Shown here: positions 1-64,000 of the stretch, piece by piece
Position numbering within the stretch: the stretch's first letter is position 1
Layout of the letters: each line of letters begins with the position of its first letter
Source: Erysipelothrix tonsillarum DSM 14972
Lineage (GTDB): Bacteria > Bacillota_I > Bacilli_A > Erysipelotrichales > Erysipelotrichaceae
Length of the DNA: 64,000 nt
Assembly: GCF_000373785.1 (NCBI RefSeq)
Contig: NZ_KB892378.1
Span: 388,406 to 452,405 of the forward strand
Direction of reading: 5' to 3'
Made by a program: the position numbers and the translations under genes
Notes under the pieces: generated by a model
The model's input: only the letters and a program-made list of their open reading frames with translations
The model's database searches: none
Told to the model about the DNA's origin: nothing

Positions 1-30
1 GATGTTAGATGTAATTTATGAAGGCACAAT

Positions 31-55
31 AAAAAAGTCGCATAACGACTTTTTG
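31..55 (-). terminator. Rho-independent terminator after the first minus-strand gene
   Basis: A stem pairs AAAAAGTCG with CGACTTTTT around a CATAA loop, with T-runs on both strands. It lies 14 bases beyond the stop of the minus-strand gene that ends at 69. It could also serve a plus-strand gene entering from outside the window. Confidence 0.75.
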
Positions 56-68
56 TTTGCTTTATACA

Positions 69-872
69 TTAAGATTTTTTTACACGATCAAGATTACGCA
101 CACCCGCTTTTTCCAGCATCTTTATTTGTTCAGGTGTAACATTAGCTTCATCAACGAGGTAAATATAAAGTACTTTTTGAACCTCATTGACACCATCATC
201 AGCTTCAAGGTGTAATTGAGTCGCCTCTTTAGCATTCGACGTATGTGAACTGACATTGATTTTAATTTCCTCTCCGAATCGTAAATCGGTCGCAAACATA
301 TCCACATTATTATTTGCTTCAATCAAATCCAAAACAATTCGGTCACCATTTTCAATGGATTCTCCATCCAAGAGATAGGAGATAGTAGGACTAATTGTAT
401 CAACGACTTTAAATGTTTCATTGACACTGGATTCGCTACCATCTGAAAATATCGCAATAATACGGAGTTCAATATCCCCTACCAGCGGCATCTCATCCTT
501 GGCTTGAAGTAGGCTAAGAATTTCTGTGATATCAACGCTATCCGGAGCTGGATACGGTATTTTATTTTCTTTAAAATAAAGTTCAATTTGCTCTTTGCGA
601 ACTGTTTCTTCATCTAAAAGCGTCCCGTTACGAATGAACTCAACTCGAAAGGTATCGTAGTTGCTTTTTTCCGTATCAATCTGTGTTTCCAAGCCTTCAC
701 CTGTAAGATACGTATATTTTTCAAGCTGAGGGTTTTCTTTAAAGACGATTACCGGGTTCTCCGTTTTCGTAAAATGCACAATAAACGCTACAACAACAAG
801 AACTAAAATTATTCCAATCCCAATAACATACTTCAGCTTATTCGAATTCAATGTTTTCTTCGATTGTTTCAT
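69..872 (-). CDS. Membrane-anchored extracytoplasmic protein of unknown function
   Basis: I do not recognise this 267-aa protein. It has a short basic N-terminus, one strong hydrophobic segment at about residues 16-36, then a hydrophilic, presumably extracellular domain of about 230 residues. That domain contains a short stretch typical of bacterial Ig-like modules (VVDTISPTI, about residue 160). There is no lipobox and no LPXTG, so it is probably anchored by its uncleaved N-terminal helix. Two adjacent ATG codons follow GGAGG. The second, at 872, has better spacing (6 nt) than the first at 875. The gene stands alone with a terminator downstream; no partner is evident from its neighbours. Confidence 0.75.
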   Translation of the reverse strand: MKQSKKTLNSNKLKYVIGIGIILVLVVVAFIVHFTKTENPVIVFKENPQLEKYTYLTGEGLETQIDTEKSNYDTFRVEFIRNGTLLDEETVRKEQIELYFKENKIPYPAPDSVDITEILSLLQAKDEMPLVGDIELRIIAIFSDGSESSVNETFKVVDTISPTISYLLDGESIENGDRIVLDLIEANNNVDMFATDLRFGEEIKINVSSHTSNAKEATQLHLEADDGVNEVQKVLYIYLVDEANVTPEQIKMLEKAGVRNLDRVKKS

Positions 873-1049
873 CATGATCCTCCTCTCTATTTAATATTGG
901 ACACAATGATTACATAGATATTACACGCTTTTCAACATTAAAGATATATAAATCACAAAGTATTCAAAAATCGGACACAATAGAGCAATAACATATATGT
1001 ATTCATCTGAATTAATAAAAAAAACGCATCGTTATCTCGCTCCTATTTT

Positions 1050-1076
1050 TTGACATATTTTCGCGTATGTTATACT
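1050..1076 (+). promoter_or_regulatory. Candidate promoter for the carboxyethyl-ornithine-synthase-like gene
   Basis: TTGACA at 1050-1055 and TATACT at 1071-1076 precede the gene at 1100. The 15-bp spacer is short for a sigma-A promoter, so the exact -35 is uncertain. Further upstream, the 9-mer GGACACAAT occurs twice (about 899 and 973) with no known role. Confidence 0.45.
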
Positions 1077-1099
1077 AAGGGTATTATGGAGGTATTATT

Positions 1100-2185
1100 A
1101 TGACAGTAGCAGTAATTGGTAGTTCTTTAAAACCAAATGAAAAACGAGTACCCATTCATCCCTCATTACTTGAAACAATGAACGACGATGTACTTAGAAA
1201 CCTTGTCTTTGAAACAGGCTATGGTGAGCGATTTGGAGTTTCTGATGACATGCTTTTGAGTTTTACAGGCAATCCATGCCAAACCAGAAATACACTCCTG
1301 AAAACAAGCCCCAAAATCATTATGACAAAACCGATTCTTGAAGATATTAAACAAATGCAAGATCATGCCACACTATTTGGATGGATCCATTCCGTTCAAA
1401 ACAAAGAAATTGTGGATGTCGGAATTGAAAAAAAATTATCGTTTGTCGCTTGGGAAAATATGTATTATGAAACAAAACGAGGCCGTGTGCACTTATTCCA
1501 AACTAATAATGAATTAGCTGGTTATTGTGCAGTGGAACATGCTTTGACGTTACAAGGAATCGATGGTTATTATGGACCACAAAAAAAAGTTAAGATCATC
1601 AGTTTTGGTTCGGTGAGTCGTGGTGCGATTCATGCACTTCAAAGCAAAGGATTTACAGATATCGAAGTCTACACATGGCGTCCTACTCACCTCATTGCTG
1701 ATCGGATTCACGCCATTCATTATGCCCAATTATTTTTTGATAAGCATCACGTTTTACGTGTTGATAAGACAGACAAACCACGTTTGGTGGATGAATTCGC
1801 TCAAGCAGATATTATCTTGAATGGAATTCTCCAAAACCCGATTAAACCTGTGATGTTCATGCACGAAGAAGACATGGAACTCTTCAAAAAGTCATGTCTT
1901 ATCATTGATGTCAGTTGTGATGAAGGCATGGGATTCCCATTCGCTAAACCAACCACGTTTGAAAGCCCTATGTTTAAACATGGTAACATTACCTATTATG
2001 GTGTAGATCATACCCCATCACTATTATGGGATAGTGCATCTTACCAAATTTCTAAAGGTCTTATTCCTTATCTCTATCAATTTATTTTCGATAATTATGG
2101 TGAGGTATTGGAAAATGCCGTCGACATGCGCGATGGCCGTATTAAAAACTTAAGGATTAATGATTTTCAAAACAGGCCTCAATAG
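1100..2185 (+). CDS. N5-(carboxyethyl)ornithine synthase-like oxidoreductase, AlaDH/PNT family
   Basis: This 361-aa protein has the alanine-dehydrogenase/transhydrogenase architecture. The N-terminal substrate domain carries the NEKRVPIHP-type motif (residues 13-21), and a central Rossmann segment (about residues 163-180, IISFGSVSRGA) should bind NAD(P). Within the family it looks most like lactococcal N5-(carboxyethyl)ornithine synthase, which condenses pyruvate with the omega-amino group of ornithine or lysine. Alanine or saccharopine dehydrogenase-like activity cannot be excluded by eye. Start: ATG with TATGGAGG 7 nt upstream. It is monocistronic, with a shared bidirectional terminator just downstream. 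Confidence 0.8.
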   Translation: MTVAVIGSSLKPNEKRVPIHPSLLETMNDDVLRNLVFETGYGERFGVSDDMLLSFTGNPCQTRNTLLKTSPKIIMTKPILEDIKQMQDHATLFGWIHSVQNKEIVDVGIEKKLSFVAWENMYYETKRGRVHLFQTNNELAGYCAVEHALTLQGIDGYYGPQKKVKIISFGSVSRGAIHALQSKGFTDIEVYTWRPTHLIADRIHAIHYAQLFFDKHHVLRVDKTDKPRLVDEFAQADIILNGILQNPIKPVMFMHEEDMELFKKSCLIIDVSCDEGMGFPFAKPTTFESPMFKHGNITYYGVDHTPSLLWDSASYQISKGLIPYLYQFIFDNYGEVLENAVDMRDGRIKNLRINDFQNRPQ

Positions 2186-2250
2186 ATCTGCTTCAAATGC
2201 TCTTAGAGTATCTGTTGTGTTACAAAATCACTCACAACTGAGGAAATCAA

Positions 2251-2274
2251 AAAAGAACGCCAAGGCGTTCTTTT
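2251..2274. terminator. Bidirectional terminator between convergent genes
   Basis: AAAAGAACGCC pairs with GGCGTTCTTTT, giving A/T runs on both sides. It lies between the plus-strand oxidoreductase and the minus-strand pseudouridine synthase and can serve both. Confidence 0.85.
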
Positions 2275-2961
2275 CTATTTAAAGAGATCAATTTCTTGTT
2301 GACTTAGGTTTCGATATTCACCTAACTTAAGTGATGAATCAAGCTCCAAAGCACCTATTTGAATTCGTTTAAGGTAAGTAACCTCATTGTCACAGTAATG
2401 CATCATGCGTTTTACTTGATGGTATTTGCCTTCCGCTATGGTAAGTAGAATTGTCGTTTCATCCACAATCTCAACATGTGCCGGCTTAAGCATATCATCA
2501 TCCATGGGTATCCCCGTTTCCAAATCCACAATAAACTTCGAATCGAACGGTTTCGCCAATTCAACATAGTACTTTTTATGTACATCATTTTTCCCATGGG
2601 CCACACGGTGAGAAAATTGACCATCATTAGTAATCAATAATAAACCTTCCGTATCCGCATCAAGACGCCCTACAAAGAAAAGATCGTGGTGATACTCTTG
2701 AATCAATTCTAAAACCGAAGGATAGTCCTCCGGATTATGTGCACAAATATACCCCGCAGGTTTATGCATCATCAGATAGATATCTTTTTGATATTCAATA
2801 ACTTGACCCTCAACGCAGACACAATCCGTGTCCAGATTTAACACATACCCTGCATCCCGAACGATGTCACCGTTGACACTTACTAATTTTTTTTTGACGA
2901 TATTCTTGACGTCTTTACGAGTTCCAAAACCATTATGAGCTAAAAACTTATCTAAACGCAT
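2275..2961 (-). CDS. rsuA: 16S rRNA pseudouridine synthase, RsuA/RluB/E/F family
   Basis: The protein (228 aa) starts with an S4 RNA-binding domain (residues 1-45, MRLDKFLAHNG). The catalytic core carries GRLDADTEGLLL, in which Asp101 is the expected nucleophile that isomerises uridine in rRNA. The length matches small-subunit RsuA-type enzymes (U516 in E. coli). By sequence alone a 23S-specific RluB/RluF role is possible but less likely at this size. The start fits the family's usual M-R-L-D-K beginning. It is a single gene, sharing its terminator with the convergent upstream neighbour. Confidence 0.88.
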   Translation of the reverse strand: MRLDKFLAHNGFGTRKDVKNIVKKKLVSVNGDIVRDAGYVLNLDTDCVCVEGQVIEYQKDIYLMMHKPAGYICAHNPEDYPSVLELIQEYHHDLFFVGRLDADTEGLLLITNDGQFSHRVAHGKNDVHKKYYVELAKPFDSKFIVDLETGIPMDDDMLKPAHVEIVDETTILLTIAEGKYHQVKRMMHYCDNEVTYLKRIQIGALELDSSLKLGEYRNLSQQEIDLFK

Positions 2962-3270
2962 CGCATTCCCTCATTTCCAATATTAATAACTAATTCTATT
3001 ATATCGTATTCATCAAGATTTCTTTTATATTTTTAACATAAACTGAATTAACAATCACACCGATTTCAAATTACATCTTAATTTAAATCTTTTTTAACCC
3101 AAGGCTTGGTCTTCTGCAATATGTTTGGTGAAATTACGATTGAAAATATCAATTTGAATCACTTTGCATAAGAATTAGTCGGCAATTATCAAGATGTCTT
3201 GGGAAGATGCTTTGTATTTATGAAATAAATGACCATCACCCCAAAATATAAAACTTCCTTTTTTAGAATT
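2962..3270. other. 309-bp intergenic stretch, possible degraded coding sequence
   Basis: No intact gene is visible. On the minus strand, about 3265-3110 reads as protein-like sequence (FWGDGHLFHKYKASS, later IAEDQALG) interrupted by an in-frame stop. It may be the remnant of a lost gene next to the RpiR regulator. I cannot assign a family. Confidence 0.3.
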
Positions 3271-3957
3271 TTATTCATAAATAATTTCTCGCACACGTTG
3301 GTAGACCAATTCAAAAAAAGCGATGCCTTTACTCACGAACAAATTGGGTATTGGTAGGGAATGACCATGATGTTCATTGGGGACGATATGTACAACATCT
3401 ACAATTTGCGCAAGCGAACATTGGGCAATCGACGTAATTAAAACCCTATCATGTTTTGTACTTATTTTTTTTGCAATATTTAACAAGTCATCGGTTTCTC
3501 CACTTCTACTAATAAAAATCACAAGATTATTATCAATATTCATCTTCATATCGAGTGGCGAACCATGATAACAAAAGATTCCGATTTCTGAAAAACGTTT
3601 TGTACAATAAAGCGAAATTAAATCAGAATATCCCGTCCCAATCAAAAACACTTTATCCAAGGCATGCTTCACAATAAGCTGGGCCATAACTTCAACCCCT
3701 TCTTTTTGTCCATCATCAAAACGAATTACGAGGTCGTCTTGGATATTATTATTATTTAAGATCCAATAGGTTACATGTAAAAAATCACTATAACCTGAAT
3801 AACCTAATTGTTTTGTCATTTTAACAATATATGTTGTAGATACAAATGTCTGATCAGCAACTTCGGTAATCGTAGGCTTATGATGCGCTTTCAATTTATT
3901 GATAATATAATCATAAATACGATTTTGTGTTTCGTTTAGATGATAATTGTTATTCAT
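3271..3957 (-). CDS. RpiR/MurR-family transcriptional regulator (HTH + SIS)
   Basis: The 228-aa protein has an N-terminal HTH_6 domain (about residues 1-75; TITEVADQTFVSTTYIVKMTKQLG) and a C-terminal SIS sugar-phosphate-binding domain (about 100-220; FLIGTGYSD, ISRSGETDDLLN). Proteins like this sense a phosphosugar and control a nearby catabolic operon. It lies directly downstream of the beta-glucoside PTS EIIC and GH4 genes, so a 6-phospho-beta-glucoside effector is a fair guess. The ATG at 3957 follows GGAGGAG by 6 nt and removes 25 unlikely residues from the longest open frame. A hairpin terminator separates it from the EIIC gene, so it is read either by read-through or from its own promoter. 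Confidence 0.85.
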   Translation of the reverse strand: MNNNYHLNETQNRIYDYIINKLKAHHKPTITEVADQTFVSTTYIVKMTKQLGYSGYSDFLHVTYWILNNNNIQDDLVIRFDDGQKEGVEVMAQLIVKHALDKVFLIGTGYSDLISLYCTKRFSEIGIFCYHGSPLDMKMNIDNNLVIFISRSGETDDLLNIAKKISTKHDRVLITSIAQCSLAQIVDVVHIVPNEHHGHSLPIPNLFVSKGIAFFELVYQRVREIIYE

Positions 3958-4034
3958 GCAGCACTCCTCCATTAAGTCAATTATATCAAAATATTGAGCC
4001 TTGATGTAAAGTATTTCGTACTCTATAGACACTT

Positions 4035-4072
4035 ATAAAAAAATCAACTCAAGCTTAATGCTTAAGTTGATT
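4035..4072 (-). terminator. Terminator between the PTS EIIC gene and the regulator
   Basis: A minus-strand stem of about 13 bp (AATCAACTTAAGC with GCTTGAGTTGATT) is followed by a run of seven T. It would reduce transcription from the EIIC/GH4 genes into the RpiR gene. Confidence 0.8.
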
Positions 4073-4077
4073 CTTAC

Positions 4078-5415
4078 TTATAAATTATTAGATAGTGTAT
4101 TAGCTTCTTTGTTACTTATCGTTTCAGCATCACTTGTTTGACTGTCTTTTTCTTCTTCTAAATACTGATGATCTAGAGCTCTAAAGAATGGCCAATAAAT
4201 AAGACCCGCTAGAATCGTTACGACTAATTGAAGCGCACCACCTTTCCAACTGTTACACATTAACCAACCACCCACGATGAGTGGCGTTGTCCATGGTATT
4301 GTAACACCAGTTGGATAAGGCACAATACCAGTCTTCATCGCGAACCAAGATACTAAAATGGATACTGTAGGCGCTAAGAAAAAGGGGATGAGCATGGTTG
4401 GATTAAGAACAATTGGTAAACCAAAGATGACCGGTTCATTTACATTAAATAATCCCGGTACGATGGATAATTTACCCAGTGATTTCATGCGCTCGGATTT
4501 TCCTTTAAAGGTCATGAGAACCGTTAAGGGGAATGTTAATCCGGTTCCACCTAGAAAAATGAAGAAATTCGCATAATCCATCGTCGCAATATGCGGGCGA
4601 ATTAAGTTAATACCTTGTTTGAATATTTCAAGGTTTTCAAATCGTGCAGCATACCACAGTGGGTCCATAAAGGCTCCTGTGACTGAAGTTCCATGAATAC
4701 CAAACACCCATAAGAACGTATTTAAAAATGATGCAAAGAGCGTTCCACCAAGTGTCGTACCAATACCGACTAATGGAGCTTGAATTAATTCTATAATCAT
4801 ATTGGTTACGGTACCATAAGGTGTCGCACCTACGGCAAGGCGAATTATTAAGAATAGTGGCAGAATAATAAATGCTGGAACTACCGCTGAAAATTGATTT
4901 GAGACAAAAGATGGTACCGATTTTGGAAGTTTAATACGAACGTCTTTGTGGATTAAATAAGCATAAAGTCGTGTCGTAATTAAAGCTGTTAACATTGCCA
5001 TGAAGAGTCCACGTGCTTCGAAATCTATCGAAGCAAATCCGCCATCATCCGTTTGCACAAGTAGGATAAAAAATGCACAGATTGAGATAACAATTGCGGA
5101 TATACGATCCACTTGTTCTTGTTCAGCAAGTGAGTTTGCAACACCAATCAAGGAAAGCAGTGATACGAGTCCAATAGTTGCTGGTACTAAAATTGACCAA
5201 GCCCATTCACCCCATATTTCCCCAAATACGGATTCCATAAATGCTTGGAAAGCTGGTACTGGAAAATCAGCAATCAAAATACACATTGAACCAAAAATTA
5301 AAACGGGCATCGCAACCATCAATCCATGGCTTAATGCAATTAAGTATTTATTCTCCGCAAATTTCAATGATAACGGATAAAGTTTTTGTTCAATAAAATT
5401 TGTTAATTTATGCAT
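4078..5415 (-). CDS. celB: PTS EIIC, cellobiose/beta-glucoside (lactose family) type
   Basis: This 445-aa membrane permease has about ten hydrophobic segments and the family start KLTNFIEQKLYPLSLKFAENKYL. It also has the typical ligand-site region (SVTGAFMDPLW, NVNEPVIFGLPIVLNP). A hydrophilic tail of about 35 residues follows the last membrane span. It imports a beta-glucoside and phosphorylates it together with EIIA and EIIB partners that are not encoded nearby, so they must come from elsewhere in the genome. It sits 18 nt downstream of the GH4 gene, surely in one operon. RBS AGAGGA precedes ATG by 4 nt. Confidence 0.9.
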   Translation of the reverse strand: MHKLTNFIEQKLYPLSLKFAENKYLIALSHGLMVAMPVLIFGSMCILIADFPVPAFQAFMESVFGEIWGEWAWSILVPATIGLVSLLSLIGVANSLAEQEQVDRISAIVISICAFFILLVQTDDGGFASIDFEARGLFMAMLTALITTRLYAYLIHKDVRIKLPKSVPSFVSNQFSAVVPAFIILPLFLIIRLAVGATPYGTVTNMIIELIQAPLVGIGTTLGGTLFASFLNTFLWVFGIHGTSVTGAFMDPLWYAARFENLEIFKQGINLIRPHIATMDYANFFIFLGGTGLTFPLTVLMTFKGKSERMKSLGKLSIVPGLFNVNEPVIFGLPIVLNPTMLIPFFLAPTVSILVSWFAMKTGIVPYPTGVTIPWTTPLIVGGWLMCNSWKGGALQLVVTILAGLIYWPFFRALDHQYLEEEKDSQTSDAETISNKEANTLSNNL

Positions 5416-5433
5416 AGATTCCTCTTTCTCGGT

Positions 5434-6831
5434 CTATCGACTTCTTTTTAAAGTTGGGAAATAGTCACCGTTTACTGCAATGTACTCATCAAGAATTGTA
5501 CGTGCAATATCCGTATCAACAACAGTACGATTTACTACAAGTGATTGAAGTGCCTTATCATAAGATTCTTCCAATACGGCCTCTACAGCAAGCTTCTCAG
5601 ATGCATATTGAGCTTCAAGCAATCCTTTCTCAAACGTTCCTGCCTTACCAAAGTGTAAAGGCTCAGCTCCATTTGCGCCTACGCGACATGCAACTTCAAG
5701 CATCATGCCATCGTCAAGGTTTGAAACAACGCCTTCATTAGGAACAATCAACAGAAATATATCGTTGCTATTATGAAGAATACTTAATGCAAGTTCAATT
5801 ATATATGTAGCGTGCGCATCATTATGTGCAATCGAAGCACTCTTAATTGAATCTGTATCATTTGAATATTTGATGTCTAAATCAAATTCAGTACCTCGCA
5901 TTTTCCCCGCTTTTGCCACTTGCTTACAGAAGGTAAAAACACGTTTTTCACGACCATCAATAACAGCATTCGTCCGTGTATAATTTGGGTCTGTGTGTTT
6001 AACCATATCTTGTGGATACAAATAGTATTGGAGGTATGTATTGGGTAATGAGTGTGGATAATCTCTTACCATCTTTTCAAGATGCTTGAAGGTAAATGTC
6101 CAATACTCATCGTTCTTTCCCGAAAATCCAAGACGATCATCAACATCCCCTTCATACAATGCGTCAATGATTTGGGGTAAAACATCTTCCCCTGTTTTTT
6201 TATCATACATTGCAGTGAACCACCCAAAATGATTTAAGCCATAATAACGTGGTTCTACATCTAAACGCGTTTTATTAGCGAGGGGGCAATAAACATCCAT
6301 GATTGAAATAGGCATATCACAAATATTAATAATTCTGTGGTCATTTGGGAAAAGAACTTTACACATTTCGGCAACAATTGCTGCTGGATTTGAGTAATTT
6401 AAAATCCATGCTTCCGGTGAGTAATATCTAAAATCCTCGATGAATTCTTTCATTGCTTTAACACTGCGTAATCCATATGCAAAGCCACCAGGACCACATG
6501 TTTCTTGACCAATGACACCATACTTAAGTGGAATTTTTTCATCTTTCTCGCGCATTTCCAGTCCACCAGGACGAATTTGCACAAACGCAAAATCAATTTC
6601 TTTGAACGCAACTTCTTTATCCGTTGTTACGATATATTCTTCCAGTTCTGGATAATATTCACGGAAAAGAACTTCACCATAATCACCTACAATATTTTGT
6701 CGAGCAGCATCAATATCGTATAGAACAACCTTCCTTACATGAAATTTATCTTTAACCAAACACAGTAATTCCAACATATCCGGTGTATAAGTACTCCCCC
6801 CACCTACAAACACCACATTTACTTTTTTCAT
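5434..6831 (-). CDS. 6-phospho-beta-glucosidase, glycoside hydrolase family 4
   Basis: The 465-aa enzyme begins with a Rossmann NAD-binding motif (VVFVGGGSTYTP). It has the GH4 signatures NYSNPAAIV (about 145-153), CDMP with the metal ligand Cys171, and GLNHFGW with His201. GH4 enzymes hydrolyse phospho-glycosides by an NAD+- and Mn2+-dependent redox-elimination route. The 465-aa size and the GGG motif fit the 6-phospho-beta-glucosidase branch (LicH/CelF) rather than the alpha type. It is first in the operon with the EIIC, so cytoplasmic cleavage of imported 6-P-cellobiose or 6-P-aryl-glucoside is the likely job. RBS AAGGAGGG precedes ATG by 7 nt. Confidence 0.9.
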   Translation of the reverse strand: MKKVNVVFVGGGSTYTPDMLELLCLVKDKFHVRKVVLYDIDAARQNIVGDYGEVLFREYYPELEEYIVTTDKEVAFKEIDFAFVQIRPGGLEMREKDEKIPLKYGVIGQETCGPGGFAYGLRSVKAMKEFIEDFRYYSPEAWILNYSNPAAIVAEMCKVLFPNDHRIINICDMPISIMDVYCPLANKTRLDVEPRYYGLNHFGWFTAMYDKKTGEDVLPQIIDALYEGDVDDRLGFSGKNDEYWTFTFKHLEKMVRDYPHSLPNTYLQYYLYPQDMVKHTDPNYTRTNAVIDGREKRVFTFCKQVAKAGKMRGTEFDLDIKYSNDTDSIKSASIAHNDAHATYIIELALSILHNSNDIFLLIVPNEGVVSNLDDGMMLEVACRVGANGAEPLHFGKAGTFEKGLLEAQYASEKLAVEAVLEESYDKALQSLVVNRTVVDTDIARTILDEYIAVNGDYFPTLKRSR

Positions 6832-6890
6832 TAATAAACCCTCCTTATATTAAAACTATATCAGTTAGATTCTAATAATTTTTTTTAAAA

Positions 6891-6914
6891 CGGTTAAAAA
6901 TGTAACCGCTTTAT
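6891..6914. promoter_or_regulatory. Inverted repeat overlapping a cre-like site upstream of the GH4/PTS operon
   Basis: CGGTTA (6891-6896) and TAACCG (6903-6908) form a dyad with a 6-nt spacer. The overlapping TGTAACCGCTTTAT (6901-6914) matches 12 of 14 positions of the CcpA cre consensus TGWAANCGNTNWCA. It lies 60-80 bp upstream of the GH4 start, a plausible place for RpiR-family or CcpA binding. Confidence 0.45.
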
Positions 6915-7035
6915 ATATCCATCATAGAAATCAAGAAATAATCTAGAATTCAACTTAAAATTAAGTATTAGGAACACGTGCGAAAATTATGAGCAAATGT
7001 CTCAAAAAAAATATATAAATTAAATTAATTTATAA

Positions 7036-7059
7036 AAAAAGGAGCTTTTGCTCCTTTTT
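7036..7059 (-). terminator. Terminator of the AAA ATPase gene
   Basis: AAAAGGAGC and GCTCCTTTT form a stem around TTTT, with T-runs on the minus strand. It abuts the stop codon of the ATPase gene at 7058-7060. Confidence 0.8.
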
Positions 7060-7825
7060 AGTTCTCATCTTCAAAAAGATAATATAGATACTGTTGAGGT
7101 CTATTCATAAATGATGAGTAATCCCTGACAATAGGGTGTTCATCATAAGACATCGATGTAATGGTCTCATCAAAATAATATATTTTAGCATCAGGATAAG
7201 CTAACAAGATTGGCGAATGCGTACAAATTATAAACTGACTCCCTTGTTTTACATAGTCATTAATAAGTGTCATCAGTGTTAGTTGATTCTGAAAAGAAAG
7301 TGGGGTTTCGGGTTCATCCAATAAATATAGCGTATTTGGACGAAGTTTAGAGGCAAAGAAGCGTATATAACCCTCACCATGGGAGGCCTCCTTAAGTTCT
7401 GTCACCATCTTATCCATGTGTTTTCGATTTCCTTCATGCATTCCAAGTTCAATTAAAACTCCCATGCTGCGATTTTCACCATGTCTCTCTAAAGCATCCT
7501 CATACATTTTTTCATTCTCAATTTCTTCTTCAGATATCCAATTTAGAAATGAATAAAAATCCTCAGATTGAAAGTAATAACCGCGTTTTAATCGGGAATG
7601 CCATGCCAAAGAAAATCGATCATAACGATGAGCTTGATAATCTATTTTTTTTGAAACCGAGTAACTATTGGATTGATGTGCTATCGCTCTTAATAACGTA
7701 GATTTCCCTGAGCCATTTTCACCTGTGAAAAACACCACAGATGAATCTAAGTCTAATGTATTAAAATCTATTGTATTGTAAGGATAAACATTTTCATCAC
7801 TTAACTTTGAAACTTCTATCAACAT
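7058..7825 (-). CDS. AAA family (ABC-like) ATPase, stand-alone
   Basis: The 255-aa soluble protein has Walker A GENGSGKST (about 36-44) and a Walker B/D-loop region LYLLDEPETPLS, followed by a switch histidine (IICTHSPILL). This is the SMC/ABC-ATPase-like AAA_21/AAA_23 grouping seen in house-cleaning and defence-related ATPases. No membrane segments or fused nuclease domain are present. Function is unknown. It could be a conserved chromosomal ATPase or half of a two-component system; the next gene upstream on the same strand encodes a GIY-YIG protein but is 336 bp away. RBS AGAGG precedes ATG by about 8 nt. Confidence 0.8.
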   Translation of the reverse strand: MLIEVSKLSDENVYPYNTIDFNTLDLDSSVVFFTGENGSGKSTLLRAIAHQSNSYSVSKKIDYQAHRYDRFSLAWHSRLKRGYYFQSEDFYSFLNWISEEEIENEKMYEDALERHGENRSMGVLIELGMHEGNRKHMDKMVTELKEASHGEGYIRFFASKLRPNTLYLLDEPETPLSFQNQLTLMTLINDYVKQGSQFIICTHSPILLAYPDAKIYYFDETITSMSYDEHPIVRDYSSFMNRPQQYLYYLFEDEN

Positions 7826-8161
7826 AATTCTACCTCTTTTTTATTCTCTGTAACGATTTTTCGCCAAAAACAACTATATAAATTCATCGCTCCTCTTTTA
7901 AAAAAATCTACCCCCCGATACAGCACTATTTAGTACTGAATTTTAAATTCGTCAGGAATCTTTGCAAACCAGGAATATCACACCGACCTATATCGTTTCT
8001 ACTGCAATATATTTGCTTTCTATGTGTTGTTCACTTTCAAAATGACTTATGATCTTTATCTACAATTATATCTTATATTTTCCTATTGATGAATCTATTA
8101 ATGGTTGAGGAACACTATAGAAAAATAAGGCAATGAATGTTCGATATAATTCGGTCATAAA
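7826..8161. other. 336-bp gap without a recognisable gene
   Basis: AT-rich sequence with stops in all frames. I see no RNA gene, strong terminator or repeat. It presumably contains the promoter of the ATPase gene. Confidence 0.4.
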
Positions 8162-8884
8162 CTATAAATTTTTTTCTTTAACCATATTAATTATATTAAT
8201 TAAGCCACCCTCAATTCTTCCTCCAGCAGTTCTATTAGTACAAAATTCAGGCGAAAAATAAGAGATAAACTCATCCTCTCTTTCAAATGTATACTCTGTA
8301 TCATATGCAAAGATTCTACTTGTATCCAATGCTCTATACGAATCAATAGACATAATTGACCTTTCAACTGCCCCCATTGGGTAGAGCAGCCTATCAAATT
8401 GTTTGGATTGAGACCAGTGTTCTCGAATCCTTTTCATAATATTTCCTGATGTTCCAGTATAAATCTGACAGTATTCGTCTAGAATCATCACATAATACCC
8501 TGACTTACCATTGTATTCATTCAAATTTGATACTTCCTCAAACATTGGAAATTTATTTATAAAACTATCAGTTTCCTTTTTAAATTTTTCTTTGGATAAA
8601 GAAGCAAAAAAATTAATATGTAAGTCAAAATTCTGCAAACACTCTTTTTGATGTTCAATACACCATTCATCAGTATAGAATTGCCCTTTCTCATCTTCGT
8701 AAATTTTCACTTTTTTTCCATTTACCACTACTTCTTGATTTGGATCAAACCAACCTTCATTTTTCATTAATTCATATTTTTTTTCACTAAATAGTGAACT
8801 TCTTTTATTGATAATCGCATAATTTTCTCGTACTAATTTTAACCCTTTTTTTCCTGGTAAAACAACGACTCCAAAATGTAACAT
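8162..8884 (-). CDS. GIY-YIG domain protein
   Basis: The 240-aa protein has a GIY-YIG-type core at about residues 125-215. The first motif reads SGYYVMI and the second QIYTGTSGN. It then has the conserved arginine (IMKRIREHW), an acidic residue in EDEFISYF, and the late asparagine in CTNRTAGG. The first 120 residues are charged and unassigned. GIY-YIG folds cut DNA in repair, restriction and mobile elements, so nuclease activity is likely but the target is unknown. It sits in an AT-rich accessory region beside a stand-alone AAA ATPase, on the same strand but not tightly linked. RBS AAAGGAGAG precedes ATG. Confidence 0.7.
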   Translation of the reverse strand: MLHFGVVVLPGKKGLKLVRENYAIINKRSSLFSEKKYELMKNEGWFDPNQEVVVNGKKVKIYEDEKGQFYTDEWCIEHQKECLQNFDLHINFFASLSKEKFKKETDSFINKFPMFEEVSNLNEYNGKSGYYVMILDEYCQIYTGTSGNIMKRIREHWSQSKQFDRLLYPMGAVERSIMSIDSYRALDTSRIFAYDTEYTFEREDEFISYFSPEFCTNRTAGGRIEGGLINIINMVKEKNL

Positions 8885-9959
8885 TATCTTCTCTCCTTTA
8901 CAATCCTATTATATAGTATTTATTTCTATAATCTAAATAATCTAAAATAGTGTTCTCCTTGTCTCCTTTTTTAGTTATCCGTCTCACTTCATTTTCTCTT
9001 CTTTAATAAATTATTTTTATGAGCTAAAGAAGTTAATATAATAACAAAAGTAAACTCTCTCTTTACATAGATGTTCTTCCACTCTTTTTATGTTTTGTTA
9101 AAAAAATCAACTAATTTATCAATTAACATGTTGTCAATTTTAAAAACTAACCCTGTATACCCGCTTTGCTTTTAAAACATTTTCCATAGACCCTTCACGA
9201 AACTCTAAAAACTAGAGACGTTATTCTCTATCGGTGCAAATTGATTATATTATTACACTTTCTTTAAGTTCATTTAACGATACTCAAACCCATCCAAGTC
9301 GTTTGAGTACCATAACTATTTCTATTTATTTCTTGAAATTACAACTATATCTTTTTCTAAGCAAGCTTATATTGATTAACAATTGCTTGCTAACCGTCTT
9401 AGAGTTTGAAAAAAATTCATTAATTTTTTTAAGATCATAAATAAAACAAAATATTTTCAATTTATAGTGAGTCAATTTACTTGTGATAATCTCTCTCCAA
9501 CTTACAATATTGACAAGTCCTAATAAGAAGAATATATTTGAATTAATGATTTGAAAATATGACATTAATCTACATAACTTTGATATTTTCAATTTTGCGA
9601 CTAATGTCGTCACTATAAACTTTTAATATGTGTTTTTAATTTCTTATATTCAGACTTCATACTTTTTGTATCTGAAAAAAATATTTATAAAATTACATAA
9701 TTAATTCCTTTGTTTTGTCGAAGGGACTATATTAATTTCTGTGAAATAATAATAATGATAATATTATTCCTCGATTGTATTGATAAATAGATGAATGCAC
9801 AACTTTAGCTATATTTATTACCTGTCTAAGAAAAATCTAGATAAATATTCTATTGTTTTGTTCTAAAATTATAAAAATATAAAGTCTTATTTACTCATCG
9901 TATCTCACAACAAGTAGCGCTAGAAAGTAATGCACTGCTTTTTTAAAAGGAGGTTTAAT
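8885..9959. other. About 1.1 kb of very AT-rich sequence without a credible gene
   Basis: Only low-complexity open frames without ribosome binding sites are present. The one clear structure is a hairpin at 9281-9309 (TACTCAAAC with GTTTGAGTA, 11-nt loop). The base composition differs from most of the window and continues into the ABC cassette, suggesting an acquired or decaying segment. The cassette promoter must lie in its right-hand end. Confidence 0.5.
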
Positions 9960-10814
9960 ATGCTTATAGAAATCAGTAATTTATCCAAAATTTTTGGTGA
10001 TAACATCGCATTGGATAATGTTAATTTATCAATAAAAGAAAAAGAAATAGTTGGTCTTTTAGGACCGAACGGTGCTGGAAAGTCTACACTTATGAAATGT
10101 TTGTGTGGCTTAATGAATCCCTCTTCTGGCACAGTTTGTACTTACAACTGCAGTATATCTTCAGTCATAGAAGGCCCCGGCGTATATTTAGATCTCACAG
10201 GACGGCAAAATTTAAAATTTTTCGGATCTCTTAAGAAGGTTACACAAGAAAAAATTGACTTTTGTAGTGATTTAACTAAATTGGGAAGTAATCTAGACCG
10301 AAGAGTGTCAACATATTCCATGGGTATGAAACAGCGAATTGGTCTTGCTGTTGCTTTACTCAGTGAGCCTGATTTGTTGATTCTAGATGAACCAACAAAC
10401 GGATTAGATATCGAGGGTATTACAGATTTTTTAGAGGTTTTGGAATTAATTCGTAGCAACTTTAATACAAGTATATTATTGTCGTCCCATAAACTTGATG
10501 AAGTCGCAAAAATCTCTGATCGTTTTGTCTTTATTGATCATGGAAAAATTCTTGGTGAAGTGGAAAATATCCCACAATACGAGAACATCATTGATTTTAA
10601 AAGTAAACAAAATAAATCTAGTGCTTTTTTTAATGAATACAATGTAACTAAGATTAACCACGATTCCTATAGAATGACCTTAGCAGATAATGAAAATTTA
10701 GACTGTGCAATAAATAAAATAATTAAAGAACAAAATACTATCATAGGTATTGATAAAAAAATGATTAATTTAGAATCCATATATCTAAATATTATAGGTA
10801 ATAAAAATGACTAA
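9960..10814 (+). CDS. ABC transporter ATPase, BcrA/LanF (bacitracin or lantibiotic resistance) type
   Basis: The 284-aa ATPase has Walker A GPNGAGKST, signature YSMGMKQR, Walker B LLILDEP and H-loop LLSSHKLDE. At the Q-loop position the sequence is SVIEGPGVYLDLTG: a glutamate replaces glutamine, the E-loop seen in LanF-type lantibiotic immunity ATPases. It probably powers two membrane subunits encoded immediately downstream, protecting the cell from a peptide antibiotic. Start: ATG at 9960, 4 nt after AAAAGGAGG; the ten extra upstream codons are rejected. It overlaps the next gene by 8 nt. Confidence 0.88.
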   Translation: MLIEISNLSKIFGDNIALDNVNLSIKEKEIVGLLGPNGAGKSTLMKCLCGLMNPSSGTVCTYNCSISSVIEGPGVYLDLTGRQNLKFFGSLKKVTQEKIDFCSDLTKLGSNLDRRVSTYSMGMKQRIGLAVALLSEPDLLILDEPTNGLDIEGITDFLEVLELIRSNFNTSILLSSHKLDEVAKISDRFVFIDHGKILGEVENIPQYENIIDFKSKQNKSSAFFNEYNVTKINHDSYRMTLADNENLDCAINKIIKEQNTIIGIDKKMINLESIYLNIIGNKND

Positions 10815-11907
10815 ACTCATACTTTTAGAATTAAAAAAATCTATATTGCAGAAGAAAATGATTTATTTTATTCTCTTGGGTTTTTTAATTATTTCTGTAT
10901 TCTTGGGGTTTATGTTTATACAAGAACAACAATTTATAAGTTCAGAAAATAATTATTATGAGAACCTGAGTAGAGAGTATCAAAAGCTGATTGACATCAA
11001 TAGAAATCAAAAGAAAATAGAGGTTATTTCTAAAGATGAAATGGATTCCCGTAATAATTATTATAATAAAATGAGACAATATATCTATACACATGAAATG
11101 AGCATCAATAATAAATCTAAAAACATGGCTGATCTCCATCATACAAAAGACTTTTTGATTGAACAAAGTCACGGAGTGTCGTTAGCATTTGACGAAGTGA
11201 TGATCAATAACCCTAAATGGGTAGATAAACTCGATAATGACTTAGAATTGACTGAGCTTTTAATAGAAAGAAATATAAAGCCCTACTATTCTCCTTACTC
11301 AATAAATAGTTTTAATTTATTATATCAAATGGTCGAATCACCTGGCTTTATTGTTGCAATGATAATTTTGATATTATTGTTTTCTTCCGATTTTATAAGT
11401 GATGATTTTGAGTCAGGAGCATACAAAACCTATTATTGCAGAGGCGCAAATTTAAGAAAAATATATATTTCGAAAACAATAACGGGTCTGGTGTTCTGTT
11501 TTATGAATCTTATAATTCTAATTGTTTCATCATTTATTATTGGTTACGTAGTGGGTGGACTAGGAAATCCTCAGTACCCTGTTGTTACTCTTAATTCAAA
11601 TCAAATCGTTCATATTAGAATTGGTTTATTAAAATTATTAGGTTTAGTTTTGATTAACGGACTGATTGGTCCAACAGTTGGATTGATATTAAAAAATAAA
11701 AACACTATTTTAAATTATTCTATTATATATTGTTTTGTACTCCACATAAACACTACCATCACAAAAATAGAAATGCTTAATTTTTTGCCAAGTAACGCAC
11801 TTCTGTCAACGGGAAATACTTTGTATATTTTATATAATATAATCTTTGCATTTTGTTTATGGTTTATAGGACTATATGTCTTCGTCACAGTTAGGTGGGA
11901 GCGTTAA
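10807..11907 (+). CDS. ABC-2-like transporter permease, first of a paralogous pair
   Basis: The 366-aa protein has one N-terminal membrane helix (about 17-38). A predicted extracytoplasmic loop of about 140 residues, rich in Asn, Lys and Glu, follows. Five more hydrophobic segments then span roughly residues 180-360. This layout fits BcrB/LanE/G-like or bacteriocin-resistance permeases. Its start overlaps the ATPase stop by 8 nt, indicating translational coupling, and the second permease begins 1 nt after its stop. The substrate is unknown; peptide antibiotics are an inference from the E-loop ATPase. Confidence 0.8.
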   Translation: MTKLILLELKKSILQKKMIYFILLGFLIISVFLGFMFIQEQQFISSENNYYENLSREYQKLIDINRNQKKIEVISKDEMDSRNNYYNKMRQYIYTHEMSINNKSKNMADLHHTKDFLIEQSHGVSLAFDEVMINNPKWVDKLDNDLELTELLIERNIKPYYSPYSINSFNLLYQMVESPGFIVAMIILILLFSSDFISDDFESGAYKTYYCRGANLRKIYISKTITGLVFCFMNLIILIVSSFIIGYVVGGLGNPQYPVVTLNSNQIVHIRIGLLKLLGLVLINGLIGPTVGLILKNKNTILNYSIIYCFVLHINTTITKIEMLNFLPSNALLSTGNTLYILYNIIFAFCLWFIGLYVFVTVRWER

Positions 11908-11908
11908 C

Positions 11909-13195
11909 ATGACTAATATAATAAAAAGTGATTTTATAAATTTCTACAAGAATACATTTTCTTATATTGTTATTATTTTGTTTACTATATTATCCATAAC
12001 AATCCTTAATAGTTATGAAAATAAATACTTTGGTAATATTAACAACAACTCAAGGTTTGATTATCATATGAATAATGAATTTATTATGATGCTTTTTGAA
12101 GACTATGATGATTTGAATAGTGAGCTTAATCAGTATAATATTGAAATTACTAAAAATATACAAGATAAAAATATTGACGAATATTTAACGAACCAGGAAA
12201 AATTTGATTTTACTTACTTGTTAAATGTCTATAATTCCATGAGCAAAGGTGAAAAAGAAAACTATGCTCAAAGAGTCGATTTACTTTACCAGATGATTAA
12301 TGATAAGGGTTATCAAATTAACACGCATAAAAAAATGCATGGTATCAACCTAGAAACGTTTGATTATTTAGTAGCCTCTCAATATGTCAATATGTATGGG
12401 AAGACCCTCGATTATACCCCCATAAAAGCATATCAGAATACTGGATCCAGTTCTATTTTTAATTATATTAGAGATATATTACCAATTTTTCTTCCCCTTA
12501 TGATACTAATAGTTTCACTCTTTGTATTCGGAAGAGATCGTAATAGTAAAATATATGAAACACTTTTACAGTCGGTTTCGAGAAATACTTTGTTTACAAG
12601 TAAAATAATCTCAATATCACTTATAGTTCTGTCCTTGGTAATCATACAGATAACTTCTCTATCTATATATTATGGTTTGATCTTTGGGTGGCAATTTGAG
12701 ATTCCTACATTAATTAATAAGAACATGATGATTGATTCATCAAAGTTACATAAAATGATGTTTACATACTCAATCAAAACAACAACCATAAAAGATACTG
12801 CTGCTATAGGAATCAATGTGGTAGAATTTTTTGATCCAATTTATTATTCTGAAAATTTAGTATTTATTAAACTAAGCATATTTTTACTTGCAACAATTCC
12901 TCTTATAATTCTTAATATCATATTCTTAACTCTTTTGGTTATGTTACTTTACACATCGTGGTTAAAAAGCAATAAATTATTTCTTGTATCAACTGTTATT
13001 GCAGGATTAATCCTTTTATTTTCCTTCTATTCTCCCTTAGGAACATATTCCCCATTTTACTACCTAAACTGTGTTCATCTCTTATGTTCTTTCTTTTCTC
13101 CACCAATTTTACAAGGGTATCTTGTTATTATAGGTTGGATACTCATCTGTTTCGTAATAATATTTAAAATTTCTAGTCACATAGATTTCAAATAA
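11909..13195 (+). CDS. ABC-2-like transporter permease, second of a paralogous pair
   Basis: The 428-aa protein repeats the topology of the preceding permease: one N-terminal helix, a hydrophilic loop of about 150 residues, then five or six membrane helices, with a longer loop near residues 280-300. The ATG at 11909 follows AGGTGGGA by 8 nt and begins MTNIIKSDF; the longer reading frame starting inside the upstream gene is rejected. The two permeases probably form a heterodimer with the E-loop ATPase. The cassette has opposite orientation to its neighbours, and no bacteriocin precursor or two-component system is seen beside it. Confidence 0.8.
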   Translation: MTNIIKSDFINFYKNTFSYIVIILFTILSITILNSYENKYFGNINNNSRFDYHMNNEFIMMLFEDYDDLNSELNQYNIEITKNIQDKNIDEYLTNQEKFDFTYLLNVYNSMSKGEKENYAQRVDLLYQMINDKGYQINTHKKMHGINLETFDYLVASQYVNMYGKTLDYTPIKAYQNTGSSSIFNYIRDILPIFLPLMILIVSLFVFGRDRNSKIYETLLQSVSRNTLFTSKIISISLIVLSLVIIQITSLSIYYGLIFGWQFEIPTLINKNMMIDSSKLHKMMFTYSIKTTTIKDTAAIGINVVEFFDPIYYSENLVFIKLSIFLLATIPLIILNIIFLTLLVMLLYTSWLKSNKLFLVSTVIAGLILLFSFYSPLGTYSPFYYLNCVHLLCSFFSPPILQGYLVIIGWILICFVIIFKISSHIDFK

Positions 13196-13360
13196 TTACT
13201 TCTTTCAGTCCAATTGGATTTGCTAAAACAAATACCTTATCTTCTCATATCGATTAATATTATAATAATTATACATCTTGTATTATTTAAGATATATAAA
13301 TTTATTATTAAGAGTTAGTTTTAATTTATTGACACTTAAATCATTCAAGTTTAACTATAG

Positions 13361-13400
13361 AAAAAAGAGTCCCAAGAATGTATCTTGAGACTCTTTTTTA
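13361..13400 (+). terminator. Terminator after the ABC cassette, with tRNA-Arg-like flank
   Basis: AAAAGAGTC..CAAGA pairs imperfectly with TCTTGAGACTCTTTT, followed by T6. It can end the plus-strand ABC cassette. The hairpin and the following AATTATAAA..GCAC stretch resemble the terminator and 3' end of the tRNA-Arg gene at 17.7 kb. Confidence 0.7.
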
Positions 13401-13568
13401 ATTATAAACTAGCACCCGTGAGCAATCCTAATACAGTTCCAATTATATAATAAAGAAAGGAAACTTCACATTTCTATTCTAACGCACAATAATCTATCTT
13501 CGTTTATGAATTTTATCATAGATAAAACTTCAGATTCTTTAAGAAACATAACTAATCCTCAATCTTAA

Positions 13569-14130
13569 TTTAGAGGAATCTTTGATTATGTTCAGGTCGT
13601 TGAACAGATCAGTGAACTAACCTTTGAAAATGCTTGTACACTCTTTGAAGAAACTGTCGTAGAAATGGATTCCAAATTTCGATACAGCCAAAATCGAGTT
13701 TATCAATTCTATGTGAAGTGTAAACGTCCTAGAACGCTCATTACGCCATCCGGTAGAATCACTATCAATCAACTCGACAGTTTGACTGGTAAGACTTATT
13801 GTCATGTGAGTCTAATCTTGGGATTTTTAAGTATGATAGATCTGATCCGTTCATCAAATCAATGTTAATTGCTTTGTATGCAAACCACAGCACAATGATT
13901 AAAAGGCAATTTAGAAATTTATGTTAATCATAGAATGAATCACCTTAATGGATATAACTTAAAAGAATTATATTTAAAGAGTCTATTTGCAGATGAGCAT
14001 AATGGAGTAAAATCACTGAAGAAACTTGTATTGACTGGTCTTTTTTCGAAAAGAAAAAACATCAAACTGAGTTTGATGTTAAAGGGTATTTAAATGCCGT
14101 TATCTTAAGGTAGGGATAGCATACTTGTTC
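13569..14130 (+). pseudogene. Decayed ISLre2/UPF0236-type transposase
   Basis: The frame from 13569 to 13868 encodes about 100 residues that match the N-terminal part of ISLre2-family transposases: acidic helix, then RPRTLITPSGRIT and TGKTYCHVS, corresponding to the family's RT..T.fGEV....Y....G.Y pattern. The frame then breaks. Protein-like fragments continue in other frames to about 14130 (YVNHRMNHLNGYNLKELY and others). There is no intact catalytic core and there are no terminal repeats I can define, so it is a dead remnant. Family assignment is by recognition of motifs, not by search. Confidence 0.6.
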
Positions 14131-14157
14131 TTTCGTCAAGCTGCTTGTACCAATTTA

Positions 14158-14619
14158 TTATAGTTTAATATCATCAATATTATCGGTGATTATCCAGTCA
14201 TCCATATTTTTTTCTCTATTATATTTGAATGGTTCAATTTCTTCAATATGTTGGACTTCATATAATCCAATACATTTCTTACCGTACCATCTTTCTGTTT
14301 GTTTTTTTGATAGATTCAGTTCTTTTTTGTACTTCTCTATTAACTCGATTGATTCTTCAGGAGACATTTTATACTGTTCAATTACCTTGGTCAATAGCCC
14401 GCGATGGGTTACCATCATATCTCCACCTTTTTCAACAAAGTATAAAACATCGTTTTCTTTTGCTCTACCACCTAAAGGACTCTTTTTTGCAGCAGCACCT
14501 CTAATAATCATTGTCTTCTCACCATTTAGTAATTTTTCAAGTTCTTTACCTTCATTGTCAAGATAAACTAAATGGTCTGCAACACCTTCTCTTTTTTCAT
14601 ACCAATTTCTATTTGTCAT
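14158..14619 (-). CDS. Small protein with a PUA/ASCH-like fold signature
   Basis: This 153-aa soluble protein is not firmly recognised. The segment at about residues 36-75 (MIIRGAAAKKSPLGGRAKENDVLYFVEKGG, then VTHRGLLTKVI) has the look of ASCH/PUA-like domains: a basic G-rich strand, K..D.+.F, then a V..RG strand. Such domains bind RNA or modified nucleotides. The C-terminal part is highly charged. The start is firm: ATAGGAGG lies 7 nt before ATG. It sits alone between the transposase remnant and a bacteriocin-type ABC pair, so it may be cargo of an acquired segment. Confidence 0.6.
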   Translation of the reverse strand: MTNRNWYEKREGVADHLVYLDNEGKELEKLLNGEKTMIIRGAAAKKSPLGGRAKENDVLYFVEKGGDMMVTHRGLLTKVIEQYKMSPEESIELIEKYKKELNLSKKQTERWYGKKCIGLYEVQHIEEIEPFKYNREKNMDDWIITDNIDDIKL

Positions 14620-14730
14620 ACTAGAACCTCCTATACATTATATTGGTCTGGACATTACATACACTAATCCTATCAGTTTTGTAAACTTACTTGAAACTAA
14701 GTTTATTTAAAGTTCATATTAAATAGCGAC

Positions 14731-15411
14731 TTAGTCATTTTTTTTATTGATAGAAAAACCCGATCTAGTTCCATTCTTTTCTAAAACTAAGTGAGTGTCG
14801 GCTAGTGTCATCAGGTATGGATCGTGAGTAACAATTATAACTGTTTTTCCTTCATCTTTTAACATCATCAATAATTCTATGATTTTATCTCTGTTTCGCT
14901 CATCTAAACTCCCTGTTGGCTCGTCACACAAGACCAGTTCACAAGGTTTTAAAAGTATACGCGCAAGCGCTATGCGCTGTTGTTCGCCCCCGGAACATTG
15001 ATAAACAATTTTATTTTTGAATCCATCGAGACCTACTTTTTTTAGAGCCTCATTCACCTTTTCTTTTTTGTTCTTTAACTTAACATTCTCTAAAGCTAAC
15101 ATTAAATTATACTCAACGGATTTGTTCTCGACGAGCGCAAAATTTTGAAAAAGATAACCGATTTTTGTGCGTAATAATGCCGTTGCTTCTTTAGAAAACG
15201 GTTTAGGATTTTCTTTTCCAAACAAGGTCACTGTGCCTTCGTCTGGAGTATCAAGGAGTCCGATAATATTTAATAATGTACTTTTGCCACTTCCTGATGG
15301 GCCTGAGATTACAATAACTTCATGAGATGGCATTTCTAAATTAATTTCAGTTAAGATTGGTGTATCGTTAAACCGTTTAGAAATCCCTTCTAACTTTATA
15401 ATTGATTCCAT
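14731..15411 (-). CDS. ABC transporter ATPase, lactococcin-972/MacB-like group
   Basis: The 226-aa ATPase has Walker A GPSGSGKSTLL (about 36-46), Q-loop LFQNFALVENKSVEYN, signature CSGGEQQRIALARI and Walker B LVLCDEPTGSLD. The length and the ENKSVEYNL segment fit the putative bacteriocin-export ATPases of the lactococcin-972 group. Its ATG directly follows the stop codon of the large membrane protein (TAAATG, no gap), and GGAGATGA lies inside that gene's end, so the two are translated together and surely form one transporter. Confidence 0.85.
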   Translation of the reverse strand: MESIIKLEGISKRFNDTPILTEINLEMPSHEVIVISGPSGSGKSTLLNIIGLLDTPDEGTVTLFGKENPKPFSKEATALLRTKIGYLFQNFALVENKSVEYNLMLALENVKLKNKKEKVNEALKKVGLDGFKNKIVYQCSGGEQQRIALARILLKPCELVLCDEPTGSLDERNRDKIIELLMMLKDEGKTVIIVTHDPYLMTLADTHLVLEKNGTRSGFSINKKND

Positions 15412-17553
15412 TTAGTCATCTCCTTTTAAAATTGTAGACACTTCCGACGATTCATATTTTCTTATGCTCGCCTTAATGGTTATCCATTCCAAGACTAATG
15501 TCACGACAAATATTCCTAATAATACTGCAGCAATTGCTTTGTCTCCTGAAGCCTGATAGAGAAGATATGTAAAAGCAGCAATTGTTGAAAAGACTGATCC
15601 ATTAATGAGCATGGCATAGCGATGGTAATAATTCGTACCGTTGAGATATCTAATGGCAATTTCTTTGCTATAGCCATCAACATAGATTTTAATTGATGTA
15701 TAGTTTACTATTAGGAGTATTAAAAAATATAATCCAATCGATTGCAAACAAACTAAATAATCATTTTTTATTTCAAAAATACTTAATTCATAGATATCTC
15801 GCGATTTCACAACTTGATAGCTCGCATCATATTCTTGATCCATACGTTCCAAGATATTTGTAAGGCTATTGGAATCTCCATTGTATAACAAGCTCACAGT
15901 AAAGTTATCAATCCCTCTTGAGTAAACATTGTCTACAAAGTAAATAGGATCATTTATGGTCCCTGCTGGAATGGCTATCGTTCTATTGGCGGATACATAA
16001 GTTGAATTTGGTTGAATATAAAGAATCTCATAGTTACTCATATATGGCTCTAAATAATCATAATAAGTATTAACTCGTTCCTTAGAAACCAAGATGTAAT
16101 TTTTATCTTTTGATAACATTTTAGGATTTAACATTCGATTTGTTTCGTCAGTGATACTGACATAATCTAAATATGCATTATTAATGTGAACGGATGGTGG
16201 TACATATTCATCCATTGATAATTCAATGTTCTTGTATTGATCTTGTTTTAGCACGGTGAGGTAGAAATCATATGCATCATGGTTTGCGTATGCAATATCA
16301 TTTTGGCTTACAAGCTCAAACAAAGCTTTCTCATAGTCCTTATAATCTTTATCCACAGGAGATTTTGATGCATAAGCAATGCGCTTAGAATTTAAAACCA
16401 TTGGATTTTCTGTCAATGAATTTATATGGCCCTGTTTGTATTCAATGCTTTGAATTCGAGTAAAAACAGGAATAAGAAGAATAACTATGGAGAGACCTTT
16501 CAAAATAAGTGTTAGTACATAGATCGGTACAATTGACATGCTCAATTTTAAAATTTCATTAGACGTTCGTTTAACAACCAAAAAATATGTAACGAATAAA
16601 CATCCTAAGATACTAAAAACATAAATAAGAACAAATGGAATCAGTTTTACTAAAAACATAAATAGTAACGTTCCATAAGAATCCGAGATGACAAAGGCTG
16701 TACAAAAAATCGTAAGAGCGAATAGAATTGATAGACCTATAATGTCTTTTAAAAATAATTTTTTTATAATTTGTATTGTTGACTGTCCTTGCAAATAACG
16801 TATCCCGATTTTCTTACCATTTTTAAGTACTGTAAGTACCATTAACATAAGAACGCCGATAACAGCAACAACAGTAGCCGGCTGTAATTCTCTATCCACA
16901 CTTACATCATTCATTTGTCCTAACTCAGATACAAAAAATCCGGAAGGGCCATTCATATAATTATAAACTTGAAAATAATCAAAAATCATCTCTTGTATCT
17001 GAGTTGAATATTCATCTACAAAAATAGTTACTAAAGTTTGAATACCACTTGATGGATAGTATTCTTCTATTTTGGACAAGGGATAGATTGAAATGGAATC
17101 TTTATAAGTTGAATCAAAATCATAGAAACGATGATCAAGATAATCAATTAAATAACTTGGCTTTTTGAGGTGATCATTAGATATAACCCAATCGTCATTA
17201 ATAAAAAAACTTTCCTTTAACATCCCCTCTTTAACAATAATGTGGCTTAAGAGGTTCGATTCATTACCACTTATAAAATAAAAGTAGCCATTTTCTTGAT
17301 TGGAATAGTCATCCTCTGAAGTTGTAATCGCAACATCATATTTGTATCTCTCACTAAAAGTTCTAACGTCTTCGATCAAATCATCAATCGAACGATTCAC
17401 TTCACTCGGAGTTATATCAATATAGTAAGCTTTTGAATGTTCTCTATGAATTTGGTCCACACCTAAAAGCCCAAGTCCTACCTGGTACTCATAATTGAAT
17501 ACTTGAAAGCTGCTTGTAGTAATTAAGATTGCTAACAATACTGTAAAAACCAT
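15412..17553 (-). CDS. Bacteriocin-associated integral membrane protein (DUF1430/FtsX-like permease)
   Basis: The protein (713 aa from the first ATG) has an N-terminal hydrophobic segment and an extracellular domain of about 190 residues. Membrane helices follow around 230-250, 270-300 and 310-330, with another at 345-370, then a second extracellular domain of about 200 residues. The C-terminal helices lie near 600-700. This duplicated layout matches the bacteriocin-associated permease paired with lactococcin-972-type ATPases. Start oddity: the Shine-Dalgarno AGGGAGGGG (17575-17583) is 21 nt from the ATG at 17553 but 6 nt from an in-frame ATC at 17568. Starting at ATC would add the typical I/M-KKLN N-terminus. 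No lactococcin-like precursor is visible beside it. Confidence 0.75.
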   Translation of the reverse strand: MVFTVLLAILITTSSFQVFNYEYQVGLGLLGVDQIHREHSKAYYIDITPSEVNRSIDDLIEDVRTFSERYKYDVAITTSEDDYSNQENGYFYFISGNESNLLSHIIVKEGMLKESFFINDDWVISNDHLKKPSYLIDYLDHRFYDFDSTYKDSISIYPLSKIEEYYPSSGIQTLVTIFVDEYSTQIQEMIFDYFQVYNYMNGPSGFFVSELGQMNDVSVDRELQPATVVAVIGVLMLMVLTVLKNGKKIGIRYLQGQSTIQIIKKLFLKDIIGLSILFALTIFCTAFVISDSYGTLLFMFLVKLIPFVLIYVFSILGCLFVTYFLVVKRTSNEILKLSMSIVPIYVLTLILKGLSIVILLIPVFTRIQSIEYKQGHINSLTENPMVLNSKRIAYASKSPVDKDYKDYEKALFELVSQNDIAYANHDAYDFYLTVLKQDQYKNIELSMDEYVPPSVHINNAYLDYVSITDETNRMLNPKMLSKDKNYILVSKERVNTYYDYLEPYMSNYEILYIQPNSTYVSANRTIAIPAGTINDPIYFVDNVYSRGIDNFTVSLLYNGDSNSLTNILERMDQEYDASYQVVKSRDIYELSIFEIKNDYLVCLQSIGLYFLILLIVNYTSIKIYVDGYSKEIAIRYLNGTNYYHRYAMLINGSVFSTIAAFTYLLYQASGDKAIAAVLLGIFVVTLVLEWITIKASIRKYESSEVSTILKGDD

Positions 17554-17679
17554 GTTTAATTTTTTGATAAGAAACCCCTCCCTTTCAACAAATGTACCAT
17601 AAAAATATAACTATTGACATAATAATTCTTTATTGGTTTAATCCTCTACAAAAACTGTATCAAATAATTTTATGTTAAG

Positions 17680-17708
17680 AAAAAATCTCAAGATATAATC
17701 TTGAGATT
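17680..17708 (-). terminator. Terminator downstream of tRNA-Arg(CCG)
   Basis: AATCTCAAGA and TCTTGAGATT form a perfect 10-bp stem. On the minus strand it is followed by a T-run, 18 nt beyond the tRNA 3' end. Confidence 0.8.
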
Positions 17709-17725
17709 CTTTGTAAATTATAAAT

Positions 17726-17801
17726 TGGCACGCCCGACAGGAATCGAACCTGCAACCTTTTGAACCGGAATCAAACGCGCTATCCCTTGCGCCACGGACG
17801 C
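17726..17801 (-). tRNA. tRNA-Arg (anticodon CCG)
   Basis: A 76-nt cloverleaf is encoded on the minus strand. The acceptor stem GCGTCCG pairs with CGGGCGT (two G-U pairs). The D stem is GCGC/GCGC, the anticodon stem TTTGA/TCAAA has loop TTCCGGT, and the T arm is GCAGG-TTCGATT-CCTGT. The discriminator is G and CCA is encoded. Anticodon CCG reads CGG (Arg). Confidence 0.93.
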
Positions 17802-17868
17802 ATATCAATGCATGGATATAATACCATAGAATTGATAATTAAAAAAGAGCGTATTTCATTCTTTAACT

Positions 17869-18801
17869 TTAAGAATTGTCTGATGTTGAGGTCAGATAAC
17901 GACTGAGGAATGACTCAATTGTTTTTTTGTAATATACAGGATCTTTTTCATAACTCTCTGCATGATTTGCACCTTTTATTACGATCTTTTCTTTAGGACT
18001 TGGATGCGCTTGGTATAACGTTTCTAACATCTCAAAAGGTACAAAATCATCTGCATCTCCATGAATGAATAACGTTGGTAGCGTGCTCCGTTTTAAAGAC
18101 TCGACTGCAGATGCTTCATAGAAATTAAAGCCTGCTTTTACTTGCGTAATCAAACTAGTAATTGGAATCATTGGAAAGGCTGGAAGGTTATACATATCTT
18201 TAAGTTTGTATGATAATTGATCTGCGACACTAGTATAACCACAATCTTCAATGACCGCCATGACATTATCAGGAAGGTCAAGACCACTTGCCATCATAAC
18301 TGTTGATGCACCCATACTTAGACCAAACAAGGCAATTCGAGAGTCATTGCCATTTTGACTAATGATATTTTGGACCCATGCCTCAATATCAAAGCGTTCT
18401 GGCCAACCAAATCCAATAATGTTTCCCTCGCTCTCACCATGTGATCGTGCATCCGGTGCAAGCACATTAAATCCCATCTCATGGAAGAGTCGGATGTAAT
18501 GACCCACACGATCTTTGTTATTTCCATAACCGTGTGCAACTAATATTGTATCCTTAGTTTTAGTTTTCGCAGGAACATACCAAGCTTTGAGTTTCAAACC
18601 GGAATCACTGACAAGTTCTTTAGACTCTTTATCAACCGATTTTAGCCATTCTTGATCTGGTTTCCATACAGTTTTAATATCTGCGTCTATAAAATCTTTT
18701 TCTCCCGGTACCAATGCGAGTTTAAAGAAGTACCCTCCCGCAAAGCCTAACAGCACGACTAATATACCCACAAAGACTACTATTCTTTTTAAATGTTTCA
18801 T
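17869..18801 (-). CDS. Alpha/beta hydrolase with N-terminal membrane anchor
   Basis: The 310-aa protein has one N-terminal hydrophobic helix (about 5-27). An alpha/beta-hydrolase fold follows, with the oxyanion region ILVAHGYGNNKD, nucleophile elbow LFGLSMGAS (Ser), an Asp in IHGDADDFVP and the catalytic His in KGANHAES. It resembles the YqkD/serine-aminopeptidase-S33 type esterases; the substrate is unknown. The ATG at 18801 with GAGGTGACA just upstream is chosen. The longer open frame runs through the tRNA-Val gene (residues GGLAQLGEHL are translated tRNA) and is an artefact. Confidence 0.85.
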   Translation of the reverse strand: MKHLKRIVVFVGILVVLLGFAGGYFFKLALVPGEKDFIDADIKTVWKPDQEWLKSVDKESKELVSDSGLKLKAWYVPAKTKTKDTILVAHGYGNNKDRVGHYIRLFHEMGFNVLAPDARSHGESEGNIIGFGWPERFDIEAWVQNIISQNGNDSRIALFGLSMGASTVMMASGLDLPDNVMAVIEDCGYTSVADQLSYKLKDMYNLPAFPMIPITSLITQVKAGFNFYEASAVESLKRSTLPTLFIHGDADDFVPFEMLETLYQAHPSPKEKIVIKGANHAESYEKDPVYYKKTIESFLSRYLTSTSDNS

Positions 18802-18871
18802 TGTCACCTCATATACTTTGATAATCAAAGTAATAAAAGAATAACATACTTGGTTCTGTTTGTAAATGCAC

Positions 18872-18898
18872 AAAAAAAACCACCCTCGTCGTGGGTGA
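18872..18898 (-). terminator. Terminator downstream of tRNA-Val
   Basis: On the minus strand CACCC and GGGTG pair around ACGACGA, followed by GT8. It lies about 14 nt past the tRNA 3' end and upstream of the hydrolase gene. Confidence 0.7.
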
Positions 18899-18911
18899 TC
18901 CAGAATAAAAA

Positions 18912-18987
18912 TGGTGGAGGTTAACGGGCTCGAACCGCTGACCCTCTGCTTGTAAGGCAGATGCTCTCCCAACTGAGCTAAACCTCC
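18912..18987 (-). tRNA. tRNA-Val (anticodon TAC)
   Basis: A 76-nt cloverleaf on the minus strand: acceptor GGAGGTT/AACCTCC, anticodon stem TCTGC/GCAGA with loop CTTACAA, T loop TTCGAGC, discriminator A and encoded CCA. Anticodon TAC reads GUN (Val). Confidence 0.95.
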
Positions 18988-19054
18988 ATGGAAACCAAGT
19001 TTACCATATGTAAACGGTAAAGACAATGTCTATGAAGTGAAAATTTTCGAAAGA

Positions 19055-19079
19055 AAACCCACTGTTATCCAGTGGGTTG
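19055..19079 (-). terminator. Terminator of the seven-gene PTS operon
   Basis: AACCCACTG pairs with CAGTGGGTT around TTATC, with a T-rich tail on the minus strand. It starts 4 nt beyond the stop of the last gene (SIS deglycase). Confidence 0.85.
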
Positions 19080-19082
19080 TTT

Positions 19083-20078
19083 CTAGTAATCCAATTGACG
19101 ATAGTAACGACGTATTTCAGTTGGATGACAATTTATTTTCTCAATATGTGCATCAATGCGACGGGTAATTGCCATCATCACAAGATGACAAATATGTCCA
19201 CGATATTGTTCACTGATGCCTTTTAATTCATAGTCTTTGGTATCAATGACTTCATAGTTTGCACAGATACGTGGAATAAAATTCACAACACGCATTGATA
19301 GTGGGCGGGATGTATCCTCACCTACAAAAATTGTAACTGGAGTATCTCGTTCTACAATTTCAAACATTCCATGAAAGAATTCGGGAGCTGTAATCGATTT
19401 GGTTGGAATCCAATGTTGTTCTTCCCAATAACACATTGCATAGGAGTACGTCGCTCCCCACTGATTACCAGCCCCCACAAAGTAATGCATTGCGTCTTCA
19501 TGATGACGTTTCGCATATGCTTCACCAAATGCGTCAGCTTCTTTTTCTACATCTACTAGTGCTTGTGGAAGATATTGATCGAATTCTTGATACATCACAT
19601 CATAATCTTCAAAATCACCGTTGCGATACATGAGACGATCCATAAACATAAAGAATTTAAGTTGTTCATTCAAACCATATGAAATCGTATAATCTCCCAT
19701 CTCTGCTAGAATAGAGTTTGGTTCATCAACAAAGGCCATGATTGTACATCCGAGACCTTTCAATACCTTAACTGCATCTACAACTTCTTGAGTTGTACCC
19801 GTCACTGAAGAATAAACAATAATTGAATTCTTCGTAATGTTTTTATTTCCTGTTACAAGATATTCCGCTGCATGCTCCACACAAACAGGGAGAGTACTCA
19901 TTTCTTTAACATGATGGGCAACCTGAAGGGCTGAAGCATACGTGCCCCCAATACCCACAAAATAAATTCCATCATAACCTTGATCATAAATAGCATCTGC
20001 TGCCTTTTCAATTTCAGGACGGAGGGCAAGTCCACCTTTAAAACTTTTTAATTGTTCTTCTTCGTTAAATTTTAACAT
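19083..20078 (-). CDS. SIS-domain phosphosugar deglycase, FrlB/GfrF-like
   Basis: The protein (331 aa) has two SIS domains (YFVGIGGTYASA near 44; HYFVGAGNQWGA near 205), a catalytic region EFFHGMFEIVE, and the C-terminal HPTEIRRYYRQLDY. The latter two closely parallel fructoselysine-6-phosphate deglycase FrlB and Salmonella GfrF. The predicted reaction splits an Amadori-sugar 6-phosphate (fructoselysine-6-P or glucoselysine-6-P) into glucose-6-P and an amino acid. It is last in the mannose-family PTS operon, 10 nt after EIID. ATG codons at 20081 and 20078 follow AGGAG; I choose 20078 for spacing. A GlmS-like isomerase role is the main alternative. Confidence 0.78.
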   Translation of the reverse strand: MLKFNEEEQLKSFKGGLALRPEIEKAADAIYDQGYDGIYFVGIGGTYASALQVAHHVKEMSTLPVCVEHAAEYLVTGNKNITKNSIIVYSSVTGTTQEVVDAVKVLKGLGCTIMAFVDEPNSILAEMGDYTISYGLNEQLKFFMFMDRLMYRNGDFEDYDVMYQEFDQYLPQALVDVEKEADAFGEAYAKRHHEDAMHYFVGAGNQWGATYSYAMCYWEEQHWIPTKSITAPEFFHGMFEIVERDTPVTIFVGEDTSRPLSMRVVNFIPRICANYEVIDTKDYELKGISEQYRGHICHLVMMAITRRIDAHIEKINCHPTEIRRYYRQLDY

Positions 20079-20088
20079 CATTTTTCTC

Positions 20089-20910
20089 CTATCCAAAGAT
20101 TCCTAAGTATACGCCGGCAATCCCTACAACCATAGTTCCAATAATTAAAATAAGTGGGTTTACTTTTTTCTTTAGTAACCAGTAGTAAAGCCATGTTGTT
20201 CCTAGACCAACAAGGCCTGGCATGATTCCATCTAATATTTCTTGGAACGGCTGTGCCGTTTCTCCGGTACCAATATTGAGCGATAATCCGGTATAAACCA
20301 TTTCTTTTGACATACCGCCAATCACCATAATTCCTAAAATCCCAGCAGCTGCAAGCACTTTATCCATTACGCCACTTTGTTGCATTTTCTCAAGATAATT
20401 AAATCCAATATTATATCCAAGATGAGCTCCAAAGTAACGTGTTAGAAATGCAGGAATGTTATAAATTAAGAAATATGCAATTGGACCTAGAATGTTCCCA
20501 CTCATCGCCAAGGATAGACCTACCCCTAGGGCAATGACCCGAATACATCCTACGAAGATGGAATCACCAATACCGGATAGTGGACCCATGAGGGCTGTTT
20601 TAATTGCACTGATAGCTGTTGCATCTACTTCACCATCTTTGTGTTTCTCTTCCATCGAACACACAATCCCACCAACAAACGGTGCAAGTTGAGGTGTAAT
20701 GTTAAAGAACTCGATGTGACGTTCCAATGCTTCCGCATACCCTTTTGGATCATCTTTGTAAATCTTTTTCAATGTTGGATCCATCATCATTCCAAATGCG
20801 AGATGCATTTGTCGTTCATAGTTCCAAGAAAACTCCATTCCCAAACTTCCTGGATTAAAGGCCATTTTGGTAATGTCTTGTTTTGTAATTACACTATTTT
20901 TAGAAGTCAT
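20089..20910 (-). CDS. PTS mannose-family EIID component
   Basis: The 273-aa membrane protein carries the EIID hallmarks: an N-terminal amphipathic region (FNPGSLGMEFSWNYERQMHLAFG), TALMGPLSGIGDSIF in the centre and a hydrophobic C-terminus. It pairs with EIIC to form the membrane translocator. Three ATG codons cluster at 20919, 20916 and 20910. The GGAGG at 20920-20924 is 9 nt from the third, which I use. The gene overlaps the EIIC 3' end, so translation is coupled. Confidence 0.92.
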   Translation of the reverse strand: MTSKNSVITKQDITKMAFNPGSLGMEFSWNYERQMHLAFGMMMDPTLKKIYKDDPKGYAEALERHIEFFNITPQLAPFVGGIVCSMEEKHKDGEVDATAISAIKTALMGPLSGIGDSIFVGCIRVIALGVGLSLAMSGNILGPIAYFLIYNIPAFLTRYFGAHLGYNIGFNYLEKMQQSGVMDKVLAAAGILGIMVIGGMSKEMVYTGLSLNIGTGETAQPFQEILDGIMPGLVGLGTTWLYYWLLKKKVNPLILIIGTMVVGIAGVYLGIFG

Positions 20911-21670
20911 CGTCATCATCCTCCATGCCTACGCCTTCAGGTGCTGGTTTAAAGCCACCTAAGAAGTCGAATTTTTCAATTACAATAATTACCCCTATAA
21001 TGGCGATTCCTAAAACCGGCACATTGAGGTACGCTGATAATACAAAACCTAAGAAATAGAACGGTACGAGTTTTTTATTTAAGATCATACGCATTAACAT
21101 CGCAAATCCAAGTGCAGGAAGAAGTCCTGCCGCTGCATCCATTCCCGCAATAATTTGTTCAGGGATTGCTGCAATTACATTCGACATTGCTTCCGCACCA
21201 AAGTAGAACCCTAAAAATACCAATAAGAACCGGCGAACCACCGTAATCATACCAATACTCCAGTGTGCAATCTTGATTCCAGAAACACTGCCTTCAACTG
21301 CTGATTTATCCGCAATACGCAGAATGAATGAGTTCACAACATTAAAGATATTTCCAATTGCAAGTGAGATTAATGCAAGTGGCATTGCAAGGGCAATCGC
21401 TGCTTCTGTTCCAGATCCCATTGAGATTGCAAACGCAGTCGCCAAGGTTCCACCCACAATAACATCGGGTGGAATGTATGCACCAATCGAAACGGCACCC
21501 ATAAAGAATAATTCTAATGTAGCCCCCATGATGACCCCTTGTTGAACATCTCCTAAAATCAATCCAACAATCGGCCCAAGAATAATTGGGCGATTTATAT
21601 ATAAGGATCCGAGTTGATCACCAAAGACACCCAAAGCAGCTACTAAACCAATTAATATTGCTTGTAACAT
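20900..21670 (-). CDS. PTS mannose-family EIIC component
   Basis: The 256-aa hydrophobic protein has the EIIC-Man/Sor signature region (LGDVQQGVIMGATLELFFMGAVSIGAYIPPD) and about seven membrane spans. It ends in an acidic EDDDDDF tail whose codons also supply the EIID ribosome binding site. It forms the transport channel with EIID. It sits 16 nt after the EIIB gene, with AAGGAGGAAG upstream of the ATG. Confidence 0.93.
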   Translation of the reverse strand: MLQAILIGLVAALGVFGDQLGSLYINRPIILGPIVGLILGDVQQGVIMGATLELFFMGAVSIGAYIPPDVIVGGTLATAFAISMGSGTEAAIALAMPLALISLAIGNIFNVVNSFILRIADKSAVEGSVSGIKIAHWSIGMITVVRRFLLVFLGFYFGAEAMSNVIAAIPEQIIAGMDAAAGLLPALGFAMLMRMILNKKLVPFYFLGFVLSAYLNVPVLGIAIIGVIIVIEKFDFLGGFKPAPEGVGMEDDDDDF

Positions 21671-21686
21671 GAATTCTTCCTCCTTT

Positions 21687-22151
21687 TTATAGTTTTACAA
21701 CCTGTTTTGAATCGCTGGATAACATTCTTATCTCAACTTCTGTTCCAGCATCCACTAATGCTTTCAATTTCTTTTTATCGGCATCACTGACAAAGATAGC
21801 TTTACTGATTTGTTCGTCATCGCCTTCTTTTTTGGTTCCTCCGAGATTAATGGATTTAATTTGTGGACATGCTTGCGCAAGTTGATATGCCACATCTATA
21901 GTCCGTACAACAATTAATAATTGATACTTATCGGTGACACCACTGTTTAATGCAGTGATGGCATCCTCAACATTCTTTATAACCAACTTCACATTTGCTG
22001 GTTTCGCAAGTTTTAAAGTCGTTTTCCACATATCATCATTTACAACATCATCATCTGCGACCAGAATACAATCTGCTCCGAGTGCATTCGTCCAAGAAAA
22101 TGCCACTTGTCCATGCAAGAGTCGATGATCAACACGACATAATACAATCAT
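21687..22151 (-). CDS. PTS mannose-family EIIB component
   Basis: The 154-aa cytoplasmic protein begins with the phosphorylation motif CRVDHRLLHGQV, in which His13 accepts phosphate from EIIA. The size and the SINLGGTKK segment are typical of IIB-Man/Sor. It transfers phosphate to the incoming sugar at the EIIC/EIID complex. Located 9 nt after EIIA, with AGGAGG before the ATG. Confidence 0.93.
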   Translation of the reverse strand: MIVLCRVDHRLLHGQVAFSWTNALGADCILVADDDVVNDDMWKTTLKLAKPANVKLVIKNVEDAITALNSGVTDKYQLLIVVRTIDVAYQLAQACPQIKSINLGGTKKEGDDEQISKAIFVSDADKKKLKALVDAGTEVEIRMLSSDSKQVVKL

Positions 22152-22160
22152 AAGTTCCTC

Positions 22161-22574
22161 CTAAAAATCTTCTTCTTCGTTCGATTCAACAAGGTCATCG
22201 TTACAATAACGTAAAGCCATACGGCATTCATTAACCTTTTCTATAAGTACTTCGCGGGTTACATCCCCTTGAATTTCAACCATAATTGAAATGATTAGGG
22301 CTAAGTTAATCCCTGCAATTAAGTGAAAATCCCGTTTTCCCATTAACTTCATAAACTCCGTATTAACGCTGCCCCCATAAATATCCGTCATCACGATGAT
22401 GTCATCATCAAGTGGAATTGACTGCATACAGGTTTCAATTTGATCGGCTACGTCGGTATTATCTACATAAGCAGAAATGATGTATACATGCTCAACTTCC
22501 CCAACGATTGCTTTTACGGCACTGTAGAATCCTTCAGCCAAGTGTTTATGACTGGCGATGATAAAATGCTTCAT
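22161..22574 (-). CDS. PTS mannose-family EIIA component
   Basis: The 137-aa protein has the IIA-Man fold signature: FIIASHKHLAEGF with phospho-acceptor His9, then DIYGGSVNTEF and LIAGINLALI. It is phosphorylated by HPr and passes phosphate to EIIB. The start overlaps the epimerase stop by one base (TAATG), showing tight coupling with the upstream gene. The tail is acidic. Confidence 0.92.
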   Translation of the reverse strand: MKHFIIASHKHLAEGFYSAVKAIVGEVEHVYIISAYVDNTDVADQIETCMQSIPLDDDIIVMTDIYGGSVNTEFMKLMGKRDFHLIAGINLALIISIMVEIQGDVTREVLIEKVNECRMALRYCNDDLVESNEEEDF

Positions 22575-23386
22575 TACAACCCTCCATTCTTTTGGTATAA
22601 TGCTAAACTTTGTGCATCTGTATTCCCTGGACTGGTTTCATAACATTGCTTGGCCGTTTCAAGTGAGAAATAGCCGTCGTAATCTGCGCGTTTAAAACTT
22701 TCTAAGTCTTCCGCAATATTGCGCTGACCATCGCCCCAAGCCTGATGCTCTGAATCTACAAAATGCACATGTACAATCCGTGAGCCAAACTCATTAAAGT
22801 AAGCTTCGATTGATTCGTCTGCACGATGCATTGCACCCATGTCTAGACAAATCTTCAGACATTCCGAGTCAACCGCTTTAAGATATTGTTTAAGGTCCTC
22901 AATCGTGTTCACTAAGCATGATTCATGTGGTTGAAGTGCTTCAATCGCAAGCGTAATCTTTTTTTGCTTGGCGTAGACACAGAGTCGGCGCATCATGCGA
23001 ATACTTCGATGATAGGCAGTATCACGATCTTCATCATAGAACGCCCAACCACTAGTAACCACGACAAATTTCGATTTGACTGCGTCCGCAACATCAATTA
23101 TATTTTTAAAATAAGCATAAACCCGTTCTTGTTGTTCCAAGGATCCGGTTGCAATATTATGGGGTTTTGGATTGGTTTGTTCTGGACATATACAAATAAT
23201 CTTGAGTCCGTAATAATCTGCCTGAGATTTAAGAGCAAATGGGTCATCGTATTGTTGATAGTCCACGAAGAAATGATGTGGACTGGTCCAAATCTCACAG
23301 GCATCAAAACCTAAATCCGAAACGGTTTTAAAAAATGTATTCAAACTGTAGTATCGATAATGACTATTCATGGCTGAAAGTTTCAA
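22574..23386 (-). CDS. Sugar isomerase/epimerase TIM barrel, FrlC-like
   Basis: The 270-aa protein is an AP-endonuclease-2-type TIM barrel. It has FDACEIWTSPHHFF near the N-terminus and metal-site residues in IEALQPHES, CLDMGAMHRA, VHVHFVDSEH and SLET. Its first 30 residues and the PHxF and E.L.P.ES motifs parallel E. coli fructoselysine 3-epimerase FrlC. This suggests it converts psicoselysine-type epimers for the SIS deglycase downstream. The start is TTG at 23386, overlapping the regulator's TGA (TTGA), with GGAGGGGG upstream. Confidence 0.75.
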   Translation of the reverse strand: MKLSAMNSHYRYYSLNTFFKTVSDLGFDACEIWTSPHHFFVDYQQYDDPFALKSQADYYGLKIICICPEQTNPKPHNIATGSLEQQERVYAYFKNIIDVADAVKSKFVVVTSGWAFYDEDRDTAYHRSIRMMRRLCVYAKQKKITLAIEALQPHESCLVNTIEDLKQYLKAVDSECLKICLDMGAMHRADESIEAYFNEFGSRIVHVHFVDSEHQAWGDGQRNIAEDLESFKRADYDGYFSLETAKQCYETSPGNTDAQSLALYQKNGGL

Positions 23387-26085
23387 AACGCATCCCCCTC
23401 CTCTCGATCTCGTTTTTTATCGTTTTCTATATAGTCATACAATAACGCAATTTCCGAGACCGGTAGCACCACGTTATAGTGTTCTAACATGGGTCCAAAA
23501 CTCTCATTTACATCCCGTATGAAGGTTTGATGTTCGGATTCAAACCTTTGTACGTCCTTATAATCATCAATCGCTGTTTTCGTTACAAGGCGCTCAATTA
23601 AGAAACAGACATGAATGTAAATCCCTACAATGGTCTTACTTTGAAACGTTTTGGCCATTTTACGTTCTAAGTGTGATGTCGAGTCACTGACAAAGTTCAA
23701 GAGTTTATTTGCATTAAGAATGGTTAAATTTTGCATAACATTCTGCAATGAAAAGTTCTTTAACAGATTTCGATTAAAAATCTCAATTTCTGATTCATCT
23801 AAGTAATCAGCCAATGCTTGGTCAACGATTGAAATGTCTTTAAAACTTACAATATCTTCCAAACTCACACAGCGAATTGTATCCAGCGGTAACGAATGGG
23901 GCTTCACCATCAGCATCACTTCAAATTTATCAAACAAGGGATCATTAAGACCGTTTGTTAATAGGTCTTTAAAGTCATAACTGATAAATCGTAAATCAAT
24001 TGTTTTCGGTAAGGATTGTTTAAACAGATTTACCATTCGATCCGCTACCGAAACGCCTGCATCACTAACAAATACCATGGCTTTGGTTTTTTCAGCGCGA
24101 TTCAATATTTTATATTTGGTGATTGCTTTTTGTGATGCTTTTTCAAGGATTTCCTCAATGGGATACTCTTGACGGACCATTGAACCAATATGCAGGGCAA
24201 TGGCTGTGGAACTGTTATTCACAACACCCACGTTTAGATCTTTGAGGATTCGATCACCAATCAATTCTAGAGAACCCATATCCACAAGTAAAATCAAGTT
24301 TTTATAATAGGGATTTAGAGATATATAATCGTTTACCTTCACGATGATTTCTTCACTACTACTATCTAGAGGCATATCAAAAGCATCAAAGATATGTTCT
24401 CCCAATAATTGATTTGCTGCATCCGCAATGCTGCTAGCAGTTGAGTATCCATGCGATACGATCACCGCTGCCGTGTCTTTATGTTTAATATTGTCGTTGT
24501 AGAAATAAATATTAAGAATTAAGAAAATAAGATTGAAGTCATTTAGTTTCAACTCCAGAGCTTGATAAATCATTTTAGAAATTTCGTTTGAAATCATAAA
24601 CATGTCATACATTTCTTCTTTTAAAAATTCAAGCAAAGCGTTGATATCTTTTCGATGTTTAAAAGCCCACCGGTCCACCTTAATTTTTTCATGAGATGAT
24701 GACAATAAGACACGCGATAAAACAAAACTACAATTGCTGGGAAGGTTAATCTTATTTTTCTGTTTGACGTGTTCCAAAACATCATCAATAATCTTTTCTA
24801 AACCATGTACTCTTTGTAGACTGTAGGATTGATCAAAAATCATCAGATCGTAATAATTTCGCATTGCCTCATAATCTTGAGCCAACATGTCCCGATAGGA
24901 TATTTGATTGAGTTGAAAAGCATTAAATGCCTTAAGAATGTTTTTAAACAACTGAACAATCTTGTCAGTCGATTCATGAATGACATACGTATCAATTTCA
25001 AGTAATTGCTTTAAATCATTTTCCTTAGATACAGTATAATTTAGCTTGTCTTCAGGCAGGTGGTAGATATGACAATGCATCACACCCTGATGATTGCTTT
25101 CTAATGCTGTTGCACAAATACGCGTAATACATTTTTTCAACTCATGAATATCTTCATCAAATTTCAATTGTAATAAGGCTTCGAGAAGTTTGTAAGAAAT
25201 AAAAATTTTAATACCCAGTTTCTGTTGTTCTTGTTTAAAAAACTTGAGAATGAACTGTTCTTTTTCCTGAGTACCGCGCTGATCAAAATGAGGAATCTTA
25301 CAAATAATCGGTAAACTCTGAAGTAACGAATAATCAAAAGCATCCTCTGGGTCATAGGTTGTGCCGAAGACAATCCGACAATTTACTTTGACAACTTTTC
25401 GATCTTTAAGGTAATAACCGTCTTTAATAATGTTTGATAGTTGGTACTGGATATCAGCTCGCATGCGATCTGCATGCTCGATATATAAGATACCAATATC
25501 TTTCCGTTCTAAAATACCGGTATTGCCCGCTTTCCCAAAGAGTACAGTTTCAGCATCGCATTGAGGTTCCATAATCTTGAGATGTTCGATATTTTGTCCT
25601 TCTTGAATCAAACCTTGCTCAATACAGAATTTATGAATCATGCGCGATAAGTATGTCTTCCCACTTCCACGCTGACCATATAAAACAATCGGTAATCCGC
25701 GTCCCGGATATAGCAATGCCGACTTAATTTGTTGAACGATATGGCTCAATGAACCATCAAATCCAATTAAGTCTTGGAATGAGTCATAGGCTTCCGAGCC
25801 TTGAATTTCATCTAATAATTCTTTAACACTTAAATACTCACGTGATAAATCATGGACTTGATATAATTTTTCAAACTCATGTTTATCAAGATAATATACA
25901 GGTCGTGACGCAATTTTAATCAGGAATCCCTCATTAAACAATTCATTGAGATACTGTGATGTCAACGATCGGCTTAGGTGCAGCGATTCCGCAATGACGC
26001 TTGTCGTGAGTAAGGAAAAGTCATGATCCAGTAGTATTTGTGTTTCTAAAACAAGATATTGATAAATCTGTTCTTTTGTGTTCAT
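23383..26085 (-). CDS. LevR-like PRD/AAA+ transcriptional regulator
   Basis: The 900-aa regulator reads: winged HTH (1-70), AAA+ domain with Walker A GQRGSGKT (137-144) and degenerate Walker B (LYIEHADR), then a PRD-like helical region (about 400-530). A EIIA-Man-like domain carries phospho-acceptor His545 (IVSHG). An EIIB-like region follows, then a C-terminal PRD with His825 (YIHVCFLIERL). LevR proteins activate mannose-family PTS operons in response to phosphorylation. The sigma-54 contact loop GAFTGA is absent; the segment after LFG is shortened. It is the first gene of the operon it presumably controls. The ATG at 26085 has GGAG 8-9 nt upstream; the 37-codon upstream extension is rejected. 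Confidence 0.85.
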   Translation of the reverse strand: MNTKEQIYQYLVLETQILLDHDFSLLTTSVIAESLHLSRSLTSQYLNELFNEGFLIKIASRPVYYLDKHEFEKLYQVHDLSREYLSVKELLDEIQGSEAYDSFQDLIGFDGSLSHIVQQIKSALLYPGRGLPIVLYGQRGSGKTYLSRMIHKFCIEQGLIQEGQNIEHLKIMEPQCDAETVLFGKAGNTGILERKDIGILYIEHADRMRADIQYQLSNIIKDGYYLKDRKVVKVNCRIVFGTTYDPEDAFDYSLLQSLPIICKIPHFDQRGTQEKEQFILKFFKQEQQKLGIKIFISYKLLEALLQLKFDEDIHELKKCITRICATALESNHQGVMHCHIYHLPEDKLNYTVSKENDLKQLLEIDTYVIHESTDKIVQLFKNILKAFNAFQLNQISYRDMLAQDYEAMRNYYDLMIFDQSYSLQRVHGLEKIIDDVLEHVKQKNKINLPSNCSFVLSRVLLSSSHEKIKVDRWAFKHRKDINALLEFLKEEMYDMFMISNEISKMIYQALELKLNDFNLIFLILNIYFYNDNIKHKDTAAVIVSHGYSTASSIADAANQLLGEHIFDAFDMPLDSSSEEIIVKVNDYISLNPYYKNLILLVDMGSLELIGDRILKDLNVGVVNNSSTAIALHIGSMVRQEYPIEEILEKASQKAITKYKILNRAEKTKAMVFVSDAGVSVADRMVNLFKQSLPKTIDLRFISYDFKDLLTNGLNDPLFDKFEVMLMVKPHSLPLDTIRCVSLEDIVSFKDISIVDQALADYLDESEIEIFNRNLLKNFSLQNVMQNLTILNANKLLNFVSDSTSHLERKMAKTFQSKTIVGIYIHVCFLIERLVTKTAIDDYKDVQRFESEHQTFIRDVNESFGPMLEHYNVVLPVSEIALLYDYIENDKKRDREEGDAF

Positions 26086-26202
26086 ATACACTCCTTCTGT
26101 TCCAATGTTGACTTTAACTGTCTTTATTGTACGAAGTGGATGAACGTACGTCCTTAGTTTCTTCGTTCTTCGACAAAAACAGCTAAAAACAAACATTTAA
26201 TA

Positions 26203-26238
26203 ACACTGTTTAAAGATATCGACACTGTTTTTCGTCAA
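26203..26238 (-). promoter_or_regulatory. Candidate promoter with direct repeats upstream of the LevR-like regulator operon
   Basis: On the plus strand ACACTGTTT occurs at 26203-26211 and 26222-26230, a 19-bp period. On the minus strand these overlap a possible -35 TTGACG (26238-26233) and a weak -10 (CTTTAA, 26215-26210; 17-bp spacer). No -12/-24 (TGGCA/TTGC) sigma-54 element is seen. The leader to the start codon would be about 120 nt. Confidence 0.4.
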
Positions 26239-26393
26239 TAGGTCATTTCAAAACAAGACTGTCGACATCTTAATCTATAGTCATAGATTAGCACAGGCTT
26301 ATTACGATTCGGAGATTTCCACCCAGTTCTCATAATTTTGATTTCGGCCTATATTTTCTATCACATAAATACACACATTTATTTCACTTTTTA

Positions 26394-26422
26394 TTGACAG
26401 CGGTTACAACGCGTGCTAATAT
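26394..26422 (+). promoter_or_regulatory. Sigma-A promoter with overlapping cre site for the NagE-like PTS gene
   Basis: TTGACA (26394-26399), a 17-bp spacer and TATAAT-like TAATAT (26417-26422) make a strong promoter. TGACAGCGGTTACA at 26395-26408 matches the CcpA cre consensus at 13 of 14 positions and overlaps the -35, so glucose repression is expected. Confidence 0.75.
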
Positions 26423-26436
26423 GTGCTTGTAAGATA

Positions 26437-26500
26437 GGATTGTTACTGAAGAAGGCAAGACCTACAAATATGGCTTTACGCTATTTTTGTAGGTCTTTTT
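26437..26500 (+). promoter_or_regulatory. RAT antiterminator plus overlapping terminator (LicT/SacY-type)
   Basis: GGATTGTTACTG..GGCAAGACC (26437-26462) matches the ribonucleic antiterminator bound by BglG/SacY/LicT proteins. It overlaps the 5' arm of a strong terminator at 26457-26500 (AAGACCTACAAA with TTTGTAGGTCTT, then T's). Binding of the antiterminator would favour RAT over the terminator and allow transcription of the EIICB gene. The partner is probably the BglG-type protein encoded at 28036-28890. Confidence 0.85.
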
Positions 26501-26551
26501 ACGTCTTTGAAGTAATTTCCTCAATCATATAGAAAAGGAGAAGTGAATTAT

Positions 26552-27988
26552 ATGATGAAACATTTACAGAAATTAGGCCGTGCTCTTATGCTTCCTGTTG
26601 CTGTATTACCAGCAGCAAGTTTGCTTATGGGTATTGGTTATTGGATTGACCCTGTTGGATGGGGAGCGAATAATGTTCTTGCCGCATTCTTAATCGGATC
26701 TGGTAAAGCAATTATTGACAAACTTCCAATTATCTTTGCTGTTGGGATTGCCTACGGATTATCAGATGATAAAGATGGGGCTGCATCTCTCAGTGGTCTT
26801 GTTGGTTTCTTAATGATTACGACATTGCTTTCTGTGGGTTCTGTTGCAAACTTAAAGGGGATTGCACCAGAAGCTGTAAACCCTGCCTTTGGTAAAATTG
26901 ATAATGCCTTTATCGGAATTATCTCTGGGGTAGTTGGGGCAATGATGTACAATAAATTTTCTAAAACAGAATTACCGACCGCGCTTGCATTCTTTAGTGG
27001 TAAACGTCTTGCACCGATCATGACTTCAGTGGTCATGATGCCAATTTCAATTGCTCTGCTTTATATTTGGCCTGTAGTATACGGTGGTTTAGTTGCATTT
27101 GGTACTGCCATCTCTGCGCTTGGACCAGTCGGTGCCGGACTCTTTGGATTCTTTAACCGTCTCTTAATTCCTACTGGATTACACCATGCTTTAAACTCTG
27201 TATTCTGGTTCGATACAATCGGTATTAACGATATTGGAAACTTCTGGGGTGGAACCGGAGTTAAAGGTGTCACCGGGATGTACCAAGCAGGATTCTTCCC
27301 TGTTATGATGTTTGGTTTATGTGGTGCAGCCCTAGCTATGTATCAATCCGCAAAACCTGAAAATAAAAAAGTTGTCGGTTCACTCATGCTTGCAGCTGGT
27401 TTCTCAGCATTCTTTACAGGGGTAACAGAACCACTCGAATTCTCATTTATGTTCGTAGCACCAGCACTTTACTTTGTACATGCTGTGCTTACGGGTATTT
27501 CACTCTTTATTGTTTCATCCTTTGGATGGACGGCAGGATTTGGATTTAGTGCTGGATTTGTGGATTTCTTCCTCAGTTCACGCCTACCACTTGCCAATAA
27601 ACCTTATATGATTATTCTATTTGGTTTGATTTATTTTGCACTCTACTACGTCTTGTTCCGTTTCTTGATTGCTAAATTCGATCTTAAAACACCGGGTCGT
27701 GAAGATGTGATGATGGATGATTCAGTCTTGACTTCATCCGACAATAAATTTACTCACCAAGCTGAAGTCATTCTCAATGCACTTGGTGGTAAAGAAAACG
27801 TTAAGAGCGTTGACTATTGTACAACTCGCCTTCGTCTTGAACTCCATAACACTCAAGATATTGATGAAAAAGCCATCAAATCAACAGGTGCTGCAGGTAT
27901 CGTAAGACCCGGCGGAAGCAGTCTTCAAGTTATCGTTGGAACAAATGTTCAATTTGTTGCTGATGAATTTAAACAGTTAATCAAATAA
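26552..27988 (+). CDS. nagE: PTS N-acetylglucosamine-type EIICB (NagE-like)
   Basis: The 478-aa protein has EIIC (residues 1-375) and EIIB (about 405-478, with phospho-Cys in VDYCTTRLRL) but no EIIA domain. The EIIC matches NagE closely: LGRALMLPVAVLP at the N-terminus, FNRLLIPTGLHHALNS, FFTGVTEPLEFSF and the linker FDLKTPGRED. GlcNAc or a close amino-sugar is the likely substrate; glucose (PtsG) is less likely. I use ATG 26552, 11 nt after AAGGAG; a GTG at 26543 is too close to the SD. Expression is controlled by the cre/RAT leader. Confidence 0.88.
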   Translation: MMKHLQKLGRALMLPVAVLPAASLLMGIGYWIDPVGWGANNVLAAFLIGSGKAIIDKLPIIFAVGIAYGLSDDKDGAASLSGLVGFLMITTLLSVGSVANLKGIAPEAVNPAFGKIDNAFIGIISGVVGAMMYNKFSKTELPTALAFFSGKRLAPIMTSVVMMPISIALLYIWPVVYGGLVAFGTAISALGPVGAGLFGFFNRLLIPTGLHHALNSVFWFDTIGINDIGNFWGGTGVKGVTGMYQAGFFPVMMFGLCGAALAMYQSAKPENKKVVGSLMLAAGFSAFFTGVTEPLEFSFMFVAPALYFVHAVLTGISLFIVSSFGWTAGFGFSAGFVDFFLSSRLPLANKPYMIILFGLIYFALYYVLFRFLIAKFDLKTPGREDVMMDDSVLTSSDNKFTHQAEVILNALGGKENVKSVDYCTTRLRLELHNTQDIDEKAIKSTGAAGIVRPGGSSLQVIVGTNVQFVADEFKQLIK

Positions 27989-28022
27989 CTTAGTACTTAA
28001 ATAAGAAGTCGCTCTAAAAGAA

Positions 28023-28047
28023 AAAAACCGGTAAATCACCGGTTTTT
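28023..28047. terminator. Bidirectional terminator between EIICB and antiterminator genes
   Basis: AAAACCGGT and ACCGGTTTT pair around AAATC with A/T runs on both sides. The stop codon of the minus-strand antiterminator (28036-28038) lies inside the hairpin. Confidence 0.88.
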
Positions 28048-28890
28048 CTTTGTTTCATTTTTCATGATTTGATAAAGATGAATCGCAAGGTACATGCGTT
28101 CATCCATAGAAAGTTCGTAATCGAAGCGACTGTTTACATATTGGTTAATCTTGGCAACACAATCGTTGTATCGCTTGAGCTTTGCAGCAATAAAGATGTT
28201 TAACTCACCGATACTTTCATCAATTGGATGTCCTGAACTCTGATTCCCAATAATACGTTGAGCAAGATACTTTAGATGTGTCGCAAGACGCGTATAAGCA
28301 GGTTGACTGGTATTGATTTCAACCCCAAGTTCACTTTGCACAATCGCCATAACATCTTTTAAAAACATCATCGTATTTTGAGCCTGATGTGAAATATTAC
28401 CCTTACTTGCATTCACAATGTGCATGACGATATAACCAATTTCATCCTCGGCCAATTCCACGTTAAAACGCTTATTAATATGATTCAATGCCCAGCTCCC
28501 TACCTCAAATTCATCAGGATAGTACATCTTAATTTCTTCGCTAAAAAGTCCTGGTAGTTCGATTCCTTCCTGATGTCTGAGTACTGCATAATAAATATGG
28601 TCCGTTAAGGAAACGTTAATGCTATCACTCAATTCTGTATTTAAAACCGTATTTGCATGCTCAACAATAGCACGTGTAACTTCAAAATAATCAACCGGAA
28701 TCTTGTTGACTAAGCGTTCAAAATCATCCCGACTGTCGCTCACCACTTTAAACATTTTCTCAATGCGTGCTGGATCGATTTCATCCCCTATTTTATGTTG
28801 GAAACCGATTCCTGAACCCGTAACAACCATGTCATCCCCATCAATGAAGGTTGCAACGCAGTTATTATTAAAGATTTTCGTTATATGCAT
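28036..28890 (-). CDS. BglG/LicT-family transcriptional antiterminator
   Basis: The 284-aa protein has an N-terminal CAT RNA-binding domain (residues 1-55; ITKIFNNNCVAT, GSGIGFQHKIGD) and two PRD domains with conserved histidines (VEHANTVLN, LTDHIYYAVLR; YTRLATHLKYL, LAIHLYQI). PRD phosphorylation by PTS proteins controls RNA binding. The only RAT seen in the window precedes the convergent NagE-like EIICB gene, its probable target. The SD (AAGGGGATGGG) lies 13 nt or less from ATG. Confidence 0.92.
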   Translation of the reverse strand: MHITKIFNNNCVATFIDGDDMVVTGSGIGFQHKIGDEIDPARIEKMFKVVSDSRDDFERLVNKIPVDYFEVTRAIVEHANTVLNTELSDSINVSLTDHIYYAVLRHQEGIELPGLFSEEIKMYYPDEFEVGSWALNHINKRFNVELAEDEIGYIVMHIVNASKGNISHQAQNTMMFLKDVMAIVQSELGVEINTSQPAYTRLATHLKYLAQRIIGNQSSGHPIDESIGELNIFIAAKLKRYNDCVAKINQYVNSRFDYELSMDERMYLAIHLYQIMKNETKKNR

Positions 28891-28967
28891 ATCAAAAACC
28901 CATCCCCTTTTTATAGGTTTATTATATCATAGACCCGCTTGTTTAAAGGTGAAAGTCACAATATGAT

Positions 28968-28995
28968 AAAAAAAAGAGAGGTTTTCTCTCTTTTT
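28968..28995 (-). terminator. Terminator of the P-type ATPase gene
   Basis: AAAAAGAGAG and CTCTCTTTTT pair around GTTTT, with flanking A/T runs, 17 nt beyond the ATPase stop. Confidence 0.85.
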
Positions 28996-29011
28996 AAATT
29001 TATACCTAAAT

Positions 29012-31594
29012 TTAGTGTTTACCGTTGAGTTTTAGAAGTTTCATAATCTCCACAACAATCATCGGTACAAACATAAGTACAATTACGATCATCCAGTGAT
29101 GACCATCTAGTGTTCCCAGTTTGAACAAGTCATTCAGTACCGGTACAAAGAGTACTGCAAGAATCATAAGACCATTAATAATCGTTGCATAAATTAAGTA
29201 TTTATTCTTCCAAAATGATGTGAATACAGACTTCTCACTTGAGTGAATACTGTATGAATGAATCAATTGCGAGAAGGCAAGCACGATAAATGCCATTGTA
29301 GTTCCGGTTTCTGTATCTCCTACTGCCCAAAGACGACCTGAGCCGTACATGTAAGCAAAGAGTGCGGTACCCCCTACTACAACACCTTGGTAACCAATGC
29401 GCCATAACATGGATTTACTGATGAGTGACCCCGTACGATCCGGTTGGCGTTCCATGATACCATCTTCAGCACCATCAACACCCAGTGCCAATGCTGGCAA
29501 ACTATCTGTTACAAGGTTAATCCAAAGTAAGTGAATTGGTAAAAGTGGTGCATCCCAGTCCAAGAGGACTGCAATAAGTAATAAGAGAAGCTCCCCGACG
29601 TTACATGATAGTAAGTATGAGATAGCTTTCATAATATTATCTTTTATACGACGACCTTCGCCAATTGCAGTTACGACAGTTGCAAAGTTATCATCAGTTA
29701 GAACCATATCCGCAGCACCTTTCGCAACTTCAGTTCCAACAATACCCATTGCAGCACCGATATCGGCACGTTTTAGGGCTGGTGCGTCATTAACACCATC
29801 TCCGGTCATCGCTACGATATCACCATGACGTTTCCATGCTGAGATAATACGCATTTTATGCTCAGGTGAAACCCGTGCATAAACACCGATTTGTTGAACT
29901 TGTTCATAAAGTTCATCATCGCTCATCGCATCCAGTTCTTTACCAGTAAGTACGAGTTGGCCTTCTTCAAGAAGTCCAATCTCACGTCCGATTGCGGATG
30001 CAGTTACCGCGTGATCACCGGTGATCATAACAACTCGGATTCCTGCTTTTTTACTTGTCTTAATAGCTTCTGTTACTTCTGGACGAGGTGGATCAATCAT
30101 CCCTACCAATCCAACAAATGTAAGTTCACTTTCAATTTCCGATGCTTCTAAATCGGAATTGGTTACTGTTTTTTTCGCAAGTGCAAGCACACGAAGCGCT
30201 TTGACACCCATTTCTTGATTATGTTTTTGAATGCGATCAATATCCGCTTGCGTGATATCACGAACGCCATTTTCATCTTGATATTGCGTTACGACGGAAA
30301 GAACTTCATCCACGCCACCCTTAACGAATACAATCGATGAGCCATCAATTTCATTGATGGTACTCATACGTTTACGTCCTGAGTCAAACGGTACTTCGTT
30401 GAGTCGTGTATGTTTTTGAATGAGTCCGACTGCATCAAGATCTAAAGCCTCAGCCCATGCAGAAAGTGCGGTCTCAGTTGGATCTCCCAACCAATTTCCA
30501 TCTACTTTACGCGCATCATTACAAAGGAGTAGACCGCGTGATAATTCATTGACATCACTTTCAGTCCAATGCTCTTTTACAGTCATAACATTTTGTGTTA
30601 AAGTTCCCGTTTTATCGGAACAAATAACCGTAGCTGATCCTAATGTTTCAACTGAAGGTAAATTACGAACAATCGCGTGACGTTCAACTAAACGTTGAAC
30701 ACCAAGTGCTAACACGATAGTTGCGACAGCTGGTAAGCTTTCAGGAACCACTGCAACAGCTAATGAAACTGCCGTTAAGAACATTTGTAAGAAATCATGA
30801 TTATTAAGAACCCCAACGAGTAAGATGATACCGCAAGCAATAATCGCTCCAATACCTAAGATTTTACCCAATTGGTTTAATTGTTGTTGGAGTGGTGTAG
30901 GGTCTGATTTGGTTTCGGTTAACATAGTGGCAATTTTACCCACTTCTGTATCCATCCCTACCGCAACAACAACACCTTGTCCACGACCATAACTCACCAT
31001 TCCTGATGAATAGGCCATATTTTTACGATCTCCCAATACTGCATCATCAGCACATACAACATCTGCATGTTTTTCTACTGGAACAGATTCTCCAGTTAAC
31101 GATGCTTCTTGCACAGTTAACGAATTGGATTGTGTTATACGTAAATCAGCAGGAACTAAATCCCCTGCATCCATAACAACTAAATCTCCGACTACTACAT
31201 CATGGGAATTAATTGTTTGTTCTTCCCCACCACGAATGACTTTCGCAGTCGGTGTTGACATATCTTGTAAAGCTTTCAGTGATTTTTCCGCTTTATCTTC
31301 TTGAATCATCCCAATTAATGCATTCAATGCAACAATCGCAAAAATTAAGATTGCATCTGCGTGTTCCCCAACAATACCACTGATTAAAGCAGCAACGAGT
31401 AGAATGACAATTGTTACATCTTTAAATTGATCTAACAAGCGCATCATAAAGCTTCGGCCTTTTGCCTCAGCGAGTTTATTCATGCCATATTTCTGACGTG
31501 ATGCCTCAATTTGCGCATCATCTAATCCTTTGACGATATCCGTCTCGGATGCCACTTCTTCAAGTGACTTTGCATACCATTTTGTATCTTTCAC
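29012..31594 (-). CDS. Cation-transporting P-type ATPase (Ca2+/Mn2+, PMR1/PacL type)
   Basis: The 860-aa P2A ATPase has an N-terminal cation-ATPase domain and the actuator loop LTGES (167-170). PESLP in TM4 (284-288) carries the ligand Glu285. The phosphorylation motif is CSDKTGT with Asp327, followed by TGDGVNDAP and TM6 NLVTDSLP. It pumps divalent cations out of the cell. Family look alone suggests Ca2+. The upstream yybP-ykoY-like leader points to Mn2+ export or Mn-linked control, as known for lactococcal YoaB and pneumococcal MgtA. Start is GTG at 31594 with AAGGAGG 6 nt upstream. It is monocistronic with its own terminator. Confidence 0.9.
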   Translation of the reverse strand: MKDTKWYAKSLEEVASETDIVKGLDDAQIEASRQKYGMNKLAEAKGRSFMMRLLDQFKDVTIVILLVAALISGIVGEHADAILIFAIVALNALIGMIQEDKAEKSLKALQDMSTPTAKVIRGGEEQTINSHDVVVGDLVVMDAGDLVPADLRITQSNSLTVQEASLTGESVPVEKHADVVCADDAVLGDRKNMAYSSGMVSYGRGQGVVVAVGMDTEVGKIATMLTETKSDPTPLQQQLNQLGKILGIGAIIACGIILLVGVLNNHDFLQMFLTAVSLAVAVVPESLPAVATIVLALGVQRLVERHAIVRNLPSVETLGSATVICSDKTGTLTQNVMTVKEHWTESDVNELSRGLLLCNDARKVDGNWLGDPTETALSAWAEALDLDAVGLIQKHTRLNEVPFDSGRKRMSTINEIDGSSIVFVKGGVDEVLSVVTQYQDENGVRDITQADIDRIQKHNQEMGVKALRVLALAKKTVTNSDLEASEIESELTFVGLVGMIDPPRPEVTEAIKTSKKAGIRVVMITGDHAVTASAIGREIGLLEEGQLVLTGKELDAMSDDELYEQVQQIGVYARVSPEHKMRIISAWKRHGDIVAMTGDGVNDAPALKRADIGAAMGIVGTEVAKGAADMVLTDDNFATVVTAIGEGRRIKDNIMKAISYLLSCNVGELLLLLIAVLLDWDAPLLPIHLLWINLVTDSLPALALGVDGAEDGIMERQPDRTGSLISKSMLWRIGYQGVVVGGTALFAYMYGSGRLWAVGDTETGTTMAFIVLAFSQLIHSYSIHSSEKSVFTSFWKNKYLIYATIINGLMILAVLFVPVLNDLFKLGTLDGHHWMIVIVLMFVPMIVVEIMKLLKLNGKH

Positions 31595-31630
31595 AGGCTT
31601 CCTCCTTATACATTGGATAGTAAGTAAAAT

Positions 31631-31670
31631 AAAAAGACCCTATCCGTGCCTCAAAAACTTGGATAAAGTC
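31631..31670 (-). terminator. Riboswitch expression-platform terminator
   Basis: On the minus strand GACTTTATCC (31670-31661) pairs with GGATAGGGTC (31645-31636, including G-U pairs) and is followed by T5. Its 5' arm is the 3' strand of the upstream aptamer, so the two structures exclude each other. Confidence 0.75.
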
Positions 31671-31752
31671 TCGAATTTATACACGTTCCGGACTCTAAAG
31701 TCGTGCTGACGAAACTGTGGACCTAAAGAATAGGCTTCTACTCCCTTTATGT
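31660..31752 (-). ncRNA. yybP-ykoY (Mn2+) riboswitch aptamer
   Basis: The leader starts at the expected transcription start with AAAGGGAGTAG and ends with CGAGACTTTATCC, the two ends typical of the yybP-ykoY class. Between them are paired elements including GCCTA..TAGG and CGTCAGCACGACTT..AGAGTCCGG. This class binds Mn2+ and turns on Mn-export genes. Here it precedes a P2A ATPase, with a terminator overlapping the aptamer 3' strand, implying transcriptional control. Recognised by eye; a covariance-model search was not possible. Confidence 0.78.
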
Positions 31753-31756
31753 ATTA

Positions 31757-31785
31757 ATAATACCAAATGCGCATAGGGGTGTCAA
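31757..31785 (-). promoter_or_regulatory. Sigma-A promoter of the riboswitch-P-type ATPase unit
   Basis: On the minus strand TTGACA (31785-31780), a 17-bp spacer and TATTAT (31762-31757) place the start about 31750, exactly at the aptamer 5' end. Confidence 0.8.
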
Positions 31786-31810
31786 AGAGTTTTAGGTGAG
31801 AACAAAAGAA

Positions 31811-31834
31811 AAAACGTTGAATTATCAACGTTTT
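31811..31834 (-). terminator. Terminator of the GNAT gene
   Basis: AAAACGTTGA pairs with TCAACGTTTT around ATTA. The GNAT stop codon (31825-31827) is part of the stem. Confidence 0.85.
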
Positions 31835-32304
31835 ACTTCATAGATCATCCGTAGGGTTTTGAGTGGGTAACCATACAGGGTATCAGGAATGCACACTTTC
31901 TGTACAAATCCATATTTTTTATAGAATGATTCTGCACTCGCATTGCCATTCTCAACATCAACATAAGCATAGTCAATCGAATTTGGAACACGCTTTTCAA
32001 TATAACTGAGTATTTCCGAACCGATGCCCGCACGTTGATGCGTTGGCAGCACGTAAAGTGCAACGATATAAAGATCATTATCGCGAATTTCGTAATTTCC
32101 AAAACCAACAATATAATCGTCCTGCACCGCAACTACTAGGGTTGTGGTTTCAATCCGACGCTCAAGTACGGTGGGTGCGTACGCATCTTCAATAAATCGA
32201 TTAATTATATCAAGTGGAATAAGATCCTTGTAGGCCTCTTTCCACGTAATGGATGCAATCAAGCGAATCGCTTCTAAATCATCCATGGTAGCCAATCGTA
32301 TCAT
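31825..32304 (-). CDS. GNAT family N-acetyltransferase
   Basis: The 159-aa protein begins IRLATMDDLEAIRLIA and has a motif-A-like acetyl-CoA loop LPTHQRAGIGSEIL (about 95-108), then AESFYKKYGFVQ, the usual GNAT C-terminal strand-helix. The acceptor substrate cannot be read from sequence. It lies between the ATPase leader and the GNB/LNB locus and probably has its own promoter. AAGGTGAC serves as ribosome binding site before the ATG. Confidence 0.85.
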   Translation of the reverse strand: MIRLATMDDLEAIRLIASITWKEAYKDLIPLDIINRFIEDAYAPTVLERRIETTTLVVAVQDDYIVGFGNYEIRDNDLYIVALYVLPTHQRAGIGSEILSYIEKRVPNSIDYAYVDVENGNASAESFYKKYGFVQKVCIPDTLYGYPLKTLRMIYEVKR

Positions 32305-32372
32305 TATGTCACCTTCTTTTTATAATCATTGTAACTGATATCACTTAAAATTCATAGTTTTCATAAAAACTT

Positions 32373-33467
32373 TCATAATTTACCGTTGAGATATTTATGA
32401 CTGATTTGCTTAAGCGTATCCCAAGCATCGTCCATCTCCTGTACTAATTTAAACTGCGTTCGTGCTCGCACAAGATTATGTTCTGGATAGGCGGTTTTGA
32501 AATAAACATCACCATCTAGGTAATCCTTGAGGAACCGTAATCCACATTCAAGCGTCATCATTTTCGCACCTTCTGGAAACAACTCAATTTCTAAGTCCGA
32601 TAAACTACCAGCCGATCCTTTGATAAATCCTGCAGTATACGCTTCATAATACGGGATGCTTAAGGTCACTTTATCAAGTTCAGGTTCATCTTCCAAAGCC
32701 GTACTTGCGCCAAAACGAATTGAATCACCAAAATCATCCAGTGAAAAGCCCGGCATTACCGTATCCAAATCTACCACGCATAATACTTCATTTGACTCTT
32801 TATCTAACAAAACATTATTAAGCTTAGTATCATTATGAGTAACTTTTAAGGGTAATTTGCCCTCGTGGTGTAAATCCCATAGCGTATGCGCAAAAGCTTG
32901 ATGTCCGAGCACAAATTCAATTTCTTTTTCAACTAAATCTCGGCGACCCGCTGCATTACGAGCCACCGACGCAATGAAGTCTCGATAACGTTGCGGAGTA
33001 TTATGGAAATCCTCAATTGTGTAGTGCAGTTGATCCACCGGAAAATCGGCTAAATCTTTTTGGAATGCTCCAAAAGCTACTCCGCTGTTATAGAATTCTT
33101 CCGCATTTTCCACAAGATTAAGTGACATCGAATTTTCAATCAAATCGTAAGCACGCCAAAAATTGCAAGACTGCGTCTGATAGACAAACGTATTCTGATG
33201 TGTCGGTACGAGATTTAATACTTCGCGGGATGCATCGCCACCACGCGCAAGGACTTTTTCCTTTATATGTTGGGTTACCAAATTCACATTATCCATTAAC
33301 GCATTGGGATTTAAAAAGATTTCATGATTAATCCGTTGCAAGACATAACTGCCTTGGGTGCATACAACACGATACGTGTCGTTAATATGTCCGTTTCCAA
33401 AAGACTCTGTGCTCAATACATCACCCTTGAAACAAAAAGCATTTATTACTTCAGTAATATTCTCCAT
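32373..33467 (-). CDS. nahK: N-acetylhexosamine 1-kinase (NahK-like), paralogue 1
   Basis: The 364-aa kinase is of the aminoglycoside-phosphotransferase fold. It has VLQRINHEIF near the N-terminus, the catalytic loop THNDTKLNNVLL (Brenner-like motif with Asp), and the metal-binding VDLDTVMPGF..DDFGDSIRFG. These match N-acetylhexosamine 1-kinase of the bifidobacterial lacto-N-biose pathway, which makes HexNAc-1-phosphate. A second copy lies at 39191-40270. ATG at 33467 follows AAGGAAG by 7 nt. A palindromic terminator at 33501-33530 separates it from the GH112 unit upstream, so it may be expressed at a lower level or by read-through. Confidence 0.85.
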   Translation of the reverse strand: MENITEVINAFCFKGDVLSTESFGNGHINDTYRVVCTQGSYVLQRINHEIFLNPNALMDNVNLVTQHIKEKVLARGGDASREVLNLVPTHQNTFVYQTQSCNFWRAYDLIENSMSLNLVENAEEFYNSGVAFGAFQKDLADFPVDQLHYTIEDFHNTPQRYRDFIASVARNAAGRRDLVEKEIEFVLGHQAFAHTLWDLHHEGKLPLKVTHNDTKLNNVLLDKESNEVLCVVDLDTVMPGFSLDDFGDSIRFGASTALEDEPELDKVTLSIPYYEAYTAGFIKGSAGSLSDLEIELFPEGAKMMTLECGLRFLKDYLDGDVYFKTAYPEHNLVRARTQFKLVQEMDDAWDTLKQISHKYLNGKL

Positions 33468-33500
33468 TTTTATCTTCCTTTTCATCCATTTTAAAGACCA

Positions 33501-33530
33501 AAATAACACCTGTGATCACAGGTGTTATTT
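33501..33530 (-). terminator. Palindromic hairpin between the GH112 unit and kinase 1
   Basis: AAATAACACCTGTGA and TCACAGGTGTTATTT form a perfect 15-bp dyad. As a hairpin it ends or attenuates transcription before kinase 1; because the dyad has no spacer it could also be an operator. Confidence 0.6.
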
Positions 33531-33537
33531 TTAAATT

Positions 33538-33705
33538 CTAAATATAACGTTTATTATAGCGGTACAACAGGGAAAGCAGTAATCCCAATCCGACAAGCAT
33601 CATCAACAGTGACTGCATACTAATTGTTTTTTGAAAATGGATAATCATCCAAAGTCCTAATACAAAGATGACACTGTTAGCGATCCCATTGAACAGTTTC
33701 TTCAT
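33538..33705 (-). CDS. 55-aa two-helix membrane peptide (DUF6903-like)
   Basis: An ATG at 33705, inside the GH112 3' end, opens a 55-codon frame. It encodes MKKLFNGIAN, two hydrophobic helices (about 9-23 and 32-47) separated by FQKTISMQS, and a basic end RYNKRYI. GGGGTGA precedes the ATG by 5-8 nt. The 29-nt overlap with GH112 suggests translational coupling. It resembles the small DUF6903 membrane proteins that I recall near GH112 genes in other Firmicutes, but that memory is unverified. The role is unknown; stabilising or assisting the ABC importer is one guess. Confidence 0.65.
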   Translation of the reverse strand: MKKLFNGIANSVIFVLGLWMIIHFQKTISMQSLLMMLVGLGLLLSLLYRYNKRYI

Positions 33706-35863
33706 GACGTTCACCCCACTTAATTTCTGATGGTTGTAGTGTTAATTCAATAGCTTCTCCATTCCCATTATAAAACATGGTTGTTTGAGTCTCATTGGTA
33801 TTATTTAAAACCGCAATCGAGTGCGGATATACATTGACTTCACAATGAATATTTGAGGTAAAGAAGCGTTTCATCTGAGCTTCTTGGTTCATCGCATAGA
33901 AAATCGAACGATAGAGTATGCGCGTATTTTCAAAACTATAAGGCAAGCCGGACAGATAAACACCACGACCTTTACCAAATTGTTTTGCTGCCAAGGTTAC
34001 GTTTTCATTTTCCATGGCAATAATTTCTGTTGCGGCGGTGCGTGCATAAACATTATTAATTTCTTCGCCAAAATTAAAGCTTCCTTCCAAATCTTCCGTA
34101 ATAAAGTGAGCAGGTACCACATCTTTAAAGTATTTATCCGTTGAAAGGGTAAATCCTAATTCTTCATCCACGCCTAAGATATCATGAAGTTGGAAGAAGT
34201 GACCACCTTTTTCGTAAGCTGTTGGTTCACCGACACCAATAAACCCGTGTCCATCATAAACCCATTTACGAATCATTGCGACATATGCAGGATCATTCCA
34301 AACAGTATCTCCAGAGAATGCAGTTTTCGCATCACCCGCATTGATTAATACATCAATATCCTCTGGAATTCCGGATTGAATCTCATCAAAACTTAAGAAG
34401 CGAACGTCCACATCCATACCACTTAGGGATTCTAAGATACCAATGTATGAATAGATTTGTTTATAGTGCAATGCGTGCGCCACCATAAAGTTTTGCCAGC
34501 TTCGAAGTGAGCCCCAAGCGCTTAGAATCCCAACAGTCGCTTTAGTTTCAGGTTTCACACCTTCAATTTTGTTAATAATCGCTCTAAATTCATCCGCTGT
34601 TTGCGCTACATAGTCTACAAAAGTTGGGAATTTATAAGCAAGGCTAGGATATCCCCCATAACCAATTCGATTTAAGGGGCTTCGCATGAGTGCACGTCGC
34701 GCGCTAATCCAATTATCGTTTGCTTCTTTTAAGATTGCTTTATCATTACCTTCAAAAAATGTGTCAGGGAAGAAGTAAGGCAAGAAACGACCTTCTGTAT
34801 ATTTCACATGCGGGATATCAGAAATCAGACGTAAGGTCATTCCACCGCCGACACTCCCTACTACGGCATCCAACCCGATGGTATGGAAGTATTTCCCATA
34901 AGGTTCAACACCAATCCAGTTATCCCCTAAAAACATCATTGCTTCTTTGCCATAACTGTGGACTAAATCAACCATTGCTTTGGCTTGTTCAGCGACAAAA
35001 CGCTGTTGAAAGTCAATATAGTCTTTATAAGCTTGTGTTGGCATTGCAAACGTTGAATTATAGTATCCATTGCGAATAAAATCTTCAGCCGTTAAACGGT
35101 AACCATACTCTGCTTCAAATGCTTCTAAAGCGCGGGGCGATACACTGGATCCATAACCAAACCAATCTACGAACTTCTCTTTACGTTGATCATTAAAGAA
35201 CAACGTAAAGTGGTAATAGAAAGTCGTAAATCGAATCACATCTGTTTTGGGATTTGTTTCAAGAAAGGCTTGAAGTGTCTCCATCATAAACTGTTGCGAA
35301 TGTGGTTGACGTACATCGAATGGAATTTCTTTTTCACGGTCTTTCCAGTCGTTTGTAATGTAGTTATACATTTGTGTTGGGTCCCAAATCATATAAGAAA
35401 GAAAGTTGACCGTATATTCGTGGAACGGTTCGGCCTGATGAAGTGTAACAACATCACGTGTTTTATCGACATCCCAAGTTGCGATATCTAAAACGGTATC
35501 ACTGGTACGGTCAATAACTTGCCACCAAACTTTCGGGTCATGGGCATAATCTGGGGTCAATTGCTCACGAAGGAATCCTTCCATAAATGAAATTTCAAGC
35601 GTTGTCCCCAATGCAAGATTATAATCACTCATTAAGAAAATCTGTTGTGCTTCCGTAATATGTTGGGAGGCAAATTCATTTTGCCCTCGTGCTACAAAAT
35701 ATGTAGTATAAATATTTGCATCAAGATTTTTTAGATCATCATCCAACTTCGTTCCATCACTATCACGCAGGGCATCTGCACCCCATCGTTCCATTAAGTC
35801 CTTTGTTTCCTCTAGGAAATTATTTTGGCTGGGAAGCGTGACTCTCCCTTTTGTATTTTTCAT
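33677..35863 (-). CDS. gnpA: 1,3-beta-galactosyl-N-acetylhexosamine phosphorylase (GH112)
   Basis: The 728-aa enzyme starts GRVTLPSQNNFLEETKDLMERWGADALRDSDGT and carries FLGDNWIGVEPYG, whose Asp314 aligns with the catalytic acid of GH112 phosphorylases. A Rossmann-like middle domain and a C-terminal beta domain follow. It phosphorolyses galacto-N-biose and/or lacto-N-biose to galactose-1-phosphate plus GalNAc or GlcNAc in the cytoplasm. It follows the two ABC permeases by 9 nt in one operon. RBS AGGAGACT before ATG. Preference for mucin (GNB) versus milk-type (LNB) sugar cannot be settled by eye. Confidence 0.93.
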   Translation of the reverse strand: MKNTKGRVTLPSQNNFLEETKDLMERWGADALRDSDGTKLDDDLKNLDANIYTTYFVARGQNEFASQHITEAQQIFLMSDYNLALGTTLEISFMEGFLREQLTPDYAHDPKVWWQVIDRTSDTVLDIATWDVDKTRDVVTLHQAEPFHEYTVNFLSYMIWDPTQMYNYITNDWKDREKEIPFDVRQPHSQQFMMETLQAFLETNPKTDVIRFTTFYYHFTLFFNDQRKEKFVDWFGYGSSVSPRALEAFEAEYGYRLTAEDFIRNGYYNSTFAMPTQAYKDYIDFQQRFVAEQAKAMVDLVHSYGKEAMMFLGDNWIGVEPYGKYFHTIGLDAVVGSVGGGMTLRLISDIPHVKYTEGRFLPYFFPDTFFEGNDKAILKEANDNWISARRALMRSPLNRIGYGGYPSLAYKFPTFVDYVAQTADEFRAIINKIEGVKPETKATVGILSAWGSLRSWQNFMVAHALHYKQIYSYIGILESLSGMDVDVRFLSFDEIQSGIPEDIDVLINAGDAKTAFSGDTVWNDPAYVAMIRKWVYDGHGFIGVGEPTAYEKGGHFFQLHDILGVDEELGFTLSTDKYFKDVVPAHFITEDLEGSFNFGEEINNVYARTAATEIIAMENENVTLAAKQFGKGRGVYLSGLPYSFENTRILYRSIFYAMNQEAQMKRFFTSNIHCEVNVYPHSIAVLNNTNETQTTMFYNGNGEAIELTLQPSEIKWGERHEETVQWDR

Positions 35864-35872
35864 TTCAGTCTC

Positions 35873-36754
35873 CTAATCTTTAACACCACCCAAAGTCATC
35901 CCTTGAGTGAGTTTATTTTGTACAAATATATATAAAATTAATGTTGGTAACATAACGATGACGAGCCCTGCATAAAGCGGTCCGGGATTTGCGGCTCCAC
36001 GTGCAGCTTGTTGTAAGTTTATAAGACCTACGGGCAACGTCTTTTGGGCACCCGGCATTAGCGTTAAGGCAATAATATATTCATTCCAAAACGACAGGAA
36101 ATTGAATAAAATAACCGTTACGATACTTGGTTTTGCCATCGGAATCATAATCTTCGTCATGGTTTGAAAATAAGTACATCCATCAATTGATGCTGCTTCT
36201 TCAAACGCCTTTGGTAAAGTTTTAAAATAACCGGATAAAAGATAGACAGTAAACGGCAGTGCGGTTGCAGCATAAACCACCGCAAGGGTAAAACGATTAT
36301 TAATAAATAAACTCATATTCAATAAAGACTTACTGCCCTCATTCCATTTTAAGAGCATCAAGAAAATTGGAATAACGATATAGTTTACATTAATAAATAA
36401 ACCGGCCATAAACAGTCCATTAATTTGTTTTTTGAATTTAAAATCAAATCGTGCTAAGACATAAGCGGCCGGAAGTGCGGTTATTAGAAGAATCGCAATT
36501 CCCATAAAAGTAACAAAGATTGAATTCAGGAAATAATCTCCCATTTTTGCTTCTTTAAAAGCAACCATAAAATTATTGAAATTGGCGTTTTGTGGTAATT
36601 TCCATGGGTTCATAAAAAATTCTGCTGGTTCTTTAAGCGATGCTAAGAATACCCATCCAATTGGAACCAGAATTGAAATTGTGAGTGCAATCAAAACCAC
36701 ATAAATAAATAATTTATAAGCTTTATCGGCACTCATACTTTGATGTTTCTTCAT
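35873..36754 (-). CDS. ABC sugar transporter permease, MalG/type II
   Basis: The 293-aa protein has six hydrophobic segments and the EAA loop EEAASIDGCTYFQTMTKIMIPMAKP (about 196-220), which contacts the shared ATPase. It belongs to the CUT1 carbohydrate uptake family. It is flanked by the MalF-type permease 8 nt upstream and GH112 downstream, so it should transport galacto-N-biose or lacto-N-biose. Confidence 0.92.
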   Translation of the reverse strand: MKKHQSMSADKAYKLFIYVVLIALTISILVPIGWVFLASLKEPAEFFMNPWKLPQNANFNNFMVAFKEAKMGDYFLNSIFVTFMGIAILLITALPAAYVLARFDFKFKKQINGLFMAGLFINVNYIVIPIFLMLLKWNEGSKSLLNMSLFINNRFTLAVVYAATALPFTVYLLSGYFKTLPKAFEEAASIDGCTYFQTMTKIMIPMAKPSIVTVILFNFLSFWNEYIIALTLMPGAQKTLPVGLINLQQAARGAANPGPLYAGLVIVMLPTLILYIFVQNKLTQGMTLGGVKD

Positions 36755-36762
36755 AAGGCCTC

Positions 36763-37659
36763 CTACATTTGGATTGGGTCACGTTCGGTAATCTTATTCA
36801 CAATTGCGGATAAAGCAAACGAGAATAAGAAAATCATGACACCAATCGCCATCCCATAACCATAGGATGCATTATCATAAGCTTGTTTATATAAGTAGCT
36901 TAAGAAGACTTCACTTGAGCCTCCAGGTCCCCCACTGGTGAGAACTTTTACAAATAAGAAACTCATATTGATGGTACTAATAATAAAGAATGTAAGGGTA
37001 GTACGAAGATTCGACCAAATCAACGGCAACGTTATTTGGAAAAACTGACGTGTCCGTGAAGCCCCCTCAATCTTTGCAGACTCATATAGGTGCTCAGGAA
37101 TACTGCTGATACTTGCCATATACATAACCATATAATAGCCAATAGCTTGCCATATCATCGCTCCTGCAACGGAGTAAAGCACAATATTAGGGTCTCCTAG
37201 GAATTGGATGTTTTTCCACGTATCGGGTTTAAACAAACGTATGATGCTGTTTAAAAGACCCCCTTGATCCACTGCGTAAATCTGTGCAAATATGGCCGAG
37301 ATAATCGCGACAGATAAAATATTGGGGATGTAAAAGATAACACGGAAGAATCCTTTCCCTTTGATATTCTCGCGAACCAAGATGTTCGCAAAAATAACAG
37401 CAAATCCAAAGGTGATTAAAGTTACAACCACAATCAATAAGATTGAGTTTTGTACTGCTTGAATAAATTTTAAATCATTAAAGAGTATCTTGAAATTATT
37501 AAGACCCACGAATGTTTTCGTACTGGACAGCCCACCCCATTTAAACATCGACATCATAAAGATGTTGAGTGTTGGGTATACCATAAAGATACCCACGAGG
37601 ATGAGTGCTGGTGTTAAACAGCCAATCACAAACCGTCTTTTTGCTTGTTTCTTATTCAT
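36763..37659 (-). CDS. ABC sugar transporter permease, MalF/type I
   Basis: The 298-aa CUT1 permease has six helices and the EAA loop YESAKIEGASRTRQFFQITLPLI. The ATG at 37659, with GGAGTGGGAAT upstream, begins MNKKQAKRRF; six upstream codons are dropped. It pairs with the MalG-type permease. No ATPase gene is in the operon, so a housekeeping MsmK-like ATPase must energise it. Confidence 0.92.
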   Translation of the reverse strand: MNKKQAKRRFVIGCLTPALILVGIFMVYPTLNIFMMSMFKWGGLSSTKTFVGLNNFKILFNDLKFIQAVQNSILLIVVVTLITFGFAVIFANILVRENIKGKGFFRVIFYIPNILSVAIISAIFAQIYAVDQGGLLNSIIRLFKPDTWKNIQFLGDPNIVLYSVAGAMIWQAIGYYMVMYMASISSIPEHLYESAKIEGASRTRQFFQITLPLIWSNLRTTLTFFIISTINMSFLFVKVLTSGGPGGSSEVFLSYLYKQAYDNASYGYGMAIGVMIFLFSFALSAIVNKITERDPIQM

Positions 37660-37692
37660 ATTCCCACTCCATTTCAAACCTTCTTAATAGAA

Positions 37693-37718
37693 GAGCGATA
37701 ACACGGGTGTCATCGCTC
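37693..37718 (-). repeat. Intercistronic hairpin between binding protein and permease genes
   Basis: GAGCGATGACAC and GTGTTATCGCTC form a 12-bp stem with one G-U pair and no T-tract. Such hairpins commonly stabilise the binding-protein mRNA and reduce permease expression. There is no sign of full termination. Confidence 0.65.
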
Positions 37719-37747
37719 CTTAAACATCTTATTTTTGTATAAACAAA

Positions 37748-39064
37748 TTATTGATATTTAGCTACAGCTTCAAGAACTTCGTTATACCATTGTTCAGCTG
37801 TTTTTTGACCCGATACAACATCGTTTACAGTACCGTATAAGATACCATCCCCAGATGTTAGGTCGACACCTTCTACAGGATCTTTAGCTGCAAACCCTAC
37901 AGATGAAGCGATAACGCCACGATCATAGATTGCATAGAAATCTTTTGTAAGTTCATCAGTAATAAGATCGGATGCACCTTTTACGGGTTGAATTGCATTG
38001 CCATTATTTGCAAAGAGTTCAACTGCCTTATCGGAGTACACAAAGGTTAAGAATTCTTTTGCGAGTTCAACATTTTTTGCACCTTCTGGAATGTACATTT
38101 CTTCAGCAAATGTAGTTGCATAGGTTGCATCCCCTTTTGCACGAACAGGCGCTGTTGTTAGGCCCCATTTAAAGCCGTCTGCATGAGGTGCTTCAGCCAT
38201 CTCACCTGCTAACCATGTACCATTTGGAATGAAGAGTGCTTTATTATCTAAAACCAATTGTTGGTTCTTGGTAAATCCTTCACCATTTGCTTGGGCTACT
38301 GTATCTTCATGTGTATAAGTTAAGAGTTTACCTACTAATTCAAAGGTTTCTTTTACTTGAGGATCTTTCCACGTTTCAAGATCAAAGTTCATTAGTTTTT
38401 CGTATTTTTCAGGTCCAACCATATTATTTAAAATGGATGAGAAGAATGCATCAAAGTATCCTGTTGTTGGATATGTAAAGAGTGCAATACCTTCTGCTTT
38501 TGCTTGATCGCCTAAAGCAAACATTTCATCCCATGTTTGTGGGACTGTCCAGCCTTTTTCAGTCAATAATGTTTGGTTATAGAATAAACCTGTTGGTGCA
38601 TAGAATACCGGTGCGAGGTAAGTTTTACCATCGCCGTATGGACTTGTACGTACGGTGTTTTGTACCCCAACGTTAATTTTATCTTTGAGTTTAACATCTT
38701 CACCATAAACATTCATTTCGAAAATGTCTGAAATATCCATAAGTTTCTTTTCAGAAATCATTGTATCCGTTAATTTTCCTTCGGATCCAATTGCGAGATA
38801 GATGACATCGGGTACATCACCCGATTGAATTTGAGGACGTAATACTTCCGCAATATTTTTTTCTAAAACTAATTCGACTTTTGTACCGTCACCCTTAGCT
38901 TCTTCAAATGCTTCTACGACTTTCTTAAATCCTTCAGTACCATATCCACTATTAAGTCCGGCTACTTTTAAGACTTTACCTTCCCCTGCGGAAGTATCGT
39001 CTTTCTTACCACATCCTGTTAGGACAAGTAATGCAGTAAGGCATACTACTAATATTTTTTTCAT
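37748..39064 (-). CDS. ABC transporter sugar-binding lipoprotein
   Basis: The 438-aa lipoprotein has a lipobox LVLTGC at Cys18 and an extracellular family-1 solute-binding fold (VPDVIYLAIGSEG, YAPTGLFYNQTLL, TWDEMFALGDQAKAEG). It delivers sugar to the two permeases encoded downstream. The operon ties it to GNB/LNB. Some likeness to N-acetylglucosamine/chitobiose binding proteins (NgcE type) is noted. RBS AGGGAGGA precedes ATG. A cre-like site lies 40-50 bp upstream. Confidence 0.92.
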   Translation of the reverse strand: MKKILVVCLTALLVLTGCGKKDDTSAGEGKVLKVAGLNSGYGTEGFKKVVEAFEEAKGDGTKVELVLEKNIAEVLRPQIQSGDVPDVIYLAIGSEGKLTDTMISEKKLMDISDIFEMNVYGEDVKLKDKINVGVQNTVRTSPYGDGKTYLAPVFYAPTGLFYNQTLLTEKGWTVPQTWDEMFALGDQAKAEGIALFTYPTTGYFDAFFSSILNNMVGPEKYEKLMNFDLETWKDPQVKETFELVGKLLTYTHEDTVAQANGEGFTKNQQLVLDNKALFIPNGTWLAGEMAEAPHADGFKWGLTTAPVRAKGDATYATTFAEEMYIPEGAKNVELAKEFLTFVYSDKAVELFANNGNAIQPVKGASDLITDELTKDFYAIYDRGVIASSVGFAAKDPVEGVDLTSGDGILYGTVNDVVSGQKTAEQWYNEVLEAVAKYQ

Positions 39065-39100
39065 TTCCAGTTCCTCCCTGATAACTTCATTATAGATTAA

Positions 39101-39114
39101 TGTAAGCGTTTAAT
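39101..39114 (-). promoter_or_regulatory. cre-like site upstream of the GNB/LNB ABC operon
   Basis: TGTAAGCGTTTAAT matches 12 of 14 cre consensus positions. It lies directly upstream of a minus-strand -10-like TATAAT (about 39092-39097), so CcpA binding would block the promoter. Confidence 0.55.
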
Positions 39115-39190
39115 CTTTCATGATATTGTTCTTAACTTATGGTATCTTGCTCTTTTATTATTTTTATTGGTTTTTCATAGTTCTTTTAAT

Positions 39191-40270
39191 TTAACGTGAT
39201 TTTAAATCTTCTAAAACCGTCTTTCCTATGGCTTCCATGCGGTCCCAAACATGCTCCATTTCCGCTACCAATTTAAACTGTGTTCGAGCACGAAAAAGGT
39301 TATGTTCAGGGTAAGCTGTTTTAAAATAGACATCCCCTTCAAGATAATCCGTAAGAAACCGCATCCCACATTCTAACGTCATCATCTTAGCACCGACGGG
39401 AAATAATGCGACTTCTAAATCGGTAAGACTGCCTTGAGCCCCTTCCAAGAATCCTTGAACATACACTCGATATAAGTCTAAATCAAAATGTACTTTATTT
39501 AAGTCGGGTTCATCTTCCATGGCGGTTGAAGCACCAAACCGTATGGAGTCACCAAAATCATCCAAAGCAAAGCCCGGCATTACCGTATCCAAGTCGATTA
39601 CACAAACTCCAACTCCCGTCTTTGCATCCAATAAAACATTATTTAACTTGGTGTCATTATGTGTCACTTTCAAATCCAACAAGCCTTTCTTGTTTAAATC
39701 CCACAGTGTATGCATAAATGCTTCCCGCTCTTTCACAAACTGTATTTCCTTTTCACAGGTTTGACGGCGTTTTTGAATATCTTCTTGGACGACAGTGTTA
39801 AAACGTTCAAAACGTTTTGGCGTGTGATGAAAATCTTCAATGGTATAATGCAACTTCTCAACCGGGAATTTTGAAAGCAAGTATTGGAAGTTCCCAAAAG
39901 CTTTACCACTTTCATAAAAATCCTGGGGATCTTGAACTAAGTCGTATGAGATTGCATCCTGTATAAAGCGATATGCCCGCCATGAATCCCCCTGCGCGTC
40001 GATTGCCATGTCTTGCTGATCTTTCGTTGGGATTAGTGTCAAAGCTTCACGATCTCCTTGACGTTGTACCTGACTTTGAATAAAACGTGTCACATGTCCG
40101 ATATTTTCCATCAATAAATCCGGTTGTTTAAAAACATGGGTATTAATGCGTTGCAGGATATAGAGTCCACCTGTTGTCTCCACGCGATATGTATCATTGA
40201 TATGGCCATTGCCATAGGGTTCACACGTTACGACTTCCCCCTTAAATTGAAACTGTTTGAGTATGTTCAT
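39191..40270 (-). CDS. nahK: N-acetylhexosamine 1-kinase (NahK-like), paralogue 2
   Basis: The 359-aa kinase is clearly a paralogue of the one at 32373-33467. It shares YILQRINTHVF, THNDTKLNNVLL, IDLDTVMPGF..DDFGDSIRFGAST and FKTAYPEHNLFRARTQFKL. All catalytic motifs are intact, so both copies should be active. It is separated from the ABC operon by about 125 bp and lies divergent from the AraC regulator. The ATG at 40270 has AAGGAGG 7 nt upstream; 13 upstream codons are dropped. The two kinases may differ in GalNAc/GlcNAc preference (inference). Confidence 0.87.
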   Translation of the reverse strand: MNILKQFQFKGEVVTCEPYGNGHINDTYRVETTGGLYILQRINTHVFKQPDLLMENIGHVTRFIQSQVQRQGDREALTLIPTKDQQDMAIDAQGDSWRAYRFIQDAISYDLVQDPQDFYESGKAFGNFQYLLSKFPVEKLHYTIEDFHHTPKRFERFNTVVQEDIQKRRQTCEKEIQFVKEREAFMHTLWDLNKKGLLDLKVTHNDTKLNNVLLDAKTGVGVCVIDLDTVMPGFALDDFGDSIRFGASTAMEDEPDLNKVHFDLDLYRVYVQGFLEGAQGSLTDLEVALFPVGAKMMTLECGMRFLTDYLEGDVYFKTAYPEHNLFRARTQFKLVAEMEHVWDRMEAIGKTVLEDLKSR

Positions 40271-40403
40271 TACGATACCTCCTTGTCTTTTCATTATGAC
40301 CATTGCCACATCCCGAAAGCAATTAAGATATTGGTTCTTACTTATACTATCTTGTTTATTTTGGTGAATGATAATATACTTGAACCAGTAAAGGGGATAA
40401 AAA

Positions 40404-41228
40404 ATGGAAACAAAACATGATTTAACGAAACGTCTTAACCGTCTTAAAATGCTTTATATCGATAGTTCTCGGTTTGATTCTGATTGGCATTCAACCCTAC
40501 ATTCGCATCCGTTTGCGGAGCTAATGTACGTGGTTCGGGGAAGTGGCTATTTTCGCTTTGCCGATAACCTTAAACTACCCATTCAAACCGATGATTTAAT
40601 TATTATCAATCCCAATGTCTTGCATACCGAATGCAGTGATGCGGAGGGTGGTCTTGAATACATTGTGCTTGGCATTGATGGTGTCGAGTTTTCCACAGAA
40701 CAAAATGAACACCCAGGGGTGTCCATTCATAACTATCAAAATTACAAACATGAAATTCTTTTTTACCTTAAAGCCATCTTAGAAGAATCTAAATCTCATG
40801 ATGAGATGTCTGAACTTATTGTAGATCATTTGCTGCGTGTTTTAGTCCTAAACACGATGCGTCGTACGACCTCCCTTTTGGATGTGGATACCGCCAATGC
40901 CGGAGAGAATAAGGATTGTATTTTCTTAGAAAACTATTTAAATTTACATTATCGCGAAAATATAACACTGGATCATCTTGCTTCGTTGACCTTTCTCAAT
41001 AAGTTTTATTTATCGCATATTTTTAAAGAACAAACAGGCTTATCACCCATTGATTATCTCTTGCGAAAACGCATGATTGAAGCAAAAAAATTACTTACTA
41101 ATACTGATTTATCCATTACACAGATTTCAGATATCGTTGGGTTTCGGTCCCCTTCTTATTTTTCTCAATTTTTTAAAAATGCCGAGTCCATTTCACCCAG
41201 TGAATATCGTAATCGACACACACTTTAA
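40404..41228 (+). CDS. AraC-family regulator, probable controller of the GNB/LNB locus
   Basis: The 274-aa protein has an N-terminal cupin sugar-sensing domain (about 15-100; HSHPFAELMYVVRGSG, NPNVLHTEC) and two C-terminal HTH motifs (ITLDHLASLTFLNKFYLSHIFKEQTG; ITQISDIVGFRSPSYFSQFFKN). It is transcribed divergently from kinase 2. Its position at the edge of the catabolic cluster suggests it regulates that cluster. RBS AAGGGG lies upstream of ATG. Confidence 0.88.
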   Translation: METKHDLTKRLNRLKMLYIDSSRFDSDWHSTLHSHPFAELMYVVRGSGYFRFADNLKLPIQTDDLIIINPNVLHTECSDAEGGLEYIVLGIDGVEFSTEQNEHPGVSIHNYQNYKHEILFYLKAILEESKSHDEMSELIVDHLLRVLVLNTMRRTTSLLDVDTANAGENKDCIFLENYLNLHYRENITLDHLASLTFLNKFYLSHIFKEQTGLSPIDYLLRKRMIEAKKLLTNTDLSITQISDIVGFRSPSYFSQFFKNAESISPSEYRNRHTL

Positions 41229-41282
41229 ATACCCATCATCCTCTTTTAGAAATACATCGAGGTTTCTTTACATAAATGAGAA

Positions 41283-41314
41283 AAGCCGTCATCACATCGC
41301 TGTGATGACGGCTT
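41283..41314 (-). terminator. Terminator between AraC and the ABC exporter genes
   Basis: AAGCCGTCATCACA and TGTGATGACGGCTT form a perfect 14-bp stem around TCGC. T-runs are short; it probably serves both convergent units. Confidence 0.8.
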
Positions 41315-41362
41315 CAATTATATTATAGCGATTTAAGCAACACTTCCCAATAAGAAGTATTT

Positions 41363-43126
41363 CTATTCTTGACCATCAGCAAATTGGCTGTTATAAAGGT
41401 CAGCATAGAAACCGCCTTTTGCCATCAATTCCTGATGATTTCCCATTTCAATAATATTACCATCTTTAACTACAAGAATCTTATCAGCATTTTTGATTGT
41501 TGAAAGACGGTGCGCAATTACGAAACTCGTACGGCCTTTCATTAACTCTGCCATAGCTTCTTGAATCATTGCATCAAGACGGGTATCGACGGAACTTGTT
41601 GCTTCGTCCAGAATTAAGATTTTCGGATCACTCAACAATGCACGTGCGATAGTAATTAATTGTTTCTCACCATTAGAAATGTTTGATGACTCTTCGTTTA
41701 GAACCATGTCATAACCATTTGGTAAGGTAGTGATAAAGTGGTGCACATTGGTTCGTTTCGCAGCGTCAATAATTTCCTCATCCGTTGCGTTTGGCTTACC
41801 ATAGGCAATATTTTCTTTAATTTTACCACTGAATAACCATGTGTCTTGAAGTACCATTCCAAATAGAGAACGTAAATCATCCCGTTTCATATCACGAATA
41901 TCAACACCATCAATTTTAATTGATCCATCATTGACATCGTAGAAACGCATTAGTAAGTTGATAATGGTTGTTTTCCCTGCACCTGTAGGTCCAACAATCG
42001 CAACCATTTCCCCTGGTTTAATTTCAACAGAGAGATCTTGAATGACTGGTTTTTCACCGTATCCAAAATATACATTTTCAAACGATACAGAACCTTCATA
42101 ATCATCAATTTGAATAGAATGTTCAATATCATACACATCATCCGGTTCTTCAAGGTATTCAAAGACCCGGTCCATCGCTGCGATTGAAGCTTGGATGGTT
42201 GGTGCCATTTGAGTAATTTGCGAAAGCGGTTGGTTTACTTGCCAGATATAACGAATAAAGGCTTGTAATGCCCCAACAGCCATCGCACCCTCGATAATAC
42301 GAATCGCACCCATATAGACTGCAATTGCGATTGCGATATACGTAATCATCGAAACACTTGGTGTCATTAACCCTGAGAAAAAGTTTGCTTTAAAGCCATT
42401 TTCACATAACTCTTCGTTTGCTTTTCTAAAGTCTGCAGTCGCATTTTCTTGATAGTTATAAAGTTTAATTTCGTTAAATCCTGTAAACTTCTCTTGAACA
42501 ACCCCAAACATATTTCCTAAGACTTCTTGTTGGCGTGTAAAGAGAATTTGTGAACGTTTCATAATAAAGCGTGCTACCAAAATACTTAATGGAATAATTG
42601 CAATCCCAACAAGAGACATGGTGAAATCAATTGAAATCATCAAAATAACCGCGAAGATAATTCCTAAAATGGCCATTACAACTTGTGAGAAAGATTGTTG
42701 GAGGGCTCCAGAGAGCGCTTCAATATCCGTTGACATTCGAGCCATTAAATCACCAGCAGAATGTTGGTCAAAATAACTCACAGGTAGACGTTCCATTTTT
42801 TCCTTCACTTCCATACGCATATCATAGACTGCTGATTGAATAGCATCTGAGATAAGGTATTGAAGGAACAGACGTGATAAAGCATTCACTGCATAAATCA
42901 CAAAGAGAATCGTGATAATACGAATAATAACATCAAATTGAATGTGTGCACCTGCGATGTTTAAACTGATGTCTTTAACATCACTTGCAAGTTGGGTTGT
43001 TACAAACCCTTCGATCATTGGTGCCGCTGCGGTTAAGATTGCCGCAATAAAGAGACACAAGACAGCACCTGTAAGTTTGAGTTTATAAGGCTTCAGAAAA
43101 CGCCAGAGTTTTTTATAACTTTTCAT
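41363..43126 (-). CDS. ABC exporter half-transporter with canonical catalytic site (EfrB-like)
   Basis: The 587-aa protein has six membrane helices (to about 310) and a nucleotide-binding domain with Walker A GPTGAGKTT, Walker B LILDEATSSVD (catalytic Glu present) and an unusual signature SNGEKQ instead of SGGQ. This is the consensus-site subunit of heterodimeric multidrug exporters such as EfrAB or LmrCD. The ATG at 43126 follows GGAGATGG by about 8-10 nt and overlaps the partner gene by 14 nt. Confidence 0.88.
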   Translation of the reverse strand: MKSYKKLWRFLKPYKLKLTGAVLCLFIAAILTAAAPMIEGFVTTQLASDVKDISLNIAGAHIQFDVIIRIITILFVIYAVNALSRLFLQYLISDAIQSAVYDMRMEVKEKMERLPVSYFDQHSAGDLMARMSTDIEALSGALQQSFSQVVMAILGIIFAVILMISIDFTMSLVGIAIIPLSILVARFIMKRSQILFTRQQEVLGNMFGVVQEKFTGFNEIKLYNYQENATADFRKANEELCENGFKANFFSGLMTPSVSMITYIAIAIAVYMGAIRIIEGAMAVGALQAFIRYIWQVNQPLSQITQMAPTIQASIAAMDRVFEYLEEPDDVYDIEHSIQIDDYEGSVSFENVYFGYGEKPVIQDLSVEIKPGEMVAIVGPTGAGKTTIINLLMRFYDVNDGSIKIDGVDIRDMKRDDLRSLFGMVLQDTWLFSGKIKENIAYGKPNATDEEIIDAAKRTNVHHFITTLPNGYDMVLNEESSNISNGEKQLITIARALLSDPKILILDEATSSVDTRLDAMIQEAMAELMKGRTSFVIAHRLSTIKNADKILVVKDGNIIEMGNHQELMAKGGFYADLYNSQFADGQE

Positions 43127-44855
43127 ACTTTGCCATCTCCTTTTCACTGAATTGAGACTCAGCAATTTGAATGTAAATTGGACAGTTCTTAATTAATTCT
43201 AAGTGAGTCCCTTGTCCAACAATTTTACCTTCATTTAAAACAATAATACGATCCGCATCCACAATGGAGCTAATTCGTTGAGCAACCACAAGCATGATTG
43301 CATCTTTTGTTTCATCTTTTAGGTTTTTACGAATGAGTGCATCTGTTTTGTAATCGAGGGCAGAGAAACTATCATCAAAAATATAAATCTCAGGCTTACG
43401 AACAAGCGCACGCGCAATACTTAGACGTTGTTTTTGTCCCCCTGAAACGTTTGATCCACCTTCACTAATCCACTCATTATATTTACCCGGTTTTTGTTCA
43501 ATAAAATCTTTCGCTGAAGCAAGTTGAGCACTTTCTTCAACTTCCTTATCATCTGCGAATTCTTTTCCATAACGGATATTTTGAGAAATACTTCCGCTAA
43601 AGAGTAATGATTTTTGAGGAATAAAACCAACCTTGTAACGAAGGGAATATAAATCCCATTCACGTACATCAACACCATTGACTAAGACACGACCTTTGGT
43701 CACATCATAGAAACGAACAATCAGGTTAATAAGCGTTGATTTACCCGATCCTGTTGATCCAATAAATGCTACCGTTTCACCTTTTTTCGCTGTGAAGTTG
43801 ATCTTTTCAAGAACATTTGCTTCTCCATCAGGATAGGCAAAGTCAACGTCCTCAAATACGATTGAAGTTTCTTCTGAACCTTCATGAACACCATTTTCAG
43901 GATTTTTAATAATTGGATCTGTATTCAACACTTCTTCGATACGACGTGCACTTACGGCAGCACGTGGATACATAATAAACACGACTGAGAATAAGAGCAG
44001 TGAGAACAATGCGTGGAATTGATATTCTAAAAACGCAACAATCGATCCGACTTCAAGCGTTCCTGCTTCAACCATTCCGGAAGCGGTCCACATAATTGTA
44101 AGTACGGATAATTCGAGAATAAAGAAGAACAGTGGTTCTGCACGTGACATAACACGGAATAATTTCTTCGAAACATCTGCATAATCTTTATTGATTTTTT
44201 GGAAACGTGCTGTTTCATGTTTATCTTTACGGAATGCACGAATAACACGAACACCAGTGATATTTTCACGGGTTACACGGTTTAGTGTATCCATTAGATT
44301 TTGTTGTTTACGGCTTAACGGTCCTGATAACTTACCAACAATTCCTACAACAATTAAGATAAAAGGAACACTTCCCGCCATAACAAACGCGAGACGTTGG
44401 TTGGTACGGTAAATCATCACCGAACTGAATAAAATCATAAACGGTGCATGAAGCCCCATCCGTAATAACATTTGTATAAATAATTGTAATTGGTACACAT
44501 CATTTGACACACGCGTGATCAAAGATGATACCCCGATTTCATTATACTCAGAGTGTGAAAATTCTTGAGATTTTTCAAACATATCATTACGAATATCGCG
44601 AGTGATACGTGTAGCAATACGACTCGACGTATAATTAAGTAAGATAGTCCCCAAACCTCCAAGAATGGCAACTCCAAGGAGCAAGAAACCTTGGCTCTTA
44701 ATTAAGTCCATATTCTGCGTTCCGACACCCTCATTAATCATGGTACCCATGATGGTTGGAATTCCCAACTCAACAAGCGCAAAGGCCAGAATTGCGACAA
44801 TATTTAATAGAAACAATAGTTTATATTTCTTTAAATATCTAATAATTAATCTCAT
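43113..44855 (-). CDS. ABC exporter half-transporter with degenerate catalytic site (EfrA-like)
   Basis: The 580-aa protein has six membrane helices and an NBD with Walker A GSTGSGKST, signature VSGGQKQR and Walker B YIFDDSFSALD. The catalytic Glu is replaced by Asp, as in the degenerate half of heterodimeric exporters. With the following gene it should form one drug or lipid exporter. It is first in the operon, behind a MerR-type promoter, next to a divergent MerR regulator. Confidence 0.88.
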   Translation of the reverse strand: MRLIIRYLKKYKLLFLLNIVAILAFALVELGIPTIMGTMINEGVGTQNMDLIKSQGFLLLGVAILGGLGTILLNYTSSRIATRITRDIRNDMFEKSQEFSHSEYNEIGVSSLITRVSNDVYQLQLFIQMLLRMGLHAPFMILFSSVMIYRTNQRLAFVMAGSVPFILIVVGIVGKLSGPLSRKQQNLMDTLNRVTRENITGVRVIRAFRKDKHETARFQKINKDYADVSKKLFRVMSRAEPLFFFILELSVLTIMWTASGMVEAGTLEVGSIVAFLEYQFHALFSLLLFSVVFIMYPRAAVSARRIEEVLNTDPIIKNPENGVHEGSEETSIVFEDVDFAYPDGEANVLEKINFTAKKGETVAFIGSTGSGKSTLINLIVRFYDVTKGRVLVNGVDVREWDLYSLRYKVGFIPQKSLLFSGSISQNIRYGKEFADDKEVEESAQLASAKDFIEQKPGKYNEWISEGGSNVSGGQKQRLSIARALVRKPEIYIFDDSFSALDYKTDALIRKNLKDETKDAIMLVVAQRISSIVDADRIIVLNEGKIVGQGTHLELIKNCPIYIQIAESQFSEKEMAKYEKL

Positions 44856-44891
44856 AGTTTTACCTCCTGTACATTTTTTTGCAACTGAACT

Positions 44892-44922
44892 ATAATAAGG
44901 TATAAGGTAACCTTATAGTCAA
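44892..44922 (-). promoter_or_regulatory. MerR-type promoter (19-bp spacer) of the exporter operon
   Basis: On the minus strand TTGACT (44922-44917) and TATTAT (44897-44892) are separated by exactly 19 bp. The spacer contains the perfect dyad ATAAGGT-A-ACCTTAT (44902-44916). The overlong spacer with a central dyad is the hallmark of MerR-activated promoters. On the plus strand TATAAT (44891-44896) and TGTACA (44868-44873, 17-bp spacer) may drive the regulator gene. Confidence 0.9.
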
Positions 44923-44936
44923 GGAGAAATCGCACA

Positions 44937-45761
44937 ATGAGCATAAAAAATGATAAACTTACCACCGGCCAATTCGCAAAACTCTGTCATGTTCCGAAAC
45001 ATGTTTTGTTTTACTACGATGAAATCGATTTATTTAAACCTGAATTCACCGATTTAAATGGCTACCGATACTATGCCTATCATCAATACTATGCCTTCAT
45101 TGTAATCACATTCCTAAAAGATTTAGGCATGCCTCTCACAGATATTAAAGAATATCTGGATGTTCGTTCCCCCGAGAACCTTACCCATATTCTAACACAA
45201 AGAAGTCAAAAAATTGATGAACAGATTAAGAGATTGACGCTAAGTCAAAGTTTCATTAAACATACACTTGATTTGATGGATTTAGCAGCACAATCGAAGC
45301 CAAATACCTGCGAAATCAAAGTTTTACAGCCAGAATCTTTGATTATTAGCCGCCAAACCGTAAATTCAGATCCGCATAGTTTCCTCAAAGCTTATGTAAA
45401 CTTTTGTATTGATAATGGAATCACGTTTACCAATTATGTTGGCTCGATTACATCAAAGCAAGCGATTCTTGAAAAACGCTATCGCGAGTTGGATTATCTT
45501 TATGCCATCTCCTTAGGTGATTTGGAGCATGTAGAGCTGTATGAGAAACCCAGTGGTACTTATCTTACATATTATCATCACGGTTCATACGATACCTTAC
45601 ATGTGGGTTATGATGCGATGATTGCCTATGCTGAAAAACATCGCTTTGAACTGGATGAAGCCTTTTATGAAAAATTATTAATTAATGAGATTACCGTAAA
45701 AACAGAAGACGAATTTATCATTGAACTTTCTGTACGAATTTTGGAAGATTGCATCGTATAG
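44937..45761 (+). CDS. MerR-family multidrug-responsive regulator (BmrR/TipA-like)
   Basis: The 274-aa regulator has an N-terminal MerR winged helix ([37 protein letters not shown]), a coiled coil at about 75-115 and a C-terminal GyrI-like effector domain (about 120-274; [31 protein letters not shown]). The effector pocket suggests it senses hydrophobic drugs and activates the divergent exporter operon through the 19-bp-spacer promoter. AAGGAG precedes ATG. Confidence 0.9.
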
Positions 45762-45785
45762 CAGGGTTGCTTTCACCTAAAACAT

Positions 45786-45821
45786 AAAAAAGACGCGAAT
45801 TAAATTAAATTGCGTCTTTTT
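45786..45821. terminator. Bidirectional terminator between MerR and GNAT genes
   Basis: AAAAAAGACGC and GCGTCTTTTTT pair around an AT-rich loop that can itself pair (AATT). Confidence 0.85.
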
Positions 45822-45870
45822 TATGTTCATTATTTTGAATGTTTAAAAGTGGATTTAAAGCCACATTATT

Positions 45871-46371
45871 TTACTTATGCTCAGATTTCAGCAAACCATA
45901 ACAGAGAACATCATGATACTTACCATTTCGGTACAACATTTCACGCATACGTCCTTCTTGTACAAAGCCCATTTTTTCATAAAGTGCAATTGCACGTTTA
46001 TTAAAATCAAATACATGCAAGTAAAGGCGGTGTAAATTAAGTCCTTCAAAACCCCACTCGATTAGTTGTGCCATGATATCTTTTCCATACCCTTTTCCCC
46101 AATAGTTTTTGTCCCCAATAACAATTGCGAGTTCTGCATGACGGTTTCGTTGGTCAAGATTCATAAAAGCACAAGTACCAATGGGTTTTTCCCCATCACA
46201 AATCACATAGGTCATGCCATCCACCATAATCTGACTCCATGTTTCTACTTCTTCAAAAGACATTGGTCTCAAGAATTGTGACTGGTCAAAGATCGCAACT
46301 TCAGGATCATTACGCCATTCATAGTATGCAGGGATGTGCTCTGCTGTAAATTTTTTAAAATTTAAGTTCAT
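45871..46371 (-). CDS. GNAT acetyltransferase, RimJ/RimL-like
   Basis: The 166-aa protein has the RimJ/RimL-type features AYYEWRNDPEVAIFDQSQFLRP, the acetyl-CoA loop GDKNYWGKGYGKDIM and HLYLHVFDFNKRAIALYEKMGFVQEG. It acetylates a protein N-terminus or a small amine; the target is unknown. It is third in a probable operon, 16 nt after the YfcC-like transporter gene. Confidence 0.85.
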   Translation of the reverse strand: MNLNFKKFTAEHIPAYYEWRNDPEVAIFDQSQFLRPMSFEEVETWSQIMVDGMTYVICDGEKPIGTCAFMNLDQRNRHAELAIVIGDKNYWGKGYGKDIMAQLIEWGFEGLNLHRLYLHVFDFNKRAIALYEKMGFVQEGRMREMLYRNGKYHDVLCYGLLKSEHK

Positions 46372-46387
46372 AATTTTTTCCTTCTAT

Positions 46388-47935
46388 CTAGTTTACAAAT
46401 CCAACGGCAGAAGCAATAGATATAATAACTGCCGCAACAATTAATAAGACGGATAAAATGCGAAGTGAGAATTTGAGATATTTGTCGTAGGGTACATTTA
46501 CAAATTCCAACGTACCCATAAGCGTTGCACTTGGATAGATTGCCGCCATAAAATTGACGCCTGCTACAAATGCACTAATTAAGATGATTTGTCCACCGGA
46601 TTCGCCAATTGCACTTGTAGCGAAGACTGCTGATGCAACCGCACCAAGGATTGGCATTGAAATACCGGCAACACCACTTGTGGATTGTAGGAAAACCCCA
46701 ATCAGAACATAGGAGGCAATTGCAAATAATCCAAATACCCAAGTTGGTACAGCACTAAGCGCACCGGAAATCCAATAAATAAAGGTTATTGACATTCCTT
46801 CCGTAGAACTTCCCATGATAATTGCAATCCCACGAGCAATCGCGAGCACCACTACAACACCAAAGAGATCTTTCATTCCATCGATAAAGACATCTATAAA
46901 TTCTGTCTCCGACATTTTATTAATAAATTTGAGTAAGAATGCCCCTAATACAAAGAGAAACGCAAACTCATTAAAGCCCCATGTGCCCAGTCTTGAAATA
47001 TGACTGGCGCCTAAAACAGAGCCCAGTACAGGTATTTTCGCAAGAGCTGTGAACGGACTGTTCACAATATTTGCTACGCGTGTCCCTGCAATTTCTTCCC
47101 ATGGGAAATACCCCAGGATGATAGTAATAACAATCAGAATCAATACAATCGCTGACCATTTACGTTCTTTCGTAAACTCAGGTAACGATTCATTTTTATC
47201 CACTAATGTATTAATATTTTCGCAATCGGCTAATACAGATTTATCCGGATTTTTCTTAACCATAGATGCATAACGAATCATCATCATCGTCCCAACCACA
47301 TAAAGTGCTAAGAAAATAATTGCTCGAAGTACAATTCCCGACCCAATGGTTAATTCTGGATTCCCAATGGCCGCAACGGCCGCTCCCGTAGAAAACGGAT
47401 TAACGAGGCTGGACATATTTCCAATTGTTGCTCCGAGAAAGAGAACCCCCAAGCCGGTCATGACATCATATCCTGCAAGCACAAACATCGGAACAATCAC
47501 AACAGAGAATGCTGTAATTTCTTCCCAGAAGCCAAAGGATGTTCCCAAAACCGCAAAGATAAACATCATCACTGCAATTAGAACATTTCCTTCAAAGCGT
47601 TCTAGAATACGTCCAATTCCTGCATCCAATGCCCCCACATGGTTTAATACATTTAAGAACCCACCGGCACATAAAATACCAATGGCAACATCACTGGCAG
47701 CTTGAAATCCTTGAATGGGTGCCATCAAGACATCCCAAAAACCAAACGGTCTTAGACCAACACCACGTATTATTTCCCCTTGTTCACCAAATGCCGCATT
47801 AAACACAATAGTTCCTGCCTCTTTATCAAAAACAGATTGAGGTACTACATAACTCAATACCGCTGTGATAATCAACGCAAAAAAGACAATCGTGTAAGAT
47901 GTAGGCATCTTAAAACGTTTTTTTGTTTCACTCAT
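46388..47935 (-). CDS. YfcC-family (C4-dicarboxylate/basic amino acid type) transporter
   Basis: The 515-aa protein has about 12 hydrophobic segments, starting MPTSYTIVFFALIITAVLSYVVPQ. A duplicated core carries FGFWEEITAF, NPFSTGAAVAAIG and SSTEGMSITF near residue 370. It fits the YfcC/AbgT-neighbour ion-transporter superfamily, whose members carry dicarboxylates, peptides or arginine/ornithine. Being 28 nt after the PepV dipeptidase gene, uptake of dipeptides or amino acids is plausible but not shown. Confidence 0.85.
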   Translation of the reverse strand: MSETKKRFKMPTSYTIVFFALIITAVLSYVVPQSVFDKEAGTIVFNAAFGEQGEIIRGVGLRPFGFWDVLMAPIQGFQAASDVAIGILCAGGFLNVLNHVGALDAGIGRILERFEGNVLIAVMMFIFAVLGTSFGFWEEITAFSVVIVPMFVLAGYDVMTGLGVLFLGATIGNMSSLVNPFSTGAAVAAIGNPELTIGSGIVLRAIIFLALYVVGTMMMIRYASMVKKNPDKSVLADCENINTLVDKNESLPEFTKERKWSAIVLILIVITIILGYFPWEEIAGTRVANIVNSPFTALAKIPVLGSVLGASHISRLGTWGFNEFAFLFVLGAFLLKFINKMSETEFIDVFIDGMKDLFGVVVVLAIARGIAIIMGSSTEGMSITFIYWISGALSAVPTWVFGLFAIASYVLIGVFLQSTSGVAGISMPILGAVASAVFATSAIGESGGQIILISAFVAGVNFMAAIYPSATLMGTLEFVNVPYDKYLKFSLRILSVLLIVAAVIISIASAVGFVN

Positions 47936-47963
47936 ACACTTATTTTCCCCTATAAATTTCTAT

Positions 47964-49295
47964 TTATTGAATGACTAGATTTAAAAATGCTTGGGCATAA
48001 ACGGCCATCGCAATTTTCATATCGTTAATACTGATGCATTCGTTGGGTTGATGCTCGGTTTTAAGTCCCCCAGGTAAAATAGCACCAAATGCAACCACAT
48101 TATCCATGGCACGAGCGTAGGTTGCACCACCACTTGTTTTGGGTTCGGATTCCATATCACCGGTTACGGATTGGTATGCACCCATTAAGCTTTGAATAAA
48201 TTCAGAATCTTTTTCCACATAAATTGATTTAAGATAATCAAATAATTCCACAACCACGGAATGTGCGTGGGCTGCTTGTTTTAGATTTGTTTCCACATCT
48301 TCTTTTGGATAAGTAACTGGGAAACGAATATCGATACCAATTTCTTGAATGTTTTCTTTAAAACTTACTTTCCCAACGTTAAGCATGAGTTTCCCTGATA
48401 CCTCATCCTGTACATCACCAAAGATCAGTTTACCATTTGCATCAAGACATTTTTCCACAATAAAGTCGATCATATCATTGCGTTTTCCGGCTGTATAAAG
48501 CGCATGTGCAAGATGTGTAATGGCGTTTTCACCTTGATCTGCTGCTTGGGCATGCATTGCTTTTCCTAAAACAGTAATCACATCATCTTTAACTTCATAA
48601 GGATATCCCAAAGCATCCAATGCTTTCACAACTTCTGGGTCAAAGGATGTCATTGCTTCGGCAGGAACTGCATTTAAAGCACCACCACCTTGGAATTTGA
48701 TATCCGTAATTTGATGTGTTGTAAGCGTAAACTCAATCAATCCTTTTTCCGCATAAATTAATGGGAATGATGAATCCGGTGTAAAGCCTTGTGTTGGAAG
48801 TTCTTCTTTCGCAACATAGGCATTCATACAACGCCAAAGTGATTCTTCATCCGTTCCAAAGATAAAACGAACACGTTGGTTTAATGTCTTGCCTTCATCC
48901 AATAAGATTTTTAAAGCATACATTGCTGCCAAGGTCGGTCCTTTATCGTCCGATGTTCCACGGCCAAATAACATCCCATCTTTTTCCACAAGTTCAAAGG
49001 GATTGGTATTCCATGATGCGATATTGCCCGCGGGCACAACATCCATGTGTCCCAATACACCAAACATCGTTTCCCCTTCACCGATTTCCGCATAGCCATA
49101 ATAACCTTCTGGATCGATAAATGTTTTAAAACCCATTTCCTTCGCAATCACAAGCACTTCTTCAAGTGCTGCTTGAATTTCGTGTCCAAAAGGTTTTTGA
49201 CCTTCTTCATCAAGAACACTCGCAATTGATACAAGCCGTCCTAAATCACGTTTGTAATCTTCAAAGACTAACGCTACTTTATTATTTAAGTCCAT
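47964..49295 (-). CDS. pepV: Dipeptidase PepV (M20 metallopeptidase)
   Basis: The 443-aa M20 enzyme has zinc-site residues His83 and Asp85 (LGHMDVVPAG), Asp116 (GRGTSDDKGP), catalytic Glu150 and Glu151 (FGTDEES), and the late His in GGLKTEHQPNE. An inserted lid domain lies between about residues 185 and 350. PepV cleaves dipeptides in the cytoplasm. It heads an operon with the YfcC-like transporter and a GNAT. A cre-like site lies 30-43 bp upstream of the start codon. Confidence 0.92.
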   Translation of the reverse strand: MDLNNKVALVFEDYKRDLGRLVSIASVLDEEGQKPFGHEIQAALEEVLVIAKEMGFKTFIDPEGYYGYAEIGEGETMFGVLGHMDVVPAGNIASWNTNPFELVEKDGMLFGRGTSDDKGPTLAAMYALKILLDEGKTLNQRVRFIFGTDEESLWRCMNAYVAKEELPTQGFTPDSSFPLIYAEKGLIEFTLTTHQITDIKFQGGGALNAVPAEAMTSFDPEVVKALDALGYPYEVKDDVITVLGKAMHAQAADQGENAITHLAHALYTAGKRNDMIDFIVEKCLDANGKLIFGDVQDEVSGKLMLNVGKVSFKENIQEIGIDIRFPVTYPKEDVETNLKQAAHAHSVVVELFDYLKSIYVEKDSEFIQSLMGAYQSVTGDMESEPKTSGGATYARAMDNVVAFGAILPGGLKTEHQPNECISINDMKIAMAVYAQAFLNLVIQ

Positions 49296-49324
49296 ATATC
49301 CTCCTCATTGATTTCAATCGAACT

Positions 49325-49338
49325 TGAAAACGTTCTAA
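49325..49338 (-). promoter_or_regulatory. cre-like site upstream of pepV
   Basis: TGAAAACGTTCTAA matches the CcpA consensus at 13 of 14 positions. Its position just upstream of the pepV start would allow catabolite control of the dipeptidase operon. Confidence 0.5.
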
Positions 49339-49505
49339 GAATATTATACCAAAGAGTCCATGGATAAAGTACCCCTGGGCCTTTTTAGATTGGGTTAAAC
49401 ATGTGAGGTCTTCTCACAAACAAGAATATCCACCCAATCACTAATTTTATTTTGAGTAGTGTAACCGTTCTGCGTTATACTAGACACAGTTGAATGGAGG
49501 CTATT

Positions 49506-49925
49506 ATGAAACAAACAGAACCCCGTGTTGGTGTTGGAGCCATGATTATGCAAGATGATGAAGTATTACTGGTCTATCGTAAAAGAAACCCTGAAAAAGA
49601 TCATTGGAGTCTTCCCGGCGGAAAAGTTGAACTTTATGAAACCTTAGAAGATGCAGTGAAGCGTGAGATTAAAGAAGAACTGAATCTCGAGATTCAATTG
49701 GATGATTTGCTCTGTGTCACAAACCATATTTTACCGAATGAATCCGTCCATTTTGTGGCGCCAACCTTTCTTGCTCACATTGAACAGGGCAATCCCTGTC
49801 TGATGGAACCAGATGCCCTTGGTGGTATGGGATGGTTTCCTCTTGATGACTTGCCTGATGCAATAACTCTAACCACTCAAAAAGCACTCGAAGCTTACCT
49901 CAAGGTCAATAAAAACACGGATTAG
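49506..49925 (+). CDS. NUDIX hydrolase
   Basis: The 139-aa protein has a Nudix box GGKVELYETLEDAVKREIKEELNL (about residues 38-61); the usual Gly near the end of the box is Asn, the rest is intact. This resembles MutT/YjhB-type nucleoside-diphosphate-X hydrolases. ATG 49506 with GGAGG 5-6 nt upstream is preferred over ATG 49494, which lies inside the SD. A promoter TTGAGT-18-TATACT lies just upstream. Confidence 0.88.
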   Translation: MKQTEPRVGVGAMIMQDDEVLLVYRKRNPEKDHWSLPGGKVELYETLEDAVKREIKEELNLEIQLDDLLCVTNHILPNESVHFVAPTFLAHIEQGNPCLMEPDALGGMGWFPLDDLPDAITLTTQKALEAYLKVNKNTD

Positions 49926-49996
49926 TGGTTAAAGAATAACTAGAAATTTTAAATTATCTAAACTATAATTTAAAATATTAATATGGGAGGGGAACC

Positions 49997-50158
49997 ATGC
50001 TTGAAGCATTTATGGAAGTTATAATCGGTAGCATTGCAATTTTCTATGTTGATGCAAAAAACTGGAGTGATTTTAAAAAACAATGTGTCGCCCTTGTCAT
50101 CTACTGGATTTTAATTGTATGTTTCTTTGCCTTATTGCTTTTTTTCTTTAGCAGATAA
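49997..50158 (+). CDS. 53-aa membrane peptide of unknown function
   Basis: ATG at 49997 is preceded by GGGAGGGG at ideal spacing. The frame encodes MLEAFMEVIIGSIAIF, a short polar stretch (DAKNWSDFKKQ) and a second helix (VALVIYWILIVCFFALLLFFF), ending SR. A strong terminator follows immediately. The strong RBS, two-helix design and dedicated terminator argue for a real gene. No family is recognised; candidates include a holin-like or type I toxin-like peptide, without further support. Confidence 0.65.
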   Translation: MLEAFMEVIIGSIAIFYVDAKNWSDFKKQCVALVIYWILIVCFFALLLFFFSR

Positions 50159-50192
50159 AAGGACCAACGTTCTAACCGTAGGTCCTTTTATC
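50157..50192 (+). terminator. Terminator of the 53-aa peptide gene
   Basis: AAAAGGACC pairs with GGTCCTTTT around a 15-nt loop (with some inner pairing), followed by ATCTT. Confidence 0.8.
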
Positions 50193-50301
50193 TTACATTT
50201 CGATAATTCTATGCTCACAATCAGGCAATGTGTCGTTTCTGAAAACAAATTGCTTTGTTTTAATCACTTGCATAGTGCATCTTATTACAATTATTGTTTG
50301 T

Positions 50302-50865
50302 TTAATCCTTATACTTCAGAAAACAATCCTCTAAATGATCATCTACCATTCCGATTGCTTGCATTAAAGCATAAATTGTTGTGGGGCCAACAAATTTAAA
50401 GCCTAATCGCTTTAAATCCTTACTGATTTGCGTTGATAAAGGCGTTGATGCCGGAACATCGCTCATTGTTTCATAATGGTTCACAATCGGTTTATAGTCG
50501 ACATAGCGCCATAAAAACTTTGCGAGACTATCATGCGCATCCGTGAGACGATAGTAAGCATGTGCATTTGAGATGACTGCTTTTATTTTTAAACGATGGC
50601 GAATAATATTTGGATTTTCCACAAGACGATCAACATCAGCCTCCGTAAACTGAATTAAACGTGCAGGTTCGAAATTTGCATAAGCTTTTCGCATGCCCTC
50701 TCGTTTTGAGATTATGGTGGTCCAGCTTAAACCACTTTGTTGCCCTTCTAAAATCAACATTTCAAACAGATAACGTTCATCTTCGGACTTACGTCCCCAT
50801 TCAGTATCATGATACATCATTTCTAATGGATTACGGTTTGCCCATTCACAGCGTTTTTTGTCCAT
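50302..50865 (-). CDS. tag: DNA-3-methyladenine glycosylase I
   Basis: The 187-aa repair enzyme removes 3-methyladenine from alkylated DNA. It has the Tag hallmark residues: RCEWAN with Cys6, YHDTEWG with His19, and His177 and Cys181 near the C-terminus (HLEDC). These form the HhH-Zn site with exactly the spacing known from E. coli Tag. GLSWTTIISKREGMRKAY and FVGPTTIYALMQA are also typical. Single gene. Confidence 0.94.
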   Translation of the reverse strand: MDKKRCEWANRNPLEMMYHDTEWGRKSEDERYLFEMLILEGQQSGLSWTTIISKREGMRKAYANFEPARLIQFTEADVDRLVENPNIIRHRLKIKAVISNAHAYYRLTDAHDSLAKFLWRYVDYKPIVNHYETMSDVPASTPLSTQISKDLKRLGFKFVGPTTIYALMQAIGMVDDHLEDCFLKYKD

Positions 50866-51118
50866 ATATACTCCCTTTTTCTTTTATTATACAATAGTTC
50901 GTCTATCGATACTTCTATACCTGCCTTAAAGCAATCTCATCACATATTTCAGCTAACTAACCCCAACTTAAATCTTTTCACAGCAATTTCAGCCATTAAA
51001 GAAAATTATTCGTTAGAAAACGCCACTTTTCACAAGGTTTTTGCCTTTTGCGTTAAAACTATCAAAAATGCCATTCTGTCATAACAATTACTTATCTGTT
51101 AATAATTCAAACAAACAT

Positions 51119-51150
51119 CCTTGTGATATAATTATCTAAATTACACAAGG
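51119..51150 (+). promoter_or_regulatory. Inverted repeat spanning the -10 and RBS region of the LysR gene
   Basis: CCTTGTG (51119-51125) and CACAAGG (51144-51150) flank a -10-like TATAAT (51127-51132). The right arm overlaps the Shine-Dalgarno ACAAGGAG. It could be an autoregulatory site or an mRNA hairpin. Confidence 0.4.
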
Positions 51151-51159
51151 AGAATCCCC

Positions 51160-52062
51160 ATGAATATAAGTTTTTATCGCGCGTTTGTGGATGTTGCGAA
51201 ATATAAAAGCATCACAAGGGCTGCAGAACTTGCGAACATATCCCAACCCGCATTAAGCCAACAGATTAAATCAATGGAAAACACCCTCGACTGTACACTT
51301 TTTGAACGTACGCACAAAGGCGTCCTTCTAACCGAAGAAGGCGAAGTTGTCTTAAAATATGCAACCCGTCTTATTTCATGCCATGATAAAATGATTAAAG
51401 AGGTCGAAAATCTAAAACATGACAAGAATCATCGTATTAATATTATGGCGACGCCAATTGTCTATGCTTACGCACTGCCTTGTACCATTCACAGTATTAA
51501 AGAGAATTTCGAATCATACGATTTAGAAATGAAGGCTGCCTCAAGTATCGAAATCGAACATCAAATTATTGATGGTAAAGCTGATATCGGGTTTATTATC
51601 GGTACCCCACTTGATGATTCACTTTATTGTCGTCCATTAATTCAAGATCCCTATTATCTTGTTGCAAGCACTGATTTGGATGTTCCTGATTCAATGTCCG
51701 TAGCGGAATTATACAACTATCAAATTTTAATGCTTAAAAAATCTCAGAAATGTCGTCAACTTTTGAGTTTACAGCTTGAGAAGTGTGCCGTTGACGAATC
51801 CCGTCTCCGCATCCCTTATGAATTGGATACCACCGAATCCATTAAAACATCCACCGTACGAGGATTTGGACTCGCATTCCTTCCTTATATGTCAATCAAA
51901 AAAGAAGTTTACAATAAACAGTTAAAGATTATTGACCTCGAAGGATTTGAATTTATGTCCGAATATAATTTGATTCGAAAACATATCACAGATGAAAATA
52001 TGGAAGAACACCTTGAAATTATGAACTATATTGAAGATCAAGTCGATGCGACGAAGTGTTAA
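51160..52062 (+). CDS. LysR-family transcriptional regulator
   Basis: The 300-aa protein has the LysR N-terminal HTH (FVDVAKYKSITRAAELANISQPALSQQIKSMENTL, then FERTHKGVLLTEEG) and a periplasmic-binding-like effector domain (about 90-295). The target is unknown: neighbours are convergent mltG and, across a 294-bp gap, the divergent tag gene. The effector domain includes DGKADIGFIIG, a usual ligand-site strand. Confidence 0.9.
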   Translation: MNISFYRAFVDVAKYKSITRAAELANISQPALSQQIKSMENTLDCTLFERTHKGVLLTEEGEVVLKYATRLISCHDKMIKEVENLKHDKNHRINIMATPIVYAYALPCTIHSIKENFESYDLEMKAASSIEIEHQIIDGKADIGFIIGTPLDDSLYCRPLIQDPYYLVASTDLDVPDSMSVAELYNYQILMLKKSQKCRQLLSLQLEKCAVDESRLRIPYELDTTESIKTSTVRGFGLAFLPYMSIKKEVYNKQLKIIDLEGFEFMSEYNLIRKHITDENMEEHLEIMNYIEDQVDATKC

Positions 52063-52092
52063 AAAAGAGTGAGGAAATCCTCACTCTTTTTT
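52061..52092. terminator. Bidirectional terminator between lysR and mltG
   Basis: AAAAAAGAGTGAGG and CCTCACTCTTTTTT pair around AAAT. It covers the end of both convergent genes. Confidence 0.9.
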
Positions 52093-53170
52093 AACGATAT
52101 GGATCAACATACGTTGCGACATTATATTCATGGTCTTCAAATGTTTCAGCATAATAAACATCATGATGCTTCATATCGCCCACAAAATAATAATAATTAT
52201 GGACTTCCGGATCAACTGCCGCAAGAAGTGCCTGCGGTGATGGATTCATCACCGGTCCTACCGGTAAACCACGATACAGATACGTATTAAATGGGGAGTC
52301 GACATCCGTGCTTGCTTCACACTGTTGCCACGTATCATATTCATACAGGGCATAACAAACCGTTACACTCGATTGTAAAGGCATCTCCGCTTTTAATCGG
52401 TTATGAAAGACCCCCGATACACGCTTCATATCTTCTAAATCATCCGTTTCAAAATTTATAATCGATGCAAGTGTATATACCTCATGGACCGAGAGGTGTT
52501 GAGCGGCAATCTTATCGCGATAAAGCTTATAGAACGCATTGGTTTGATCCAGCAGTTTTCGCGTGACCGCATCAACGGTTGTTTGGGTAAAAAAGCGATA
52601 AGTTTCTGGAGTTAGATATCCTTCCAAACCCACATGTAATGATTCATTAAAAATCGCATCCGTAAGAAATGGATAATCATTAATCAAGGTTTGTAGATAG
52701 TCGACATCCGACCATGCTTCAAGTATAGCCTCAGCTTTTAAGTTGGTAATCATCCCAATTTTCATTGCAAAGTCTTTAGCCCAATCATTGGGCAAGAAGG
52801 TAATATCTACTTCCCGCCCCACTTTATTATCAGGATTAGTTAATTTTTGGACGAGGTCATCATAGGTAGATGAACGATCAAGAAAATAGTTTCCTGGTTT
52901 CACATGTGTCACATCCGCACGGTTCATCGCTTTGAGGAAAAAGGAATGCGAACGAATGACACCTTCTGCTTCAAGTCGATCCGCAATTTTTCCCGTTGTA
53001 TCATCAGCTGTGACCAAGAAAACCACAATATCCGTTTCTGCCGCGATTGGTGATTCCAACACATCATGATTCATCTTAATGCGTGCCCCACCTCGTACGA
53101 ACACAATAAAAAGCAGCATTAATAATGCTGCGAGATAAACGTAACGTTGTTTAGTCTCTAAATCTTTCAT
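52091..53170 (-). CDS. mltG: Endolytic peptidoglycan transglycosylase MltG (YceG)
   Basis: The 359-aa protein has one N-terminal membrane helix (about 9-27), a LysM-like domain (FLVTADDTTGKIADRLEAEGVI) and the catalytic domain. ASIINFETDDLEDMKRVSGVFHNRL aligns with the family ASIVEKET..ER motif; the Glu of the final E-T, expected to be catalytic, is present. It cuts nascent glycan strands to set their length. The ATG at 53170 has GAGGGGAAC upstream; the TTG-started extension is rejected. Confidence 0.92.
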   Translation of the reverse strand: MKDLETKQRYVYLAALLMLLFIVFVRGGARIKMNHDVLESPIAAETDIVVFLVTADDTTGKIADRLEAEGVIRSHSFFLKAMNRADVTHVKPGNYFLDRSSTYDDLVQKLTNPDNKVGREVDITFLPNDWAKDFAMKIGMITNLKAEAILEAWSDVDYLQTLINDYPFLTDAIFNESLHVGLEGYLTPETYRFFTQTTVDAVTRKLLDQTNAFYKLYRDKIAAQHLSVHEVYTLASIINFETDDLEDMKRVSGVFHNRLKAEMPLQSSVTVCYALYEYDTWQQCEASTDVDSPFNTYLYRGLPVGPVMNPSPQALLAAVDPEVHNYYYFVGDMKHHDVYYAETFEDHEYNVATYVDPYR

Positions 53171-53200
53171 AGTTCCCCTCAAGATTTTGATTCGGTCGAA

Positions 53201-53422
53201 TTATTGGCTTTGACAAATTGTAATTTCCCATACACCCGGTATTACCTCAACCGGATCACAATAAAAACCTTGGGCATCACAATACACTCCGACAGCTGCT
53301 AAGGTACAACGATGATCAGTCACAAGCATGATGGATGCACCCGAACACAGGGCATCATATTCTTTTTGGATTAAAAGCATAGGTAGTGGACACGTTTCAC
53401 CAAGACAATCAATGCGCTTCAT
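53201..53422 (-). CDS. TusA/SirA-family sulfur-carrier protein
   Basis: This 73-aa protein has the family motif CLGETCPLPML, a CPxP motif with the expected sulfur-carrying Cys11, and a two-layer fold pattern. Further Cys residues are present near the end (CDAQGFYCDP, TICQ). It is likely to shuttle persulfide sulfur for tRNA or cofactor thiolation or selenium metabolism. ATG 53422 follows GGAG by 9 nt. It lies 30 bp upstream of mltG on the same strand. Confidence 0.85.
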   Translation of the reverse strand: MKRIDCLGETCPLPMLLIQKEYDALCSGASIMLVTDHRCTLAAVGVYCDAQGFYCDPVEVIPGVWEITICQSQ

Positions 53423-53910
53423 ATCATCATCTCCTTTTTTGATAGTATTACAAATCCTCGATGATGTTGTCAACTTACAACACCAATCCTGACAAAAATA
53501 TGACCGTATTTACTCAAGATAAGCGCAAAGAAAAAGCACTGCGTTGTCCGGCACAGTGCTTTAAGTGTAGGCTTCAATCATATACAAAGAATGGATAAAC
53601 TTTGCACAGGGAATGATTGAATAATATGACGAATAAACCTCTTAGTGTATTCACGATATAAATCAACCGCAGATTTATATGCAAGGGGATGTGAAAGACG
53701 ATGACAGTTTATTCATACTAATGCTACGTTGAGAAGGCGTATTATATTATATTATGTATGAGTTGTACGACCTTCCCTGGCTATACTTTACATGATTTAA
53801 AAAACACGCGAAATAAATATGTCATGAAAACCATAATTAATGGTATAAATGCACAAAAATAAAATAACACTTGCGTAATTGCGCTATGATTACAACATGG
53901 AGGATAAATT
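53423..53910. other. 488-bp intergenic region containing an orphan minus-strand terminator
   Basis: A hairpin at 53530-53562 (AAAGCACTG/CAGTGCTTT, 12-nt loop, T5 on the minus strand) lies upstream of the TusA gene with no open reading frame before it. AT-rich -10-like sequences (TATAAT) occur at 53741-53756 on the minus strand. A small RNA or a decayed gene are both possible. Confidence 0.4.
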
Positions 53911-54345
53911 ATGATTTATGATAACATTAGTAATGCGCATTTATACTTCGGCATCAGCCTCGAATTGGATTATGTCTTAAAAGATATCCAGCAAAAACTA
54001 TACCTTCCGGCAATACAACCTGAATTAATAAAGAACTTCATTACATTTGAAACAGGACTTGAATCCGAGAAGTTTTATGAAAAACACTATCGTTATTATG
54101 ATGTCCATGTCGTGTTGTCCGGACATGAACATTATAAAATGGTTCCTTTTGAAAATTTGACCGACCTCACTGAATACAATCCTGAACATGATATTCTATT
54201 TGGAACCTGTGACACATACCTTACGAAAGGGGTTATGACCCCCAACCATTTTATCGTTTTCTTTCCACATGAAGCGCATAAAGTGGGGTACACACCGCAT
54301 GCTCATGAATCCATTTCTAAAATTGTTTATAAAGTTAAAGTCTAA
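53911..54345 (+). CDS. YhcH/YjgK/YiaL-family protein
   Basis: The 144-aa cupin-like protein has NFITFETGLESEKFYEKHYRYYDVHVVLSGHEHYKM and FFPHEAHKVGY, with the metal-binding-looking residues of the family in place. Relatives (YhcH/NanQ, EbgC) act as sugar anomerases/mutarotases in sialic acid or galactoside metabolism. No sugar genes adjoin it here, so its substrate is open. TGGAGGAT precedes ATG. Confidence 0.88.
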   Translation: MIYDNISNAHLYFGISLELDYVLKDIQQKLYLPAIQPELIKNFITFETGLESEKFYEKHYRYYDVHVVLSGHEHYKMVPFENLTDLTEYNPEHDILFGTCDTYLTKGVMTPNHFIVFFPHEAHKVGYTPHAHESISKIVYKVKV

Positions 54346-54427
54346 CTGCTCCGGCAGTTTTTCTTTTGAATATGTATGATAGACTTTACGAAATAAACTT
54401 GTTAGAATGGAGAAAATTGGAGGCGCT

Positions 54428-55438
54428 ATGACCACATTAAAACAACGATTCCTTTGGATTGATAATCTTAAGGGACTCCTCATTATCTTAGTTGTCCTCG
54501 GACACGCGATGGAGTTTCTACGCAATGATTTTCAAAGTTTACAATTGCTTTATAACCTGATTTATCTCATTCACATGCCCGCTTTTGTATTTGTATCCGG
54601 CTATCTTTCGAAAAATATTGAAAAAGGAAGACAGGAAGCGTTTAAAACTTTCTTTATTCCCTTCTTTATTTTCAATACCGTCTGGGCCTTGCTTAAACTA
54701 CTTCCTATTGGTGCTAATGGTTCAGCGGCATCAGAAATTTTCAGTTTTCTAACCCCCGGATGGGCGATGTGGTATCTCCTTGCAATGTTTATTTGGAAAC
54801 TCTTGCTCCCCTCCCTCTTAGAAATTAAAGATATCTTCGCCCTCAGTCTCTTTATCGGGGTCATAGGCGGTCTTTTCACAGAATTTGGAGACTACCTCAC
54901 CCTTTCGCGAGTTCTCGTCTTCTTACCCTATTTTTTGGCGGGGTACTTTACATCAAGCCAACGTATTGATTCCCTACGCCAACAATCTAAATCTTATGCT
55001 TTTTTAGGAATTGGAATTTTACTCCTTGCTGCCTACCTTTTCACCTTTATCTTAAAAATCCCCTCTGAATTTTTATGGGGTGATCGTTCGTATTATGAAC
55101 TCTTTCAAACAATGGGTTATCCTGTTTTACTTGCGGTTGTACGTTATCTCATTGGCTTTATAGGAATCATTGTGTTGCTTTATTTTATTCCAGAGCGTAA
55201 AACGCGACTTGTCCGATTTGGGAATCATTCTCTAAATATCTACATGTTCCACACTTATCTATTGGTACTTATGACACCCATTACATTCAGTCTTGAAAAT
55301 CATTTTCTCAGACTGGGCGTGGCCCTCATTTGGTGTATGATAATTTTATACGGACTCTCTTCCCAAACAGCTGTTGCACTGTACGATCGTTTTCTTTTCT
55401 ATATTTATAATCACTTATTTATTAAATCAAAAACATAA
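54428..55438 (+). CDS. Acyltransferase-3 family membrane protein
   Basis: The 336-aa protein has about ten membrane helices and the family motifs RFLWIDNLKGLLIILVVLGHA (N-terminal, with the conserved His) and FVSGYLSKN. Such proteins O-acetylate cell-surface polysaccharides, peptidoglycan or other exported glycans. No glycosyltransferases adjoin, so the acceptor is unknown. The ATG at 54428 has TTGGAGG 4-5 nt upstream; seven upstream codons are dropped. Confidence 0.88.
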   Translation: MTTLKQRFLWIDNLKGLLIILVVLGHAMEFLRNDFQSLQLLYNLIYLIHMPAFVFVSGYLSKNIEKGRQEAFKTFFIPFFIFNTVWALLKLLPIGANGSAASEIFSFLTPGWAMWYLLAMFIWKLLLPSLLEIKDIFALSLFIGVIGGLFTEFGDYLTLSRVLVFLPYFLAGYFTSSQRIDSLRQQSKSYAFLGIGILLLAAYLFTFILKIPSEFLWGDRSYYELFQTMGYPVLLAVVRYLIGFIGIIVLLYFIPERKTRLVRFGNHSLNIYMFHTYLLVLMTPITFSLENHFLRLGVALIWCMIILYGLSSQTAVALYDRFLFYIYNHLFIKSKT

Positions 55439-55465
55439 AAAAAGAACACCTACAATGTAGGTGTT
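55437..55465 (-). terminator. Terminator of tRNA-Arg(ACG), shared with the acyltransferase gene
   Basis: AACACCTAC and GTAGGTGTT pair around AAT. On the minus strand CT7 follows; on the plus strand it lies just past the acyltransferase stop. Confidence 0.85.
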
Positions 55466-55477
55466 TAATTTATAATT

Positions 55478-55554
55478 TGGCGCGCCCGACAGAAGTCGAA
55501 TCCATAACCTCTTGAGCCGTAATCAAGTGCTCTATCCAGTTGAGCTACGGGCGC
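55478..55554 (-). tRNA. tRNA-Arg (anticodon ACG)
   Basis: A 77-nt cloverleaf on the minus strand: acceptor GCGCCCG/CGGGCGC, D arm GCTC..GAGC, anticodon stem CTTGA/TCAAG with loop TTACGGC, encoded GCCA end. The T arm ATGGA-TTCGACT-TCTGT is weak: the nearly invariant G53-C61 pair is A-T here, with two internal G-T pairs. Still likely functional, reading CGN after A34-to-I editing. Confidence 0.9.
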
Positions 55555-55750
55555 GTATATGAATCAATCGATACTGTATATTGATTGAATTTAAGTTGTC
55601 CTTGTTGACGATTTCTATTATACGACACGTTGTAATATTATGCAATGCTAAATCAAGAAAATTATTCTTTTAGCACATATAGTGTTCTTTTCTTAGTTTA
55701 ATCGGCTTAAAACCATATTGAAAAAGCAAGAATGTATTAATTTAGAATCT

Positions 55751-55784
55751 AAAGAAAAAGTGACCTATTGTGTCACTTTTCTTT
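55751..55784 (-). terminator. Terminator of the ElaA-like gene
   Basis: AAAGAAAAGTGAC and GTCACTTTTTCTTT pair around ACAATAG (minus strand) with a T-rich tail. The gene's TGA stop at 55773 is inside the stem. Confidence 0.85.
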
Positions 55785-56219
55785 AGGTTTATAAATCATT
55801 TCCACATGAGGGATGCCATCCTCAAGAAAGACATCCGTACACCGGACAAATCCAAACTTACCATAAAAATTCTCTAGATAAGCCTGCGCATGAATATGGA
55901 TTGGCTTAGCCTTTAGCGTTGTATGAATTGTATCCATCAACGTTTCCACAAGCAATGTACCACGCTTATTATTGCGGTGCTCTGGACGGATTAAGACCCG
56001 TCCAAAGGTATTGAATGCTCCAGCATCAAAAACACGACCATAGCCCTCTAAACGGCCTTGATCATCTCGAATAAAAACATGCAATGCGGTCAGATCCGCA
56101 TCATCAATTTCCTGGTATGAACAATTTTGTTCAACGACAAAAACTTGAACACGCAAATGATACATCTCAAAAATTTCATTTGCCGTTAATTCATGAAACC
56201 ACTTCTTCTCGATCTTCAT
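55773..56219 (-). CDS. ElaA-like GNAT acetyltransferase
   Basis: The 148-aa protein has the ElaA-type start (KKWFHELTANEIFEMYHLRVQVFVVEQNCSYQEIDDAD), an acetyl-CoA loop RPEHRNNKRGTLLV and a C-terminal AYLENFYGKFGFVRC. Its acceptor is unknown. ATG at 56219 overlaps the 3' end of the upstream phosphodiesterase gene by 29 nt, with GGGAGGGT upstream, suggesting co-translation. A 29-codon longer frame lies wholly within that gene and is rejected. Confidence 0.87.
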   Translation of the reverse strand: MKIEKKWFHELTANEIFEMYHLRVQVFVVEQNCSYQEIDDADLTALHVFIRDDQGRLEGYGRVFDAGAFNTFGRVLIRPEHRNNKRGTLLVETLMDTIHTTLKAKPIHIHAQAYLENFYGKFGFVRCTDVFLEDGIPHVEMIYKPKEK

Positions 56220-57000
56220 CCTGACCCTCCCACGCGTTATAATATTCAAATATGACCCCATCTGCAATTTTAGGAATAACATCCCCTTTATGGAACGTCC
56301 AACCAATCACGGTACCACCCATTAATCGAAATAAATGCAATCCCAGATTCATACCAAATCCCGACTTTTGCATCGCAATAAAATGAGGCCGGTTATATGC
56401 ATTTAAGAACAATGCCCAAACAAAGAAACCCGAAATTGGATTTGGATAATTGCCTGGATTCATCGCAAGCTGTCCACGAAGGACCTTTGGTGCATTCTTT
56501 CTAAACCACATAACAATACGCGGATCAAACGATTCAATAGCATAAAACCCCTCATAATCCTTTAATAACGCATTCACTTCACTGCATAGCGTCGTATAAC
56601 GATCACAGGATTTTAGCTCAACAATTAAGGGGACTTCACCCTTGACGGTTGATAATACTTCACCAAAACGTGGAATGCGATGGCCACCTTGAAGCCTTAA
56701 ACTATCAATTTCAAAAGACATCATGTCTTCAATCTTCTGTTTTGATTGCGCCATTCGACTGCAATCATCGTCATGAAAAACATACAACACGTCATCCTTC
56801 GATAATTGAACATCCAACTCAATACCTTGTGAATCGGCTATCGCACCCTCAAAAGCCTTCAACGAATTTTCGGGAATGCTTTGATCTTTAGTGTGTTTTC
56901 CACGATGGTAAAAAAATCCTTTTACCTTTACTTCGGTATCTGCTGCAGGTAACAATAAAAAGAGATACACAAGAATAATAATAACAACTACTTTAAACAT
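56191..57000 (-). CDS. Glycerophosphodiester phosphodiesterase, membrane-anchored
   Basis: The 269-aa protein has an N-terminal membrane helix (3-20) and a GDPD TIM barrel. Catalytic and metal residues appear in YHRGKH, IPENSLKAF, GIELDVQLSKDD and VFHDDDCSRM. A later Glu is in IVELKSCDRY. It hydrolyses glycerophosphodiesters to glycerol-3-phosphate and an alcohol, probably at the outer membrane face. The ATG at 57000 has TGGAGG upstream. It is first in a two-gene unit with the ElaA-like GNAT. Confidence 0.88.
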   Translation of the reverse strand: MFKVVVIIILVYLFLLLPAADTEVKVKGFFYHRGKHTKDQSIPENSLKAFEGAIADSQGIELDVQLSKDDVLYVFHDDDCSRMAQSKQKIEDMMSFEIDSLRLQGGHRIPRFGEVLSTVKGEVPLIVELKSCDRYTTLCSEVNALLKDYEGFYAIESFDPRIVMWFRKNAPKVLRGQLAMNPGNYPNPISGFFVWALFLNAYNRPHFIAMQKSGFGMNLGLHLFRLMGGTVIGWTFHKGDVIPKIADGVIFEYYNAWEGQDEDREEVVS

Positions 57001-57159
57001 AATTTGCCTCCACACTTATATTTTACACCTTCTCCGTGAAATCTACATTATAAATAATCATCTTAATATTCTTCATTTAAGACACGTGACGGTACTTTTA
57101 TTACATAAAACACATAAATATTCGTGTAGTTTGATAATGTAAACTCAGGAGGTAATACT

Positions 57160-60100
57160 ATGTATCACAATAAAATAACGAAATCCTTACTCTGTTTAGG
57201 TTTAATTTTTAGTTCTGGTTTAGTACAAGCCTATGCACAAGAATCCTCTGAAAAAGATCAAACACAAAGTTCGGATAGCATTGCAGCGATACCGTTAACG
57301 GTTGGCTTAGAAGCTTATCAAGAAACCATCGCTTCTGGGCAAACTGCGAAATTTAAACTCAATTTAATTAATAACGACACCATGGTTGAAAGCAATCTCT
57401 CGCAACTTGTCATCACATGGTCAGACCATGGAACGCTTGTAAGTGATCTTGATGCACTAGCTTTAGATGGTGTTGTTCCAACACAAAGTGCAAACACCTT
57501 GACCTATAATTTTAAAAATATGCAAGCCGGATTTTCTGGCCATGTTGCCCTCGCGTTCGCAACCGAAAATGGCATTACTGAAAACAATGAACGCATCACG
57601 GTAACTGCAGCACTCAAAAGTGAACACGTTGATGAAACCCGCGAGGCATCGACAAAACTTGAAAGTTATCCAAAATTTTCGACATCCAATCAGTATCTTG
57701 GTATCTTAAAAAATGATGAACTCAAAAAAGAAAATCCAAGTCCTAATGATGATGTTGTATTCAACTTTAAAGTTGATATCCCAAAACCGAATTTTGGTTT
57801 GCAATTTTTACAAGAAGGCACCCAAGTACGTGTTACCTATGAATTACCTGCAGGCTTTGAGTATGTAAAACCTTACGGTAATACACCTACGGAAGAATCG
57901 GTTCAAGGAAACACCATTACATGGTTGATTGACACCCCAACGTTTGAGGAACAAAAGCAAGCAGAGGATCATTTACTACCAATCGATTTAAGTATTGTTG
58001 CACATATAAAAAATGATGTGGAAGTTTACACAACTCAAGAAACATCCGTAGTTGCAAGCGCACAATTCTTATCGCAACAATATCGAAGTAATACGGCAAC
58101 GACAGAAGTCATGATATCGCCAAATAATACTTCAAATCCAGGTCCGTTACCTAACGGTACAATCGTAATCCCAGAGCATGGCTCACCCATTGATGGTTAT
58201 GGTAGAAACGATTTTACCGGTGTTAACGAAGATCCAAAGGTCTATGAAAATTCAATCCTTTCTTTTCCATTTATTGTAAGAACAGGTTGGGCAAATCATC
58301 TAACCACACCTTTAGAGATTTTAACGGTGGATTACACAATCGATGAGCATTTAACCTTAACCGAATTCAGAAGCGAGGCGTTTTATTACGCAACCTACTA
58401 CGGTTCTCCCTACCTTCCTTTAACCGATGACGTTAATATGGAATTATACGGTAGTACTGACGGAATTCAGTATGAGTTGCTTGATGCAAATTTTGGAGAA
58501 CTTGACTGCTTTGTATTTAGTGAACAACAGTCCAAAACACTGAAACATCTTCGTCTTAACTATACCAAAGCACCTGCTGGATTTTACTCTATTTATAACG
58601 TCGTGACCGCACCTGAAAAAGGCTACTTGGGTCAAGTTGAAAACAATATTCAATATGATATCAAAGGGGTTAATACGGATAATAATATGACGCATACCGT
58701 TTTGAAACATGACGGTAATTATGATGCAATCGGTGATGTCTTTTATCCTGATCCTTACACGCTCGTAGCGAATCGTACAGCACAAATTATTGAAGCACCT
58801 AAAGGTGATACTAAAGTAATGCGAGCTCGTATTGATTTTCTCAATAGCGATCCAAACTATCGCGTCATTGAACCCGGAGCTCAAACGTTAAACGTACAAC
58901 TCATGACCGATGATGTATCGTTAGAAACTATTGAAGGGCCATTTGAAGCGATTGTAAACCTACCTAAAGGGATTACTTATACAGGTAATGATCCAAGCAT
59001 TGTGCTTGAACGACTTAATGATGGACGTGAACAACTCCATATAACGATAAACAAAGATTTAATTAAGCGGAACGACCCGGCATCTGTTTTAATTCCAGTA
59101 GATGTCGCCAAAGAAACAATGCCTGATATATACTTTGATTTATATGTTCCTATTGCCGATGACATCGAAATTCCCTCAAGTGCAGGGAATATTGACACCG
59201 AATACATGGAACGCACACAAGATCTTAATGATATTAATGGTAACGGTAATACTGATGAAATGATGATTCATACAAGTATTGGTTACTACCTCAGTATTAA
59301 TAGCATCTTGAAAGCACGACAATACGTCGTTCAAGACGGTTTATCACAACGCATGATTACAACCCAACCGGATGCAACGGTTGAGTTCGCGATTGAACTT
59401 GAACACGACACAACAAAACTCCTTCAAAACTTTATTCTTATCGATACATTACCTTCGACACATACCGAGGGACTCTATAACGGAAACATCACACCGTCTA
59501 CCTTCAATGGAACACTGCAAGGTCCTATCAAACTTCCAAAACAATGGGATAAAATTGCAACCGTGTCCTATTCCGAAGATGAGACACCATACATTAAAGG
59601 TGTTGTGGATGCAAATACGCACTATCCTGTAGGGGTTCCACATATTCAAGATACGGGTAATGATGATACACTTTGGATTGAAGAGAGCCAAGTAACAGAT
59701 TTCTCTAAAATGAAAAGTTTTAAAATTGAAGTTAAGGACACCCGTGCTTGGTTAGACTCCGAGAGCGCAATCATTCGCTTCGAAGTAAAATTACCGAATA
59801 CACATGACATCAATCTTACTGATACTAACCTTGCATTTAATGATGTAATCTTTGCAGCCAACCACAATGTGCCTGCACACCCACTTCAAGCTGGTGTAAA
59901 GCTCTCATTGGACAGTCAAGTGATGATCCAATACATTGATGAGGATGGCAACACATTGCTTCCTTCTGAAAATCAAATGTTAGAAGAAGATACAGAACAA
60001 ACATTTGAAGCGAAAAAAATTCCTAATTATTCTTGGAAAGAATCAAAAATAAACGATAAAGTTGTAGATCTCGATACAATTACGCTTCATGGTGATAAGA

Positions 60101-60399
60101 TTACGCCACGCTATACCGTTCAGTTTATATATAAGAAAAATGAAACACCTTCGGTTCCTGAAAAACCGATTGATAAAAAACCTGAACCTGAAATAAATAA
60201 CCCGGAAATCAAAAATCCGGAAAATAAAGACCCAGAAACTACGGGAACGACGCCACAAAAACAACCTAATATGCAAACAGAAGAAATAACTCACAGCAGT
60301 GAACTCCCTGCTACAGGTGTTTCAATTCATCCTTTAGGTGATCTGCTCGTGCTTGCAGGAATTACAGTTCTCGTAATCAAAAAAAGAAATAAGCATTAA
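57160..60399 (+). CDS. LPXTG-anchored surface protein with MucBP-like domain
   Basis: The 1079-aa secreted protein has a signal peptide (cleavage likely after AYA, about 26) and a large beta-rich ectodomain. A MucBP-like module follows at about 920-993 (MIQYIDEDGNTLLP..YTVQFIYKK). Next come a Pro/Glu/Asn-rich wall-spanning spacer (PEKPIDKKPEPEINNPE) and the sorting signal LPATG at 1049-1053 with hydrophobic helix and KKRNKH tail. A partial EF-hand-like loop (DINGNGNTDE, about residue 693) is present. It is presumably linked to peptidoglycan by sortase and involved in adhesion. RBS AGGAGG before ATG. Most of the ectodomain has no family I recognise. Confidence 0.88.
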   Translation: MYHNKITKSLLCLGLIFSSGLVQAYAQESSEKDQTQSSDSIAAIPLTVGLEAYQETIASGQTAKFKLNLINNDTMVESNLSQLVITWSDHGTLVSDLDALALDGVVPTQSANTLTYNFKNMQAGFSGHVALAFATENGITENNERITVTAALKSEHVDETREASTKLESYPKFSTSNQYLGILKNDELKKENPSPNDDVVFNFKVDIPKPNFGLQFLQEGTQVRVTYELPAGFEYVKPYGNTPTEESVQGNTITWLIDTPTFEEQKQAEDHLLPIDLSIVAHIKNDVEVYTTQETSVVASAQFLSQQYRSNTATTEVMISPNNTSNPGPLPNGTIVIPEHGSPIDGYGRNDFTGVNEDPKVYENSILSFPFIVRTGWANHLTTPLEILTVDYTIDEHLTLTEFRSEAFYYATYYGSPYLPLTDDVNMELYGSTDGIQYELLDANFGELDCFVFSEQQSKTLKHLRLNYTKAPAGFYSIYNVVTAPEKGYLGQVENNIQYDIKGVNTDNNMTHTVLKHDGNYDAIGDVFYPDPYTLVANRTAQIIEAPKGDTKVMRARIDFLNSDPNYRVIEPGAQTLNVQLMTDDVSLETIEGPFEAIVNLPKGITYTGNDPSIVLERLNDGREQLHITINKDLIKRNDPASVLIPVDVAKETMPDIYFDLYVPIADDIEIPSSAGNIDTEYMERTQDLNDINGNGNTDEMMIHTSIGYYLSINSILKARQYVVQDGLSQRMITTQPDATVEFAIELEHDTTKLLQNFILIDTLPSTHTEGLYNGNITPSTFNGTLQGPIKLPKQWDKIATVSYSEDETPYIKGVVDANTHYPVGVPHIQDTGNDDTLWIEESQVTDFSKMKSFKIEVKDTRAWLDSESAIIRFEVKLPNTHDINLTDTNLAFNDVIFAANHNVPAHPLQAGVKLSLDSQVMIQYIDEDGNTLLPSENQMLEEDTEQTFEAKKIPNYSWKESKINDKVVDLDTITLHGDKITPRYTVQFIYKKNETPSVPEKPIDKKPEPEINNPEIKNPENKDPETTGTTPQKQPNMQTEEITHSSELPATGVSIHPLGDLLVLAGITVLVIKKRNKH

Positions 60400-60411
60400 T
60401 TGAATTACTTA

Positions 60412-60470
60412 AAAACATCTTGCATATGTATCCATGTCTTGCGGACATGATTACATGCAAGATGTTTTTT
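60412..60470 (+). terminator. Terminator of the MucBP-type surface protein gene
   Basis: AAAACATCTTGCAT and ATGCAAGATGTTTT form the outer stem, with an inner CATGTC/GACATG hairpin, followed by T's on the plus strand. Confidence 0.8.
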
Positions 60471-60500
60471 TGTTTATCAAACTCAGCAGGTCCATAATGT

Positions 60501-60520
60501 TGTATATTTTAAAATATACA
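60501..60520. repeat. Perfect 20-bp AT-rich palindrome
   Basis: TGTATATTTTAAAATATACA reads identically on both strands. It lies between the terminators of two convergent surface-protein genes. No function assigned. Confidence 0.6.
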
Positions 60521-60572
60521 ATTTAGACCCCTTCCATAAAACAACAATTTAATATTCTTTATATTTCGTTAA

Positions 60573-60602
60573 TAAAAGGACTTGGTATCAACACCAAGTC
60601 CC
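60573..60602 (-). terminator. Terminator of the Cna-B surface protein gene
   Basis: GGACTTGGT and ACCAAGTCC pair around a short loop with a TTTTATT tail on the minus strand. It lies about 100 bp beyond the stop at 60701. Confidence 0.7.
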
Positions 60603-60700
60603 TGTATTAAACCTATACTATTCAATATTTTGTAAAATTTAACCTTAATACACACTACACATTATTTTAATCAAGCGCTCATTTTATTCTTTTACTAAAT

Positions 60701-63301
60701 TTAATTTTTCATTGATTTATTGCGTTTTTTGAAACCTATCATGAATACTGTGCCTAGACCAATAAGTGCAATACCACAATTTAAAAGTTGCGATGAGCTA
60801 ATTCCTGTGTTCGGCAAATTAGGTACCGTTACTAATTTGTTTGAAATATCATACCCTTTATAATGTGCCGTATAACCTTCCACGTGCTTCTCCTCAACCG
60901 TATATTTAATTAACTTATGATTTTGATCATATTTTTGAATATTTTTAAATGAGTATTTCCAATCTGCTGAAGCAGAAGTTGTCGTTTCTGATATTTTTTT
61001 GCCATTTCCAAAGAGCATTATCGTTATCTCATTCGGTCTTGTATTTTTTTCATTATCAAAGTCAATCCACGTTTTTGTTCCACTAATTTCAATATACTCA
61101 GATTGTGGTTCATTAAAAGTATTCGTAAAGTCATAGCCACTTTGATGTCCGGTATATCCAGGAACTTCTTCTTCTTTTACACTATATACAATTTCTTTAC
61201 CATCTTTATATTTAAGTAATCCGTTAAAACTATATGTCCACGTATTGCCATTTTTTGTCCAAACAGGTTTTACACCTGACAATATTGTTCCGTTTGCACT
61301 TAAAACCACTTCTAAATCAGTAGGTTGATTCATTGTAGGATTCGACCCGTGATTCCACGTTTTTGTACCGCTCAGGTTGATTAATGCAGCTTTCGGTTCC
61401 TCGTAAGTGTTTGTAAAGTCAAATCCCGATTGATATCCTTTATATCCCGCAATTTCTTCTTCTTGCACTGTGTAGACAATTTCTACACCATTTTCATATT
61501 TAGGTAAATTTTTAAAACTATATGTCCAGGTGTTGCCGTTTTTTGTCCATTCAGGCTCAACATTTTCTAAAATTTTCCCATTTGCACTCAAAATAATTGT
61601 TAAATCAGTGGGCTGCTTTTCAGATGGATTCGATCCATGATTCCACGTTTTTGTACCCTCTACTTCAATTACTTCTGAATTGGTAATCGTCACTTTATAA
61701 GTACGTGTAGTATCATCAAATTGTGCTTCAGATTGAGTTGATTTATAACCAGAAAGATTTGTAATCTCTTCAACCGAGTAGAGATAGCCAAAACGACCTG
61801 TTGCCGTTTCAAAGTATTTAGGTAGTGATGTCCACTTATACGTCCATTGATTTGCATCATTTAATGTAACGACTCCATCAATTTCAACGGGATTAATACG
61901 TTCGTTATCATCTAAGATACCATTGTTGTTCAAATCAACATATTGGTATAATTGAACGTCAACAGCTTCATGTTGTGTTTTAGCATCTTCCCATTTTTTT
62001 GTCACTTCAAAATCAACGTCTTCATCTGGTATCCCAAAAGTGACAACTCCATTTGCGGAAATACCACCACCATTAATAGCGTAGTTATCTTCGATAATCA
62101 CAGTTGCATGATCTTTTACTTCAGTAATTGTATTCAAACGTGATTCAGTATGGAGATACAATTCTGTATCCGTCACGATTGATCCATTTTCGACCTGTTC
62201 TCGAACACCATTGTAGTTATATCGTTCACTCGGCTTATCCGTAAACCAATCGAGTTTTGTTCCAGTTAGTGTTCGTTCGGGCAGCGTGATAACATATCCT
62301 GCATTATATTTCACTTCGGAAAAGTAATCGTCACCACCTACTCTACTGTTTGATTGATTATCCTTAACATAATTTCCAATAACTGTTGTTCCTAATGTGG
62401 AGTGAGACAAGGTAAGACCTGTTTGGCACAACCAAACACCTCCTCCTGACTCCTCAGCTTCATTAGCAGTAATAATGGCATTGTGAACCCCCAAGACAGC
62501 ATGATCATTGGGCGTTGTCGTGGATCCATAAACATAAATTCCACCGCCACTTGCAGCCTTATTATTTCGGATAATTCCACCATTTATGGTTGCATCGCCT
62601 GCCTTAATAAAGATAGCACCACCAAGTCCACCCTTTTGGACGCCTGCATCATTACCCCATGCAGTATTATTTTCCATAATACCACCATTCATAACAAACG
62701 TTCCTTCAGTAAATACAGCACCACCGCCATTTCCCCAGCTTTTGCCGTAGGCATTATTCCCTGAAATTGCTCCACCATTCATGACAAATGTTCCTGAGTT
62801 ATAGATACCTCCACCTGGAATACCCATCACAAGACCCGTTGCTCCTGTAATCAATCCGGAATTTAGAACCAAGTCGCCAAGATTATGTATTAAAGACCCT
62901 CCTACAATGCCATTAGCATCTATTATAAGTGGAACATCGGTCGAATCTCGGCCAATTGTTAATGTAGCACTAGTAGGCACAATTATCATTGATTCATGTG
63001 ATTGCATTCCCGCTAACAAACTACTGCCATCGGATTTCGCCACCAACGTGATATCAGTTCCAGGTAGTAAATAAACTGGATTATTAAGCACAATCGAACC
63101 ATCAATAATAATTGTCTTACGGTCTCCAGAACTCGTGGAAGCATTACTGATTTCAGTGATTAAATCTGCCTCGTTATTGACTTCTATTTCTTGATCTAAA
63201 GCATTTGTTACAATTGGGTTAATAATAATAACCGAGAACATCAAAAAAAACGTCAATACCATTATTTTTATTTTATAAGTATTTAATTTAAAATTTTTCA
63301 T
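60701..63301 (-). CDS. LPXTG-anchored surface protein: beta-helix region plus four Cna-B domains
   Basis: The 866-aa secreted adhesin-like protein has a signal peptide (about 1-35) and a right-handed beta-helix region (about 110-425, repeated N-G-G-x-I/GGAI strands). Four Cna-B modules follow (about 430-541, 545-633, 641-730, 737-822), showing the Lys (TKTW), Glu (VQEEE) and Asn (FTNT) expected for isopeptide bonds. The sorting signal is LPNTG at 829-833. Modules 2 and 3 are near-duplicates (WNHGSNP in both). Module 1 carries a canonical EF-hand loop (DLNNNGILDDNE, about 456-467). A cre-like site lies 26-39 bp upstream of the ATG; RBS AAAGGAGA. Confidence 0.9.
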   Translation of the reverse strand: MKNFKLNTYKIKIMVLTFFLMFSVIIINPIVTNALDQEIEVNNEADLITEISNASTSSGDRKTIIIDGSIVLNNPVYLLPGTDITLVAKSDGSSLLAGMQSHESMIIVPTSATLTIGRDSTDVPLIIDANGIVGGSLIHNLGDLVLNSGLITGATGLVMGIPGGGIYNSGTFVMNGGAISGNNAYGKSWGNGGGAVFTEGTFVMNGGIMENNTAWGNDAGVQKGGLGGAIFIKAGDATINGGIIRNNKAASGGGIYVYGSTTTPNDHAVLGVHNAIITANEAEESGGGVWLCQTGLTLSHSTLGTTVIGNYVKDNQSNSRVGGDDYFSEVKYNAGYVITLPERTLTGTKLDWFTDKPSERYNYNGVREQVENGSIVTDTELYLHTESRLNTITEVKDHATVIIEDNYAINGGGISANGVVTFGIPDEDVDFEVTKKWEDAKTQHEAVDVQLYQYVDLNNNGILDDNERINPVEIDGVVTLNDANQWTYKWTSLPKYFETATGRFGYLYSVEEITNLSGYKSTQSEAQFDDTTRTYKVTITNSEVIEVEGTKTWNHGSNPSEKQPTDLTIILSANGKILENVEPEWTKNGNTWTYSFKNLPKYENGVEIVYTVQEEEIAGYKGYQSGFDFTNTYEEPKAALINLSGTKTWNHGSNPTMNQPTDLEVVLSANGTILSGVKPVWTKNGNTWTYSFNGLLKYKDGKEIVYSVKEEEVPGYTGHQSGYDFTNTFNEPQSEYIEISGTKTWIDFDNEKNTRPNEITIMLFGNGKKISETTTSASADWKYSFKNIQKYDQNHKLIKYTVEEKHVEGYTAHYKGYDISNKLVTVPNLPNTGISSSQLLNCGIALIGLGTVFMIGFKKRNKSMKN

Positions 63302-63326
63302 ACAATCTCCTTTATACTTTTTGAAA

Positions 63327-63340
63327 TTTTATCGCTTTCA
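63327..63340 (-). promoter_or_regulatory. cre-like site upstream of the Cna-B surface protein gene
   Basis: On the minus strand TGAAAGCGATAAAA matches 13 of 14 cre consensus positions. It lies between a possible -10 and the start codon, a roadblock position for CcpA. Confidence 0.5.
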
Positions 63341-63401
63341 AATTGTATCATTACGAAAAAATTGGTGTATCACTTGTAATAAACTTTACTGATTTCGTGA
63401 T

Positions 63402-63435
63402 AAAAAAAAGTGTTCTCAAAATCTGAGAACACTTT
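63402..63435 (-). terminator. Terminator of the surface protein gene at the window end
   Basis: AAAGTGTTCTCA and TGAGAACACTTT form a 12-bp stem around a 5-nt loop, followed by T's on the minus strand, 16 nt past the stop. Confidence 0.88.
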
Positions 63436-63450
63436 CTATCGTTTTCAATA

Positions 63451-64000
63451 CTATTTTTGCTCTTCTTCTTTATCTTTTTTATTAAGTAAGAATAAGAAGA
63501 GGCCGAGAACGATAATGCCACCACCGATTAAGATTGGTGTTGCATCAACTGCCATACCTGTTGAAGGAAGTGAGCCGTTGTTTGAACCTGTATTGGATCC
63601 ATTTCCTGAACCATTACCTGTTGCGTTACCTGTTCCATTACCATTTCCTGAACCATTTCCTGAACCATTTCCTGAACCATTTCCTGAATTACTATCATCA
63701 GTAATGTTTAAGTTAACATGTTTGCTGATTGTTTTATTCAAGCCAAATGTTGAAGGTGTTTCTTCATCAATAAAGTCACCATCGATTGTGTAGTTCAAGA
63801 CTACATCGTATTTACCAGGAGCAAGTTTTGTAATATCTGCTGTATGGTAATCAACACTTGCAAGTTCTGCAACTTCGCCTGTATCCAAGTTAATTACTTT
63901 ACCTTCTGCACGTTTGATAATTTCTTTTTCAATCGTACCGTTAGCTTTGAATGCCTTGAATTCAGCCATTGTCATGTTTAAGTCATGTCCAACAACTTGG
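63451..64000 (-). CDS. LPXTG-anchored surface protein, 3' end only (partial)
   Basis: This is the C-terminal part of a larger protein: the frame stays open to the window edge (…QVVGHDLNMTM), so the internal ATG at 63975 is not the start. Visible are a beta-rich module (VINLDTGEVAELASVDYHTADITKLAPGKYDVVLNYTIDG), a Ser-Gly-Asn-Gly repeat spacer, the sorting signal LPSTG, a membrane helix and a KKDKEEEQK tail. It would be fixed to peptidoglycan by sortase. The spacer is encoded by tandem 12-nt units. The function of the missing N-terminal part is unknown. Confidence 0.85.
   Translation of the reverse strand, partial: QVVGHDLNMTMAEFKAFKANGTIEKEIIKRAEGKVINLDTGEVAELASVDYHTADITKLAPGKYDVVLNYTIDGDFIDEETPSTFGLNKTISKHVNLNITDDSNSGNGSGNGSGNGSGNGNGTGNATGNGSGNGSNTGSNNGSLPSTGMAVDATPILIGGGIIVLGLFLFLLNKKDKEEEQK
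63600..63690 (-). repeat. Tandem 12-nt repeat encoding the SGNG wall-spacer
   Basis: Copies of TTCCTGAACCAT (plus strand), several perfect and several variant, encode Ser-Gly-Asn-Gly or the reverse phase in the surface protein. In-frame slippage here would change spacer length without a frameshift. Confidence 0.8.

Follow-up and report, generated by a model that had tools for sequence, protein, structure and literature searches.

A mannose-family PTS operon of Erysipelothrix tonsillarum with an FrlC-like epimerase predicted to act on phosphorylated Amadori compounds

Heating of food yields glycated amino acids as a major product, and the gut- and animal-associated bacteria that use them are being mapped through gene content. 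In this study, we ask what is encoded by a locus of Erysipelothrix tonsillarum DSM 14972 in which a mannose-family phosphotransferase system (PTS), a deglycase-like SIS protein and an FrlC-like epimerase stand side by side, and whether that epimerase handles a free or a phosphorylated substrate. The window, that is, the whole stretch of DNA that was analysed, is 64,000 nucleotides long. E. coli FrlC reportedly acts on unphosphorylated fructoselysine and psicoselysine, and in the E. coli frl pathway the free compound is said to be imported, epimerised by FrlC and then phosphorylated by FrlD. Since the FrlC substrate is unphosphorylated, whereas PTS import yields a 6-phosphate and the unit described here has no kinase, the epimerase of this locus would have to handle phosphate.

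Seven co-directional genes occupy 26196-19083 on the minus strand as one tightly packed unit, in which the regulator and epimerase genes overlap by 4 bases and intergenic gaps range from -20 to +16 bases. In order of transcription, the features are:

23383-26196, minus strand: PRD-type regulator of 937 aa, LevR/DagR-like, with winged helix, AAA+, PRD and EIIA-Man domains; first gene of the unit
22574-23386, minus strand: FrlC-like TIM-barrel 3-epimerase (AP_endonuc_2), TTG start; best NCBIfam model FrlC
22161-22574, minus strand: PTS EIIA, mannose family (PF03610)
21687-22151, minus strand: PTS EIIB, sorbose/mannose family (PF03830), 58% identical to Klebsiella gfr EIIB
20900-21670, minus strand: PTS EIIC, mannose family (PF03609), 44% identical to Klebsiella gfr EIIC
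20089-20919, minus strand: PTS EIID, mannose family (PF03613), 43% identical to Klebsiella gfr EIID, placed by tree
19083-20096, minus strand: predicted SIS-domain fructosamine-6-phosphate deglycase of GfrF type, TTG start, assigned by BLAST bits, trees and catalytic residues
19056-19078, minus strand: terminator-like hairpin with a T-rich tail, 3' of the SIS gene; end of the unit

The Pfam scores of EIID, EIIC, EIIB, EIIA, SIS and AP_endonuc_2 lie far over cut-off. An earlier note on this DNA had described a mannose-family EIIA/B/C/D flanked by an FrlB/GfrF-like SIS protein and an FrlC-like epimerase, and open reading frames, strand, order and Pfam matches all agree with it. The span it gave, 19083-26085, holds for gene content but not for its end, which falls just inside the regulator; the unit starts at 26196. 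The gene order is kept in other Erysipelothrix species and in distant phyla, and is therefore not due to chance. A further PTS gene, of GlcNAc type and separate from the unit, lies divergently at 26543, and a LicT-like antiterminator gene is found further out. Within the unit there is neither a fructosamine kinase gene nor another transporter gene. The genome (1.93 Mb) contains one deglycase of GfrF/FrlB type and one FrlC-like epimerase; GfrE is absent from the unit, and the sole further SIS match in the genome is partial, at 27%. With no GfrE-type protein in the unit and one full deglycase in the genome, a glucoselysine (Heyns) route was set aside, and an epimerase flipping C-2 of glucoselysine or mannoselysine was dropped. 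When the genus was compared (L033, L034 and L071), the epimerase and EIIA were 71-76% identical, and the regulator, EIIB, EIIC, EIID and SIS about 86-97%; four-fold sites, examined for recombination as the cause of the lower values in all but the L034 SIS, EIID and EIIC, were saturated throughout.

On balance, we lean towards reading the operon as one transcription unit for the catabolism of Amadori compounds, which combines PTS import, a psicosamine-6-phosphate 3-epimerase and a GfrF-type deglycase. Its substrates would be fructosamines, among them fructoselysine and psicoselysine, its epimer at C-3. To judge from its family, the EIIABCD permease would import the conjugate and phosphorylate it at C-6. 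The metal-dependent FrlC-like epimerase would then interconvert psicose-type and fructose-type 6-phosphates, with the 6-phosphate held by Lys74 of the beta3 loop, Arg222 of the beta7 loop and perhaps Arg11 of the beta1 loop, residues presumably gained in this clade, and its product would feed the GfrF-type SIS deglycase. The PRD regulator would sense PTS flux and switch the unit on without sigma-54. As a whole, the operon would split conjugates from heated or aged food for fuel. One point against this reading is that little is known of how abundant psicose-type Amadori compounds are in nature.

The assignment of the epimerase rests on family, fold and metal site. FrlC is the best of all NCBIfam models (120.7 bits, with D-psicose epimerase at 80), and the barrel is thus not closer to unrelated epimerases, in line with the earlier note, though it is 27% identical to FrlC and falls under the curated FrlC equivalog cut-off of 305 bits. 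AlphaFold predicts a confident barrel (pLDDT 90), whose closest folds are the D-psicose/D-tagatose 3-epimerases, with D-psicose 3-epimerases best by Foldseek, and UlaE. Residues E149, D182, H208 and E243 match the metal ligands Glu152, Asp185, His211 and Glu246 of the Pseudomonas cichorii D-tagatose 3-epimerase (DTE; PMC4965175) at exact spacing, and are invariant in 21 PTS-linked epimerases and in seven full-length other relatives. Where DTE has the substrate residues His188 and Arg217, this epimerase has Ala185 and His214, and FrlC and the kinase/ABC-linked relatives likewise have Ala or Gly and His at these positions. These replacements point to an Amadori-type substrate and away from a free ketose.

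The SIS protein was compared with solved chains and with characterised deglycases. By phmmer, its best matches were 2a3n and 8glr (about 215 bits), followed by 3eua (116) and then 3fkj and FraB-like chains, with GlmS at 30. We take 2a3n to be Salmonella STM4540, the product of the gfrF gene, an assignment backed by an 83% match inside a Klebsiella operon with the full gfr order. By BLAST, the SIS protein scored 219 bits with Salmonella GfrF, 124 with B. subtilis FrlB, 107 with FraB and 73 with E. coli FrlB. Set against the 30 bits for GlmS, these values leave GfrF as by far the nearer relative, as the note had supposed. It reaches 67 bits on the curated FrlB model, whose cut-off of 430 says little here because Klebsiella GfrF itself scores just 86. 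Moreover, E226 and H242 correspond to the catalytic Glu/His pair of FraB, E214 and H230, and are invariant across all sequences compared; the FraB E214A mutant has no catalytic activity (PMC12755824). In trees, the protein lies outside the Salmonella GfrF clade, in a sister clade at about 35% identity in which we found no characterised member. Lysine is thus a tentative assignment for the amine, and cleavage of fructoselysine-6-phosphate, to glucose-6-phosphate and lysine, is a predicted activity of the SIS protein.

The permease and the deglycase differ in how they are distributed among operons with this epimerase. In a concatenated EIIC+EIID tree, the permeases linked to the epimerase, 17 in all, group in one clade (100/100), sister to the gfr permeases and apart from ManYZ and AgaCD, whereas a single clade of the accompanying deglycases is rejected (p-AU 2e-50). 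The deglycases fall into three lineages: one with Salmonella, Klebsiella and Cetobacterium GfrF, one with Breznakia, Longicatena and Coriobacteriia, and one that unites the SIS protein of the window with deglycases of Enterococcus plasmids, whose operons showed no epimerase next to the deglycase. Therefore, the epimerase and PTS appear to be a fixed pair and the deglycase an exchangeable part. In three epimerase operons with the same PTS (L039, L040 and L047), the SIS protein is 60-62% identical to Salmonella GfrF. GfrF cleaves fructoselysine-6-phosphate (PMC12735817), and since one of the exchangeable deglycases belongs to the GfrF clade, the module is most likely for fructoselysine-type compounds. 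We follow PMC12735817 for the functions of GfrE and GfrF; their substrates are assigned in opposite ways in the introduction and the Figure 1 legend of PMC12675984.

Two side observations concern this deglycase family. Two Eubacteriaceae operons (L043 and L054) each have two deglycases of the same lineage flanking the epimerase on either side. An operon on the conjugative E. faecium plasmid pC10-7-1 (L056:6498-11791), with a counterpart in E. raffinosus (L057), may be of the E. faecium gfr type: beside EII genes resembling those of gfr and a HAD phosphatase, it has two SIS proteins, one sharing 61% identity with that of the window and the other GlmS-like, with 30% to Klebsiella GfrE.

The exchange of deglycases also bears on the amine. 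The same PTS, epimerase and deglycase chemistry could serve Amadori compounds in which epsilon-lysine is replaced by a different amino acid or amine, which we regard as rather unlikely: the deglycase is the part of the module that is exchanged, the clade of the window protein stands apart from Salmonella GfrF, and members of the superfamily serve different amines, with FraB being a fructose-aspartate deglycase (PMC12755824 and annotation). Against this, the same PTS/epimerase module is paired with GfrF orthologues in Clostridium and in an Erysipelotrichaceae metagenome-assembled genome (MAG), which suggests one substrate class.

Whether the epimerase works on a phosphate can be approached through its basic residues. 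Exactly three basic columns of the PTS-linked clade (K74, R222 and R11) are missing from FrlC-like relatives linked to kinase, ABC transporter or permease genes. Position 74 is Lys in 21/21 epimerases of the clade and Tyr in all eight of those relatives; position 222 is Arg in 21/21 and Leu, Met or Ile in all seven, the set outside the PTS clade being small (seven to eight sequences). Arg at position 11 occurs in 20 of the 21 and in none of the eight, a count that is biased because R11 falls within one of the search patterns by which the sequences were retrieved, while K74 and R222 lie outside both. The 21 include L041, which itself has no PTS nearby. All three residues are present in the fourth genus member, L071. 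In the AlphaFold model, the loops at the C-terminal end of strands beta1, beta3 and beta7 carry R11, K74 and R222, respectively; this is the active-site face, and confidence is low for the K74 loop. We predict that K74 and R222, perhaps with R11, form a phosphate-binding site, although these residues could reflect shared ancestry rather than phosphate adaptation, because the PTS-linked epimerases are one clade. PTS context and the clade-specific K74 and R222 together make activity on the phosphate the most likely interpretation, so that this enzyme, unlike E. coli FrlC, probably works on an already phosphorylated compound.

It seems improbable that the epimerase instead acts on an unphosphorylated psicose-type compound, which would enter by another way or be dephosphorylated inside, with the PTS as a parallel route. 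The reported activity of FrlC on the free compound would fit such an arrangement, and so would L041, a Coriobacteriaceae MAG in which the epimerase has no PTS nearby and is flanked by HAD phosphatase-like genes; but the unit offers neither fructosamine kinase nor a second transporter, PTS and epimerase are co-inherited, and only in the PTS-linked clade do K74 and R222 replace an invariant Tyr and a hydrophobic residue. The L041 epimerase (9968-10834, 50% identical) carries K74 and R222 between the two HAD-like genes, with no PTS or SIS gene within the stretch examined. Least probable of all is a PTS operon for hexosamines or rare ketoses, in which the SIS protein would be an isomerase of GlmS/AgaS type and the barrel an ordinary ketose 3-epimerase. 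The frequent use of mannose-family PTS for hexosamines and ketoses, AgaF and AgaW as the best NCBIfam models of EIIA and EIIC, and the Foldseek match to D-psicose 3-epimerases are opposed by the GfrF and GlmS scores of the SIS protein, by the position of AgaCD and ManYZ outside the gfr-type permease group and by the loss of DTE His188 and Arg217; on these scores and residues, a GlmS-type SIS and a DTE-type epimerase were rejected.

Returning to Amadori-compound catabolism as the preferred reading, the regulator also departs from those of the gfr type. The GAFTGA loop, which makes the contact with sigma-54, is missing from its AAA+ domain, and no match to RpoN (PF04552) was obtained in the genome. 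The loop is likewise missing from every regulator examined in an epimerase operon (L033, L034, L036, L038-L040, L042, L047, L052 and L053) and kept in Klebsiella GfrR and in the E. raffinosus regulator of L057. Loss of GAFTGA accompanies sigma-70 dependence in TyrR, DhaR and HupR (PMC3162934), and because of this precedent these regulators may represent a sigma-54-independent LevR branch.

To place the module more widely, an alignment of five epimerases was scanned against one genome per species (84,980 species), which yielded 18 relatives at 39-54% identity; the scan rests on two short peptide patterns and so will have missed members. They belong to Erysipelotrichaceae, Clostridia, Coriobacteriia, Enterococcus raffinosus and one Melainabacteria MAG. 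The same EII genes adjoin the epimerase in 17 of the 18, and the SIS gene is visible in 15; of the remaining three, two contigs end short of its expected place and the third, L041, has neither PTS nor SIS. The epimerase was also found on a Collinsella aerofaciens plasmid, and viral contigs scanned with the alignment gave no match. It is present in 4 of 13 Erysipelothrix genomes, and the module appears sparse, as close epimerase relatives occur in 5 of 395 genomes sampled from the class. We consider it an even chance that these proteins are a psicosamine-6-phosphate 3-epimerase family, derived from the FrlC type through a Lys/Arg phosphate site and conserved together with a dedicated PTS as a module that has taken on deglycases from three different lineages.

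If this is true, the PTS-linked epimerase would widen the range of usable glycated compounds, by an activity undescribed in the part of the literature that was searched. We found no account of a PTS-linked Amadori epimerase in the titles, abstracts and passages covered, which took in few subscription papers, and an earlier description may exist. The suggestion that the layout is uncharacterised thus stands within these sources, but it is no one-off, given the PTS neighbourhood shared by nearly all relatives. Since the curated models for FrlC and FrlB stay under their cut-offs here, such an epimerase can easily go unnoticed. The predicted role of Lys74 and Arg222 makes a switch from free to phosphorylated substrate open to direct test.

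Several known systems come close to this operon. The gfrABCDEF operon is reportedly found in Salmonella, Klebsiella and Enterococcus faecium. It is known in Salmonella (PMC12675984), and gfr with the sigma-54 regulator GfrR has been predicted in Clostridium and Clostridioides (PMC6615313). The likeness to gfr lies in import by mannose-family EIIA/B/C/D, a GfrF-type SIS deglycase and an adjoining regulator with PRD and EIIA domains. In contrast to gfr, the operon described here has an epimerase and no GfrE (glucoselysine-6-phosphate deglycase), its regulator is without GAFTGA and its permease belongs to a separate sister clade. With E. coli frlABCD it shares a deglycase and an FrlC-type 3-epimerase; there, the permease FrlA and the kinase FrlD are used and epimerisation precedes phosphorylation, whereas here phosphorylation would occur during uptake. 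The earlier view of gfr transport joined to the E. coli frl epimerase is thus right about the combination of PTS, deglycase and FrlC-type enzyme but not about a plain E. coli epimerase, the substrate here being a predicted phosphate. A gfr-type PTS with deglycase and an FrlC-type epimerase were each known already; what would be new is a PTS-linked epimerase acting on the phosphate. The seven-gene fructoselysine PTS operon of F. prausnitzii is composed of gfrABCDF without gfrE, a different regulator and one gene unlike the Salmonella gfr genes (PMC12136445); with this gfrABCDF-type content and one extra gene, it could have the same layout. In rhizobial and Klebsiella plasmid operons, a deglycase and an FrlC-like epimerase also occur together, but with an ABC transporter and a PfkB kinase, and their epimerases have Tyr at position 74 and Leu or Ile at 222. 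Lastly, the E. coli ula operon is a PTS operon in which a phosphoketose is the substrate of UlaE, a TIM-barrel 3-epimerase with the fold seen here, and this speaks for the preferred reading. The UlaE substrate is a pentulose-5-phosphate from ascorbate, the ula PTS is of another family, the operon has no deglycase, and UlaE is 19% identical to the epimerase described here.
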